Source: Phytophthora sp. 'mugwort' (taxonomy: Eukaryota; Oomycota; Peronosporomycetes; Peronosporales; Peronosporaceae). Taken from it: a stretch of DNA of 64,000 bases. Position 1 is the first letter of the stretch, and the number at the start of each line of letters is the position of its first letter. Position numbers and translations under genes: made by a program. The stretch is from assembly GCA_033558025.1 (NCBI GenBank), contig JAUCEF010000018.1, positions 124,001-188,000 of the forward strand, read 5' to 3'. Positions 1 through 64,000 of the stretch are shown here, in pieces. Under the pieces are notes generated by a model. It did no database searches. It worked only from the letters and a program-made list of their open reading frames with translations, and was not told the DNA's origin.

Positions 1-464
1 AGCACGAGTCCTCCATCTGCGCGACAGGCGTCAAGGTCGCATGTGCAACTGTCGAAATTAAGCCTCCTCAAGCTTCGGAGATATCTTCAGCTTGGACGGC
101 CAAGTCTTCATGGGCACCATTCGTCAGGTCCAGACTCCCATCCACATTGAATTTTCCGAGTTCGTCTTCTCTAGAGTCGTAAAACGGAACACCGTGCTCC
201 TCATGGTCAGCTGCGACCGTAACGGAACCCTCGGGTTTATGATCTTGCTCTGTTTCGATCTTTCATCTCTCGGCGAAACTGTTTTCCACTATTGGAATAC
301 CGTTTTTCCCCTGGTCAACTGGGACCGTAACGGAACCTTCGGGTTCGTAATCAGGCTCTGCCCCGAGCCCCTCTTCCTCGGAGAAAGCGTTCTCCTCTTC
401 AGTCGCCACGCTTCGAGCGATACCGAAGTCCACGACTTCTTGTTGCACAGGGGGCGGGGGTACG

Positions 465-899
465 TTAGCCCCACTGTTCGTCTTCTTCGTCCACCATCGT
501 GGCGTAGTCTAGGCCGGTGACTACTCCTTCCGAAAAAGGTTCATCGTAACCACCATTATTCAGATCCTCATCGTTTACGTATCCCTCGTCAATGGGACTT
601 CCGTCCGCGGTATAGCCAAGCCCCGCGACATCCTCTTCGGCATCCCACATCCATTCGGTATTCATAACAATTTCAGGCAATTCACATCTCGTCGGAACGC
701 TGTCGACCGTTTCGCCATAGCTAGGAGTCATTCCGACATTACTAACCGTATTCTCCACGGTTGTCGGAGAGAAATCCCCAGTGTCGTTCCACAGGCAAGA
801 GGAAAGACCGATGCCCCCTTCCTCTGCCGCCGTCATTGCTGCGACGGAGTGGGCGCTTGATTCGGAGCGCTCCCCGCCGGTCCCTGAACAACTATCCAA
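465..899 (-). pseudogene. Acidic ORF downstream of a gypsy-like gag, probably a piece of the same retroelement
   Basis: A 144-residue open frame lies on the minus strand just downstream of the gag-like frame that ends at 907. It is acidic and rich in Asp, Glu, Gly and Ser, with no domain I recognise. In a Ty3-type element the region after the nucleocapsid would hold the linker to protease, so it may be a decayed gag-pro linker; this rests on position only. No retropepsin DTG/DSG motif is visible, and the frame is broken further downstream (short minus-strand frames continue to about 260). The window edge cuts whatever follows, so the rest of the element cannot be seen. Confidence 0.35.
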
Positions 900-906
900 T
901 TAATGG

Positions 907-2944
907 CTAGGTAGGACAATCCGAGACAACGTGGTCTGTACGTTTACAAATAAAGCATTCCCGACGGAACGGTCGATAACCGTTGCTAGGTCGACCAGAA
1001 AGCTGGGCCCGAGGAAGTTGGCACTCCGGAGTGATATGACCCTTCCCTTTGCAATTCCCACAAGTCATCTCGTTACGTCTGCAAATTAGACGGCTACACC
1101 CGAGCATATGACAACGTCCGCACACCATCATACCCTCTTGAGTGTACACGTCGGGGCCTTGGCGGATGCCACGGACGGAAGCGGGCCTTGCGTTACCGTT
1201 CCCAGAAGCGAGGTGGGAGTTCAGGTCCGACCTTGGACTCGGCGGCGCCTCATAAGTAACAGCCGTGAACTGTTGTCTTCTTGGCGACCTTGGAGACCGT
1301 GCAATCTGCTGCTGCTGTGATAACACGTTCTGGGTCTGTTGCATCATTGAGAGCATTTGCGCCATCATGGCGTTCTCCGTGGTCGACTTCTTCTCCGAAT
1401 CTTCAACGAGATCAGTCTCATCCTCTACTGGTAGGTGCATATTCTTGTAAAGCAGTACCGCAACGGCCTGGGGAATCGAGTTCACCATGGTCGTGCACAA
1501 GGCCGCCTTCCACTCTTTGTTGCGTAGTCCCGATAGGAAGTATTGATAGCGCATTTGAAGGTCCTCGCACTGAGCAGCGTCACAGAGGCTCGACATCAAA
1601 TCGCACCACACTTCAGCGGACATGCCCTTGGAACGTTTCTTAGTCTTGAGGGGTTCTATCATTTGCAATGGCGTCTGGCAGACGAACTGATTGTGAAAGC
1701 GAGTTCAAGGCGTGCGAAGCTATTGATCTGCGAGTACCTCCACCACTGTTCCCAACCTTACATTACATTTCAGTCACTCCCGAAACGCACTCAGGCGTAG
1801 AACCTCCGTCAGGCCCTCCGTCGCTCGTTCGAATGCATCCCAGAAGGCACGAGCTTTTTCCACTGTAGCTCCATCGGAATAGAATGGTTGAATCATCCGC
1901 ACCGCATTCGTGGTATGGACGGCATACCTCCATTCATCCAGGGTTGAGGTGTGGAAGCCGTTCCTTCGCTCTTACCGGGGAGCGTACTACTTGAAGTATT
2001 CGCACTGGTATTCGTCGGTTGCGAGCTCACCCACGAAAGTGGTTGGGTAGCGAAGTCACTAGCAGGGCGCCCCTAGGAGCCGATGGTGGAGTCATCGTTC
2101 CAGCTGCAGGAGTAACCGTAGCCGGCTGATAGACCGGAGATGGTCCGAACCCGTTCGGCGACCAGCCTGATTGCTGCAGGAACGGGTTTCCGAGCCCATA
2201 TCCCGGCGTTCTTGGTACATCCCCGATAGAATATCCGCCGTAAGACGCGATCGCGGTCTCGATTCTCTTGACACGTCCAGGTGTCCTCGTCGTCACACTC
2301 GTGGTCGGGGTAGGAGGCACGGTCCCTTGAGAAGGGTACAGGGGATTCCCGATCCAGGCCCCATTCGGTGGAGGGACTGGGAGCCCTGACGACGCGCTAG
2401 TAGCTCGCCCTAGTGCGGCCAAATAAGCTTCATAATATTCCGGGGGGACGCCTTGATAGTACACTGGCGCACTTACCGGTTGCGAAACAGCTGTTCCCGT
2501 AGTCGATCCTGCCTGTTTCGGACCGGGAACGCTATTATCTCTTGGAACAGTAGTATCGTCGGTGGTCGATACACTCGTCCCTTGTTGTCCGGCACTAGTC
2601 AAAGTTTTCGAGGAGACAGCGGAGGGTCCAGGGCTATTCCGTCTCCCACGACTTGTGTTAGCCACTGCTTGTTGTAACATGTTCCTGTTTGCGGCCATTC
2701 CGTCAGGGAACGCTAAGTTCAACCGCGCTTGAGCGTTAAGAGGCGCGCTGGAAACTCCTTAGTCGGCAGCATCAGGCCCAACCGTATGACCAGTAGTAGC
2801 CGCATCGGTGCCCGGTGGAGAAGCACGTGTTCCTTGAGCTGGTATCCCTACCCTCTCCGGATTCTTTCGAGCCGAACGCTCACCAAACGCGTCTCCATAA
2901 TCCGCTTCTTGATCTCCCCCTTCGCCTTGAATCCGTGAGGCCAT
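907..2944 (-). pseudogene. Ty3/gypsy-like gag (capsid and zinc-knuckle nucleocapsid), decayed
   Basis: Minus-strand gag-like region read in broken frames. A start at 2944 opens a short charged frame. A Pro/Ser/Thr-rich, Gln-containing frame runs 2722-2027, and a 253-residue frame runs 1668-907. The last frame has a helical capsid-like section followed by two CCHC zinc knuckles, CGNCKGKGHITPEC and CFICKRTDHVVSDC, both with the CX2CX4HX4C spacing of retroelement nucleocapsid proteins that bind genomic RNA. Stops and frameshifts separate the blocks, notably between 2027 and 1668, so no full-length Gag can be made. No protease or reverse transcriptase follows within the window. Ty3/gypsy is preferred over copia because gypsy pol fragments recur in the window, but gag alone does not settle the family. 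Confidence 0.7.
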
Positions 2945-3127
2945 CTTTATTTTCTCTCCTTAAGAGCGTTCCTGTACGCTCACGCGCGTAATACAGTTAT
3001 GCTTCTCGTCCAAGTCTCCCACCCCGACTGAGGGTATTCGGTTATCCACCAAGTCTAGCAGCGAGAAGATGCAATAGGTTTAGCTCCGCAACAGTCAGGT
3101 GTTTCGGCTGGCCAGAGCTGTTCTGAC

Positions 3128-3782
3128 TCAAAAAAGTTTCTCCAGTTGGCAAGCGTCCCCGCCGTCGACGACGGCTGTCGACCTCTCCGTAAATAGCGGA
3201 CATAAGTCGGACACTCTCTGCAGGTTACGGTCTCTCAAAGTATTCCGCCGTCGAGCTGTTGACCTTCCCTTAACATGCGGGCGCAAGTAGAGCAATGAAT
3301 AGCTAGTAAGCCCAATTCGGAAGGGTGAAGTGGTTGATCCATTTTCCAGTATCGGAACCAACGCATCATCTGAATCGCAAAATACCAGGAGGTTGTCACC
3401 AGATCCTGCAACATTTGGCACAATCCCGTACATACTCCTTTGGCAAATATCCAGAACAGGTTGAATTGCATCCCGTTTGTTGCGCTGCGCCAACCGTTCA
3501 CAAACGCTCGCACTTGCGTGTCGAACGGTGAAGGACCATCCATATTTCCCTTCTGAACTATCTAACAAATCAGCCCAAACAGTCCAGTGGTCGAACAGCG
3601 GCATCTTCGCCTAAACGCTCTTCGATCAGGGCTTTCATTGCTGGCGTCAGTCGGTGTGACTTTGGAGATTGTACTGCAGCAACAGTAGTCGACGACTCCA
3701 TCGAGTGCACACCGTCGACGAAGACGGACGCAAGACTACTCGAGTCACACATCAAACGTTTGTAGCGGCAACTACACACCAC
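3128..3782 (-). pseudogene. Broken ORF pair of unknown, probably transposon-derived, origin
   Basis: Two overlapping minus-strand frames (3782-3570 and 3604-3128) read as one interrupted protein: the first ends in a helical stretch with PAMKALIEERLGED, the second continues with VWADLLDSSEGKYG and a charged helix. The join needs a frameshift near 3600, and the second half also reads better in a third frame around 3300-3235, where an HCSTC motif suggests a former metal site. I could not assign a family. The position inside transposon remnants and the multiple frame changes argue for a decayed mobile-element protein, perhaps MULE-related, rather than a host gene. Confidence 0.35.
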
Positions 3783-3899
3783 GTCGCTATTCTTGCAGCG
3801 GGACGATTTGCACTTGTAATTACGCGCCGCATTGTATGGCTCGTTAAGAGGAGGTCGTCTTCATCGTTTGCGAGATGATCCAACTGGCAACGCGCGGGG

Positions 3900-5689
3900 T
3901 CATTCTTTTGATGCGTAAAGCTGGTAGTGTCAGCAAAACTCTTCCAATGTGACTCCGGAATTTGTTCCAGTGTTGAATAGTTCTATCCACGACCTGCGAG
4001 TTCTGGATACACGTCTTCGCCCCCCTAAAGCAACATCTTCCTGGAAAAGTAATAAAATGTTCAACGCTAGCCCTTAAATCTCAAAGCTAGTTATGACGTA
4101 CACGTGATTCCTCCGTTGGCAAAGGCCTACTCATTGCAAATCGTCCGGCGTGGTCCTGAGAACTGGCAGCTAGATGTCTCTTTCCGCAGTGAGGTTCTTG
4201 TGTGCGACATATGCAGCTGGACCCCAAGGCAGCGGTTCCGTAACTGATGGGGGTATACTGCAAGGTTAGCTGAACTAGATCAGTAACTGCCCCCAAATGC
4301 AATGCTCCGATAAGAGTATGCTGTTCTTGTATCAGTCCGCCTGAAAGCGCAGAGGATCCACGTTGCCTACAATTATGGGTATCACCTTCTCTGGTGATAG
4401 CTTACGTCTTTCTGGTGATTTGATTCAAAGTGGTGGTGAGTGCTGATACTCGATTCTCTGGTGGCGAATATCAAATTCCTGGTGGTGAATGATAATTATG
4501 CGGTGGCGAAAGTGCATACTCTCTGGCTCCGACGGTTTTCCGACTTCCAAACGTCCGAAATGGCATGAGAAACAGTTCCGTTTTCATTCTCAAAAATTTG
4601 GACGAGGTTTATCGGCGATATCAAGGATCGAATCCCTCATCCGCAAATATCCCACCAGCGAAGCAGGAGCATGAGGAAGAACAACCCCTCGCTTCACGGC
4701 CCAGTTATATGTGCCTGTTAACCCCGCGCTTAATTTACCTGCTGGTCTGGCGGTACACTGCAGACCGACGCTGGGCACGAAACGCTGCATGCGACGCCAG
4801 CGTGGACAGAGAAGAAGACAGCACGGAAGCAAACGAGAAAACTCGTGCGCCGTGCGATACCGAGTCCTGATTCAGTTAGCAGGACGATGACAGTAAAATT
4901 GAAGGCTTCACGCCAGATCTTGGCGTTGATGACAGTACCGATTATCCTTTGACTGCAGAGAGCACCGCAAACGAAGATGAAGATGCGGACATAAAATATC
5001 TATTTGATGGACGCTGACCTATGATAGCGTGCCACGGAAACCATTCAACTGATGACTGCAAGAACCACTGTGCGTGTGAGAAGGCGAAAAAGCTTGAGTC
5101 TTTCATTCGCAGAGGTCGAAAACGGAGAAAATGATAAGTCTGCACACGTTGTTAGCAGTACTCATGCTGGTGGTCATGGTGCAGCGCAAACGCGTTTAAA
5201 GCATGCGCGAGAAATTCCACAATCTCCTCCCTTTTGCAGACCTATTTTTGCTCTCTGCTTCGGAGTGATTCCGCTGACCATTCAACGATACAAGACGCAT
5301 ATTCTAGAGGGTAACATTGCTCTGTTAGTCACGACAACAGCTCAGCAGGCATGTAGCGCAAGCGGATGTCGTCTGGCTGGTTAAATGGTTCAAAGCGTTT
5401 TCAGAAGCATTAGGTGCAGTGGTACCCGCGCCAGTGCGATATAGAAGAAGATCGATGCACAGTCCAAAAGTACTACAATAGCAAGCTGGACACACTCTTA
5501 CCGACTCACTTCACGAAATGCTCAATCTACGATGAGATGGCGAAGTTCGTTGAGGTCGGGCTTAGAGGACGGGCACCGGCGCGCTCAATGATGAGATAAC
5601 TTCTTACGCTTCATGGTCCCTCAGATCGCCTCGCAGCAACGTTTGTGATATTTGCGATACCTATCGCTCTGGGATGCGGAACGGCATCA
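3900..5689. other. Gene-poor stretch, no recognisable gene
   Basis: Only short frames interrupted by stops are seen on both strands. The plus frame at 4565-4870 is charged but matches nothing I know. The stretch contains the CTGGTGAT-type repeat cluster listed separately. Its base composition and frequent stops resemble the surrounding transposon debris more than the compact host genes from 8.2 kb on. Confidence 0.5.
4370..4515. repeat. Degenerate tandem motif CTGGTG(A/G)
   Basis: About six copies of a CTGGTGAT/GGTGGTGA/GGTGGCGA core recur every 20-27 bp between 4388 and 4510. The same core with similar spacing recurs at 30330-30440, next to the 3' end of an antisense piggyBac copy, so this is probably the subterminal repeat of a related element whose body has decayed. 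Confidence 0.6.
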
Positions 5690-6057
5690 CTACAAATAAT
5701 AGGTGGGCCCTGCGTCGCCACACGTAATCTCCAAGTAGGTTTTTAGTATAACGAGCCGGTGAACACGTGTGAAAGCGTCTTGTGCAGTGTGCAGGTATAC
5801 TAGCGGGTGATGATCGTTGTAGCGAAGCAGCCATCCATACTGTTCAGCGGAAAACGTCTTTTTCGAGGAGGACTTGGCACGGTGGAATACATCGGTCTCC
5901 TCGTAAGTCTTGATGCAGTCGCTGAGGATGCGCTCGGTCTTAAAGAAGATGAGCAAGAGGTGTTTCTTGCTGTAGCCGAGCTTGTAATATGCACAGAGCG
6001 AGTGATATACCGTGTTGGGATGAGCATGCTTCCGCGTTGCCGCTTCTCCATGATCAC
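5690..6057 (-). pseudogene. IS630/Tc1-type transposase N-terminal fragment
   Basis: Minus-strand frames 6057-5800 and 5956-5690 together read like the helix-turn-helix half of an IS630/Tc1-mariner transposase. A GYSKKH-type helix is followed by a segment with Lys-rich turns, then EQYGWLL, a run of the form H-H-P-L-V-Y-L and AQDAFTR, the layout of the second DNA-binding subdomain (a helix beginning with E-Q, then the tyrosine/leucine-rich 'HPxxYL' helix). The reading frame changes once near 5950 and no DDE catalytic core follows, so it is a truncated copy. A C-terminal fragment of what may be the same family sits at 27166-27720. Family assignment rests on pattern recognition only. Confidence 0.45.
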
Positions 6058-8179
6058 TTCAATCTGTGCACTTCAACCTGAGATCAATATGCATTCCGAT
6101 GCATCAATATTATGAATATTATAATGAGTTTGACCAATTATCCTTTCGATTCGTTGGCGAAGGCCGCAATTTTGGCCAGGAATTGACAATATATCAGCCA
6201 ATCATATGGGTTGACAAATTTCCGCCCATAAGATAAATCCTTACACTTGGAATACATCCTCAATAGGAATGAAATACGCCTAGCAGTTTACAAACCTAAG
6301 TACTTTTCGTAGTAGTTTCCCTCTCACCCTTTGAGCGTAATATGGTATCCCTCTCACCCTTTGAGTTAATATGGAATACAAAATCGCCAAAACTTCTAGT
6401 CTCAGGGTGCTTTTCTATAGAAAAAGTAAGTTTTGTGCAGGATGTCCGGAGAAGTCTAGCGGGGAATTCTGCTGCCTATACCCTTGCTTCCTGCCTATCT
6501 CATCTCGTAGTTCTCGCTGCTTCTCACCAAGTCCCTAACAGACCTGCCCGACGTGCCCGTTGAAGCAGCGCGGATGAGAAACTGGCGATCACCTTGAGGT
6601 GATCCTTTATGTCTTCAATCTCAAATTCGACATCAGGATAGAGCAATGGACTCTAATTTTTGGAATTAAGCCGGGCTCTGCGGCAGCGATGGGGACTCTG
6701 GGAAGTTTGGGCAGTCTAGGATCTTTAAGCAGTTTGGCCGGACTGAGAGGCGTGCCGGGAGCGCCAGGAGTGGAAAACCTCTCGAATATCCAGAGGATGC
6801 TAGCAGTATTCCTATTCTAAGATTCGGAGATGCGCTTTTGTGATGCGGGCTGGCTTCATGTTGGTGCGAGATTGAGGCGATAGGAATATCGAAATGACGA
6901 TGACTATCGAGGGGTTTTGCCTGTTCGGGCACGCGCTCACACGCCGCTGGTTAAGTTCAGGGGTATCTTCTGAATGCAGTACTTAAGTACAACCTGCACC
7001 ACAAGCTGGTCACTCATAAATATGCATATACGCGTACATGTACAGTCGGCGTGCTCGGTGGTCCACGGTGCGTGAGCGTACATGTACCAGCGCCAGTCTG
7101 ATGGTACAAGAAACCCAGCGGGTCGACTGGCAAAACACGTTTGATGCGTGTTGGGATGTGTCCGTTTTGGGACTGGCATCGGAGTCCGATTCGGACCGCT
7201 GCATCACGAGAAGCGCGCGGGTCGAGAGACCAGGGTGGTACCATTACTGCCCAAGTTGGAGCCCCAACCGATCAGTTCAGGAGTTCTGGTCCAGAACTTC
7301 TGGAGAGCTCGGTCTGATACCCAGATTTCGCCAAATGCTAGGAATTCACACGCACCCTGCGCGGTTCGAGGCCAGGCAAAGGCGTCAAAGCAGCCCGCAC
7401 TTGATGGGTGTGGCTGCTTTACACCAAAGACTGGCCGGGGTGACTGTCACCCTACAATATCACCACGGTGGCACTCGCGAGAAAGAGCTAGCGCGCGATG
7501 CCTGTAGGGATACATGTACTAGGGCGCGACAGGACACCGAGAACGTTACGCAAGCGGAAAACTGAAGCAGCGAGTTAAGCCACTTCGTCAGTATATGCAC
7601 CTGCGTTTTAATATTTTGAAGCAGGCAGCCCATACAGAAATTGTATGGAACTAGGACCTGTAAAATCGAACTTACAAAGTTATCAGTGTGTCCATAAACA
7701 TGGCATTTGGGCCATTTTGAGCAGCTCGCTGCACGCCGCTGTCGCTGATTCAATTGAATTTTAGTTCTTTGTGTTCCCGGCTCCCGTTGCAGAGACTACT
7801 TTGTTTGTAGTGTTCCCATCGCGCACGGCAGCGCATCTGGAGCGGTGTGGAACGGAGGTAGCAGAGGACCCTAGCGCGCTCGAATGCCCGATAACTTATC
7901 AAGAGGAATCCAAACACACTATACTGTGCCTACCAAACCGACTTGCTCGATTCAAACCCCTCGCTTCAGTTAATTGACTTACCGAAAAGAAAGCATTGTG
8001 CACCAGCCAACCATCGATCTCATCTGCCGTGCCAGGAAAATGGGCGAAAAGAGAAATGGGCGCTCAAAACTTTGGTAAGCATCGCCCCGTTTTTGCAAAA
8101 TGAGCTTGTCCATGCCAGGTCTTGATTCTTTTTCTAACAAATCGCCCTCTTTCTCATCGCCTGCCGTTCTTCACGAAGC
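6058..8179. other. Intergenic stretch without recognisable gene
   Basis: Open frames such as 7038-7565 (plus, 175 residues) have no recognisable domain and are matched by equally long frames on the other strand. A 30-bp duplication (core CCCTCTCACCCTTTGAG) occurs at 6317-6374. A Leu/Gly/Ser periodic frame at 6688-6740 (repeats of LGS) is too short to call a gene. The last 400 bases probably contain the upstream region of the TAZ gene. Confidence 0.45.
6317..6374. repeat. Two-copy 30-bp tandem repeat
   Basis: Two near-identical 30-bp units contain CCCTCTCACCCTTTGAG followed by a TAATATGG tail. No function is apparent. Confidence 0.8.
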
Positions 8180-8196
8180 CTCACTTCAGAAATTTA
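8180..8196 (+). promoter_or_regulatory. Possible oomycete initiator upstream of the TAZ gene
   Basis: CTCACTTCAGAAATTT fits the oomycete initiator pattern YTCAYTYY plus an A/T-T-T-T flanking block. It lies about 100 bases upstream of the ATG at 8294, a usual 5'-leader distance. The pattern is short, so chance matches are possible. Confidence 0.4.
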
Positions 8197-8293
8197 GTGA
8201 AGCAGCATTCGCGCGTTTCAGCAAGGGCAGAGTTCCCAGCACAGTCTCGACGCGCCCGCTGACTTCTGCGCTGACGCACCCCCTCCGTCCATC

Positions 8294-10842
8294 ATGATGG
8301 CCTGGCCGGAAGAGCCGCAGCCACGCAACGGCAACGGCGAGTGGCCCGACACCGAGCTGCTCGAGTCCGCCAACTTCTACCCGACGGACGGCGGCGATGA
8401 GCGCGCGCATCACGGCGCTAACAACTTCCTGAACGCCGCCAGCCAAATAACCACGGGCCCGTCAGGAATCACGTACTCAGCGTCGTGCCCGTCGTTCTCG
8501 GGGCTAGACGACTCCGACGACCTCCTGGGCGGGGCAGCGGGCGGCAACGGCTTCATGTCTTATACGTTCGACTCACAGGAACCGCTCATGGACGCCATGG
8601 CCCCCGCGGGAAATTCACCGTTCCCTGGGGACAAAAACTACGACATGCTGCTGCAGTTCCAACAGGAGTACCAGAACTCCTCTCAGCGGCAGTTCCCGCA
8701 TCAGCAAGTGATGGGGCCGTCCACGGACATGGTACAGAACCAGATGTCCGGAGGGAGACGCGGCTTTCACGGGTCGCAGTCGTTCACCAGCTTATCCAGC
8801 ATGGAGGCCGAGTACAACCGCATGAATGGTGCGGCGTCCTGTTATATTGAACCGCGTGAACAATTGCGGTAAGGATTAACGAGAGTGTGTTTATGTTATG
8901 AATGATGTAGCTAAAAGCAAGCGCAAGAAAGGGACCGAGCGATGGATGAAGCTGCAGCGCCATAAATCTTTCGACTCCACGACACCCATATCGGAGCCTT
9001 TCAACTTCGACACCAACGCGAGCTTTGGCAGCGCATTGAGCTCGTCGAACCCCACGCCGGACCAGCTCCTGCAAGAGTGCGTTGGCGTGCTGTTTTGCTC
9101 ACGATTATGGGGCTGAACTAATAACCAATATTGTGTGTAACAGACCTCCAGACAGCGATATGATCGGATTCTCTATGGACGACTTCTCTTCGAACCAATC
9201 GAGTGACCCAGACTGGCCCTCAGTCGCTTACGGATCCGCACCAAGCTCCATCGGTGGAAATTACATGCAGCTGGCGCACCAGAAGCGCCACCAACAGCAG
9301 CAACAAACTTCGATGCAGCGACTGTGTGAAGCAGTAAGTGATAAATCGGTTTTCTCGTCAGTGGAAGTAGAACCTGTGTCGGAGCTGGATATGCTGCTGT
9401 CAGAGAACGAACGTGCCAATCTTTTCGATGCTATTCGCGATTTCGAATCGCCTGGTGGAATGGAATCGGTCGATGCCCAGCCCTCGCCAGAACAACCTCC
9501 TCAGCAACACGCACAAATACTATCGCCGATTGAAACCAAAGAGCAGAGCGGAACGACTTTAACAGAACTGAAAAATTCCACGACCAGTCCCCCCTTTTAC
9601 TCTGGAAGTCAGAAGAAAAGCTCGCGTAATGCTCCCAGACCGCTATCGTTGGATTCATCTACTTCAGCGCCTCCTGCAGGGATGCCTCCTTCCGGTTGCG
9701 TTCCTATGCGTACGCGCCTCCACCAAATTCTGGTGCATTCTGTGCAGAACTCGGATGCTGGGTCTTCGTTGTCGTCTTATGAACGCAACTATTTGATGCA
9801 ATCGCCGTTATTTTTCCCAGCAAAGGCGCCCGAGACGGCGGGGTCACTATGGTTGTTGTTGCACGCTGCGCAGTGTGAAAACGGGTGTGAGATTGCTGGA
9901 TGCCGTGTCATGCGTCGGGTGCTGAACCACTGTCTTGGATGTGAACTCGTTGTTGGTAAGTGCAAACAACCATGCAACGACGCCAAGGCTATGCTTCTCC
10001 ACTACGGCTCCTGTAACAGCAAGGGTAGCATGCACGGCCGTTCATGTTCGGTATGCTGGAACCTACTGGAGATCGACTATTCTCACCAAGCGCTGAGCAA
10101 TGGCAATGGTGGTGGACGCTCCAGCGGTCAAACGCCGAATAACACATCGTCTTCATTCATGTCGACGTCGCCGTCCCCGCATATGGGCACGCCACCTCTT
10201 GTGCCAAAGCCCATGAGCCCAGGTTTGGGCGGCTCGCCAGCTTATCGTTCGCCATCTAGACGTTCAACAAGCAGCTCGGGCACTTCGAAGCATGTACCTA
10301 TCCAGCCCAACCCTCTCCCGACGGCTTCGAACCCGATGGGGCTTTTGGGCGCGTTGCCGCCCCACTTCGGGTACTCTCTTTCACTGTATTTGGAGCAGAC
10401 ATCTGCACCGTTCCGTGCGGAGGTGAAGTCTCGTGTTGAGAAGCGCGTGACTACTGCCGCCGGCCAAGATTTGCTGCAGCACATGCAGAAGAAGACGCGA
10501 TTGCGTAGTCTGGACGATCTCCGCTCCGAGGCTCGAACTATCGTGCTGGGGGAGATGGAGCGGGAACTCCACCTTCACATGCAAGCGTACAACTGGGCTA
10601 ACTCGAACTGCAGCGGCAGTTTGCCCGAGGGAGCCTCGCAACTCCCTCCGTATCTGCTGAACTTCTCGGTGACTGGATTCGGCGCCTTCCAAGCGCAACA
10701 GGCTGCATTCCAGGCGGTCATGACTTCGGGGCCATCTTTTCCTCCTGCTGTGCCTTCAACTTCGCCGCCAGTGGGTGCTCGACGGTCCGCCAAGCTCACG
10801 CCGAGCGGCGGTTCGCCCAAAGTTCCTGCGCGCGAGAAATAA
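8294..10842 (+). CDS. TAZ-type zinc-finger protein (CBP/p300-like adaptor domain), three exons
   Basis: Predicted nuclear transcriptional adaptor. Exons 8294-8828, 8911-9076 and 9144-10842 (introns of 82 and 67 nt, both GT...AG) sum to 800 codons including the stop, i.e. 799 residues. Roughly residues 468-541 form a TAZ finger: HAAQC, GCEIAGCRVMRRVLNHC, GCELVVGKCKQPC, LLHYGSC and SCSVCWNLL supply the spaced His/Cys triplets that bind three zincs. TAZ domains bind acidic activation domains in CBP/p300. No acetyltransferase, bromodomain or KIX region is seen, so this is a TAZ-only protein, a class common in oomycetes and plants. The N-terminal 300 residues are disordered, acidic and Gln/Ser-rich; a conserved-looking helical segment lies near residues 640-730. 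The glutathione reductase gene begins only 167 bases downstream in the same direction. Start chosen as the first ATG of a double ATG after the initiator-like site. Confidence 0.85.
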
Positions 10843-11003
10843 GGAGTTTTGAAGTATGTGTCCAAGACGTTAGGGTAATGTGAGTGAGGGGTCCTAATTT
10901 ATTTCGTTAAGAATTAATCGTACAAAAACGCTCGCTCAATATTTCATCAGTTCGAAAGATCATTGGCTAAAACTCTGTCACACTCTATTATCCTCGGCCG
11001 TAG

Positions 11004-12752
<1,749 letters not shown>

Positions 12753-13208
12753 CGCTCGTGAGTTGAAGCGCTAGACGTTCCCTATCTGAGCGGATAAATG
12801 CGACGTGAATCTAACCTGGTCTATAGATTCTCTTTGAAACGAACTATAGTAGTAGTTGAAGTGACCGGTCGCTCATTTGAATTTGATATTCTCCCGGCGA
12901 ATCTTTTTGAGTTGTCAATGCAGGCCGTGTCGGTATTGCCCGCATGTTGTAGCCCGGCTTCAACCTCAGTTACGGCGCTTTCGCACACGTGATAGCTTCT
13001 TGTTTGCTCATGTGGTCATCGCCAGGTGCGAGCAGCGTCCTAGTAGGACTCCTACAGCTTCATGCAGAATCACAATCAGGCGGCGGTTTGATCAAGCCCC
13101 TAGCCCCGATCCTGAGAACGATTTGTTACTTTTTGTCCGGAGTCGGTACACTTAACTTCACTATGCCGCTTCAACTTCGCATTCACCTGACACGTCAGTG
13201 CTCCTTCG
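12753..13208. other. Intergenic spacer
   Basis: Spacer between glutathione reductase and the PX protein. The short plus frames here are not supported by any domain. It presumably holds the 3' end of one transcript and the promoter of the next. Confidence 0.6.
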
Positions 13209-13225
13209 TCATTCCCTCTTTGTCG
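13209..13225 (+). promoter_or_regulatory. Oomycete initiator-like element of the PX gene
   Basis: TCATTCCCTCTTTGTCG matches the Inr core TCATTCC with a T-rich flanking block, 73 bases before the ATG at 13282. Because it lies downstream of an in-frame ATG at 13198, it favours 13282 as the true start. Confidence 0.5.
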
Positions 13226-13281
13226 TTGAATTGGACTCTCCTCCGCATTCTCCTTCCTCCGTGTTGTCCTCCTTCGCAGCT

Positions 13282-14091
13282 ATGGCAAGCGACAAACGCC
13301 CAATTCTCTCTGGCAAGCGCATCCGCAGCCGCAGGAAACGCGCCGCGCTGCGTACCGCCAACCGCGCCAGGGGGTCGCCCACGCCCGAGTGTGATAGCGG
13401 CGACGACGCCAAGCTCAAGCGCCAACAACACCAGGAGCTCGAACAGTCCCGCGGCGACTCCACCAGCAGCGACAAGACCGCGACTCAGTGCGAGGACGAG
13501 CTCGAGGCCAGTCTTGTTTTCGTGTGCCGCCCTACGATACCAGACTTCTGCTCCATCTTCGTGCCTCGAGGCGAGGAGCCGACGTACAGCAGCTCACGCC
13601 CGTCACACTCACGTGCGACGGACTGCAAAACATTCACATTGCATGTCCCGACATTCCAGGAGACATGCGATGGTTATGTCACCTACACACTGGAACTCAC
13701 GACGTGCGATGAGCCGTGCTACACGTTCCACGTCGAGCGTCGTTTCTCCGAATTCGCAGCGTGCGCGGCAGAGGTCAACAAGCAACTCTCCAGCGGTTTT
13801 GCATCTCGCTGCTGTAATCAACAGGAAGACGAGGAGAGCAAGACTGCGTCCTCAGAGGACTGTAAAAACTTCCAGTGGGAGCTGCCGGCCAAGACGTGGT
13901 TTCGTCTGACCCAGACAAATGCCCTCGAGGAGCGCCGAGCGCAACTCGAGTGGTCACTGGAGACGTTGCTGCTGCAGCAAGACCGTCGCATGTGCAACCT
14001 GCCCGTGTTACGTGACTTCCTTATGCTCGACATTTTTGGTGTTCAGTTGGCAGAGCAAAAGAATCTTGAGGCCGCTGCGCACTTCGAGTGA
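13282..14091 (+). CDS. PX-domain (phosphoinositide-binding) protein
   Basis: A 269-residue single-exon protein. Residues 1-80 are basic then polar and probably disordered. A PX domain follows: a beta-rich part, then FHVERRFSEF with the Arg-Arg-Phe-Ser-Glu-Phe signature (Arg153/154) that binds the 3-phosphate of PI3P in most PX domains, then an LPAK-containing loop in place of the usual proline-rich PxxP loop, and helices ending LRDFLMLDIF. PX domains recruit proteins to endosomal membranes; with no BAR, RGS or kinase domain attached it may be a small sorting-nexin-like adaptor. The loop between helix 1 and the LPAK motif is long and Ser/Glu-rich. An in-frame ATG at 13198 would add 28 residues but precedes the likely transcription start. 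Confidence 0.82.
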   Translation: MASDKRPILSGKRIRSRRKRAALRTANRARGSPTPECDSGDDAKLKRQQHQELEQSRGDSTSSDKTATQCEDELEASLVFVCRPTIPDFCSIFVPRGEEPTYSSSRPSHSRATDCKTFTLHVPTFQETCDGYVTYTLELTTCDEPCYTFHVERRFSEFAACAAEVNKQLSSGFASRCCNQQEDEESKTASSEDCKNFQWELPAKTWFRLTQTNALEERRAQLEWSLETLLLQQDRRMCNLPVLRDFLMLDIFGVQLAEQKNLEAAAHFE

Positions 14092-15097
14092 TGAACTTCT
14101 CCGCTACAATGAACGCTAGTCACCATCAGAAACAAGCACTCAAGCGCTAGCGCAACCACCGTCAAGAAACCAACCAGCGAGCAATGCGAGGTGGACACAG
14201 CTAGCCCGCGTAGCCGACCTGCTTGGTGTTTACATCTTTTTCCCACGGGGTCCAAGCCGAGACGACCGATGCCAACTTTCCACTCCAGATTAGAAAAATA
14301 GCATACACACATGTAGAACTCATCCAGGGTGCTCCATTATATCAGCGGCATGTGGTATGCCAACGAAGTGTCCATTTAAAAACAAATGCGAAGACATCCA
14401 GCATAGTAGCGAGCCAGGCAGTGCCGGTTCGCGCCCCGATCTCAACGTAAGCTTTTAGCGTTATATTTTCAACTGACCATTGTATGATGGACCAAATAAT
14501 CAATTTTATTCTAGGATTATGAAGTGGCTATTGTATAGAGGACCAGAGAAGTACAGTCCTGTATCACAAATATCCGAAGACGAAAGCTGAAAGCTGCACA
14601 GATATTGGCCGAAGCCCGAAAACCTAGCGACTGAATATTGAAATATACGATCGCACTTGCTTACAGAACCTCACCTCCATCTTACGCGATCCGGCTCCTG
14701 CAATCGATTCCAGATTCAGGTCCGTTTTCGGCGCCGTTCCTCCTCGAGATACAGAACAAATTTAGCAATGCCTTGAGGCACGACGGCAGCTTTGCCGCTG
14801 CCTGCCGCAATCAATCCGAAAGGCAACTTGCCTTAAGCAATGCATGTAAGGCGCCAAATTGTGGAGACGTTCTCAACTGACTGTTTAGATGCACTTCAAC
14901 ACGTCCATGAGAAATTTCTGACCGAATAGTGTGTCCGTATTCAAGAGCCCGATTACTTCGTTTGTAGCTTGCATAATATATGCCGTCACGAAGCAACAAG
15001 GTGTGTCCGGACCAAATCGTCCCGTAATAGAACACGCGATTTGTTCCCCACCAATCCCGCTGTTTTTTTTTTCACTGGATGGGGCCCATGCCGTGCG
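14092..15097. other. 1-kb spacer before aspartate kinase
   Basis: No gene recognised. The frames at 14638-14880 and 14811-15035 lack domains. AT-rich sections (for example near 14460-14530) fit intergenic DNA. Confidence 0.6.
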
Positions 15098-15113
15098 TCA
15101 TTCCCCGATTTCT
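15098..15113 (+). promoter_or_regulatory. Oomycete Inr and flanking promoter region of aspartate kinase
   Basis: TCATTCCCCGATTTCT combines the Inr core TCATTCC with a GATTTC block, the clearest such element in the window. It is 36 bases upstream of the ATG at 15134 and downstream of the in-frame ATGs at 14969 and later, supporting 15134 as the start. Confidence 0.6.
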
Positions 15114-15133
15114 CGCTTGTGGTACACGCAGCA

Positions 15134-16948
15134 ATGGCCTCGTCATCTCCATGGGTGGTGCTCAAGTTTGGCGGCACAAGCGTGTCGACTACTGCGCGCT
15201 GGCGCTGCATCTGCGATCAGATCCGCTCGCATCTCGAGTCTCCGGCGTCCCCGCGCGTGTGGGTCACCATCTCGGCGCTGTCCCAAGTCACCAATAAACT
15301 CACGCGGGCGCTAACACTGGCCAGTGAACGCGGCAGCAGCCACACTGAGCTGGCCACCAACATAGCACTGCAGCACTTCTCACTGGCCTACGAGGTGGGT
15401 CTGCTACCGGCGCTTGATGGCGTCGAGGGCAGCGTGGAGCTGCACGACCGATGGCAGCAGCTGTGGCTGGACAGTGTGCTGAGCCATGGCGACGACGGAT
15501 CGTCGTTCTCTACGTTACCCATTGACCCGCTACTGCCCAAGACGCTGCACCCGCTGCTGGAGGAGCTCAAGAATCTCGTGCGTGTGCTGGAGGGAATCAA
15601 GCTGACGGAGGAAGCTTCGCCCCGTATTCAGGCGCGTGTTCTGGCCTTCGGAGAGCTTCTGTCGACCCACCTGGGTCGGTGTATCATGGCCCACAACGGA
15701 CTTACGGACATGGAGCGAGTTGACGCCAGAGATCTGCTCGTGAGCGACCCCACCAGTGCTAAGTCCGAGGAGGACCGATACCTTCAGGCGGAGGTCAACC
15801 CCCGTCTGGACCGCGAGCAGGCGGAGAACGCGGCAAACGGTAAGCGCGTGGTGCTTACACAGGGGTTCATTGCAAGCACGAGTACGGGTGCGACTTGTGT
15901 GCTGGGGCGTGGAGGCAGTGACACCTCAGGTTCGTTGTTTGCCGCCCTGTTGGGTGCACAGAAGTACGAGATCTGGACGGACGTGCACGGCATGTTCACA
16001 ACCGACCCCCGTTACGTGCCTAATGCACGTCTCATCAAGAGTTTAGACTACCGTGAAGCGCAGGAGCTGGCTGCCATGGGCGCCAAGGTGCTGCACCCGC
16101 GTTGCATTATTCCGGCGCAGTGGGGTAAAGTGCCGCTTGAAATCCGCAATACGAACGACCCGGTCGGGGAAAAGACTGTCATTCATCCTGCCACCGAGTC
16201 GGACAAGGCAGAGCACGGCAGTCCAAAGATTCTTGCGGTGGTGAGGCGTCAGAACATGACGACGCTCAGCATCACGGCCTTCGACATGTGTGGAACGTCG
16301 GGTTTCTTGGCCAAGGTGTTTGCTCCGTTCGAGGCTTGCGGCATTTCGGTGGATCTTATTGCGACGTCTCAGTTCTCTGTGACGGTGACGCTGGACCACA
16401 TCCCTGGTGGAGTCGAGGGTGCGCCGTTCCAACAGCTACTTGAAGCACTGAACGAGCACTCGAAGGTGCGCGTGTTCGAGGACTGCTCGGTGGTTTCGAT
16501 TGTGGGCCGTGGGCTGCGGAAAGCGCTGGCGGAGCTTGGCTGCGTTTTCAGTGTGCTCGAGAATTACGATGTGCTGCTCCTTAGCGAATCGGCTGAAGAT
16601 CTGAACCTATCATTTGTGCTCCAGCAGAAGGAGGCCGACGACGTCGTTGCTCGCATGCACAGCTTTTTCTTCCCTGGAGATGATCAAGTATCGCCAACTA
16701 CAGCGACGGCTGCGTCCACGAACGGGAAGCCTGCGAAAGGTCTGCCGCCACTGCCTCTCCATCCGATTATTGCAGCAGCGGGTGTAACTAACGCCGAGGA
16801 AAGCTCTGTAGTGCCGCCTGCCACTAATGCGCCGGTTAACACCATGACCCAGCAGGCAACTATCCGTCGATCGCCTTCGCGTGACTCGCTCTTTGGTCCC
16901 ACGTGGCAGTCTTTGCTCGATGGCACGCAGATCAACAAAACTGATTAA
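15134..16948 (+). CDS. Aspartate kinase (aspartokinase), monofunctional with ACT domains
   Basis: Phosphorylates aspartate to aspartyl-phosphate, the first committed step to lysine, threonine and methionine. The 604-residue single-exon product opens with the kinase signature KFGGTS at 11-16. Further kinase-fold motifs follow: GRGGSDTSG for phosphate/substrate binding, the WTDVHGMFTTDPR loop that contacts ATP, and MGAKVLHPR before the regulatory part. Two ACT-like segments follow (ILAVVRRQNMTTLSI and VRVFEDCSVVSIVGRGLR), where lysine or threonine feedback would act; which effector cannot be told. No homoserine dehydrogenase domain follows, so it is not the bifunctional plant/enterobacterial type. 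The last 70 residues are Ala/Pro/Thr-rich and probably disordered, making it longer than bacterial LysC. The frame is open upstream to 14969, but those codons precede the Inr and read as leader. Confidence 0.93.
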   Translation: MASSSPWVVLKFGGTSVSTTARWRCICDQIRSHLESPASPRVWVTISALSQVTNKLTRALTLASERGSSHTELATNIALQHFSLAYEVGLLPALDGVEGSVELHDRWQQLWLDSVLSHGDDGSSFSTLPIDPLLPKTLHPLLEELKNLVRVLEGIKLTEEASPRIQARVLAFGELLSTHLGRCIMAHNGLTDMERVDARDLLVSDPTSAKSEEDRYLQAEVNPRLDREQAENAANGKRVVLTQGFIASTSTGATCVLGRGGSDTSGSLFAALLGAQKYEIWTDVHGMFTTDPRYVPNARLIKSLDYREAQELAAMGAKVLHPRCIIPAQWGKVPLEIRNTNDPVGEKTVIHPATESDKAEHGSPKILAVVRRQNMTTLSITAFDMCGTSGFLAKVFAPFEACGISVDLIATSQFSVTVTLDHIPGGVEGAPFQQLLEALNEHSKVRVFEDCSVVSIVGRGLRKALAELGCVFSVLENYDVLLLSESAEDLNLSFVLQQKEADDVVARMHSFFFPGDDQVSPTTATAASTNGKPAKGLPPLPLHPIIAAAGVTNAEESSVVPPATNAPVNTMTQQATIRRSPSRDSLFGPTWQSLLDGTQINKTD

Positions 16949-17118
16949 GCCGAACCGACATGCTGACGCCGCAATTGCTGTGGCACAAAATACCTGGACG
17001 GTTGTATTTCATGTAGATAGAGGCCCTCGACTAGTGTTGCTCGTGAGAGCACCGTTCGTGTGGCAATAGAAAGCATTCACAATAGCATGTTGTTCTCGTG
17101 CAGACATCTGAAGCCCAT

Positions 17119-17947
17119 TCACGCATCGCTCTCACTCTCATCGTAGTCGTCGTCCTCCTCAACTTCCAGCACTTGCCCTTTGGGTATCAATGGTGTCGGC
17201 TTGGGCGTGACGGTCGCGTCGTCATTGTCATCTTGAATCTGTCTATTTCCTGTTTTCGTTGCTGTCAACACCGGCCCTGTCCTAGCTGTTGCGGCTGCCT
17301 GTTTGGTCTTTGCTGTCCGCGCTTTCTTGGCCGTTGATCTGAGCAATCTTAGTTAGATCCTGTAACATGAAATGATGCAACCAACGCGACACTCACTTCT
17401 TGGCACCAGTCTTCAGTTTCCGCTTCTTGCCCCCGCGAGCAGGTTTATGGTACTTGGCATCGCTCTCATCAATGACCGACACCTTTTCGTGCAGGAAGTT
17501 GAGCTCCCCACTTGCCAACACGCTTTTCTTCCTGTATTGGGATCACAGACCCAATAGGATCAATCGTCAACCACTGAGAACGACAACGCGACGCCACGTC
17601 AACGTTGCACGGACAGCTCAACTGGTGTCAGCCCGACTCCTTTCACCGCCTGCTTTTGCATCTTGGTGGCCAGGTCCCTCACAAAAATCTGCACGGCCGA
17701 AGCTGTGCGTCAATACCAATAGGCGTAAGTGTGTCAAATTTTCGGAGACGGCTTCACTCTTGACGACGTACAGCAGGCCAGCACCGCGGACTCGCTCACT
17801 TGGCCCATGTCCTTCTGGTCTTTCAGAAGTCGCTTCACGCGGCCCTGGCAGATCCAATAGTAGTCAGCGTGCACGGTCAGATCAATGGATTACCCTGCTT
17901 ACTTAATCAAACAGCGTCGTCACCTTCAGCAGGTCGCGCTGCTTCAT
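17119..17947 (-). CDS. Histone-fold nuclear protein (NF-YC/NC2-alpha/CHRAC-POLE4-like), multi-exon
   Basis: Minus-strand gene, span approximate. The start at 17947 (MKQRDLLK) splices to GRVKRLLKDQKDMGQVSESAV, the first half of a histone fold. A second GT...AG intron (donor GTACGT near 17775) joins this to SSAVQIFVRDLATKMQKQ, which completes the long central helix. Later exons give ELNFLHEKVSVIDESDAKYHKP and a basic KKRKLKTGAKK tail. The last intron (donor GTGAGT near 17399, acceptor TTGCTCAG) leads to a Lys/Ala/Thr-rich, then acidic, C-terminus ending at 17119. The pattern RVKRLLK...SxxAV...A...FVRDLA matches small histone-fold partners such as CHRAC/POLE4/NC2-alpha, which pair with a second histone-fold protein on DNA. 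The exon covering helix 3 (17550-17660) I could not resolve: stops occur in each simple reading. It could be an unusual splice or a defect. Confidence 0.6.
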
Positions 17948-17996
17948 TGTCGTGCCTTGAACAATTATTGTTGGCTTTCACAACCGGCGTACCCCC

Positions 17997-18014
17997 GTGT
18001 ACCCTTGGGTACAC
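17997..18014. promoter_or_regulatory. 18-bp dyad GTGTACCC-TT-GGGTACAC in a divergent promoter
   Basis: A perfect 8-bp inverted repeat around a 2-bp spacer, located in the 106 bases that separate the divergent start codons at 17947 (minus) and 18054 (plus). The size and symmetry fit a binding site for a dimeric transcription factor; no factor is identified. Confidence 0.5.
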
Positions 18015-18053
18015 ATGGGTTTACAACTTTTGTCTTCGCCTTCATCAACGAAG

Positions 18054-19016
18054 ATGATTCAGAGGAGTCTGTGGCGCCAGCAACTCTGCGTGCTGCAGCG
18101 TCACTCCCAGCGCCACTGCGCGAATGTCCCATTGATATCTGCTCGCTCGTTTTCCTCCACTTCCCCGGGTACTGACGGTGACGTCGAGTTCTCTCTGGGC
18201 GTCAAGTACCTGCTGGGCACAGCCAAAGGCGCCGGTGAAGTTGGCAGCGCCACGTCGGTGCACGGCGCCGTGCTGCACTGGACGAACGCGGCGGAGATGG
18301 GTCACGTACGCGCGCAAGGGGCGTTGGGCAGTCTGTACCTTAAGGGACACGTCGGCATTCCGCGCAACATTGCGCTAGCCACGCAGTTCCTGCAGCAGGC
18401 GGCCGACGCAGGCCACGACGGCAGCTGCCACGAGATCGGCAAGATCTTCTTCCAGGGCAGTGACGTGGTGCCGCGTGACTTGGAGCGCGCACTGCACTAC
18501 TGGACGCAAGCGGCGGAGAACGGTCACATGGCGGCCAGCTATGATCTAGGATTCATGTACGCGCAAGGGCTTCACGTTGACCAGGACGACGAGAAGGCTG
18601 TGCAGCTCTATCGACAGGCGGCCAAGCAGAACATGCCTGAGGCGCACCGGGCGCTGGGCAACGCCTGCCTGCATGGACGGGGCGTAGAGCAGAGTGCTGA
18701 AAAGGCGGTGAAGCACTTCCGTCGTGCGGCCGAAGCTGGCAACGCACTGGCGCAGTTCGATATCGGTGCTTGCTACATGCTTGGACGCGGCATCGAACAG
18801 GATCACTCCAAGGCGGCGCAGTTCTTCTTCCTGGCTGCCGAGGGTGGCGTCCCGCAGGCGCAACTGTGCTTGGCGCAATTGCTCGAGAACGGCCAGGGAA
18901 TCCCGGCAGACCACGAGAAAGCTGTGCAGTACTACCAGTTGGCGGCGAAGGGCGGGCTCCAAGAGGCGACGAAGGCGTTGGATCGTCTTGGAGCACCTCA
19001 CGCACCGGCACAGTAA
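18054..19016 (+). CDS. Sel1-repeat (SLR/TPR-like) protein, probably mitochondrial
   Basis: A 320-residue single-exon protein made almost wholly of Sel1-like repeats of about 36 residues: recurring A-x-x-G-x-x-x-A-x-x-x-L-G-x-x-Y-x-x-G pairs such as AAEMGHVRAQGALGSLYLKG, YDLGFMYAQG, ALGNACLHGRG, DIGACYMLGRG and LAQLLENGQG, each followed by a helix with KA/Y-Y motifs. I count about seven repeats from residue 60 on. Such alpha-solenoids are protein-binding scaffolds. The first 45 residues from M at 18054 are rich in Arg, Gln, Ser and lack acidic residues (MIQRSLWRQQ...), and SARSFSSTS looks like a processing site, so mitochondrial import is likely (inference). An upstream in-frame ATG at 17997 lies within the promoter dyad and is not preferred. 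The histone-fold gene is divergent 106 bases away; RAE1 is convergent downstream. Confidence 0.85.
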   Translation: MIQRSLWRQQLCVLQRHSQRHCANVPLISARSFSSTSPGTDGDVEFSLGVKYLLGTAKGAGEVGSATSVHGAVLHWTNAAEMGHVRAQGALGSLYLKGHVGIPRNIALATQFLQQAADAGHDGSCHEIGKIFFQGSDVVPRDLERALHYWTQAAENGHMAASYDLGFMYAQGLHVDQDDEKAVQLYRQAAKQNMPEAHRALGNACLHGRGVEQSAEKAVKHFRRAAEAGNALAQFDIGACYMLGRGIEQDHSKAAQFFFLAAEGGVPQAQLCLAQLLENGQGIPADHEKAVQYYQLAAKGGLQEATKALDRLGAPHAPAQ

Positions 19017-19408
19017 ACAGAGCAAATACACACGAAACAAACACCCCTATCCATTATTGTTAAACTTCTTTGTAATACAACACAATAGACAACGGTTTGG
19101 GTTTGTTGTTTATTTCTCTTTTTTTTTTGCGATTTCATAGCCTGCTCCAGCACGAGTCCAGGAAAACGATAGAATCAGGCTTCGGTTGTAGGTGCGTTGA
19201 ACGGAGATCGAGTTGATGCGCGAACGGTGGACGGACGGTGGGGTGAATCATACCTTATCTAGAAGCTAGCGAGAGCAAAACAAAAGAATACAATTAAGTC
19301 GGGGAACTTGGTGACAAAGCAGCAAGCGTAGCCGCACGATACACGCACACAGATAGCCACGCCCCGACGGTTATGCTACTATGAGCCCGCGGCTTGTGGC
19401 TTACGCTT

Positions 19409-20805
19409 CTAGAACGAATTCCGCGACCCAGTACCTGGCTTTTTCTTCTGCTTGATTGCCGCCTCCGCCACGCTGTGCAGTCGAATGACGCTAGGCTGAT
19501 TCTGATTGTATTTCTCTGCGCCCATGGACCAGTCATACGACAACGCATAAGCGAAGATATCTCCGCGCGCATTAAATTTACCGATCGTGATCGACTGGTT
19601 GCTGAGTTAAACACACACAGAAGTCAGACGGCATTCCCGTTAGTGACTCAGTTTCTATGTGCACAGCAGAGCTTTTAGGCGAGATAAGTCAGAGCTGTAC
19701 CATTTGTTAAAACTCTTGAGCTTCTGGCGAGCATCCTTATCCCAGAAGCAGAATGTGCCGTCTCCTCCCGTGGTAGCAAACGTGCCGAACGGGTGGAAAG
19801 CGATGCTGCTCACGGGATAAATGTCTGATCCGTCGCGGTGGCACTTGAATGCAAAGTCGTTCCTATCGTCACATTATTATGATACACATAACAGCGTTGG
19901 TGCAATAAAATACCTTACCTCAAGTCATTCAAGCACAGCACGCACCTCTTGTCCTTGTCCTCGACGTGCTGAATCGCGCAACGACCCTCGATCGAGCCAA
20001 TAGCAAACCCAGAAGCATCTGGGAAGCACGCAATCGTCCGCGTCTGGAATTTAAGGTTCGACTGAATCGACTTGTAAATCTGCGACGGTTTGCGGATGTC
20101 AAACACGTGCACCTGGCGGTCAGCCGTGGCCACAACGAGCAGCGGATGCTTAACGTCCATGGCGTAACAGCGCTCCGAAAGCTGCACGGAGGCCATAGGC
20201 GTGGGCGACCGCGTGTCCCAGTACTTAAGCGTCTTATCCCAGCTACCCGTGACCACGCAATTGGCTTCCTGGATCGCGGCGATACTGCGGATCGGCGCAT
20301 CGTGCTGCAATAGTGTCAACGTCAGCATTAATTCCTCTCCTCACCTCATGCAACAACAATTCCTGAAGCTCTACCCACCGCAGCGATCTGCTGACCCTGT
20401 GAAGGCCCATTCAGCACCCACATCTTAGCTGTCTTGTCGCACGAGCCGGAGAAGACCGTGCTGCCATCCTAATACGTACAAAAGAACAGCGTGACAAGTC
20501 GTTAGAAGAAATGTTCTACAGCACTAATACTAGCAGTTAATTCTTGAGGCACATACCCCACTGAAGGCTGTGCAGAGCACGGGGCCCTCGTGCGCGATCT
20601 GCGCCTTGGGAACGGCGTTGAACTGCGTGCCTTGCTGCTGCACCTCCCAACAGCGCACGTAGTTGTCCCAGCTGCCGGACACCAGTATATTGCTCGTGGG
20701 GCTCCAGGCCAGGTCCTGAATGCCATCGTTGATGCTCTCGCCGATTGTGTAGTCGTTATTCGGGTTCAGGTACCCGCCAGCCTGCGCGGGCTGCCCGAAC
20801 GACAT
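19409..20805 (-). CDS. RAE1: RAE1/Gle2-like mRNA export factor, WD40 protein, five exons
   Basis: WD40 beta-propeller that binds the GLEBS motif of a nucleoporin at the nuclear pore and acts in mRNA export and mitotic checkpoint. Exons on the minus strand: 20805-20557, 20468-20379, 20304-19919, 19862-19701 and 19601-19409, with introns of 88, 74, 56 and 99 nt; they sum to 360 codons, i.e. 359 residues against about 368 in animals. The N-terminus runs into [27 protein letters not shown]; further blades include [41 protein letters not shown] and [24 protein letters not shown]. The unusual blade pair ending in [11 protein letters not shown] is a RAE1/BUB3 hallmark. The C-terminus is basic ([14 protein letters not shown]). 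RAE1 is preferred over BUB3 because of the N-terminal region and the DWSxG stretch before the basic tail. A CCAAT box on the coding strand lies about 75 bases upstream. Confidence 0.92.
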
Positions 20806-21299
20806 AGCTCTTGTCCTGCTACGGAGTCTGGCGCGGAATTGCGTGGGTGGAAGCCACGAGCGAATGTGCCCTCTCTCATTGGTTTAAAAGGGGGAGGTAG
20901 ACCAATCATGACAAAAATGTGTTTAAAAAAACACTTTTTTAGTTCGTGGAACAAAAAATGAAAATGGACACATAGCTATAATGAAGGAGTGGTGGTAGCT
21001 GTTGCGCCGAATCACATCCACCTATCGCATGTTCTTATCCACGATGACGACCCCCCACCAATTGCTAGTGCTCGTTTGCGCGTTTAGAGTAGTCCAAGCT
21101 CTTCGCCATGTACCAGTAGGCTATAATCTCCACTCGTTGCTCACGGCTTAGTTAATCCATCGCAACATTGTCAGTACACCATTCAGCTCAAGCTGCATTT
21201 TTTCAATTCAAGATGAAAAGTTCCCATTTTGGGTCTTATAGATTTATTTAGAGACAGTACATTTAGGCCTATAGCCCCATTCCGAAAAATATGCCGTCG
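20806..21299. other. Upstream region of RAE1 and intergenic spacer
   Basis: Contains an antisense CCAAT box near 20876-20885 and an A/T-rich run around 20920-20940. No further gene seen. Confidence 0.5.
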
Positions 21300-21640
21300 C
21301 GACTAAACCCCGACAAAGCTGCCAAGTGGTACAACAGCTAGCCGACCTCTCCTTGTAAGTATGACACATCTCCTCCTTTCCTCACCTAGTTCCTCTCCGA
21401 AGTCACACCCGTCCTCGATGGTGGCACCGCTTCAACTCAGCACGCCACACGGGTTCACAGGACCACTCTTGCCACTACCCATAGCGTCGCCTCGCCACCT
21501 CGCCGTTCTCACCTTAATGTTCTTCGAGCGTGTCATCTCCCCCTCACCAACGGAGGAGACGTTCCCATTCTAGAGTCATCATCGACCCCATCCTCCGTGG
21601 GAATGGTACCCACTCACTGGTACTCTAGGTACTCAGCCGT
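21300..21640 (+). repeat. LTR-like fragment, inverted copy of the LTR at 27797-28205
   Basis: From CAGCTAGCCGACCTCTCC (about 21336) to the ACTCACTGGT region (about 21626) the sequence is roughly 90% identical to the reverse complement of 27870-28165. Homology fades upstream of 21330 and stops after about 21640. The two copies are in opposite orientation, so they cannot be the two LTRs of one intact element. This one is truncated and probably solo. Confidence 0.75.
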
Positions 21641-22297
21641 ACTCAAAGCGTTAGCTAGGATAGAAGCGGGCGAAACGCTGTCCAAACAACCATTATGAGC
21701 TCCTTTACGCCATGCATGAGTTAAGACCCCGGTCAGAAGCATGGTAGCTCCCGCGTATTCACCGTACGGGGTCCACTGGAAGTAGAGGTTCAAACCGCAC
21801 AACCCCGACACGGTGAATGCGATCGAAATCCCTCATCCGACCACGAATTCCAGCAATCGTAGGCCGCCATGGGGGGTATGCACAGCCAAAGACGTCATCA
21901 CTAGCACCGTCCATCCAAGGGCACTGCATACCTCGCACGAACGACGCCACGTAGCGACACAGGCCTCCCGGAGTGCTCTCAGGTATTTGACTATCGAGCG
22001 AGCCGCTCGTAAAGTTAGGTCGGGCAGGTACACATAGAGCGTAGCGTTGAGTGCAACCCACCAGGTACGGACCATGAGCCCATCACGGCCATATTCGCCC
22101 TCGTTCTCCTCCGGAACTAGAATAGGCACGGCGCCTAAGGCGCCCCACACAGCGTACACATACACTGGCCCCGTAATCGGCGGATTACTATGCTCTCGTA
22201 ACACGTCCTCGTAGCGGGACACGAAAGCGCTCCACATGGTACCGTGTAGTCTAAAAAAACACTTTCCACACCTCTGCCAACAGAGTCCACGCGACAT
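21614..22297 (-). pseudogene. Interrupted multi-helix membrane ORF, probably retroelement-associated
   Basis: Minus-strand frame 22297-21833 followed, after one stop, by 21811-21614 in the same frame. It contains hydrophobic stretches (YVYAVWGALGAVPILV; CSALGWTVLVMTSLAV; VSGLCGLNLYFQW; GATMLLTGVLTHAW) separated by Arg-rich turns, suggesting three or four membrane helices. It has no recognisable domain. The lower end runs into the LTR-like fragment. Position beside gypsy debris makes an extra retrotransposon ORF likely, but this is inference. A stop at about 21832 breaks it. Confidence 0.4.
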
Positions 22298-22714
22298 TCC
22301 GTAAAGGAGTAGTGAGAATCCACGTCGTCACACAGCATAGTCCCGTGAATCCACACACAATCAGTAATTCTGTTCCAGCAAACTCCTTTGAGGCGTAGCG
22401 CACTACCGTTTCCATCGTACCGGTACAGTTACGGGCTCAAGGGATAATTAGTCTGGAAAAACGTAAGAGGGTCCCGTTGGTTTCCCCCGCGCACCCACGC
22501 TGCAGCTCTCGGGTCACTACCTCCCTCTCGACTTGCGAGTCCGTGGTCATTTCCCATCCCGGAAGGATACTTTCTTCCAAAGTTGAAAGCAATTTCGCCG
22601 AAAACGGGACAGGGCAGCCATATTCTCTCCCATTTCTCAATCATTCGAATCCAAACGGTTCAGCCGTAACAGTGGTCAAAACCGGTCTGGCGGCTTTCCG
22701 ATAATTGGCCACGC

Positions 22715-23269
22715 TCATCGGCAACTAGAGCGGTCCCCGTCATTCCACAATTTGGGAAGGCGAGGCGTGGAGGTCCGCTGCTCGCCGGTACACCTTCTCA
22801 ACGTCAGTTCGCACCGCCGACGGGACACGGTCGGAGAGTTCAAAGTCGAGGGTTTATCCGTCTTTGGGGCCCTCGCCGAGGCCTTGCTCTTCTTTGGGCG
22901 AGTACCCGTGACGAGGAGCCTTGAGGCAACGGTATTGGGCGCTACAGAGTGTTGGTGAACCGAGGATGCCCTTGCACCACCGTACTTGTTCGCTGACGCG
23001 ATGGTAGCGGCAGGATCAGGATGGACCGTGCCGTGCGCTGGTAGATTGTGGGTCTTCGCCAAAAAGGGCGTTGGCGATGTCATCAGGACTTCAATGCCCA
23101 TGGAAAGCTCGTTACCGGCTAGGATGGCCCGACAATCGGATACCTTCGCGATGGCTGTCCCGGTCTGGCCGAGGGGAGCATTGTCGGCGCTAGCCTTCTT
23201 CTCCTGGGCTAACAGGTCCTCGAGCCGCTTGAGGATCTGGCGATTCTTGAGGGGCTTCTTGCCGCGCAT
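22715..23269 (-). CDS. Hypothetical Lys/Ala/Thr-rich protein in transposon context
   Basis: A 184-residue open frame starting MRGKKPLKNRQILKRLEDLLAQEKK: an N-terminal charged helix, a middle section with conserved-looking hydrophobic strands, then a low-complexity basic tail. No family recognised. It lies among retroelement remnants, in the same orientation as the membrane ORF and the gypsy pol fragment, and may be a gag-like or accessory ORF. It could also be a chance frame. Confidence 0.3.
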   Translation of the reverse strand: MRGKKPLKNRQILKRLEDLLAQEKKASADNAPLGQTGTAIAKVSDCRAILAGNELSMGIEVLMTSPTPFLAKTHNLPAHGTVHPDPAATIASANKYGGARASSVHQHSVAPNTVASRLLVTGTRPKKSKASARAPKTDKPSTLNSPTVSRRRCELTLRRCTGEQRTSTPRLPKLWNDGDRSSCR

Positions 23270-24768
23270 GGTGCTCTGGATCCGGGAAAAGACGTGCCGA
23301 AGAACTAGCGTACCCTTGGGAGGGTCAGGTTCTTTGGTATGCTTTAGAAGCGTTCCCTGATGTTCACGTAACGCATTGGCGCTTCTGGAATAGTTCTCGC
23401 TTCACGTTCTTCGAGTTGGCATTGCATTACCCGCTGAATTCGGCGTCGACCCATACGCAAAGGCGCAAGCGAAAAATGACTGCAATTCACGAGCGACTAC
23501 GTTTCCTCAACATATGCATCGAAACTTGGGGCTGGTGTGGCTTCTTGGAACATCTTAAGGTAGACAGTCACAGCAATCTGATGTGGTGGGGAGGCCAGCC
23601 CGGCAAGAACTCGTCCGACGCCAAGTTATACGAGGGGTCACCGCTCAAACTTGCGTGAACTGTGGCGCAAAGATAACATCAGCTGCCGAGATCAAGGGCG
23701 CTCAGGACCCGTTCCGCCTGGATGCAGGAGCGTTCGATCACTTACCAGCTCTTCTAGAGTATAACCCGAAGGATCCAGAAGCCATCGAGTTCGAGAAGCG
23801 ACTTAGCGACCGGCTCTAGCACGGATCCTTCTGGACGCGACCACAGGACAGCCCGCACGCGGCCACTGGGCGGGAACACTAACCAAATGTGTTTGGTTTA
23901 GACTCAGCGAAGACGATCGAATCCGTCATTTGCGCCAACAGGTGGAGGCACAGCTTCGAAACGACTTCTATCAACCGCCAACCGTATCGGCGTACTATCC
24001 TTACGAAGCCAACGCCAGAGGCTATGCGCCATTCAAACACGCCGATGCTTCATTACTGCGTTGCCTCCCGAGGATAACGACGAAGCAGAAGATGAAGAAG
24101 AAGAAAAGGAAGAAGCGGACAACAAATGACGTGTCATCGAAACAGTGGCGATATCTGGACAGGCGAGGCATTCGCAGTCCTTTCCGGAGCCGTATTCGTA
24201 CCGTTTCCTCTTCGAATTCATAAGCGTTCCATAATCAATTTTCAGTTTGTTCGTAATTTTCATCACATCCACACAAGGTTTAAGAACCGTGACAATTTTC
24301 AAACAATATTCACACAACCCCAAGCGACTCCTCGTCGGCGTGAAGTATCACAGGTGGACGAGCCCTCTTCCTTAGAAGAGGAGCTCATCCTCGTCCGCGG
24401 CGGCATTCGCTTCCGCCAGTCGAACGCTGCGACGTAACTCGTCGTCGGTCATCTTCGAACACTTTAACAAGGCCTCGTAATTGGGGAGCAGCGGCTCTGT
24501 CGACCTCCGACAAGTTTCGCAAGAAGCGGTGAGCACCAAGTATTGCTCCTATCGGCCCTTGACCCTCTTATCCAAAATTTCCACGATGGGGGTCGAAACC
24601 CCGCAAACACGGTTTCTTCGCCGTCTATTGTGAGGAGATCTACGTACGAAGCTAGTAGGGGCTAAGTCATCTATCGATAAGGACCGCCGTCATCCGCATC
24701 TGGGCGGTTCTCGACTTCAGGCGGCACTTCAGTAGGAAACGAGCGACTCCATCGACCCAAGAACGTTT
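23270..24768. other. Degenerate stretch with short frames
   Basis: Short plus frames (23416-23658, 23583-23819, 23930-24223) can be read as pieces of a charged protein (EAQLRNDFYQPP; a Lys-rich or Glu-rich run near 24080-24125 depending on frame). No domain recognised. Probably transposon debris. Confidence 0.4.
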
Positions 24769-27160
24769 TTAACGGTTCACATTCACGGTAACTTCTCGGT
24801 CTAGGTGGCTCGGGATGGACACTTTGTATGCATTCTCGGCTACCTTTCCCAAGCTACGGTATGGTCCATGCCAAGCGAAAGCGAGTTTCTTTGTTTTCTC
24901 CCCCCGTCGGGCTCTGAAGTATTGATAGACCCAATCTACATTTCCGACGTCAAACAAGACGGAAATTTGGTCCCTTAATCGACGCTCGTGTCTGTCGTGA
25001 CCTTTATCAGCTGGCGCTCAACCATTCGGCGCGTATCACGCAGCGAAAAATATAATCTTCGACGATATGCGGCTACCTCGTTGCTCTTCCAGTCGTTCGT
25101 AGTATTGAGGAACGTTAGATGCAAGGGTAGCACCAGATCCTGCCATATAGAATGAAGAACGGCGAGTCACCTAACGACTCGTGGTAGGAAGTACGGTACG
25201 CGAACAGCACGCGCGGTAAGTACAGGTCCCAATCGATCTGGGCCTCACTGACAAACATTCGTAGCATCCCCAGCAGCGTTCTGTTAAATTGTTCTACTAA
25301 ACCCTGCGTTTGAGGATGATAAGCAGCTCCAAACAGCTTCTTGACACCAGAGTCTCGTAGAAGGACTGAGCTAGCTCCAAAATGAAGTTTGATCCTCGAT
25401 CACTCAATAAGCGTTCTGGTACACCGTGCCTAGAGAATACCTCGTTCACCGTGATGTCCACGAACGTGAGAATATCCAACGCATCTACCGGAAATGCTTC
25501 GGTCCAACGGGTAAAGTAGTCGGCAAAGACCAAAATGTACTTGTTGCCTCTGGGCGTGGTCACTAAGGGCCCAATAGCGTTTACCACTAAAGCGAGATGG
25601 GACCCGACAATTCTTGAATCGGCATTCTCTGCATCGGACTGTTCTGCCAAGGCCGATAGCCCTTGCCACTGCCACACACCATGTAGCGCGTACGTACTCA
25701 GCCACGTCCTTCTTCCAACCGTGCCAGTAAGCATGCTTCCGAACCTTATCCATCGTCTTGGTCTGTCCGATTTGAGCGGCGAAGACGTCTGAATGACAGT
25801 AATGCAGTACAGTCTCGATGAAAGGGAGAGGAATCACGGGGACGGATATGGATCGAGAGGATACCGCGCGGGCTCGAAGGTGCATCCTGCGGACAAGCAT
25901 CCCATTCCTAACAGCGTAGTGTGGCGCCATTTGAAGGGTCCGCACGCGTAGTTGGGCATCTAGGGCAAGGGATCAGTTCTCCAAAAACGCAATCAGGGCT
26001 TGGATCCAAGGAGTCCGTTTTTGTTCCTCCACAAATAGTTCCCGATCGAGGCCATAGACGTCCCCTTAGGACACAGTAGTTGCCCCCCCCTCCCCCCTCG
26101 TCCGTATCGCTGTTATTCTCGTCTCCGGGAATCCGAAGAGTTCCATTCAACCTAATTCGGACGGCTTCAGCAGGACGATGTACCTCCCGATGTTCATCGG
26201 TATCACTTCCTCGTAGGCCGTCAAGCGCGGGAGGAGGCAGCTGATCCATACCGGAGGCAAGTGGTTTTTTCCTCCCAGACTTGGTCCAAGCTCTCCTCAT
26301 CAGAGCGCACATCATTTAAAGATCGGCCATCGTAACGGCGTTGATAGTCGTCGAGTGTAACCGCGAGAGACCATCGGGATGGCCCATGCCCGTCCCAGGC
26401 TTATGGTATACTTTAAATCTCAACTGGGACAGTTCCATCGCCCAGCGAGCCAACTTAGGGTTGCTGGTGCGATTACCCTCGTTGAAGACCCAAGTTAGGG
26501 CCTTATGGTCCGTATACAGATCGAACTTTGGCTTTCCAAGTAGGAACGCAATTTGCGAGTTACCCAGACGATTTCCCAATACTCAATCTCGGAGGTGCGT
26601 CTTGCTTGCTTATCCAGTTCTTCTCGGACCCCACCAGTAATTTGATGGCGTAAGCCATCACACGGTCCCGACCCTCCACGACTGCATTATGCACGCTCCG
26701 ACGGCAAGCATGGAAGAGTCTACATAGCGTTTTAACCTCTTCGTGAAGTCGGGGTATACAAGAATAGGGGGTTCGACTAACTCCCTCTAAAGCTGTAAAA
26801 AGCAGCTTCCCAGTTTTCGTTCCATTGAAATTCCACCTTTTTCATCTTCAATCTCTCGATTCGTGCCGAAATGCCAGCGCACCCGGGTATGTACCTCCGG
26901 AAGTAACTTGTCAAGTCCAAGAACACTCGACCCGTATGAACATCGTGAGGCCTTTGAATGTTCATTACGGCCTCCACCTTCTCAAGGTTAGGCAGGATAC
27001 ACGAGAGAGTCACAGTGTGGTCCAGAAAAGCGACTTGATCTGGCCCTACTTACACTCTTTTCATCTTGAGCTTGAAACCTGCGCCACGAAATCTCTGCAA
27101 TACCTGTCGTAGGTGGACGCGGTGCGTAGTGAAGTCGTTACTAAACACGGATTTCAGAAT
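24769..27160 (-). pseudogene. Ty3/gypsy pol remnant: RT thumb, RNase H, integrase and C-terminal domain
   Basis: Minus strand, read from high to low coordinates. About 27160-26780: the end of reverse transcriptase (VFSNDFTTHRVHL, then LTSYFRRYIPGCAGI and FQWNENWEAAF, the connection between RT and RNase H). 26579-26316: RNase H-like core (FDLYTDHKALTWVFN, then LSQLRFKVYHKPG and HPDGLSRL). 25945-25430: remnant of the integrase zinc domain (HYCHSDVFAAQIG, KHAYWHGWKKDV). 25734-25297: catalytic core (FADYFTRWTEAFPV, then FSRHGVPERLLSDRGSNF). 24957-24769: C-terminal domain (VDWVYQYFRARRG, FAWHGPYRSLGKV). Many stops and frameshifts; the RT palm with its YxDD motif, the protease and gag are missing at the upstream side, where IS630 debris begins. 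Domain order RT-RH-IN is the Ty3/gypsy order. Confidence 0.85.
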
Positions 27161-27165
27161 GTACT

Positions 27166-27720
27166 TTAATCGTCGAGCTTCATGTCATCTCCGAGTTTCG
27201 CTGCGAAGCAGCGACGCAACGAATGGCGCTCAAATTTCCAAACGAGACTGGGGGTGATAACGCCTTTGCTCGCCTCAAAAGCCTCCTTCAAAATGGCAAG
27301 GCGGTGTTCTGTGAAAGTATCGTATTTCCCGCGGACTAGCATCTCCTCCTTGCAATAGCAAGATCTTTTTTCATGCGCGCCTTGAGCGAAATCCAACATC
27401 CCTCAATGGGGTTGGGCATGGGGATGTATGGACCCGGCCGCAAGACCTTCAGTCGGTGCAGATTCATTACGCCGTCCTCTGCTAGCATCCGACGAGTCGA
27501 TGTTTCAACGCCACTGTGCGCGGGGCCGTTGTCGGATAACAATGACGATCTTTTGGCGCGGCTCGAGCTCTTGGAACGCGTAGAGGGCAGCCATGAAAAT
27601 GTCGGCAAGAAAACGAGCATTCACTTTCATTTTGACAGAGCCCTCGTGCGTTTCCACTAACACAACCCCCGTGTCGGATGTCACGCCGCCCTGGATATGG
27701 AGTTTTTGACCCTGGGGGAG
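27166..27720 (-). pseudogene. IS630/Tc1-mariner transposase C-terminal half
   Basis: Minus strand: a catalytic-core fragment with SDNGPAHS (the second catalytic Asp block) and PMPNPIEGCWISLKARMKKDL (the PxxNPIE block with the catalytic Glu), then, after a frameshift near 27360, a C-terminal helix set (FTEHRLAILKEAFEA, SLVWKFERH, FAAKLGDDMKL). Frame 27730-27482 supplies the upstream part in another frame. Two or more frameshifts make it inactive. It lies between the LTR at 27797-28205 and the truncated reverse transcriptase, so it probably inserted into, or replaced, the 5' half of that gypsy copy. Confidence 0.75.
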
Positions 27721-27796
27721 GCAGAGTCACAACTGAACGTCACTCACTTGAGCTGTCCCATACCGAGTTATACGGATCAACTGCCAGGCACCCAAA

Positions 27797-28205
27797 TGTT
27801 GGTCTCGAATGACCGACATGAGTCTACAACGGGACTTGTTAACGTACCCGTTCACGGTGTGGAGTACCCTAGACAACCAGTGAGTTGGTACCGTTCCCAC
27901 GGAGGATGGGGTCGATGATGACTCTAGAATGGGAACATCTTCTCCGTCGGTGAGGGGGAGGTGACACACTCGAAGAACATCAAGGTGAGAACGGCGAGGT
28001 GGCGAGGTGACGCTGTGGGTAGTGGCAAGAGTGGTCCTGTGAACCCGTGGCGTGCTGAGTTGAAGAGGTGCCACCATCGAGGACGGGTGTGACTTCGGAG
28101 GGGAAATAGATGAGGAAAGGAGGATATGTGTCATAATTACAAGGAGAGGTCGGCTAGCTGCCGCCGGCCAGGTCTGTCTTTCAGTCGTAAACTTCCCCGC
28201 TAACA
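27797..28205 (-). repeat. Gypsy-type LTR (409 bp) with adjacent primer-binding-like site
   Basis: On the minus strand it starts TGTTAG at 28205 and ends CCAACA at 27797, the TG...CA form of LTRs. The next minus-strand bases, TTTGGGTGCCTGG, resemble a TGG-type primer-binding site, which makes this a 5' LTR of an antisense element. The gypsy pol remnant below 27160 is in matching orientation. A shorter inverted copy is at 21300-21640. Exact ends were inferred from the TG/CA rule and are uncertain by several bases. Confidence 0.6.
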
Positions 28206-28469
28206 AAACAATCAAGAAACCAGTGTTTTACTTTTCATTGAGTACAGAGCCTACTTCCGACCGACTTACCGTTCCGTCCTGAAAACGACCGTCTTCGCAT
28301 AAACAGCTCGCAGCTCCCGTCCCAGCAGTGGGGGTGCGACATTAGGTGGAGAGGCAGGGTAGTTGCTTGCTGGAGAAGCTTGTGTTGGGTACGCTATCGT
28401 GAAGGTCAAGAGTGATTGCTGTGAAGAGCGCCTGTGTGGAGTAGCCGCTACTGTGGTCAAGTCGAGTGT

Positions 28470-29784
28470 CCGTATCTGCGAAGAATGTTACTAATTTACG
28501 CAATCCTCGCTGCACGACAATGCTACATCTTGACAGCACGCATACCATCGTAAAGCAGCGCTATACGTATTTGTTTTCGGGATTTCAGACTGCGGTGGAT
28601 CTTTTTTTCCCTGTGGTATACTTCTGCACTTCTCAGAAAACTGCTCCAGATATTGTATGGTGTTGCAGATTTTTGAAGCAATTGGGACATATTTATGGTT
28701 CCGTTTTCACCGGGGTGCGTGATGACGGATGCCGACAATGCACAATACAATGCTTGTTCAACTGAATTTCCCGACTCGAAGATTCTAATATGCTGGTTTC
28801 ATTGTCTGCAAAAACGTAAAGGAGTACGTCAAGAATGCTAATTTGGAATCAGTCACAATTAACATGGTGTTTCGCTATCTGAATGATCTTCAGTACGCTC
28901 GGAATGAGGAGGAGTATTTAAAAAAACGAGCGTATGTACTAGCAGCATGGAGAGCTGCTGCATTATGCTGTCCTCCATTTCGACCTGTGGCAGATAATAT
29001 CATTGATCAATGGATTTTGCATCCACGATTCTCAGCTTGGCAAGCATTTTACACACCGCCAGGCTACGCAGCAACGAATAACCCATTAGAACAGTACCAC
29101 AAAAACTCTGAAGCTGATAAACAAGTCGAAGCGGTTAACACCCGCTGAAATGGTTGACCGCTTTGATAAGTAGAGACTTGTTTTTGTTAATTCGCGGGCT
29201 TTTTTTCAGGAGCATCGCGCCAGTATCACTGCGTTTGAAGACCTTGTAAAACTTGACGCAAAGAAAAAGGAATTACGAGCGACACCACTATCGGTAAGCG
29301 CTGACCTGCCCGTCCAGCACGCGCAAGTTCTGCTCAGCCTGGCGAACGCTACGGAAATAAAGAGAGCTTGGATGCTGATGATTTCTATGCTGAGGATGCA
29401 ACCAAATCCAGCAAGCCATGTAAATCATTTCATCTTTTGCGAATGCAGCGGAAAAACATGCCAAAAGATGGATGGTTAGTGGATGCTAGGGCGCGGATGT
29501 GTGCATGCCGTTTTAACTCTAAGTTCGCAATTTGTGTCCACATAATCCATGGCATACGTGAAGTGGGGCTGCATTGTCCAAGTATGCCGGTGCCTGAGGC
29601 TCGTTTCGTCTCTAATCAACGTCGCCGAGGTAGCACTGGCAACCGGCGTCTCCGTACTACTGGAGGAGGCCCACAAGACGAACAATCTGAGCGAACAAAA
29701 TGCTCAACAACTACGGAACCACAATCAACTACTGCTGAAGAAGAACACGGCCCTCAACCACGCCCTTCTCCGTCCGTGGTGTAG
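28470..29784 (+). pseudogene. Mutator-like (MULE) transposase with SWIM zinc finger, decayed
   Basis: Plus strand, in pieces. 28513-28765: MULE catalytic core opening with MLHLDSTHTI (first catalytic Asp), FSGFQTAVDLFFPV, then FTGVRDDGCRQC, the block holding the second Asp. 28843-29148: helical insertion and C-terminal core with WILHPRFSAWQAFYTPPG and TNNPLEQYHK, a typical MULE ending. 29368-29784: GWLVDARARMCACRFNSKFAICVHIIHGI, a SWIM-type CxC...CxH zinc finger that follows the core in this superfamily. Stops (28763, 29146) and a shift before 29368 break the protein. The residues after the SWIM finger are Arg/Thr/Gln-rich and probably disordered. No terminal inverted repeats were found. Confidence 0.7.
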
Positions 29785-30329
29785 AACTGCGTGTTTGGGC
29801 CGCTTCCCATCGAGTCGGATTGTGTGTACTGCACCGGTATAACACCTGCACCAAGCAGTATCGCATTGATGGACCCGATGCCATCTAGTCCTGAACTTAT
29901 TAGGTTGCGAGGAGGCAAAGATGAATCATCATCAGCAGTCAGACAGGCCCTAGGAAACGATAGTACTGAACAACTATATACCGGCCTTACCAATGATCCG
30001 GCTCTTCCTTTACTGACAATATTTCAAGTTTCACAGCGCTTCTAACTGGAAACTCGATTTCGGCGCAGGTTACAGATACCGAAGGTATTGCACAGTACGA
30101 TTGAGCCTGCCACGCTTCCGCAGCTTCACGAACCTGAACAAAACATGGCATTGCCGTATTCCATGCCAGCGAAATTCACATCCAGATCTCTGCAATCAGT
30201 GCTTAGAGAATCGTGCGAGCAAACAAAGCGCCGCAGGTTTTAGTGTTTATATAAAACTTGCTCATTTTACGTGGTGAAGTACTTACAATACCTCATTAGC
30301 CAACCAACGAGCTACTGATGTTGTGCACA

Positions 30330-30440
30330 AGTCTTCTGGTGGTGAAAAACATATCGCTGGTGATGATGTCGAGAGGGCTGGTGATTTGTACACGCGCGAG
30401 GCCTGGTGATGCAGGTTAAATCTCTGGTGATAGATACGAA
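30330..30440. repeat. CTGGTGAT-type subterminal repeat cluster
   Basis: Copies of CTGGTGAT/CTGGTGGTGA recur every 20-25 bases, immediately beyond the C-terminal end of the antisense piggyBac transposase. The same core recurs at 4370-4515. Confidence 0.55.
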
Positions 30441-30469
30441 AACAGTGGTGTTGATTGTTTTTCCTCCTC

Positions 30470-31925
30470 GCATGGCCGTTGGACAGGAGATTGTCTCGTT
30501 TGGCCTTGTGTGCGTAATAGCCGGCGGTCTGAACAGAATAAGACAGCAATTTGGCGTCATAGATACGGGTGTAACAATTGTACAACGAACCACACGTGTC
30601 CATCGCGGTGCTGGTTCCATATCCTAGCATGTAGACAATAGTACTGTCGAACCATAACATTGCACTCATCTGTCCACCGATTTTTGGCATAACGATCTGA
30701 ATTGTGCCGCGGGGGATATGTCTCGGTCGTTTTGATTTCTCCTGTTTCAGTGCAGGAAGGAAGCCCTTCTTTCTCATCAGGGTTGTACCTATCGAGTAGA
30801 TATTCCTCGCAAAAAGCTGCAGCGAGCTTTGGATCCATGTGAAAAAGCGGTCGGTAACAACCGCGTAGTAAGTGCCGTCTCGTTTCGGTGGCAGCACCTC
30901 GTTCATGTTCGTAAAGTAGCAGCAGCTCCGGAGCTATCCTCAGCAGGTTCCGTACCGTTTGGGCCTCCTTGTCACAATAAACCTCCATTCTCACATACAG
31001 AAAATACATCATGAACGGCAATAAGTGACACAGACACAAGCAGCATATAGAGCATGTGAGACTTGTCAAATAAAAAAAAAATTAAAAAAATCGCAGGAGC
31101 TTTCTGCTGTGGACGCACATGGGGCAATACGATGCATGCGTACAACACACATGAACAGCTTGGTCCCCCAGCGATGGATTATCCTTTGATAAAAAACTGT
31201 CGCATGGGATTGTATCTGCTTCGCGAGGGAATCATAGTTTCGTCGAAAGAGATTATAAGAGGGGTCTGATAACCGCTCAGGAATATCCGCTGCAAAGTCT
31301 CCACGATTGACCGCTCCTACAACGCCTTGTCCGCCGCTGTAGCAGGCGTCGTGTTGTTCAACAAAGGTAGATTGCGCATGATGCGCTCAAAGGGCTCGCG
31401 CTTCATGCAGCGACCAAAGTTTCCTGCATGAGCTGCACCAATAGACGTAGTGGTCGGATAGACGGCGCGGGTGTGTACACAGCATTCGTGCTAACAGCAG
31501 CCCCATGTATTGCAGAATCTCGTGCGCGTGGGTCTTCTTGTGAATACACTTATCTTTTGCCATAAATTTTGCTCTATCGACAACCTGTTATCTCAGGTTG
31601 TGCGTGAAACCTTGCATCCATTCGACTCGCCAATTCTTGCTTATAGTATCGGCTTGTCTGACGTTCCACTCTCAACCAGACGTCGTGAAAAATGATAGAA
31701 AGGGCTCGAAGGCGGACTCCGCACACGCAATCACGGTCTGGGTAGGGTCATATTCACCGTCGTAAAGCCCAGGAAACGCCTCGTTGGCGGGAAGTCTGGC
31801 TTGATCACCAATCAGTATTATTAAACATAGGTCAGTAATTGGGATGCGCGATATACCTCCAAGCATACCTGTTTCCCAGTCGTCCACTCTCATTTTCTTC
31901 AGGGCGGTATTATCCATCACCAACT
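30470..31925 (-). pseudogene. piggyBac-like transposase (DDE_Tnp_1_7), decayed, antisense
   Basis: Read on the minus strand. 31923-31672: N-terminal domain with EAFPGLYDGEYDPT and a helix ending in LSFF. About 31450-31190: FERIMRNLPLLNN, then SFDETMIPSRSRYNP (first catalytic Asp block) and MRQFFIKG. 31069-30557: the insertion and helical region (a VYCDKEAQT strand). 30906-30283: DRFFTWIQSSLQLFARNIYSIGT followed by HIPRGTIQI and LWFDSTIVYMLGYG (the late catalytic Asp block). At least four stops or frameshifts; a hydrophobic low-quality stretch near 31000 may be a second insertion. The DETMIPS and late Asp motifs are those of domesticated and active piggyBac proteins, which cut at TTAA. I did not find a convincing TTAA pair. 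Confidence 0.72.
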
Positions 31926-33057
31926 CGATTAAGTCGTCTGTGTGTGTCTCTCTCTTTTCCCGTCTGCAGCTGACGTATGGTCAGCGGACGATCGGGCTCA
32001 TGACCGTATAGTCGATTGAGCGGTCCGTCTGGCAGTCGATCTGGCTGATGCAGCGGCTCAGAACTTGCAGCAGGTGTCTTCACAGAGGGTTCTTCAGCGC
32101 TCCCGTCGCTAGGTTCACTTTCTTTCTCGCTAAATCACTGAGTCTTATCTTCTCGCTCAAGCACCCATCTCTTCATACCACTCTGCGGAGCCAGCGTCAG
32201 AGCCTTCATAGTCAAAATTCAAAGCGACATCGTCTTCTGCACCGTTGACATCCGACAACGGGTTGAGGGAAACCACTGTTACATCTGGAAAAGTTGTCGT
32301 ATCAAGTGACTTGGAGAACATGGCGGTTATACAGCATGCGATTAGAAACATGACCGTTGACATGATTGATACAAGGATGTCGCCACATACCTGACAGCAT
32401 AGCCCGAGGTGGCATAAATTGTTGCGCTTCTTGCGCAAGAGGTCTGATGCCTGCTGCTTAGTTGAACGCGATGACCGTGGAGAAGATGAACGAGAGCTGT
32501 TGAACTTGACATCGGCGGAACCGGACGTTTCAATGCACCGCAGAAACACAAAATGATACAGTAAAGGATCTGTATGCCGCTCAAAAGCACAGTACCTGCT
32601 GGCGTCGCCACTTGCCGCGACGTGAGGGCTTTCTGTCCGCGTCCGCTTCGAAACTCGTGTTTTCTTGGTCGGTCCTTGCTTCCGCTTCCCTTTCCTCGTC
32701 GATTTGCAGTCTGCTTCGACGCTGGCTTCGATCTTTCATTTTCTTCGCAGGGGCATTACTGCGCGGCGTGGCGGGCGGTGCAGCGGGGCTGCGTAGCGTA
32801 GTGCGTCAGAGAAAGACGTATGACTCCCCGCGTCTTCGCTGTGGTTACCCTAACCAATAAGGTCTCCGCAGAGGCTTAGATCGCTCTAGTTATACCAAGA
32901 GACTCAAAGAGTTAGTATTCCTAAACCTACGGCAATACTCTTTTTGTTGCTAAAACTGAACTGTTATTTGTTTGCTTATCTGCGGTGAAGCCGCATGTGG
33001 TGTAAATGTATGACTCTAACTACTTACCATAGTCTAACCTAGCCAAATGCATATCGA
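31926..33057. other. Stretch without recognised gene
   Basis: Minus frames at 32157-32549 and 32342-32611 include a hydrophobic segment (LSGIQILYCIILCFCGAL or MFLIACCITAMF depending on frame) but no domain. An acidic Asp/Glu/Ser run (DVNGAEDDVALNFDYEG) precedes the stop at 32157. May be the N-terminal or flanking part of the antisense piggyBac element. Confidence 0.4.
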
Positions 33058-34577
33058 GTGACCCTGTGGCCACGTACTGAAATCCCGTTAATGCAAGTGG
33101 TACCAAATATCACTTACTGCAAGGTGACACGTAGCACGGCTACACTCATGTTACCTTCGTGTAACCCCGTTACACTCTCCCCCAACAAACCGTGGACACA
33201 CCGTATCCACGAGGGTCTGATTGTATCAATCGAAAAGGCCCGGAACCTTCTGCTTCAAGAGCGTTTCATTGTTTGTTTCACATCGAGTGTTCACACTCAG
33301 CTGTCAACAGCCAATTGGTCTTTTGACCTCCCTCGTTCGCCTCGCGATAACAGCCCTCGCCGCGGGCTAAGCCCTTCTGTGTCTCCGACACCTTCGTTAT
33401 CCTCGTCATCCCGTACGGGAGAGGACTCTGATCGTGCGCCAGCCGCCCCCTCACGGCTCTCGGTGCGAGAGTATCACTCAGCGCACAAGCGCCGATACGG
33501 TCAAAGGACCATGAGTGGAGGCGGCGAAGCCGCTGGAGGCAGTTCCCCCGTACGCTTTGCGCGAGACGCTCTTTGACGACCTTGAAGAAGGTGAAGAGGA
33601 GGTCGACTATACTGAGTCCATGACCGATAGTAGCCCTGTCCGCTCACCGAGCCCGCGCCGCCAACTGCGCGCTCCGAATCCTTTCGAGCTTTCGACTCCA
33701 CGAGCCCTGCGCAATGCACCTCTGCTGCCTTCGCGGGGAACAACCGATGATCGCAGAGGATCTGGTGTCGTCGCCAATCCTCTGGACGAAGTCCAAGAGC
33801 AACAGCTCACGGCTGATCCGCATCTCCCCCGTTTGAGGTGGCCTATGGCTCGGCCGTTGCTTACCCCGTCACATCGTGACTACGGCTTTGAGCCTCGCGA
33901 TCCAGCGAAGTGGCTCGCCGAGCAGTATCGGAATTGCTTAACACGTATGGATTGGGCCGGCGGCCGCAACACCCGTCGAGCTCGCCGCGCGAGAGTCTCT
34001 CAGAGAGAGATACTTGACTCCTCATGTGACTAATCAGCGCGAGTATCTTGAGCGCCTGCAAGTGCAAGCTCGACACGGCTCGGTTCCACCGATGCGGACC
34101 TATCCAGTCGTGCTCTTATCAGGGGAGACGTCTTGGGAAGACGATGGACAGTTCCAAAATTGGGTGGAAGGAGGTCGCAAGCTCTCTTCCATTGATGCTT
34201 TTCGGGCTAGTTTCAGTGAAACTGATGTTCGAGTCGAACGTAGACTCCGTTTCGAGTTTGCGAAACTCAAGGCGAAACGCCAGTTACCCCTTGCCTACCG
34301 GCCTCGTCCCCAGAGCTCTGTCGCACTTGGTGCTTCTGCTGTCACAGTTAACGGCTCTTACGCTCATGAGGCCGTCCATCTCCAAGACCAGAGCGACAGC
34401 TCTGCTGCTGGCCTTGCCCCCCTCCCAGCGGCTATTGCTGGGAAGCATCGGGCGATCGACGCCTCGGTCGCTGGCCCTCGGGGTTCTGCTGATCGCGTCG
34501 GTCGAAAGCGTCCACGACGACAGGGAAATTTTGCCGGATGGGAACCTCGTACTTCCAAGCGTTCTGTGAGCGAGTAA
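33058..34577 (+). pseudogene. Gag-like polar ORFs in three frames, family not identified
   Basis: Three overlapping plus frames (33058-33576, 33515-34033, 34014-34577) read as one protein with two frameshifts. The middle part is acidic then Ser/Pro/Arg-rich (LEEGEEEVDYTES, SPVRSPSPRRQLR). The next part is a helical charged region (NQREYLERLQVQARHG, VERRLRFEFAKLKAKRQ) and the end is basic and low in complexity. The layout resembles retroelement Gag (disordered N-terminus, helical capsid-like part, basic tail), but no CCHC knuckle is present. The last 180 bases overlap, antisense, a chromodomain fragment on the minus strand. Whether both strands were ever coding is unknown. Confidence 0.35.
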
Positions 34578-34675
34578 CCCCTCCACTTCACAAGATATTG
34601 GGTACGACCCTGGCGACGGCGCCGCGCCACTAAGCGCTCCACATGATAGTGGAAAGTTCCCTGCTCATCGAGCAA
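34364..34675 (-). pseudogene. Chromodomain fragment of a chromovirus-type gypsy integrase
   Basis: The minus-strand frame opens with FHYHVERLVARRRRQGRTQ followed by YLVKWRGYSLTER. These match the chromodomain core (hydrophobic strand, Glu-x-Leu/Ile, then QYLVKWKGY), which chromoviruses carry at the integrase C-terminus to bind methylated histones. The usual NTWE after the KGY turn is replaced, and the remaining frame is Arg/Pro/Ala-rich without homology. No integrase core is found next to it, so it is a stranded fragment. Confidence 0.6.
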
Positions 34676-34680
34676 CGGCG

Positions 34681-35043
34681 GTGGAGGTCGATGACCCGCT
34701 GGATCCTCGCGCTGCGAGTCGCAGTGGTCTGCTAGCGGTTGAGAGGCAGGTGCGGACCCTGTTCGACTCGCTGCAGTTGGCGACGAGTCACCATGACCTT
34801 CTGGCTGACGAGATTGATGCTGTGCATCATCGGGTCGACTGGTTTCAGTTTCCTGTCTCGGTTGCCGACCGCCTGGAGCTCCTGGAGCAGTCCTCTGCGC
34901 GTCGCTTCAAAGCGCTGGACTGTTCGCTCGCTGGGCTACGTGGTCAGTTGGACCTCTTCGTGCGCCTCCAGCAGTTCGGCGGTCGCATATTTCTACGGCA
35001 GCTGAAAGGTGATGAAATTCGCGTTAAGAAAAAAACAAATTAA
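34681..35043 (+). pseudogene. Hypothetical 120-residue helical ORF
   Basis: Plus frame starting MEVDDPLDPRAASRSG with heptad-like Leu spacing (VERQVRTLFDSLQLAT; VADRLELLEQSSARRFKALD), suggesting a short coiled coil. No family recognised. It sits directly upstream, in opposite orientation, of the chromodomain fragment and may be a retroelement ORF. Low confidence that it is translated. Confidence 0.25.
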
Positions 35044-35068
35044 TAAGTGGATCAACCAATCATTCACC

Positions 35069-35123
35069 GATGTATATCGAGTGTAAATGTAAAATTAATC
35101 GCATGTATATCGAGTTTACATGT
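35069..35123. repeat. Two copies of a CATGTATATCGAG motif at the left edge of a piggyBac element
   Basis: GATGTATATCGAGTGTAAATG (35069-35089) and GCATGTATATCGAGTTTACATG (35101-35122) are close to the palindrome at 39116-39138 on the other side of the element. Together they may be terminal or subterminal transposase-binding sites. Confidence 0.5.
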
Positions 35124-35494
35124 TTTCCGGCTTAATATAGGAAATGGCTCGGAAATTTTGAACGCCCATACAATTCCAAGATAAGCGACTGGAATTTCCG
35201 GCAGTTGCTTTCCTTTTTTGTCTGCAGATGCAGGGGAAAGGGGTATTGGATAGATGTATACGAGATGTGCAGCGTGTGTACCTCTTTCATTCTATGGGAA
35301 TCAAATCATATGCAGCGAGGAGACATTTGCGGACGGGACGGTGTTTACATACTGCAAGTTCGGTCCCGTCCGATGATTTACAAATTTTCAGTCAGCTGTA
35401 TCTGTAAGTTATAGCTAGTTGAAAATTTTGGCTCCCTTCGCAGCCAATTATTCCAGAATTGCCGCGACGAGAGCAGAAGGGAAGAACCGGGAAC

Positions 35495-38400
35495 ATGACA
35501 GGTGACGAAGCCCGCGTCGTACGCGCTCCGCGATGGCGAAGTGTTGTGCGTATGTATAGATATGTATAGTGGTATGTGCGGCTGTACTAACTACGCTGTT
35601 ATTGCGCAGACTTGGATGCCGGAGCAGCTAGGGCCGGTGCGCAACAACATCAGCAACCGCCTCGAGCACCAACGGGAAAGAGCAAAGCGTATAAGCTGCG
35701 CAATCGTGAAGTTGCGCAGCGAGTGCATGAGGTGGCTGGTGGTGAGGGGGCGGGTACGACAAGTGCGAAGACGCCGGCGCCAGCTAAGAGCCGACAAATG
35801 CGAAGAAGCCGGCGTCAGCTAAGAAGCCGAAAAGCGTGAAGAAGCCGACGCCAGCCAAGAAGCCAACGCCAGCCGAGAAGCCGACTCCAGCCAAGAAGCC
35901 GACTTCAGCCGAGAAACCGACATCTGCCGAGATGCCGACTTCTGCCGAGATACCGACTTTAGCCGAGAATCCAACGCGAGCCGAGAAGCCGACTCCAGCA
36001 GAGAAGCCGGCTTCAATTGAGAAGACGATGTCTGCCAAGCAAACTATGTCCAAGAAAGCGGCGACCGCCAGAAAGTCGAAGACGACCGCCAAGAAACCGA
36101 AGATGACCGCCAAGAAGTCGAAAACAACCTCAAAGCAGTGAGGAAGACCACCACGAATCGTTTGGCCGCATTCAACGCCAGCGCGGCTTTGCACGAGTTG
36201 GCATCGATGTCGAACAATGCAGCGGTCAAAGTGGATGATGACGTTTGTTGTGACGTGAATTCTTATGTGGATGAAGACGTGGATATGGACGATGGCGATA
36301 GCATATTGGACGAGCAAGACGGTGAAAACATCACCGTTGACACTACGAACATCCGTCGCCTACGTGGCCCTGGACTCTGATATCGATGACGGAGACTCAA
36401 CAGAGACAGAGTTTTTCATTGAGGGCGGCGTCACAACGGATGCCTTGGTCGGGAGCGAGACGGAGAGCGACGAAAAAGTTTGCCAACATAGATGACGAGC
36501 TTTATGCCCAAAGCCAGGACCGTGACGCTGTCCGGAACATGGTGCAGACGGGATGGAACTATGGTAAAGATAATTGGTAAATCATGTATAATTTATCGTG
36601 TTAAGCGAGTGTGCTTGGTGTATTTAGACGTCGAGGTCGATACAACGTCAGCAAACGAATACCCTGGTTTGTATAAGGGCCCCTCCGGTGCATCGACTAT
36701 CGTTTTAGAGATAGCCAAGTTTATTCTCTCAACTTTATTATTTTTTATGCCGCTCGCGTTGTGGGAGGACGTAGCCAAGGAAACCAACCGATATTATGGC
36801 TAAAGTCTTGTAGCCCGAGCTGCAAACATTCAGACGGCGCAGAAGAAGCGCAACAAGAATGACCCAGTTCAACCCATAGAGCGGAAGAAGGATATACGCG
36901 GCCGCTTGCGGAACGTGTCGCGGGTGGGGCGCAAGAGTTAGTGGTGGTGCTTGGACCGACGATCGCGCGTATGGTGTGTCCGCACAAGCGGCGTCTAGCA
37001 TATCATTGGAGTACTACAAGCAAAGGTGCTGTCCCGAAGGACACCTTCGGCGCTTTCATGCCTCGAAACAGATTCGATCACATCATGTCGTCGTTGCACT
37101 TTAGCGACAACATGGACCCGTGTGCGAAGAATGATCGGGCCTGGACAATCCGACCTGTTGTGGCATGTTTGCAGCGGACTTTTCGTAGGGTGCTACGTGT
37201 GTCCCGGCATCATCCGTTCGACGAAGGCATACTACCTTCGCGATCTCCATTCAACTGCACACGTGTTTTCATGAAAGACAAGCCCCACAAGTGGGGCACG
37301 AAGATGTTTCTGACTTGCGACGGAGTAACCGCCTACTACGCACTTTTATATTTTTGTACGTTTTTTTGCCGCGGAGCTTCGGCTTCGAGGCTTTTATTTT
37401 TGGCTAAGTCAACATGTATACTCGACATACGTGGAGCATTTGTTTCATTGAAAACATGCAGGCTTGAGGTATACTGTAGCGTAAAGCAGCGCCCGGGGCA
37501 AGGACCGCAGACTATTGACGCCAAGTCGGGGCCCTCTGCCGTCTCGCGTAACATGCGTCTGATCATCTCCAGGATCCGACGGAAGCACCACGTGTTGCGA
37601 TTGATCGCTTCTACAGCAGCATGCCCCAGTCGATGGAGCTGCTGGCACGAAGGGTCTTGACACGCTTCAGACCTCCCGCATCGGCTACGCGGTGGGGGTC
37701 ATCGACAAGCGCAAGAAGAAACCCAAGGATGTCGAGAAAGCTGCGCTATTGTTGGCCAATATCAAGACGGTGGTGACCATAACAGCGTTGTCCTGGATGG
37801 ACAGCAAGCCGGTACATTTCCTTGCGACCGGTGCATCAACCAAGATGGTGACAGGGGGTACGTTGTTATTGTTTGCATAGTTGGGATGTCTAACTGACAT
37901 GCCTGTACTGCCTGTCTTAGATCGCCGGGTGCCGCACAGCGAGGTGCAATAAGTGCCTTGGCCGAAGCTGGTCGCGGACTACCAACGCTGTATGGGCGGT
38001 GTGGATGCCCACGACCAGCTGCGGCTTCAAAGGTACTCTTTGCAGCTGTCATTCCTGTATCAGAACTACTACAGGTGCTCTTCGTAGGTCTTGTGGACAT
38101 GGCGCTTCTAAACGCGTACTAGTCCACAAGACCCATGCGCAACAATGAGGAACGCCGCCGATGACACGAGAGGAGTTCCTGACGAAACTGCAGGCACAGA
38201 TGGTGCCGCGGACTGCCTTGAGTTCCAGGAGGCCGCCAATGTAAGTTTTATCTGCTATAGTAATATTACTTTATGCGTATATATCTAATGACGAATGATA
38301 CTCCACAGGACAATATTGTATCGCCGGCGACGGTGCGCTCCCCACGACTGCGGCGTGCCCGGCAAGAAGGGGAGCACATCCCGTTGGAAAACCCCGACTT

Positions 38401-38830
38401 CCACAAGACAGCGGCGGGCGAGAACAAGCGCTGCCATCGGGCGTTGAAGCTGTGCAGCCGGTTTCGGCTGCACATTGCGCGAACTACTGGTAAGGCGCCG
38501 ACGCGAGGCAAGAATACCAAGTGATATTGCGGTATGTACTCAGACGGAAACAAACGGTACGAAAACACTGAGTCTGGTTATATTTACAAACTAACGTGTG
38601 TGCACATGTAGTTTCTACCTATGCAATATTGCTAGAGTGGGTGGAGCTCACCCGAACAAGACCTGCTTTAAGATCTACCACGAAGACTGGAATTGTGGGA
38701 GGGATATCCCGCTCGAGTACCAGGAGACGCGTACACAGATGCGCATTCCGGGCGGGAAGCGCAAGCGTTAGTGCAAGGAAGACGACCCAAACAAAGGCGA
38801 CGAAGAAGAGGGGAATGCGCACGAGTAGGG
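35495..38830 (+). pseudogene. piggyBac-like transposase with histone-H1-like repeat N-terminus, decayed
   Basis: Plus-strand piggyBac copy in pieces. N-terminus near 35495-36140: basic, with a Lys/Pro/Ala/Glu repeat listed separately. 36380-36580: charged segment ending VQTGWNYGKDNW. Intron-like gap to about 36627, then EYPGLYKGPSGAS and LALWEDVAKETNRYYG (about 36655-36800). 36950-37340: HHPFDEGILPSRSPFN (first catalytic Asp), FMKDKPHKWGTKMFLTCDG. 37464-37860: VSRNMRLI-type segment, then ALSWMDSKPVHFLATGAS (late catalytic Asp block). 37960-38080: YQRCMGGVDAHDQLRLQRYSLQ, the conserved piggyBac C-terminal motif. 38600-38830: Cys-rich tail (TCFKIYHEDWNC), the zinc-binding end. Stops occur in most segments. 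A second, antisense copy is at 30470-31925. Confidence 0.75.
35770..36020 (+). repeat. 18-bp minisatellite coding for KKPTPAE-type repeats
   Basis: Units of about 18 bp (AAGAAGCCGACGCCAGCC and variants) repeat about 13-14 times. In one frame they encode KPTPAE/KPTSAE hexapeptides, a Lys/Ala/Pro composition like linker-histone tails. The array lies in the N-terminal part of the piggyBac copy, upstream of its conserved core. Confidence 0.8.
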
Positions 38831-39115
38831 ACAACGTAAGGTTGTGGCATGTCAAAGATAAGCCATTCGTTTCGATTTTTACTCCTTGTGTTACCGTTCC
38901 ATGAAGCGATTTCCTGATGTCATGTTGGCTCTAGTAAAAGATACAGCAAAATGTCTAATGAGTATACATGTTTCGAACTACTTTCATTGCAAATAGAGCT
39001 CACATACCCGCCCCAAATGTACATCTGTATACTAAAAAAAAGGGTTATAAATAGGAAAATCTCACCCTTACCCTTCCACATACAAAATCTAACATACGTA
39101 GATGAACGCAGCCAG

Positions 39116-39138
39116 GCATGTATACTCGATATACATGC
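39116..39138. repeat. 23-bp palindrome GCATGTATA-CTCGA-TATACATGC
   Basis: Perfect 9-bp arms around a 5-bp centre. Related motifs occur at 35069 and 35101, and in part at 37408-37426 and near 38960, bracketing and entering the piggyBac copy. Confidence 0.65.
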
Positions 39139-39219
39139 AGCCCCAAAAAAGTAAGTGTCAATTGTGTACGGTGAATGGGGGGGGGTTAAGCGGGGCGCCG
39201 CTATTAGCCCAGCGTGTAT

Positions 39220-40610
39220 GACTGACCGCGGACGCCATCAAAATCTACGCAATCGCGGCGAAGCGACAGTACTTTCCAAGCACGCTGAAGCAGACATGAT
39301 GTATGGCTGAATTCGCTCAGAAGGATAGAGCCCCTGTATCGAGGATGATGCTACAACTTGAATCAAAATAAATACTGCTGAAAATGGCCTGGGCAAAAAT
39401 TTGCGGCGTCACCGACATGGATTAACCATTTTTACAACGACATAAGCTTTTGCGCACGTACGCGACAGGGCCAAACAATGCCCCAGGACGCCCAAGCTGC
39501 AGCAAAATCGTTCCGGGCACTGATATTGCAGACAATTGTGGAGAACAAGTGTGTGCAAGTGTATAATGCCGACCAAACAGGTATCCCCTTGTTCCAAAAT
39601 TTTTAATTTATTTGCTGACTACAACAATTTTAGCTGTGGTTTTGAGTTCTTGCCAAAGCAGACAATATCTAACCGGGGTGTTAAGCCCGTTTGGGTCAAG
39701 TGCTCAAATAAAGAAAGGTAAGGGCAACAGCGATGCTTTTGGCGGACTGGGAGGGTGTCAAGCCGGCTCTGGTTTCTAATATTCAAGTGATCTTCGTCGA
39801 CCATCCCCGGAAAACGTGACGAAAACGATAAGTTGCGTCATGGATTCAGTCCAACTATGCGGAATCGCGAAATTCGACCGCTACAAGAGCGCTGTGGTTG
39901 TCAAATCTACGGTAACAGATGTGCGTGGTGGAATCCAAATTTATCCGTTAAATTTCTGGAGTTTCACTTTTTTGAACGCTCCAATAGAGACGAAAATATC
40001 CTTTTACTATGGGATGATTTTAGTGGTCATTGGACTTCTGAAGTCGAAGATTATGCTGCGTTGATTAGTGCGATTCTCCTTAAAGTACCGCCACGGTACA
40101 CGTCTGTCTACCGACCGGCAGACAATTTCATGGAATAAACCTCTAAAAGCTCGCTTTCGTGCTCTGTGGGTTAACCGAGTGCGAAGCCAACTTGTAACTT
40201 GCCGTGTCAGAGAAGCACAGTGGTCGCTAAAGAGAGAAACCCTCGCAATCAATATTACGCGTGCACGCAAGGAGATGGCTCAGAAAGATGCAGATATCGA
40301 GGTTGAACGACTTCGAGCGCTGCATACAGAAGATCTGCTTAACCTAACAGCACTAAACCGCGTGGAAATTGCTGAGTGGATATCAACGTGCTGGAAAGGG
40401 CTTTCGAAACAGACAATTGTCAGCGGATTTGACAAGGTTGGCACTTTGAACGGCGCTCGTACACCGGTCCTCATCCCCGAAGCCGAAATTGAGCATATCG
40501 ATAGTAGCATCGTGGAGAGATGGAGAATTGCAATCTTGCAGACGGGCAAGTCGACCCGACGAAGACATTGGATCAGGAGACGATTTAAGTAGCGATAACG
40601 AGGAAGACGA
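39220..40610 (+). pseudogene. Pogo/Tigger-like transposase, decayed
   Basis: Plus-strand fragments in the order expected for a pogo-type transposase. 39220-39480: helix-turn-helix remnants (VLSKHAEADMM). About 39520-39590: CVQVYNADQTG, the block with the first catalytic Asp. 39833-40138: LLWDDFSGHWTSEVEDYAALI (second Asp) followed by KVPPRYTSVYRPADNFME, the third catalytic block. 40068-40592: helical C-terminus (LKARFRALWVNRVRSQLV and a Glu/Arg-rich run). At least four frameshifts; a stop ends the third catalytic block at 40138. The 'PADxxxNxPLK' layout is typical of oomycete Tigger-like elements, but the TIRs were not found. Confidence 0.6.
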
Positions 40611-41519
40611 GTGTATTTTGCGATAAACTCCTTTGCAAAAATATAGTTTGAAAGGATATGTTGATGCACATGATTCGCCATACGCGCTATTAAGCGACGC
40701 CGAGGACTACAACAATATGTATTTCCTTCGCGACCGAGTAGTGGCAGGAGCACACCTTTTATAATTCGGGTGCTTGAAATGGGTACCACTAAAACCGAGC
40801 ATAGGTCTGGCAACCAATGTTTGCACCAAATATGCAACAAATCCGCCAGGGAAGCGTTGTGTTGGTCCACCTCCAAACGAGCAAATTAGGTTCCCAAATT
40901 AGACTCGCGGAGGTCGGCCAGCATAAAGTGTAAATTTCGAAAAGAATATTCCCACTCACCTTCAGCAGGTCACAATATACCAACTCTGGCACGTCACATC
41001 ATTGAGCTTTGGACTGGACGTTGATTGCATCTCTAGCCTGAAGCATCGCGGCCAAAGCTTTTCGTTTGATCGTACATCTCCTAATTCTGCAGCTCATAGC
41101 GTTCGACTCGATTGGAGTTTCGTGAATCGCGCTGGAGACGTGTAGAAGTCGTTATGTCGGTTATTTGACCATTTATCGACGGAACCCAGCAGTATATTGA
41201 GTTCCATTGCGCTTTTTCTTGCCCAAAACAGTCACTTCCCACCTGCAGCTTGTGTCGCCGTCGCACTTAGTTTTTCTCCAATCTAGATTGCTGCTACCGA
41301 CTACACATCGGGTGTTGCAGAGTAGTCCAGCTTAAATTGAGTCGCTCGTTTCTCAGACAAACCGATCGTTAGGTCGGACGTCCGGTACTCGCTGGTATGG
41401 CTCCAAACCGTGAAAAACACTAATACATATATTTATAGTATATAATATACACCTAAAGTACACGTTCAGTACTGATCCTAGAATACCGGTACAGTATTGC
41501 GATAAATATGTTGGTACAG
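40611..41519. other. Spacer after the pogo remnant
   Basis: No conserved ORF. It probably contains remaining transposon DNA and, near 41400-41519, the A/T-rich 3' flank of the antisense hydrolase gene. Confidence 0.45.
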
Positions 41520-44174
41520 TCACACTAGTTGCTCTGACAATGCGCGCTCGCAGCTGCTGGGGGAGCTGGACGAGAGCAGGTAAATGCTGCGCATGAGATC
41601 GAGCTCGTTGTCTTCATCGCCGCGCATGCACCGCAGCATAGCATCCTCACCTGCAAGCTGTTGCCTGCGACGCCGCCGGTAGATAAGGTGCGCTGCGCCT
41701 ACGGCAACTACGACTGCGAGCACGCTTGCCACCACTATAAAAGCAATTGCGTAGCGATGCCGAGAGCTTGCCAGCGCCGTGATTCTCCGACTAAGCTCGT
41801 CCAAAGTTGATCCAGACGACGACATCGACATCTCGAAGATGCCGCTGTTGGTCAAGTCACCGGCATTGCCATTGCTGCCGCTCCTGCTACTGCTGACAGT
41901 GACCATGAGCACACTGTCGTATGCGTCTTCTACGCCAAGCATCAAGAGACTTGAACTATTGGAGATGGCGAGACTCGGAGCTGATAATGCGGTCATGCAC
42001 GACGCATCGTAGGAACTAAGATTACCGCGGCTGCGCACATAGGAAGCCAGCACTCGTCGACCACATGCGGTACTGTTCGAAAGCAGGGCCGACTGGACTA
42101 CACCATGGGTGCAGTTCGGCGCAATAAGCAGCGCTTTGTTTTCAGTTTGCACCGCTTCGAATAGCGATGCGGAGTATTTGGGCGGCGAGAGTGCATCGAG
42201 CCCTCCGCTGAGGAATATCACACTAGTTCCAGAGGGAATAATGTTAGCACTGCTGTTCGTCGGCGTCTCGACGTATGATAGCGTTGTCCTGACCGGCAAA
42301 GAACTTGACAACGATGCTGAGGTGTTGATGCATGCGTCAGATGTGTCACCTGTGAACAAGCAGTAGCCCTCCAACTGAGTATAAACTCGACCAGAACTGA
42401 TCGTAGCGTCGGTAAACCGCTCCGTCAGCTCTGTTTGGTCGGGGGAGGGCTCCTCCCACAGCTCACTAAAGGCATGAATTGCAAATAGCAATTCTGGGGT
42501 GCCGATATTGTCGTTAGCCGCATAAATGGCGTTCACAAAGTGTGTGAGCAATGTCAAGTCCTCGGATCCGCAGCGATGAAAACGGTACGCAACCACAGGG
42601 ATGAATGGCCACAACGTCGAATCCTTCATCATCAGTCCAAGTAATTGGCGCAGTATATATGATGGCGGAGTAGTAGTAGCGGACTTGCTGCTTCCGCTTG
42701 TTTCGACCTCCATGAGGATCGTGGAGCACATGGAAGTGACGTCCGCGTCGAGTCGAGTGTACACTTCTATAAGTGTGGCGTTGAGAGTCGTGATGGAGCT
42801 GACGTCAGAGAACATTTTGGAACAGTCCGCGTCGCCCTGGCACCAAGTTAAGAAGTCTGCGGCAACTTCTCCAAAGTCTTCATCACTTTTGGTTACTTCG
42901 TATGGAATAGCCTTCGTTCCTGACAATGAGGCTGAGTTTGTCCCACCTTCAGGGTTTCCTAGTGCTCCATCGAAAACATAGCCGATGACTTGCGGTACAC
43001 CTCGTTGCATGAGCCGCTGGGCTACAAGTGTGCCGTAACCGATGGCGTAGACGATAGCTTGCGAATTTGGCTGAAACTGTCGGATGACCTCTTCGATATC
43101 CCTAGAAGCGCTGGAGAGTGAAAAAGCACTGAGACTAGTGTATCCCAATTTGTGTAGTCTATTGGCACAAGCCCAGACGTCGCTAGGATCAAGGACACCA
43201 TTGTTTCGAGTAAAAATGGCAGTCTGCAGTGGTGAGCCGTCGGATGCATTGCATGCAAGAGCTGTGCTATTTCCGCTGCCGCGTAAGTCGAGTGTGTAGA
43301 TGTCTGTGTCGCCACGCAGCTCTTCATACAACAACGTCATCTGCAGCTCCGTTTCCTCGCGAGTCTGAAAATCGCGTCGATCTGGGAGGTACCACACGGT
43401 CTGTGCACTGACACCGTTATCTATTGCTCCGATCGCTGGAATCCGCTTGAGCGACACAGCAATGGTGGCGTTGTCGTTATTATCGCATATACCATCATAA
43501 CACAGTGGCAGCATCACAGTCGTACACTCCGCCGACAGGTTGTAGACATTGGCGATGGTATTGTCCAGCGCGCATGAGTTCCATTGTAACATCGGTGCCG
43601 AGGAATTATCAGGAAAATCCGATGAGTCAGGATTGCTTTGTGCATTCGCAAGGTCTTGAACGAGCAGCACCACCAGAGCAATGAGCAGAGCCGCTGGAGG
43701 GACTAACGGTGAGTATCGGCGCAAAACGCTGCGGGTCCGTCCGGGCCATGGCATCGGCCCTGTCTGGGCTTGTTGGTGCCGTCGTCTCCAGTTCGCGAGC
43801 TCCTCCGAAGACACGGACAGCTCGATCACCTGGTCCGCTGTTCTGGGTGCGCCCGCGCTCGATGGCTGCGGCAGTAGGGCGTGGTTATTAACGGAACTCG
43901 AGTCGCTCTTGTACTCGCTGGAGGAGAAGGACGAAGGCAGCGACGAGAGACCTGCACTGGCGCCGCTGGGCATGGCATGGGCCTTGGGGATTCTGGCGCG
44001 CGGAGCAGGTTCACAATTGAGTTGAGGGCCAGTGGCTTTCCAGCTGCCGCTGCTACTGCGGTGGGGGACGGGGTCAATCAGCTGTGCAGTGTCGGCATAG
44101 GGGAGAGCACGTGGAGACACGTTTCTGCTACAAATGACCGCACTCTGAGGGTGCTGGCCGGCAGCAATGTACAT
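41520..44174 (-). CDS. Two-pass membrane alpha/beta-hydrolase (S33/TAP-like) lacking the nucleophile Ser
   Basis: An 884-residue single-exon protein. Residues 1-155 are polar, Ser/Pro-rich and probably cytoplasmic. A first membrane helix follows (VPPAALLIALVVLLVQDLA, about 158-177), then a large Cys- and N-glycosite-rich domain with an alpha/beta-hydrolase fold. A second helix near 805-830 (FIVVASVLAVVVAVGAA) is followed by an Arg-rich stop-transfer sequence and a short tail. The hydrolase resembles S33/TAP-like tripeptidyl peptidases: oxyanion-side DLRGSGNS, a nucleophile-elbow position AIGYGTLVAQRL, the acid in SGGLDALSPPKYSASLF (Asp660) and the base in APNCTHGVV (His690). The elbow reads G-Y-G-T where the family has G-x-S-x-G-T, so the catalytic Ser is Gly379. 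This is what the sequence shows; loss of peptidase activity is inferred. It may be a binding or receptor-like protein. Gene has no intron; neighbours are a pogo remnant and the RWP-RK gene. Confidence 0.75.
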   Translation of the reverse strand: MYIAAGQHPQSAVICSRNVSPRALPYADTAQLIDPVPHRSSSGSWKATGPQLNCEPAPRARIPKAHAMPSGASAGLSSLPSSFSSSEYKSDSSSVNNHALLPQPSSAGAPRTADQVIELSVSSEELANWRRRHQQAQTGPMPWPGRTRSVLRRYSPLVPPAALLIALVVLLVQDLANAQSNPDSSDFPDNSSAPMLQWNSCALDNTIANVYNLSAECTTVMLPLCYDGICDNNDNATIAVSLKRIPAIGAIDNGVSAQTVWYLPDRRDFQTREETELQMTLLYEELRGDTDIYTLDLRGSGNSTALACNASDGSPLQTAIFTRNNGVLDPSDVWACANRLHKLGYTSLSAFSLSSASRDIEEVIRQFQPNSQAIVYAIGYGTLVAQRLMQRGVPQVIGYVFDGALGNPEGGTNSASLSGTKAIPYEVTKSDEDFGEVAADFLTWCQGDADCSKMFSDVSSITTLNATLIEVYTRLDADVTSMCSTILMEVETSGSSKSATTTPPSYILRQLLGLMMKDSTLWPFIPVVAYRFHRCGSEDLTLLTHFVNAIYAANDNIGTPELLFAIHAFSELWEEPSPDQTELTERFTDATISSGRVYTQLEGYCLFTGDTSDACINTSASLSSSLPVRTTLSYVETPTNSSANIIPSGTSVIFLSGGLDALSPPKYSASLFEAVQTENKALLIAPNCTHGVVQSALLSNSTACGRRVLASYVRSRGNLSSYDASCMTALSAPSLAISNSSSLLMLGVEDAYDSVLMVTVSSSRSGSNGNAGDLTNSGIFEMSMSSSGSTLDELSRRITALASSRHRYAIAFIVVASVLAVVVAVGAAHLIYRRRRRQQLAGEDAMLRCMRGDEDNELDLMRSIYLLSSSSPSSCERALSEQLV

Positions 44175-46020
44175 GAGAGTTCAGCAAAGCAACATCAAAC
44201 TTTTGTGGAAACAAACGCTGCGTCGAGTCTCCCCCAACGCCACGCGCGACTCGACTGCGTGCATGAAGGCGTGGTTCGTCCAGCGCAAACCATCACCGCT
44301 GAACTGTCGCCAGTGGTGATTTGTGTGTCTCCGCACCGCTTCCTCACGTGTCGCAATGTATAATTTGTAGCCAATAAGTGGCGGGAGATGTTCGCTTTGG
44401 ATTGGACACAGTAACAAGATCCATAATGGTGCCTTGATGCCCGCGCCTTGAAGTGTCCGACTCGGAGTCCGAGGGCGGAACAGCTCCGCATCCACATGGA
44501 GATGGATGGCTTCACTGAACAATCGTGCAACTATGGACCTTTTCGACTCGTCTGAGATCGTACTGTATAGTACCGTAGTCTACAACTTGTAGACGCCAGC
44601 CGCCGTCGCTGCAAGTTAGGGACGATTTTCTCATGGCGTTGATGGCGAAGCTGGTTCGGCAACTATCAGCCTGCAATCAGGTCAAGTGTTTTGCCTGCCT
44701 CAGCTGAATTGAAGCTGCGCCAAGGAATCCCACGGCCACAAGTGCAGTACAAATCCGAGCTTGACTGCCTGCACCGCTGAACTGAGAAATTTCACGAACT
44801 ATCTACTGCCGGCGCATGGTGGCTATGTTGAGTGAAAGGGATCGGGCATCTTGTTGCCGTTGCAAGCAATAGTGGCACGTGAAGGCTCAACCCAGCTGCA
44901 CTGGTGGTGGTAGTGGGCTCTAGGTTATTCCCGTCATGATTGCGATCCGATGCACAATTAAAAGGTCTAGAATGGTAGCTTCGGGGATCATTCAGTCGGA
45001 CGGCCGGTACAGTACTGTAATGAGGAGTGCTAACTGAGGACAACCAGCAGGCGAAAGGCCATGCCGACTACGATTGGCCTTGAAGACGACAGCGAAAGGG
45101 TACTTGTCACGACACTTTTTGTAGGAATAGGCACTGTGTCCTTTAGCGAAGTGTAGGTTGATGTGGTCGTTGATACTCGCAGCGGAAATTCTGGTACTTG
45201 CATGTTCGGCAAAGTGTTTGGTCCAGCGTTACTCCAAAATGCATAAAGCGGATATGTAGCACAGGGGCTAACGTCAAGGCTATCCAAGACACTACAATCA
45301 CTACCGCGAACCTGTATATCCTCGGCCAGGCCAAGCGTTTCAGTAGCATGGAGCCTGTATCGCCGCAAATTTGCCAGTCGTCGTCGGTTTGAAGCATCTC
45401 ACAAGAGGAAAGGCTCGCTGCGCAACATCTACAAGTGCGCATCGATATTGCGGATTTAAAACGCGGCGAGATGAGGTGCTTGGCGTCGCCGCTAGCACCG
45501 ATAGAGAAAAGATAGCGATTTGCTAGGCCCTAACAATCGTGGAGCCACCCATCTTTGCGATTGATGCAGGAAGCGTGCAACGCACTCGAAATCTCGAAAT
45601 CCAAGAGGCATTCACAAATATGGCATAGCCAGGGCGCAAAAGATTTTTGGAGCGGCGTGGGCCAATAAGCGCGCGCAACGCTAGCACCACCTTTTGAGCA
45701 GCTCTGAAGGGTCGCGCCGGAATTGGGTCCAGAATTGGGATCCTTTGCTATTGCTTGGTGACCTCAACGACTTCACGCTGAAGGGCTGAAGGGCGAAGTG
45801 CCAGCGCAATCGTGTTTTTTTGCAAGCAATGGTGATACTAGGAAGCATGCGTGATAGACGCTGGTGCACTGCAAAATAGCTGCAACAGAGTAACGAATCA
45901 GGTGTTGAACCCTCGACGAAGCTCTTGCAATGTTAAGTTGTTGCCATGTAAGGCACAGTTGTATACGAGAAACTCGTAAATCTTGCACAGCTCGGTAATA
46001 ACGTCTAGGAAAAATTCTAA
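44175..46020. other. 1.8-kb spacer between hydrolase and RWP-RK genes
   Basis: Presumably includes the hydrolase promoter just above 44174. The only frame with a notable feature is the small minus ORF listed at 45143-45442. The rest shows no conserved coding pattern. Confidence 0.5.
45143..45442 (-). CDS. Hypothetical small single-pass membrane protein
   Basis: A 99-residue minus-strand frame with a Cys-rich start (MRTCRCCAASLSSCEML) and one hydrophobic helix (FAVVIVVSWIALTLAPVL) preceded by basic residues. A second, overlapping minus frame (45368-45030) is polar, Ser/Thr-rich and ends in a hydrophobic tail. Either could be real, or both could be exons of one gene, but I see no domain and no clean splice pair. 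Existence uncertain. Confidence 0.25.
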   Translation of the reverse strand: MRTCRCCAASLSSCEMLQTDDDWQICGDTGSMLLKRLAWPRIYRFAVVIVVSWIALTLAPVLHIRFMHFGVTLDQTLCRTCKYQNFRCEYQRPHQPTLR

Positions 46021-46237
46021 CTTACCATGGTATTATTTTACCCGTACTCGCCTGTATCAAAGGGGACATGGAATCGCAGTGACGAAAAGAGCTGATAGTG
46101 CTTCTGCCTCTTAGACGTATGCTAGAAAATGTAACTTACCATGGAATTATTTACTCGTGCTCGCCTGCATCAAAGGGGACATGGAATCGCAGTGACGCAA
46201 AAAGCTGATAGTGCTCTGCCTCTTAGACGTATGCTAT
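46021..46237. repeat. 114-bp tandem duplication upstream of the RWP-RK gene
   Basis: Two copies beginning CTTACCATGG at 46021 and 46135 share a long common core (ATCAAAGGGGACATGGAATC and the following TGATAGTGC...CTTAGACGTATGCTA) with a few substitutions and small indels. The second copy leads into the 5' region of the RWP-RK gene. Confidence 0.85.
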
Positions 46238-46523
46238 GCACGTCGACTGGCAGAGCCGACAAGTCCGCGGTGCCCACAAATTGGGTCCGTCGCAACGGTT
46301 ACACTTCAACGTCGACACGGATACTCTGGCCAAGTACCTTCCCAGCTCTATATTTGCGAAAACGGCGCTAGAAAGATTTCTTCGATTTTTTGCCTGCTCT
46401 TCTCGCACATCCCGCAAGGCACTGCTGCTTCGGGCTGATGGACGTCTGACATTCCCCACGTCCACTGCTATTCGTAAGATAGCACTCTGCATTAAGATCT
46501 TGACGTTGAGTCCACTGCAACAC

Positions 46524-48233
46524 ATGGCGACCGAGATGGAGCAGCAGCGCGCCCCAGAGCTTGCCGTGCCCGAGCCCGAGAGCAGCCCGCGCGTGGACAT
46601 GTCGCCTTCATCACCCGTGACGAAGGCCGCGTCCGGCACGCACGAAACCAAGCCTGTCGCGCCCACAGATGCATCCAAGCCCGGCTTGACGTGGTCCGAT
46701 CCAAGCCTTCAGCCACTGCGGACCAAGCCCACGACGCCCGGCGGCTCCAGTCTCAAGGTGGAGACGTCGCCTACCGGTGTCCAGAGCAGCAGCATGGGCT
46801 CCACGCTCGACGAGTCGGGGCTGCCAAAGCCCAGTGATGGCCTCCCAGTGCCGAACATGAGCTGCGATTCCGTGTCACCCGTGTCACCTACCGTCATGAA
46901 GGACCTCCAGTTCGACTCCAGGTTTATATCGGACGCCTGGTCCTACGAAGCTCCGCAGAATATGTACGCGTTGTTAACGCAGCCCACGAACCAGATGGAC
47001 CCGGTGGCCGGGGGAACGGGCCTCGTGGCGCCCTACATGCAATTACAAGCTCAACAGCAGCAAAATCTCCAAATGCAGCAGCAGCAGCAACTGGAACAAC
47101 AACTGGAACATGGCCTTCCGCTTCAGATGTCCCCGATTCACGGCTCCGGTCTGTCGTCGCTGTACATGTCTGGATCCCCGATAGCAATCAGTCCTCATCA
47201 GATGATGATGCAGCAGGCTCCAAATGCCTCGGGCGTAAATCCTGGCTATCCTACGACGCCCACAGCTGTGAGCCTCAGCGACATTATGATATCGGGAGAC
47301 CCGAGTATGTTCCTGGCACCGAGCGGCAGCCCGACAAATCTGGTTAAACAGCATATGATGCCACCCATGCCACACACCGGAGGTGTTATTAACGTTAAAG
47401 ACCTGACGCTCAACGAACTACGTCCACATTTCAACAAACCTATGGCAGTGGTTGCCAAGGAATTGGGCGTGTGCATCACGCTGATGAAGAAGATATGTCG
47501 TCGCAATGGACTCGTGCGCTGGCCGCACAGGCGTATCCGTAGCCTTGTCAATCGTATTACATCGCTGCAAGTGCTGGCGAGCAACGCAGCAGGTACTGAG
47601 CGGAAGCGCTTCCAAGGACAGATTGCTGGTCTGCGTGAGGAATTATCGGCTGTAATTCAGAACCCGAACGAGAAGAGCCGCAAGGCTCAAACCGACATCA
47701 AGATCCCCATTAAGACGGAGAAGATGATTGTCAGGGAGGTCAAGGAGGACATGTTTCCAGTTGCTCAGTTTGCGGAAGAGCTAATAGGTCCAGTTGAGAT
47801 TGGCGAGATCACTGGCAATGAAGACGACATCGATCAAATGAATACCAGCTCTGCCAAGAAGAGTAAGAAGAAGAAATCCGCCACCACGATAAAATCGGAA
47901 ACGAAGGAGACTGTCGGGATAGAGGGCGGCGTGACTGCTCAAAAGGAGAAAACAGGCGATGTTTCCCGGTCGAAGAAACGGAAGCCGTCATTCGGTCTTC
48001 ATGCGCACCAACCACCGCCCATTAAGATCCCACGGCGCGACGAGTTGCCATCCATGAGTCGTTTACGTAGTCAAAGTGTGCCGGAGAGACGGCTTCGCGG
48101 GGATCGACGATACGGGCGTGGACAGGATGCAGTCACTGGTGCGAGCTCCACAAGCATGCGACCCTCCACAACAACCCACCGTAACGGCAGGCGTGGCTCA
48201 ATTTCGTCCATCTTGAACGACATTCCTGAGTGA
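46524..48233 (+). CDS. RWP-RK domain transcription factor
   Basis: A 569-residue single-exon nuclear DNA-binding protein. Residues 1-170 are Pro/Ser/Thr-rich and disordered. A Gln-rich tract covers about 174-195 (AQQQQNLQMQQQQQLEQQLE). The RWP-RK domain is at about 290-345: LRPHFNKPMAVVAKELGVC, TLMKKICRRNGL and RWPHRRIRSL (Trp333), where the family signature RWPxRK reads RWPHRR. A short coiled coil follows (SLQVLASNAAGTERKRFQGQ to LREELSAV, about 350-380), as in NLP-type factors, though no PB1 domain is seen. The C-terminus is basic with Lys-rich runs (KKSKKKKS, KKRKPSFG) that could serve as nuclear signals. RWP-RK proteins regulate nitrogen response and sexual development in plants and algae; oomycetes have an expanded set of unknown role. 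The frame is open upstream to 46236; 46524 is preferred because CATTCCCCAC at about 46450 looks like an initiator. A strong hairpin spans the stop codon. Confidence 0.85.
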   Translation: MATEMEQQRAPELAVPEPESSPRVDMSPSSPVTKAASGTHETKPVAPTDASKPGLTWSDPSLQPLRTKPTTPGGSSLKVETSPTGVQSSSMGSTLDESGLPKPSDGLPVPNMSCDSVSPVSPTVMKDLQFDSRFISDAWSYEAPQNMYALLTQPTNQMDPVAGGTGLVAPYMQLQAQQQQNLQMQQQQQLEQQLEHGLPLQMSPIHGSGLSSLYMSGSPIAISPHQMMMQQAPNASGVNPGYPTTPTAVSLSDIMISGDPSMFLAPSGSPTNLVKQHMMPPMPHTGGVINVKDLTLNELRPHFNKPMAVVAKELGVCITLMKKICRRNGLVRWPHRRIRSLVNRITSLQVLASNAAGTERKRFQGQIAGLREELSAVIQNPNEKSRKAQTDIKIPIKTEKMIVREVKEDMFPVAQFAEELIGPVEIGEITGNEDDIDQMNTSSAKKSKKKKSATTIKSETKETVGIEGGVTAQKEKTGDVSRSKKRKPSFGLHAHQPPPIKIPRRDELPSMSRLRSQSVPERRLRGDRRYGRGQDAVTGASSTSMRPSTTTHRNGRRGSISSILNDIPE

Positions 48234-48265
48234 GCTTGAGCCAAAGCTCACTCCATGTCGTTCAA
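48213..48265. repeat. 53-nt inverted repeat spanning the RWP-RK stop codon
   Basis: TTGAACGACAT (48213-48223) pairs with ATGTCGTTCAA (48255-48265), and GAGTGAGCTT (48228-48237) pairs with AAGCTCACTC (48244-48253), leaving a 6-nt loop GAGCCA and small internal bulges. The stop codon at 48231-48233 lies in the inner stem. It may fold in the mRNA 3' end. Function unknown. Confidence 0.8.
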
Positions 48266-48517
48266 GTGAGCTTACCAACCAGCCTCTGCTGCTCCGTATC
48301 AGATGCTCGTAACTCGAGTCTTTAAGGGACTATAGGAGCAAGTGACAGAAGAAGATACATACATATCAACCGTGCAGGCCAGAGTCTTATTTCGTTTAAA
48401 GTTGAATGAAAAATACCCATCCATAAATCCCCACCCAGTCCGCTTAATTGGACGGCTCAGGCCTTCCGAAAAATTGCAACAAATAGCGCTGGTTTTTGCC
48501 AAGCGAAATTCATTTTA

Positions 48518-48541
48518 TTACGGAGGGCACTGAGAATGTCC
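48518..48541 (+). repeat. Left terminal inverted repeat of the Fanzor transposon
   Basis: TTACGGAGGGCACTGAGAATGTCC by position; it pairs with 52095-52118, mismatching only at the sixth and ninth bases (G versus A). TA at 48516-48517 is the presumed target duplication. Confidence 0.88.
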
Positions 48542-48550
48542 ATACTCTTT

Positions 48551-48560
48551 TTTAAATATA
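48551..48560 (+). promoter_or_regulatory. TATA-like box within the transposon's left end
   Basis: TTTAAATATA lies 10 bases inside the left TIR and 8 bases before the transposase ATG (48568). It is close to the ATG for a conventional TATA box, so transcription may start outside the element or this may be only A/T-rich spacer. Confidence 0.25.
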
Positions 48561-48567
48561 TGGTAGC

Positions 48568-49593
48568 ATGAAATCTCAAGCCGAGCGAGATGTATGTTCT
48601 CGGTTGCGAGCCATGGGCTTCACCCTGTGCCAGATCGCCGATGCATTGGTCGTCTGTGTACGCACTGTGCAGCGTTGGCTAAAGGGTGGATCCAGAGCAG
48701 CTCGACCTCTCAACCGAGACTCTCGTCGGAAGCTATCAAGTGAACAAGAGGAAGCAGTCGTTGATTTCTTTCAGAGCAAGAACACGAGTCGGTTGTGCGA
48801 CGGAGTGGCTTTTCTAGCGCAGGTGTTCAGTGTCAGAGTCTCCGTTCGAACGCTCGGTAGAGTACTGAGGCGCTACCATCTCTCGTTCAAGAGAGCGGCG
48901 TCCGCATACCACGAGGCCGATCTTGCCCGTCAACAGACTTTCCTCTCGCAAATATCTTGCTGCTCGGATACATCCTGGATCGCACTGGATGAAGCAGCTT
49001 TCTTCCTCAATCATTCACGCAAATACGCCTGGAGTAAGCGAGGACGACCGGCTGTTGTAGTACGACCGAGTGCGAGGGGAAAGATGCACTCGTTGATCTT
49101 GGCCACGTCACCGGATGGCGTGGTCGACTGGCGACTCATGCAGGGCTCGGTGACCTCTCCTCGCTTCCACGCCTTCCTCGGCGGGTTACCAGACAACACA
49201 AGCGTTCTCTTGGACAATTGCGCAACGCATCACGCGTCGCACGTGTTGCGGAAGCAGAACCTCACCACGATCTCAGAAGTGGCCGAGTACAAACAGATGT
49301 CTTTGGCGTACTTGCCGCCCTACTCACCCCAGCTGAACCCCGTCGAGCTCTGTTTCAACTTCATTCGCAAGTACGTGAACCGAAGCGCTCCTCGAACCCT
49401 GGACGCGTTACACTCATGTATCCAGCTCGCGGTTCAAGGTCTCACGCCAACTGTTTGTCGAGGGATGTTCGCAAAGTGCTTGCGGATTGGACAAACGGAA
49501 TGTACAAACAGTAATACGAAAAATAACTGGTGGGGGATTTTTGTCGCCGGCCGGAAGCGAAATGACTTTCACATTCCATCTTTCGTACGATGA
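48568..49593 (+). CDS. IS630/Tc1-mariner-type DDE transposase, intact
   Basis: A 341-residue transposase that would bind the terminal repeats and cut and paste the element at TA. Residues 1-110 hold two helix-turn-helix units: ERDVCSRLRAMGFTLCQIADAL and VCVRTVQRWLKGG, then SVRVSVRTLGRVLRRYHLSFKR. The catalytic core follows: Asp141 in ALDEAAFFLN, Asp216 in SVLLDNCATHHAS, Glu260 in YLPPYSPQLNPVELCF. Forty-three residues separate Asp216 and Glu260 by my count, longer than the 34-41 usual for IS630/Tc1-mariner groups, so it may be a distinct lineage. All three catalytic residues and both HTH units are present and no stop interrupts the frame, suggesting activity. Its stop codon overlaps the Fanzor start codon (ATGA at 49590-49593). 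Start chosen as the first ATG after the left TIR. Confidence 0.9.
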   Translation: MKSQAERDVCSRLRAMGFTLCQIADALVVCVRTVQRWLKGGSRAARPLNRDSRRKLSSEQEEAVVDFFQSKNTSRLCDGVAFLAQVFSVRVSVRTLGRVLRRYHLSFKRAASAYHEADLARQQTFLSQISCCSDTSWIALDEAAFFLNHSRKYAWSKRGRPAVVVRPSARGKMHSLILATSPDGVVDWRLMQGSVTSPRFHAFLGGLPDNTSVLLDNCATHHASHVLRKQNLTTISEVAEYKQMSLAYLPPYSPQLNPVELCFNFIRKYVNRSAPRTLDALHSCIQLAVQGLTPTVCRGMFAKCLRIGQTECTNSNTKNNWWGIFVAGRKRNDFHIPSFVR

Positions 49594-51992
49594 CGCGCAA
49601 GCGCAAGAAAGACGACTACCCGGACGACTGGGATGTCGTGGAGGAGAGTCAAGACCCCGACGCGATGTTCCCGCCGTTCGAGACCGTGGCCGAGACGCAA
49701 GATCCGGATGGAGACGAGGAGAAGACTGAAGACAACGACGACGTGGAGACTGTCATCCAAGAGCTCTCCCAACTGCCAATACCTTCACAAGAGCTGGCAC
49801 CCCCGCCGACATATCAAGTGAAGGAGAGCACAAAAAACATCCACTCCAGCGTGATTTGCAAGCTCACCCGCGTTTGCAGACTGCCATGGCTGGTCGAGGA
49901 GATCAAGCGAGTCTGTGTGGTCATGAAACAAGTCCAGCTGGAAGGCTGGCATCTGGCCAACCTACACGTCCTGCGTTGTCTGAAGGAGAACGACGAGGTT
50001 CCTGCGATTGAACAGATGTTCTTCTATCGCTGCTGCGTTGCTTCACTGGGAAATATCGAGAAGCGGGATCGACCGAAGGCAACGACAAAGTATCCATCGT
50101 CTCACAGGACTTGCCAGCAATATTGGGCAGGTCGTGAAAGGATGACCTCCTACCAGTCGGAGGTTATTGAGAACGCTACTGACATGGTCAATGAAATTGC
50201 CAAGCTCATGTCCATCAACGCCCTCAACATGATCGCCCTGCACTTCCGGAGACGTCTGCACCAGTACATTCGGTTCAAGTACGCGGAAGAGGGCAAGCTG
50301 GAGCTCCCGTACAGGCAGACAAAGAGACTTGTGGATAGCTGTTATCGTGTGAAGGCGGTACCTGAAGAAGACGACGACGGCAACCTCACGGGCAAGATGG
50401 TCAAGGTGTGGACGGAGTGGGATGAGACCAGTGACCCAATCGAGAAGGAGTTACGCGAGTGGTTGGAGATCGTACCATGGCAGTGGCAGCTGCGTGCAAA
50501 CAGCGCCCACTTTCTCCGCAAGCTATGGGATATGCTGACCTTCATGGAGAAGTTTGTGGCCGAGCATCCGAGCCATAAAGGAGCCAGAGTGTACTCCTTG
50601 TTGCCAGTCTCGACCTCGTATCAAGCCGCCTACGTCAAACTTAATGGGTCGACCCTGTCTGGTCTCTTTGCTCGTTTGATACACGAACCCAAGGTCAAGG
50701 AGTTCATGGAAACCGAGTTGCCGGATGTTGATAAATTGCCGTTTGAGAAGAAGACATTTCAACAGCATCGAAGCGAAATCCTGCGTAAGGTGTTCAACAT
50801 CGACCAGTTCGAGACACGGAACCGCAGGTTTGCTGACGAAATCAAGACTAATGGCTACGGGGCGTCAATCACCATGATACGACCTGTAACTACGGTCTCT
50901 GTCGTCGTGAAGAAGCAGGCGCCAAAGAAGAAACAAAAGAAGAACGACGGCACCGCAACTCCTGCCATTAACAAGAAAACCAAGAAGAAGGCGAAGACCC
51001 CAGAAGAGATCGCGGAAGAGGACACGTTTGCCAAGGAGTTGTTCAAGCTTGGTCCAGGGTACTTGCCTGACGTGTTCATCGGCATCGACCCCGGGATGCG
51101 GTCTCTCGTCACTGCCGTGTCGGTTGGTCACATCCCGACTCGTACACGTCGTCGATCCGTCCACCGACGACATCAACGCGCTAGAACACGTCGAAGAGAG
51201 AGGAAGGAGCGAGTCACGGAGATCTCAACGCGTGAGTACCGGCACCTGGCTCGCATGAATGACTTCCGTTTCTACAATGAAAACCTCAAGAAGCGCGAGT
51301 CGTGGTATGCTGGAGTCGTTCACGCCATGCCCTCGTTCAAGACTGCGAGCTACGACGCTTACTGGAGCCATCTTCAGTTCTTCTGGATGCACTTGCGGTT
51401 CCTGCTGGTGTTCAGTGCGGAGCAGTCCTTCTTACGATGGCGTTTCACCCAGGACCGCGCCAAGATGAAGGCGTTGGATACACTGGCTCAACGCCTCGTA
51501 CCCAAAGCCAGCAAGCAAGTATGCATCGCCTACGGAGACTGGAGTCGTAGAGATGGCATCAAGGGTCATGCCACGGGACCGGTCAAGGGGTTCGTGGAGG
51601 CGTTGAAGAGACGTGCTACGGTGGTTCCAATGGACGAATTCCGGACGAGCATCACGTGCTCCTGCTGTCACCAGCGCCTCAAACAGGCCAGGCTGTTCAT
51701 GAAGATGAAACGGAAGAAGGACGAAGTGGACGTTCGATCAAAGGCACGGCCGTCCAAGAAGGAGGTCAAGGAGATCGCGGAGATGCGAAAGTTCCGGAGC
51801 CCCAAGCTGACGGACAAGAAGATCGTGCTCAAGTGCACCAGGAACGTCTTGCGCTGTACCAACAGTCGATGCAAGGCCAACTTCTGGAACCGGGACGTCA
51901 ACGCCTCGAGGAACATGCTGGAACTGCTTCGGAGCGGGCTAAAGGGGAAGCGAGGAGCAACGCGACTGAAAGCGTTTCGACGCGGACAGTAG
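49590..51992 (+). CDS. Fanzor (eukaryotic TnpB-like) RNA-guided DNA endonuclease
   Basis: An 800-residue protein of the TnpB/Cas12 superfamily; Fanzors use a transposon-encoded RNA to cut DNA matching its guide. The N-terminal 430 residues are an acidic start followed by helical, Trp/Arg-rich segments (recognition lobe). A Lys-rich linker at about 434-472 (KKQAPKKKQKK, KKTKKKAKT) looks like a nuclear signal. The RuvC nuclease starts at FIGIDPGMRSL with Asp500. An Arg-rich insertion follows (RTRRRSVHRRHQRARTRRR). RuvC-II is replaced by the shifted form VVPMDEFRTS with Glu683, as in Fanzors with the rearranged active site. Zinc-ribbon cysteines are Cys690 and Cys693 (TCSCCHQ) and Cys756 and Cys761 (CTNSRCKANFW). 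RuvC-III is NRDVNASRNM with Asp769. All catalytic and zinc positions are present. Size (800) and associated transposase type fit the Fanzor1 class. It overlaps the transposase by 4 bases, so translation may depend on reinitiation. Confidence 0.92.
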   Translation: MTRKRKKDDYPDDWDVVEESQDPDAMFPPFETVAETQDPDGDEEKTEDNDDVETVIQELSQLPIPSQELAPPPTYQVKESTKNIHSSVICKLTRVCRLPWLVEEIKRVCVVMKQVQLEGWHLANLHVLRCLKENDEVPAIEQMFFYRCCVASLGNIEKRDRPKATTKYPSSHRTCQQYWAGRERMTSYQSEVIENATDMVNEIAKLMSINALNMIALHFRRRLHQYIRFKYAEEGKLELPYRQTKRLVDSCYRVKAVPEEDDDGNLTGKMVKVWTEWDETSDPIEKELREWLEIVPWQWQLRANSAHFLRKLWDMLTFMEKFVAEHPSHKGARVYSLLPVSTSYQAAYVKLNGSTLSGLFARLIHEPKVKEFMETELPDVDKLPFEKKTFQQHRSEILRKVFNIDQFETRNRRFADEIKTNGYGASITMIRPVTTVSVVVKKQAPKKKQKKNDGTATPAINKKTKKKAKTPEEIAEEDTFAKELFKLGPGYLPDVFIGIDPGMRSLVTAVSVGHIPTRTRRRSVHRRHQRARTRRRERKERVTEISTREYRHLARMNDFRFYNENLKKRESWYAGVVHAMPSFKTASYDAYWSHLQFFWMHLRFLLVFSAEQSFLRWRFTQDRAKMKALDTLAQRLVPKASKQVCIAYGDWSRRDGIKGHATGPVKGFVEALKRRATVVPMDEFRTSITCSCCHQRLKQARLFMKMKRKKDEVDVRSKARPSKKEVKEIAEMRKFRSPKLTDKKIVLKCTRNVLRCTNSRCKANFWNRDVNASRNMLELLRSGLKGKRGATRLKAFRRGQ

Positions 51993-52118
51993 TCGAGAGA
52001 AAAAAAACAAGTGTCTGGAAAGACTTGCAGCGTACGCGCCGCAGGGTTCCGTAGCCAGGCACATACAAATATTCGTAGCATAGGGAAACCAGTAGGACAT
52101 TCTCAGTGCTCTTCGTAA
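51993..52118 (+). ncRNA. Candidate Fanzor guide-RNA scaffold (fRNA/omegaRNA) region
   Basis: The 126 bases between the Fanzor stop and the right element end are where TnpB and Fanzor elements encode their guide-RNA scaffold, the guide being the sequence just outside the right end. A small imperfect hairpin is visible (CAAGTGTCTGGAAAGACTTG, near 52007-52026, with a GGAA loop), and a GC-rich GCGTACGCGCCGC patch follows. No transcript evidence exists here; placement rests on the known layout of these elements. Confidence 0.5.
52095..52118 (-). repeat. Right terminal inverted repeat of the Fanzor transposon
   Basis: Inverted match to 48518-48541 at 22 of 24 bases. TA at 52119-52120 is the presumed target duplication and is directly followed by the pogo-like terminal repeat. 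Confidence 0.88.
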
Positions 52119-52120
52119 TA

Positions 52121-54045
52121 ACTTAGTTTGCCAGTTTAGTGCGCGATTTTGGGTCCCTTCGAAAAAATGGATGTGGATCCAATGAGTTGCGCATTTTGGG
52201 GCTATGGTTAGTGGCAGACAAAAGGGCAAGGCGACCGTCTAGAAACCTATTTTTTTCGATGAATTGGGCGCGGTATGGAGGCTCAAAAATGATGGTTGGA
52301 ATTGAGTTGACCACTTTAGTGCACGGTCGCTACATGTTACCTTCCAGCAGCACTTCCTTCGTAATGAGGCGGCGTTCGAAGTCCACAGTAACTCGGCGCC
52401 TCTTGCCTTTCCCACACGGGTCGGCGGCAGCAGTAAGATGCTGTTTCCCACCTTGAATTTCTCGCTTTCGCTTAAGCCTTTCAGCCTTGCCAACATCTCC
52501 GGTGGCCCCACCACTAGCAAAAGCCGAAGCCAGCCCTGCATGCACACCAATGATGTCAGATACAACCCCGTGGCGCGAAAACCATTCACAGCGTTACTAG
52601 GACGCATCATGAGCTCTGAACGATACGCATTGCACGCGATACCAATCACGTCGGTCCTGGAGATCGTGCAGCTTGAACTGACCAACGGTTTCGCGTGCAA
52701 TGCAGCTTTTACCATGGTTTTAAGCGGTTTAAACACCGCAACATCGAGGGGCTGGTACAGATGCGTCGCATTTGGCGGCAGAGGCACTAGCAAGATGTCA
52801 AGCTCCGAGCACGCCGTTACTTCGTCTACAATCATATACCCCGTCAAAATGGATAGAGACAAAAAATCTGTTTAGATGGTTAGTTCCCAAAAAAATGGAG
52901 GCTCATATTCGTACCGATACCCAAATGCGTGAAGCTGTTGTCAAGCACGAGCAACACTGGACGCTGCACGCCTTCTTGCGTCAAGTGGGCATCAAACAGC
53001 ATCACCCAAAGCTTGAAAACGCTTGCATTACTGAAGCCCGTCGGTGATCCAGTCACCGACGCAAAATCGATCGAGATTGCGGCAAGCTGGTCGCGGTAAT
53101 TACGCTTCCCCGGTAAGACAATAAGCGGGGCCACAGCGATACCGACCGCACTCACGGCAGCAATTACTGCCATGTGAAAGTTAGGCTTAGCCTTTTGAGT
53201 CAAAACGTTAGTAGAGTCTTTGACATCTATCAGCTTGCGTGTTGACGCCTTCGGCATGAAGGACGGCTCATCCATGTTGAAGACCCGGCTTGCGTCGAGC
53301 CCCTTCTCAATGACGAGACGTGCCATCGTGTAGAATAGACCCAGAATCGCTTCAGCTCCGACTCGGTTGCGAACGCGGGCAATTTGCTGGGCGATGCGTG
53401 GAGCGATGATTCTTCCTAGGAAGCGCCGGTACCAGCCAGTTGTCAGCGGCTTCAGGGGACTGTGCGGCGGGTAGACATAGTCTGGGTGGCCAACTATACC
53501 TCATTGGTCTTGGCAAGAATGCCAGAAGGGCCAACGGGAACACCGAACCGCTGCATCGCAGCAACCCACTCCACTAAGTCTGCCTCCAGCTCCTCGGGCA
53601 GCGTGGGCTTTGTGCCGCGACGCCTTCCCGCAAGCGGTTTGCCTTCTCGCTGTTCAGCAGCCTTCTTGAACAATGTCCGCACGGGGATTTTCCTTGCCAC
53701 TGCTGCGTACTTCTCGCCCCAGAAACGCGGACTAGCGCCACTTGAAGGTCTACGATCTAGTAGGTTTCCCCACGCCGCAGCGTGCCAGCTTGGCCCTTGC
53801 TCTCTTTCTCCCCTCCCTCCATGGTCCGGTGCACGAGTGGCTGACCAGAGCCGCCACAAACCGAATACCTGTCCAAATCGATAGTTTGTTTTTGGATTTG
53901 TTTTCTTGGGGGACACAAAGCACTCAACGGATCCTCAAGAGCACACCCAATCAGCATGGCAAATGTCGAACTTGCGCCAAGCGGTTGGTAGAAAGTCTAC
54001 ACCGTGCAAACAACTGGCACTGCGTAGTAAAGTGCCAAACTAAGT
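52121..54045 (-). mobile_element. Pogo/Tc5-like DNA transposon, 1.9 kb, inactive
   Basis: Bounded by inverted repeats: ACTTAGTTTGCCAGTTTAGT at 52121-52140 matches the reverse complement of about 54023-54045, ten perfect terminal bases then 9 of 13. It encloses one broken minus-strand pogo-type transposase. The left end is preceded by TA, as for pogo elements, but the right end is followed by GA, so the duplication is imperfect or the right flank has mutated. The Fanzor transposon inserted exactly at the left edge. Confidence 0.72.
52239..53916 (-). pseudogene. Pogo/jerky-like transposase (DDE_1), frameshifted
   Basis: Read on the minus strand. 53916-53494: N-terminal basic region with the beginning of a helix-turn-helix (TLPEELEADLVEWVAAMQRFG). 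About 53490-53330 continues in another frame. 53326-52880: catalytic block one VFNMDEPSFMPK, then VAPLIVLPGK and the second Asp in LLVLDNSFTHLG. 52862-52239: VPLPPNATHLYQPLDVAVFKPLK, the third catalytic block, with a helical C-terminus. Frameshifts at about 53490, 53330 and 52870 separate the parts, so no full protein can form. The DDD blocks with 'LPPNATHLxQPLD' identify the pogo/Tc5/CENP-B group. Its helix-turn-helix would have recognised the ACTTAG repeat ends. Confidence 0.8.
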
Positions 54046-54599
54046 GACACATTTCCCCGACCAATCTCGTCGTTTCTGCATCCATACCGACAGTTGGCCG
54101 CTTTTGTTTTTTTAGGCAGCAGCAGGGGCCCAACATTAGCTTTACCGCTATCGTTTCTGCGATCGAAGTGACAAATCCAAAATCAAAGTCGTCAAAGTTG
54201 ACGAGAGCCCGCCGAGAATTCCCGCGCGAGCCAAATTTAATGGATGTCCAAGACTACCTGTACAGGTGTGTGTGTGGGGGGGAGAGCAATGAAGACATTA
54301 ATTCAGACCTCTCTCAGGCACGGCAGAACTAAGGGCACCGACATGGGCGCCCATACCAAACCTTTCGATTCATCACCCAAAACGTTAATAGGTTCGGTGC
54401 CACCGAGGATGACAGAGCTCGCTGGTTCGAAGTCTTTGGAGAAAAGACAATCGTAGCAGCCCAGACGTGACGGTAATCCAGGCGACACATGTTGAACCGG
54501 TGGAGATCAACCGGCATAGACAACAGTACATGGCAAGATAGGGCTTCAGATACGAAGTGGGGCAACCGGACATCTCTTTCTGAGCGCCCTCAAGCGACA
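54046..54599. other. Short unassigned stretch
   Basis: Includes the right flank of the pogo element. Small frames at 54244-54456 and opposite are shadows of each other. The last part probably belongs to the LINE 5' region. Confidence 0.4.
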
Positions 54600-54960
54600 G
54601 GAAAGGAGGAGTGGTCATACTAATTGATCCATACGGATCATACAAACAAGCCACTCCATACTTACAGGAATACTGGAATCCGCATTTCATATCAACACGC
54701 GGAAAGCTGGATGGCCGTGAAATCACGGTCTGCAACACATATGCCCCACACTTCACAGTCGAGAGGGAAGCTTTCTACAGGCAGCTACTGAACATTGAAT
54801 TTGTCAAAAGCGACGCACTCCTTATAGGAGGCGACTTCAATTGTACCTTGGACGATACAGTGGATCATAGCTACATCAGACAACAAGGTTCACGACTCTC
54901 CTGACATGTAAATGAAGCACTGTCGCGATGACGCCACTAAACCTGGATCGTTGCTGCTGA
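54600..54960 (+). pseudogene. LINE retrotransposon, AP-endonuclease domain, first part
   Basis: Plus frame 54611-54904: GVVILIDPYGSYKQ, then LDGREITVCNTYAPH and LLIGGDFNCTLDD. These are the strands of an exonuclease-endonuclease-phosphatase fold; GGDFN is the signature with the catalytic Asp and Asn that LINE endonucleases use to nick target DNA. The frame breaks at 54904 and continues poorly (HVNEALSR). The rest of the endonuclease reappears at about 55880 after an insertion. Reverse transcriptase is not present in the window. Confidence 0.75.
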
Positions 54961-55879
54961 CGGAAAGCAAGCAGCATAACTTCAACAAGCAAAAGTTAAA
55001 GTTATCCACAAAAGCAAAGATTGAAGTTATTCGCTGTCTAGGCAAGACCACCATGCTGGATTTCTCCCATGTCTGATAGCGAGATCTTTGTACTAATAGT
55101 GACGAGAGCTCTCGTCTCGGAAAATATCCAGGTAGTGGCTATAATATTTGAGGTTATCGAGATCTTTTTGCTTCTGAAGGAAGAGTTGCGTTCTTTTTCC
55201 ATTCAGTCAAATCTGCTGCTTTCTTCCCGAACTAAAAAAACGGAAAGAAAGTGCTACGCCGACATAATGGTCGCAGTTGTGCCGTCCGACCGTTTCGGCA
55301 GAGAGTGGAAAGACGAAAAGAGGCCCAGGATATCAGTCAACGAAGCTGTCCGGCCAAAGACCGGAACGCTCCTCTCACTTCCAGCTACACGCAAAGCCAC
55401 TCAAGGTCCTCCCTAGTACTCACTAAATCGCCTTGAACGAAGCCCGTTTGACGCCTCATGATCGGCGCCATGGAAGTTTGTCGACGAGCGGTGGACGTCC
55501 CATCAGCCCCTGCGAGCGACAACGACGTATCCGGCGCCATGTCGGTGGTCAACGCCGTCGAGAAGTCGCTGCTGCGTACGCTGGTCTTCGTGCTCTACCG
55601 ACTGGACCGGAACTGCGCCAAGTATTGCGCCTCGTCAATCCTGCAATGGTACATGCAGCTCCAGGCGCAGCTACCCGAGGCGGCGTTGGACTCACTCGAC
55701 AGGGTGGCCGACTCGGTCATCTCGCCCTCTCAGATGCGCAGTTCACCGAGGTCTGGTGATCTCTTGTCGCTAAAGAGCTCGAGCTCTGCCGACCGCCGGC
55801 TCACGGGGAGTGCTGGACCTGGTCGCCGTTGCACGGCCCACGCGGTGGGAACTAGATGGACTTAGACAACACCATGAGG
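54961..55879. mobile_element. Insertion of about 0.9 kb splitting the LINE endonuclease
   Basis: The LINE endonuclease stops making sense after about 54960 and resumes at about 55880, so the DNA between is an insertion or replacement. No clear terminal repeats or target duplication were found. It contains the unidentified ORF at 55458-55865. Limits are approximate to tens of bases. Confidence 0.4.
55458..55865 (+). CDS. Hypothetical protein, possible captured or truncated host exon
   Basis: A 135-residue plus frame with codon use and composition like the host genes (GC-rich third positions) rather than the decayed transposons. The first 75 residues are predicted helical (VNAVEKSLLRTLVFVLYRLDRN, ILQWYMQLQAQLPEAALDSL), the rest is Ser-rich and polar. 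No family recognised. It lies inside the stretch that splits the LINE. It may be a gene fragment carried by a non-autonomous element, or the first exon of a host gene disrupted here. Two in-frame ATGs (55458, 55470) could start it. Confidence 0.4.
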   Translation: MIGAMEVCRRAVDVPSAPASDNDVSGAMSVVNAVEKSLLRTLVFVLYRLDRNCAKYCASSILQWYMQLQAQLPEAALDSLDRVADSVISPSQMRSSPRSGDLLSLKSSSSADRRLTGSAGPGRRCTAHAVGTRWT

Positions 55880-56164
55880 AGACCCACACGTACCGATACA
55901 CAATCAATTGCAGGCAAAGGCTCAGCTTCATCTCGACTCGATCGATGGTATGTGTCTGCCAGCACCATGCAGTGGGTTGCGGCTTGGAATATTGTGCAGA
56001 TGGGAACTCATGTAGATCATCAAGGTGCAAATGTTCGTATTAGGCCCCCAGACGACCCAATAAGAATCCAGCGTCCTTCGCGGATACACCCAGCTCCAGT
56101 TCTTGCGGCGACAGCGATGAATACGGCGACTCTACAAATACTGGAGGACTTTGGGCTTAGATCC
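55880..56164 (+). pseudogene. LINE AP-endonuclease, second part, up to the gypsy insertion
   Basis: Plus frame 55856-56200: SASSRLDRWYVSASTMQWV, then a GTHVDHQGANVRIRPPDD block that corresponds to the 'SDHxxV' end of LINE endonucleases (the catalytic His region; here VDHQG), and a helix TATLQILEDFGL leading toward reverse transcriptase. It is interrupted at 56164 by the gypsy LTR, with GATCC duplicated, and continues at 62957. Confidence 0.7.
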
Positions 56165-56448
56165 TGTCGCCAGATTATGTCAAGTTCTCCTTGTCCATGA
56201 GTCTCAACATCGCAGACTGACCAATGGCAATGACGGAGTGATGCCGATGGCCAATGAACGCACTGCAAGCGCGTGCCATAAATAAAAAATCGGCTCGAGG
56301 CACGCGCCTGAGTGAGCAGTGGATGCGGTCACGTGCCTACAACTACACGACGGAGCTACGGTAGGAGGCCTAGGCTTGGCTTGCATTCCGCTTTCATGTT
56401 TCTCATTAATCATTTTACCTTCTTCGAAACCTCTCGGGTTTCGCGACA
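56165..56448 (+). repeat. 5' LTR of the gypsy element
   Basis: 284 bp, TGTCGCCAG...GCGACA, direct repeat of 62689-62956 with several substitutions and short indels (the right copy is 268 bp). The divergence between the LTRs shows an old insertion. Confidence 0.9.
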
Positions 56449-56605
56449 AAGCGAGCTTTGCGCTCTTCGAAGCGTTGAGTGCATTGATCCCGGACGTCAC
56501 TGACTGTCCGGTACATCATCTCTTCGGTGGTCGCGGCGACCGAGATTGCTGTCGTCGGCTGTACCCAATACTACCGGCCTATATCGACTAAGTACGTATT
56601 GACTA

Positions 56606-56683
56606 AGCTCACCTTAACTTCGGTTAGGACTTCAACTATGAGGTCAGCTCACCTTAACTTCGGTTAGGACTTCAACTATGAGG
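56606..56683. repeat. 40-bp perfect tandem duplication in the gypsy leader
   Basis: Two copies of AGCTCACCTTAACTTCGGTT plus the following 20 bases, at 56606 and 56646. Confidence 0.85.
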
Positions 56684-56863
56684 GGCTTCACGGTACACTC
56701 GACGGGGATGTGGAGATGTTGATCTCTCAGCCGATTTTCGAGGTGTTCGTACGACTGAGCTGTCCCTCGTGACCATGCTGCGCTGATTGAGTGGTATCGT
56801 GAATGGGAGCCCTTCGTAGCGAAGTAACGTCACCGCTGCAGAACTACTGGTGAAACGTTTGAG

Positions 56864-57303
56864 AACGTGGTGGCTACGATGAAGGGTTCTGTGAAGCGGA
56901 AGACGCTGAAAAACCTGGCTACGTATGTGCTAAAGAAGTCCGTGGACTGTGTGAATGATGCGGACATCATGAGCGCTGTACAGGCACGCTACCACACGCT
57001 CAAGAACGAGTTTGTTCCAGACGTCATGTCTCTGTTCCGTCAGAATCTTAAGCTATTGACGACTGCGACCTGCGCATCTTCCGCTACTACGAGGCCTTCA
57101 ACGGAATTGTGGAGAACAACGGCCTCCAAAGGTTAATTGGGGCGGACAATGAGGCAGACGCTGGCTACAAGAGTCGGATGAAGTCTCACTGCCGTCTATT
57201 GGCTGAAAATATGCAGCCGCCAGTCCTCAACGCTCAGATTACTCGGCTTATCGAATTAGAGAGGCGTGACTGCAAATCTGATGATGCCGCCCTTGTGGTG
57301 TAG
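56864..57303 (+). pseudogene. Gypsy gag, N-terminal part
   Basis: Two plus frames with a shift near 57055: 56867-57136 (MKGSVKRKTLKNLATYV, then HTLKNEFVPDVMSLFRQNLK) and 57109-57303 (GLQRLIGADNEADAG, MKSHCRLLAENMQPP). A helical capsid-like protein. Ends at 57303 where a GATC-rich segment begins; the gag zinc knuckle resumes after it, at about 58880. Confidence 0.6.
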
Positions 57304-58660
57304 AGTGATCGGTCAAAATAAGCTTAAGACCCGATCCGCTTACCAGCTGCGCCCAGACACCGACTAATGGAGGGGTTCCCCAATGATCCGTGATCAGCTG
57401 AACTTGGTATCACCTTGTGACCCGTCGGTGGGCTGGATCTACTCCCTTGGGACTCCGAAGGATGCAGCGATGTAAAGTATTGAACGTCCTGGCGGGATGC
57501 GGGAACGTGGAGCAGCGCGGAAGTCTTCGCTCTGCTGCCGTTATTGGTTCCGATCTGAGGTAGTCGACCTTCGATCGGGAGCCTGGACTTGATCCGAGGC
57601 CGAGGTTGCCGTGTGGCGTTGTTCCTTTCCTTTCCAAGTGACTTGCCGCTTCCTTTAGCGGGATCTTGCGAGTTGAGAGTCGAAGCGATCGTCGGTCAAG
57701 CACTGAGAGCAGAAGTTCGCTAGCGTGGGGGAGGGTCGGCCAATATCCAATCCGATCCGCTCACCGCGACGCTTGTTCTGCTACCTTGGGCTATTTGATA
57801 CTTGAGAGGGCCGATGTAGATCTCTTCCCGCGGCACTTAAAAACGCCTAAGTAGTCCAATTTAAATTCGAATCTGACTGTTGTTTATCCTTTTCTGGTCC
57901 TATTTTCCAATCCTGAACCCTATCTCGTACCACCTGAATCTCCTGAGTCTTGCGCTTCTTCAACCACTTAACACGAACCGTCTTCATGCTTGCACATCCC
58001 CGAGGATGATTGCTGATCGAATCCCGATCTGCCAGATCGCGTATGTCCGAACGCGGATGTCGATCTGCCAAACATCGACCAGCCCGATCTGCCAAATCGC
58101 GTATGTCCGAACATATATGCCGATCTGACAGATCGAGGATGTCGGAACCTGTATGCCAATCGGCGAATACCAATCTGCCCCATCTCGGACGGCGGGGTGT
58201 AGGACAATGTAGGACAATGTGTGGACGCTGGATCAGCCCGATCCTCCCAATTGAACACCAGATCGGCCAGATCTACCAACCTGGATCGCCGGATCGGCCC
58301 GATCTGCCAGATCCCGTTGTCGATCGGCTCGATCTCGACTGCAAGATCGATCCGACCTGCCTGATCTCGGACGGCGGGGTGTAGGACAATCTGTGGACGC
58401 CAGATCAGCCCGATCCTCCGAACCTTGAACACTAGATCGGCTCGATCTGCCAACCCGCGGACCTCAGATCCGAATGATCGGGGTCCGACCGAGGTCAAAC
58501 AGGGGTTAGATCCGGTTTCGTCGATTCCGTCACCGCTTGCCAATCCTGATCTCTTACCCACCCACCCTTTCCACAGCTGGGGCCGCCTTTCTCACCGATC
58601 TGGCCATTCCTTAGGGATCTGATATTCTTGGTTGACGCTTTTCCACCCCTTCCTCGATCT
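57304..58660. repeat. GATC-rich repeat segment interrupting gypsy gag
   Basis: About 1.35 kb without a coding pattern that separates gag from its zinc knuckle. Between 58010 and 58450 it is packed with GATCTGCC, TGCCAGATCGCG and ATGTCCGAAC motifs arranged in degenerate units of about 60 bp. A longer direct repeat (core CTCGGACGGCGGGGTGTAGG) occurs at about 58184 and 58365. It looks like a non-autonomous insertion or expanded satellite. Confidence 0.65.
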
Positions 58661-58669
58661 GATATTGGA

Positions 58670-59430
58670 GCAGGCGAAGGTGAAACAACGGTTTCATCGG
58701 ATGTCGCAGAACTATGCTGCAAAGTATGACGCCAAATCGGTAAAGTCCGATCGCAAGCCGCAGCGGGCTTCGAGTGACAGGTCCACGACGTCACTCCCGG
58801 TACCGCGGCGGCAACGTTGCCGAGGACGAGCGGTGTGTCGGCGGCGCGGCCTCCATGCCGTCCGCCGGACGATGGTTGCCTGCCGATGGCTGCCTGGTCT
58901 GCAAGGGGTCACACTGGCTCAAGGACTGCCCGACCGTCACGGACGCACAGCGCGACGAAGCGAGGAAGCGCTTCCGTGAGGCCAAGGAGCAGCGCTTCTG
59001 GTGTACTTCGCTCTAAAGCCGCACGTAGGTTGTACTGGATGCGACTGTTCGCCTCAACGGCTTGCTAGAAGTGCCGTTCTCACCCGACACTAGTGCCGAC
59101 GAGAGTATTATCCCCCCAAGAATTTGTGGACTCATTGCGTAGTGTGTAGCCCACACTCACAATCACCCCACTGAGTATGCCGGTGGACGCTAAAATGGCT
59201 GTCGGGGGTTCAGTGAGATGCGACAGCGACGTGCTGCTGGACTTGGAACTAGTCACTATTGCGGGGCCGGTCTTGATGCGATCGGTAGCCTGTGTGATCC
59301 TGGCGGGCGAAGGTGATGAAATTTTGCTCGGCCGTGATGCCCTGAAGGCGCTCGGCATTGATGTGCAAGACCAGCTGGCCAGCTGGCAGGGTCATCCCTG
59401 CAAGACGCAGAGGACGACGAGTTTCCAGTA
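58670..59430 (+). pseudogene. Gypsy nucleocapsid zinc knuckle and retropepsin
   Basis: Plus frames: MSQNYAAKYDAKSVKSDRKP, then after a shift DGCLVCKGSHWLKDCP, a CX2CX4HX4C zinc knuckle, followed by a charged tail. About 59035-59420, in shifted frames, corresponds to the aspartic protease: LNGLLEVPFSPDTSADESI holds a DTSAD where retropepsins have DTGA, and 59177-59431 includes a flap/helix-like part ending ILLGRDALKALGIDV, typical of gypsy proteases. Several frameshifts. Confidence 0.65.
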
Positions 59431-59489
59431 AGCGCTGAGCTTCCCAACGATGAAGCGCGCTACAAGCCAATGCAGCACTTGATCAGCTG

Positions 59490-61034
59490 GTGGAGCAAGC
59501 AGTGGCCAATGGCCTGCCGAGGCAGCATGTCGACGCAGCCCGTGAGCTACTCCCCCAGTTTCCTGATATTTGTCGTGAAGACGTCGGCCAGGATCCACCT
59601 GCGAACGTTGAACCACTCCAGGTCACGCTACGCCAAGATACTGTGCCTTACCGGAGCCCACCACGCAAGTACGCGCCCTTACAAGCCCAGTTTATTCGCG
59701 AATACATAAAGTCGTTGGTCGGCAACGGGCTGGTGGAGCAGACTTAATGCTGCTCGATGGGCATGTGCAGTCGATGCCTGTTCGAAAGCCGGGCACGCAA
59801 GATAAGTTTCGGCTCACCCTAGACTACAGGTCAGCCAACCGAGTGACTGACCAGTCGCTGGTACGATGCCAACGGTGGCAACTACGGTCGACGCATTTAA
59901 CGGCAAGAAGGTGTTCGGACGGTTCGACTTCACACAGGGATTTTGGCAACTGCCCCTCGACGAGGACAGTCAATAAATGTTCTCCTTTGTGACGCCAGAC
60001 GGCGTGTACACCCCGATTCGCGTCTCACAGGGAGCGATGGACTCTGCGTTGCACTTCCAGAGTCAGGAACAGACCAAACTGGCCCTTTTGATACCGCACT
60101 CGGCGCTAGTGTGGGTGGATGACGTCATCCTCTTTGTGCCGACCGTGGCTGAGTTCCTGCAAACGCTGCGTATCTTCTTCGAGATCGTGCATGAAGCCAA
60201 TTTTAAGCTGAACATGAGCAAGTCATCGCTGTAGGAGGTACTGTGGTGTGAACGGCTAATCTCCAGTCACGGTGTCCGTCACGACCCTGCTCGAGTAAGT
60301 GCTCCCACAGAACTACCTCTACCCGCCACTGTAGCCGACCCGAGTACTTTATGTGTGCTACAAACCGGCTACACGACTCTCTTCCGGACACTATCCCCCC
60401 CATGTGTGCTACAAACCGGCTACACGACTCTCTTCCGGACACTATCCCCCCCATGTGTGCTACAAACCGGCTACACGACTCTCTTCCGGACACTATCGCC
60501 CCCCCACCCCCTACCCCACCCCACCCTCCAGGACAAGTTGAACGCAGAGGAGCAACGAATTGGTCGCGTAATCGCAATGCTCTAAATGTAGCCACGGTGT
60601 GGACGAACACCGAGCGAACTGTGTTTGATGCCGCGGTGGCTCTAGTGGCTGACTCCGCACTGATGACCTTCCCTGATCCTGATGCTGAGCTGCTCCTGCT
60701 TACTGACGCATTGGCCGTGGGCTATAGCATTATTCTGATTCAAATCCGCGTCTGGGATGCATCGCTTCCTGTGGAGGAGCAGAAGCATGAGCTGGTCGTG
60801 CGCAAAGGCGCCTTGTTGAAGCACAACGAGATGAACTGGACTGTGTTGGAAAATGAAGCGTTTCCTATCATCAAGGCATGCCACGACCTCGACTATTTCC
60901 TTCTCCGACCGAAGGAATTTTGTCTTTATTGTGACCATGCAAACCTGGCATACATCTTTGCGCCAAGTGTGCTCAAGAGACACGTGCGAGATAGACTAAA
61001 ACGCTGGGCGATGCGTCTCTGTTGTCTACACTAA
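59490..61034 (+). pseudogene. Gypsy reverse transcriptase and RNase H
   Basis: Plus-strand pieces. 59490-59747: start of RT (YRSPPRKYAPLQAQFIREYI). 59747-59992: KFRLTLDYRSANRVT and, in the next frame, FGRFDFTQGFWQLPLDED, the palm core. 59977-60234: SFVTPDGVYTPIRVSQGAMD then ALVWVDDVILFV, where the YxDD box reads WVDD. After a disrupted connection, 60590-61034: LLLTDALAVGYSIIL and KHNEMNWTVLENEAFPII, then FCLYCDHANLAYI, the RNase H-like domain of gypsy elements. Stops and shifts separate all parts, and a 3x51-bp repeat lies between them. Confidence 0.8.
60351..60503 (+). repeat. Three tandem 51-bp units between RT and RNase H
   Basis: Perfect or nearly perfect copies starting ATGTGTGCTACAAACCGG at 60351, 60402 and 60453. 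The period is a multiple of three, so the plus frame reads a 17-residue repeat (MCATNRLHDSLPDTIPP) three times. It runs into a C-rich tract. Absent from the gypsy remnant at 24.8-27.2 kb, as far as can be judged. Confidence 0.9.
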
Positions 61035-61399
61035 ACTATCGAGCACATTGCTGGCGAGAAAAATGTCTGGGCTGACATGTCTCTCGCTGGCACGCGAAAT
61101 CGGCCTTAGTGTGGCGGTGATATATGCCAGAAGCCACCAAGTTGTCCTAGTTTCCGGTCTCTCTCAGCTACGGCCCTTGACGGACGAAAATGTTGTATCT
61201 CCGACATATTCATACATTCTCACGGCCCAGCCGGCAGCCGCTCACGAGAAACCCCGGCTGCGCGTGGCGTCAAAGACGGGGGAAGATGGTGTGGTGACTA
61301 TCTACGAACGTCTCTGGATTCCCACGAGCTCAACTGACCTGCTTGCCCGCATATTTGTGGTTGCCCTCTGTGGATCACGAGGTCATCGTGATCAATAAG

Positions 61400-62623
61400 C
61401 TATGATTCTGGCCCTGAAAGAGCGTTTCTACATTATTAACGTCGAGTCCAAGGTGGCGAAGTGCGTTCGCCAATGTTTGCTTTGCAAGCAGTTCAAAAGA
61501 CCTTCGTTTAATTCCGAGGCCATAAGGCCCGCTGCTCTCGCCAACCCAGCGGAATGAAGTTGTTCATGAGATTTCTCTTGCCGCTTGGTGAAGGATTTGG
61601 CGAGTCAGCATACCTCCTCGTGGTCAAGGATGGGCTCTCCCATTTTTGCGAGCTATTTCCTTGCGTGACGCCGACGGTTTATACAGCTGCTGAGGCGTTG
61701 ACGATGTGGTATGAAAGATATAGTATACTGGTGACGCTGTTATGGGACCAAGGCACGCATTTCCGCAACGAAACGATGAAGCATCTGGCCTCAAGACTGA
61801 AGGTTGAACTCAGCTCCACGCCGGTTTATTCACCATGACTGAATAACACCGTGTGAGACTAAACAAGGACGTTCTGCACGTTTTCCGGGAGATGTTGATG
61901 AAATATGGCCTCGACCCGCACGAATGGCCGAATTTGCTACCTGCGGTGCAAGTAAACTTGAATCACACTCGGATTCAATCGCTCGCGGGGCATGCGCCAA
62001 TCAAAGTGTTCACTGCCCTGCCAGCATCATCAGCCCTGGATGTAATTGGCGTGCCTGTGGACGCTGGCAAAAACGAGCGCGTGGTGGATCTGGCCGAATT
62101 TGGCAACTCGATTGACCAACTCCGATCATCGTTGCACGATTTGCACTGCGAAGTGGTCGACGCAAAGGGGCGCCAGCGACTCAGAGACAGGGCAGCGCAC
62201 AATGATAATCGAGCCAACTTCGACGTCGGCGATTATGTGCTGTGGCCACGAATTGACTAGCGGCTTCCTAATCGTAAGCTCCTGGGGCCCTGGGTCGGCC
62301 CAGTTAAAGTGGTTGTCGCTTTGACTCACTCGTTTGAAATAGATCACCGAATGACTGAGCGCAAGTACGATGTTCACGCCTCGCGTCTGAAATGTTATGC
62401 TGACTCCGACCTCAATAGTACCACGGAGCTTCTAGAACTCGTATCCGCCCAAGGAATGCTGCTTGGAGTCGACAAGTTCGCCGACCACCGTTTCAACCAA
62501 GAATTTGGCCGTTGGGAGCTCCTCGTATCATGGCAAGGCTTGCAAGCCATTGAGGACTCCTGGGAGCGCTCGACGGACTACTCCAAGATGTTCTCACCAA
62601 GGTGCGCGTCTATATCAAAATGA
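61400..62623 (+). pseudogene. Gypsy integrase and chromodomain-like C-terminus
   Basis: Plus strand. About 61400-61550: zinc-binding remnant ending in CVRQCLLCKQFKR. 61554-61838: catalytic core, LLVVKDGLSHFCELFP (first Asp) and TLLWDQGTHFRNETM (second Asp). After a frameshift, 61853-62260: LNKDVLHVFREMLMKYGLDP with the third acidic region just before, and a DVGDYVLWPRID DNA-binding end. 62309-62623: YDVHASRLKCYADSDL, then FGRWELLVSWQGLQAIEDSWE, a chromodomain-like fold (strand LLVSWQG, Trp-Glu end). Stops break it in at least three places. Confidence 0.8.
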
Positions 62624-62688
62624 GTGATGACAAGGATTTGCGCAGCCAGCTCGAATAAGTTCAAGACACAAGTGAGCTTTGAGGGCAA

Positions 62689-62956
62689 TGTCGCCAGATT
62701 ACGGTCAAGCTCTCCTTGTCCATGAGCTTCAACATCGCATACTGACCAACGGCAACGAAGGAGTGATGCCGATGGTCAATGGACACAGCGCGTGCCATAA
62801 ATATCACTCGGCCCGAGGCACGCAGCCTGAGCGAGCAGTAGATGCAGATACGACTACACGACGGAGCTTCGGTAGGAGACGTAAGCTTAGCTTGCATTGT
62901 GTTCATGTTTCTCATTAATCATTTACGTTCTTCGAAACATCCCGGGTTTCGTGACA
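62689..62956 (+). repeat. 3' LTR of the gypsy element
   Basis: 268 bp, TGTCGCCAG...CGTGACA, direct repeat of 56165-56448. Immediately followed by the second copy of the target duplication GATCC. Confidence 0.9.
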
Positions 62957-63125
62957 GATCCAAAGCCAAACCATATCAGCATCTGAGGCAGCATTGCAAT
63001 GGGACAAGATGAAAGTTGAGATTGCACGGTGAACACGCATCTGCATTCGAAAGAGGAGGCAAACGATAAGGAACTCGGCTAAACAGAAGCTAGCCCGCCT
63101 GATCCGTCAACACGAGCATCTCCGA
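62957..63125 (+). pseudogene. LINE, continuation after the gypsy insertion
   Basis: After the duplicated GATCC one plus frame reads WDKMKVEIARCT- and ARLIRQHEHLRAAN-like helices, the linker that precedes reverse transcriptase in LINE ORF2. It fades after about 63125. Together with 54600-54960 and 55880-56164 it shows one LINE split twice. Confidence 0.5.
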
Positions 63126-64000
63126 GCCGCCAACAGAAGATACATTTTTTCGCCCATAGCTCTTCATCGTAGCTGCATTTTTTGGACATTTATCCGCCCC
63201 GGCCTCTGCCGGACCGATCCCTACTCAGACCCGCTTCTCCGTACGCCCACTTTCCTTCACTTCGATCATCCCTAGGCGACGCTCTGCCGAGACCGTGCTT
63301 TTCTAGGCCTGCCTGAGACGGTTCTTCTCCAAATATGGGTGTGACGCAGCTTTTAAGGCCTGGCGTGGCTGACGACGCACGGGGCCCTTGCCAATCGTAC
63401 GATCTTACAATCGAAGAGGAGGCTTCACGCTCCAGTCTCTGTCACTTTTAGGCGCGCTGCTTCACACGGAAATCACTACCCTACTTCTCATGCACGTTGT
63501 CGCGGGCTGTCCATGGGTGGGCCGGTCCTAGAGGTGTATGGGGGCAGAACGCTTGTAGAGAGTTAGAACAAACCAACTAAATTGAAATGAACCGATCAAC
63601 TTGTTGGGTTCATTGCTCTGTCACGACTGATCTCTCTCATCACGCCGGCGGGAGTGTATCCTCCTTTCCTTTTTTCGGCATACTCACAGTACCCGCGAAG
63701 ATCGTACCGACACCCCGTCCCTCGCATCAGCGCTCCCTTGCCCTTGCTTGGGCCACAGCCTTAGTACGTATCGTTCGTCCTTGCCGCCCATTTATTCCAG
63801 CATCGAACGCCGTTGTTTAAAGCCGACAACTGGCGCATCGGTTCCGGTGGTCTGAGACCACACCAAACGCTAATGAGGGCCTGATTCGTGGCCTCGCTCC
63901 TCTCGCGACAGGGCTTCGCGCTAATCTTCATTGAGCTGCTCAACCAATAACTGATCGGCCAACGCCCCTTCACCCAACGGACGGGCTAGACCGTGCTCGG
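63126..64000. other. No recognised gene
   Basis: Short frames (63587-63820 plus, 63973-63761 minus) carry no domain. The minus frame could be transposon-derived, but nothing identifies it. Confidence 0.4.

What the first reader, a model, noticed from the sequence alone, without database searches (positions are those of the whole stretch)
48518..52118. Intact mariner/IS630-type transposon carrying a Fanzor RNA-guided nuclease in an oomycete
Seen: 24-bp TIRs (22/24), TA at both edges, an uninterrupted DDE transposase and an uninterrupted 800-residue Fanzor with Asp500, Glu683, Asp769 and four zinc cysteines. Known: Fanzors are eukaryotic TnpB homologues, some carried by mariner-type and other DNA transposons, and several have been shown to be RNA-guided nucleases. 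Inference: because all other transposons in this window are broken and this one is not, it is probably recent and may be active.
Basis: partly seen in the sequence, partly recalled or inferred. Interest (0 to 1): 0.95.

Follow-up and report, generated by a model that had tools for sequence, protein, structure and literature searches.

The report
Young mariner transposon carrying Fanzor nuclease
This looks like a recently moved jumping gene of a Phytophthora-like water mould that carries both a cutting-and-pasting enzyme and a Fanzor, a relative of CRISPR nucleases; it belongs to a kind of element described in 2013, with a few unusual details worth testing.

Summary
At 48518-52118 lies a 3,601-bp element with 24-bp terminal inverted repeats (22/24), TA on both sides, a DDE transposase and an 800-residue Fanzor1. 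The host genome holds three near-identical copies at unrelated sites. The window copy differs from the second by 2 substitutions and one 13-bp deletion, so movement is recent. Fanzor membership is well supported: profile and fold both rank SpuFz1, PpFz and GtFz first, and D500/E683/D769 align with SpuFz1's metal ligands.

Corrections: the window transposase is uninterrupted but altered. The 13-bp deletion removed its stop, giving 341 residues with a 29-residue tail in a changed frame (314 residues in the second copy). The second copy lacks the left TA; the third is 5'-truncated. No allelic empty site was found.

New here: the 102 nt between Fanzor's stop and the right repeat differ by 17-20% in three relics, against 46-50% at Fanzor third codon positions, as expected of an omega-RNA scaffold. 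The predicted guide (right flank) is the terminus of another TA-flanked transposon present elsewhere in the genome.

The kind is known: Bao and Jurka (2013) described a Fanzor1-plus-mariner element in Pythium ultimum. New member of a known kind.

The parts
48516..48517 (.). TA, left copy of the target-site duplication
   Evidence: sequence
48518..48541 (+). left terminal inverted repeat (24 bp)
   Evidence: the second copy starts at the same base with a different flank
48568..49593 (+). DDE transposase (IS630/Tc1/mariner type), D141-D216-E260; the last 29 codons are in a changed frame because of a 13-bp deletion at 49501/49502 that the other two young copies lack
   Evidence: Pfam DDE_3 E 1.8e-18; invariant D141, D216, E260 in 18 sequences; copy comparison
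49590..51992 (+). Fanzor1, 800 aa: DPG at D500, alternative RuvC-II E683, D769, zinc cysteines 690/693/756/761
   Evidence: fold matches
51993..52094 (+). conserved non-coding stretch between the Fanzor stop and the right TIR; proposed omega-RNA scaffold (inferred)
   Evidence: 80-83% identical in three relics whose Fanzor third codon positions differ by 46-50%; fold z -3.94 for 51950-52118; no compensatory change in 24 predicted pairs
52095..52118 (-). right terminal inverted repeat (24 bp)
52119..52120 (.). TA, right copy of the target-site duplication; also the TA that precedes the neighbouring transposon
52121..52138 (+). predicted guide segment (inferred): terminus of a second TA-flanked transposon (R2)
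   Evidence: with the TA, 8 genome sites at up to 2 mismatches including this one; reversed control 0
52239..52862 (-). ORF of the neighbouring transposon R2, DDE_1 fragment (context, not part of the element)
   Evidence: Pfam DDE_1 E 1.2e-5

Best explanation
A young IS630/Tc1/mariner cut-and-paste transposon of a Phytophthora-like oomycete that carries a Fanzor1. Shown by sequence: the boundaries, the two ORFs, three near-identical copies at unrelated sites, relics of the same family, and an unusually conserved non-coding right end. Inferred: the transposase binds the TIRs and moves the element into TA. The 3' non-coding stretch plus right TIR (and probably the TA) is transcribed with some flanking DNA as an omega-RNA. 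The Fanzor loads it and cuts sites that match the right flank. Such a cut at the site that the element has just left, or at the empty homologue, would be repaired from an occupied chromosome, which restores or copies the element and offsets loss by cut-and-paste.
Against: No expression, excision or cleavage data. Copy A's transposase has a tail in a changed frame; copy C's transposase is truncated and frameshifted. Copy B lacks the left TA. No allelic empty site was found for A or B. Support for an RNA structure is sequence conservation and folding energy only, with no covariation. Insertions in the relics relative to A were not counted in the non-coding comparison. The homing role of Fanzor is proposed in the literature, not tested here.
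Confidence: 0.85

Rival explanations
1. The Fanzor is a passenger with no part in transposition; the right-end conservation serves transposase binding only.
For: No activity data; the transposase alone could suffice for movement. The TIR and its neighbourhood are the usual transposase-binding zone (recalled).
Against: Relic Fanzors show purifying selection (codon positions 23/19/47% in C6), so the ORF was kept for function. The conserved zone reaches about 100 nt inside the right end; next to the left TIR the one relic that reaches it (C6) differs at 10 of 26 sites, against 4 of 42 next to the right TIR. The left-end numbers are small.
Confidence: 0.15
2. The window copy is an immobile derivative: loss of the transposase's stop gives an inactive protein, and it moved earlier or on transposase from another copy.
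For: Deletion private to A among the three copies; copy B ends at 314 residues; the four closest full-coverage homologues P0060-P0063 are 308-312 residues.
Against: The conserved and catalytic residues lie upstream of the tail; added tails are often tolerated (general knowledge). More distant relatives of 350-391 residues exist.
Confidence: 0.35
3. Recent transfer of the transposon from bacteria or archaea (IS630), suggested by a 43% hit labelled Thermoplasmata archaeon.
For: P0073 is named IS630 family transposase of a Thermoplasmata archaeon.
Against: That hit is on a 3,267-bp MAG contig. Several unnamed hits of 40-47% (P0067-P0076) were not traced to an organism.
Confidence: 0.03

Closest known systems
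PUl-1 and related Fanzor1 elements of Pythium (Globisporangium) ultimum, Bao and Jurka 2013 (PMC3627910, passages read)
   Same: One TIR-bounded mariner element encoding both a Mariner-like transposase and Fanzor1, flanked by TA. G. ultimum proteins in the database are 78% (Fanzor residues 400-800, P0001) and 72% (transposase, P0060) identical.
   Different: Another species; three near-identical copies with a 13-bp indel between them. PUl-1's own sequence is in a supplement I could not read, so that P0001 and P0060 are PUl-1 is not proved.
Spizellomyces punctatus SPu-1 / SpuFz1 (Saito et al. 2023, PMC10432273, passages read)
   Same: Fanzor1 of the same fold with aligned metal-binding residues; TIR element with putative TA duplications (PMC3627910); a short stretch between stop codon and right repeat (80 nt there, 102 nt here) that is the omega-RNA in SpuFz1; loci that keep the right end without the protein.
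   Different: No transposase was found inside SPu-1 elements; only 15-17% residue identity.
IS630/Tc1/mariner transposons
   Same: DDE_3 transposase with HTH, TIRs, TA target.
   Different: 43 residues between the second D and the E, longer than the 34 I recall for Tc1; carries a Fanzor.

Membership tests
Fanzor1 | DPG motif at RuvC-I | tested here: met
   D500-P501-G502, invariant in 23 aligned proteins; criterion from PMC10711439, passages
Fanzor1 | alternative RuvC-II glutamate six residues before the first zinc CxxC | tested here: met
   E683, six residues between it and C690; nearly invariant; criterion from PMC10711439
Fanzor1 | sequence and fold match to solved Fanzor1 structures | tested here: met
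Fanzor1 | TDG motif in the WED domain (PMC10711439) | tested here: inconclusive
   T420-N421-G422 here; TDG in several relatives
Fanzor1 | RNA-guided DNA cleavage with an omega-RNA from the right end | not testable with these tools
   only indirect: conserved non-coding right end
IS630/Tc1/mariner | DDE transposase with N-terminal HTH | tested here: met
   DDE_3 67.3 bits (cut-off 28.6), HTH_33 29.2 bits (cut-off 25)
IS630/Tc1/mariner | terminal inverted repeats | tested here: met
   22/24; both ends also in copy B
IS630/Tc1/mariner | TA target-site duplication | tested here: met
   A both sides; right side in 3 of 3 young copies; 18 of 21 related places, 14 of 16 flank groups; missing at the left of copy B, which abuts a truncated repeat
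PUl-1-type mariner-Fanzor element | transposase and Fanzor1 inside one pair of TIRs | tested here: met
PUl-1-type mariner-Fanzor element | sequence relation to PUl-1 itself | not testable with these tools
   PUl-1 sequence is in a supplement; only G. ultimum proteins compared

The most novel reading that the evidence does not exclude
The window copy's Fanzor is aimed at another transposon. The element sits exactly on the TA that borders a second transposon (R2, DDE_1 type), so if the guide is the right flank, as in studied Fanzor1 systems, it reads R2's terminus and would cut R2 ends across the genome. Copy B's right flank likewise appears to be the 3' end of an older Fanzor relic, read antisense. 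Fanzor guides in this genome could then act against other mobile elements, or copy the element into them.
Probability: 0.1. Interest if true: 0.65.

Novelty: new member of a known kind. Interest (0 to 1): 0.4.

Why it matters
What Fanzors do for their transposons is open. This family gives a small, clean test case: transposase and Fanzor in one element, three near-identical copies with three different right flanks (three predicted guides), several relics, and a non-coding right end that has changed far less than third codon positions. If the guide-from-flank rule holds here, the window copy's guide matches seven further sites in the same genome at up to 2 mismatches, which by place and orientation look like ends of the R2 transposon: a target set that sequencing can check.

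Tried and rejected
Segmental duplication as the cause of the three copies: rejected, flanks differ. Allelic empty site: the joined flanks of A and of B find only their own two halves plus repeats; copy C's flanks were not searched genome-wide, since its left end is truncated. Recent prokaryotic origin of the transposase: not supported. Giant-virus source: 519 stretches in viral contigs matched the peptide patterns, none encoded a relative by tblastn; distant viral Fanzors are not excluded. Rfam: one match, E 0.95, far below its gathering score, dismissed. Covariation support for the omega-RNA: 0 of 24 pairs with changes on both sides. The 4-base overlap of transposase stop and Fanzor start (ATGA) looked like translational coupling, but among the three copies it exists only in A, through the deletion, so I dropped it. 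A single-sequence search of PDB chains gave no meaningful hit; the alignment profile did. Species: the neighbouring RWP-RK protein is at best 82% identical over 86% of its length (P. cactorum, P. pseudosyringae; 77% P. infestans, 74% P. ramorum; only the 7,989 candidates sharing most words were scored), so a Phytophthora or near kin not matched to a named record. TAM inference from left flanks: too few young left ends. An oomycete Inr-like motif (recalled): the pattern tried over 48401-49600 matched once, at 48510 in the left flank, not before the Fanzor start. My first wording that the left subterminal stretch does not match the relic was replaced by a count.

Full report
Observation. The element at 48518-52118 is real. 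Its ends match at 22 of 24 positions and TA lies on both sides. The two ORFs are open: 48568-49593 and 49590-51992. The TIR pattern with up to 3 mismatches occurs 13 times in the 86-Mb host genome and its reversed control 0 times.

Copies. A DNA search of the host genome gives two further near-identical copies. Copy B (C14:1849783-1853396, reverse strand, 3,614 bp) has both TIRs. Copy C (C16:917182-920548, reverse strand) has lost its 5' end; its homology begins at window base 48764. In the shared part A has 2 private substitutions and a private 13-bp deletion after 49501; B has none; C has 7 substitutions and one 1-bp deletion. B therefore looks closest to the parent. The Fanzor ORF is open in all three (800 aa); A and B differ at 1 residue, A and C at 6. 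Relics on C6, C2 and C3 are 60-83% identical to A over the ORF and non-coding regions compared and 79-88% in the right TIR. A protein search lists 46 Fanzor-like matches; the three young copies are full-length, the other 43 rows are partial, many with stops.

What the 13-bp deletion did. In B the transposase ends at 314 residues. The 13 bp that A lacks contain that stop codon, so A shares residues up to 312 with B and then reads 29 residues in a changed frame to a stop that overlaps the Fanzor start. The four closest full-coverage homologues, P0060-P0063, are 308-312 aa. The catalytic residues D141, D216 and E260 are invariant in the 18-sequence alignment and lie upstream. 'Uninterrupted' is right; 'intact' needs this caveat.

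Boundaries and target. The right flank starts with TA in A, B and C. Four other places with the terminus of the neighbouring transposon R2 start with the same TA but have other sequence before it; this fixes A's right boundary and shows that A inserted at the TA bordering R2. The left TA is present in A. In B it is absent: B's left TIR abuts a copy of a repeat that in the three other places read continues past that point, so a secondary rearrangement is likely. In loci L009-L031, 18 of 21 places with a TIR-like end (up to 5 mismatches) have TA outside; some share their outer flank, and grouped by flank it is 14 of 16 (grouping by eye). Joined-flank queries for A and B found no allelic empty site.

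Is it kept for function? Relic Fanzors differ from A by 23/19/47% (C6), 23/20/46% (C2) and 29/26/50% (C3) at codon positions 1/2/3, so much of the divergence took place under purifying selection. Against that yardstick the 102 nt between the Fanzor stop and the right TIR differ by 20, 17 and 20% (82/102, 84/101, 82/102 identical; insertions in the relics not counted), and 52053-52094 by 4/42, 5/41 and 5/42. Third positions are also slow late in the ORF (51810-51929: C6 4/40, C2 8/37, C3 4/40), though faster again in the last 60 nt (7/19, 7/20, 10/20). The RNA might begin inside the ORF, but gene conversion and protein constraint are not excluded. The right end folds better than shuffles (z -3.94), without covariation. 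A C16 relic keeps this stretch at 86% over 79 nt with no Fanzor match beside it, though a transposase fragment lies about 1.3 kb away, like the 'ghost' loci of SpuFz1 (PMC10432273, passages).

Mechanism. [quoted passage not shown] By that rule the three copies carry three guides. A's would be R2's terminus: TA plus 18 nt occur at 8 genome sites with up to 2 mismatches, A's own included, one other exact (reversed control 0). The other seven look like R2 ends by place and orientation: three coincide with R2 loci, and four face them 1.8-2.0 kb away. B's flank reads GRMKEFRRL-stop in antisense, like a Fanzor C terminus, and is 87-95% identical over 36-40 bp in several relic loci. C's flank has no match among the loci held apart from C itself and was not searched genome-wide. 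Two of three young copies thus sit in or against other mobile elements; in repeat-rich surroundings that may be chance.

Known or new. Bao and Jurka (PMC3627910, passages) described Fanzor1 plus mariner transposase with TA in Pythium ultimum (PUl-1), and their table lists Fanzor families in Phytophthora sojae, P. capsici and P. ramorum. The database search here gives 59 Fanzor relatives; every organism named in that list is an oomycete, some rows name none. The kind is therefore known. Four paper searches (listings seen, library partial) showed no title or abstract on a Fanzor guide aimed at another transposon's end in oomycetes.

Noticed in passing
host genome C18:94400-104831 and C16:490555-490578: Two TIR-like ends 10.4 kb apart on C18 face each other and share even their outer flank, as does one on C16: more likely an inverted, repeated segment than a 10.4-kb element. 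Not read further.
   Followed up: partly
host genome C14:1842001-1853396: Cluster of Fanzor-element relics in which copy B lies; B's right flank appears to be the end of an older Fanzor gene in the opposite direction.
   Followed up: partly
host genome C16:255492-259700 (L015): Two Fanzor relics 2,934 bp apart with the same score, identity and stops: probably a tandem duplication.
   Followed up: no
L011 (C6 relic): The 12-mer TACGAATTGCAG stands at both ends, on the left among the outer TIR bases and on the right just after the element. Unexplained.
   Followed up: no
window 48568-49593: 43 residues between the second catalytic D and the E, longer than the spacing I recall for Tc1/mariner.
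   Followed up: no
protein hits P0013, P0028, P0030, P0037, P0039, P0044: Oomycete gene models that carry Fanzor similarity together with unrelated Pfam domains; perhaps gene-model artefacts, not checked.
   Followed up: no
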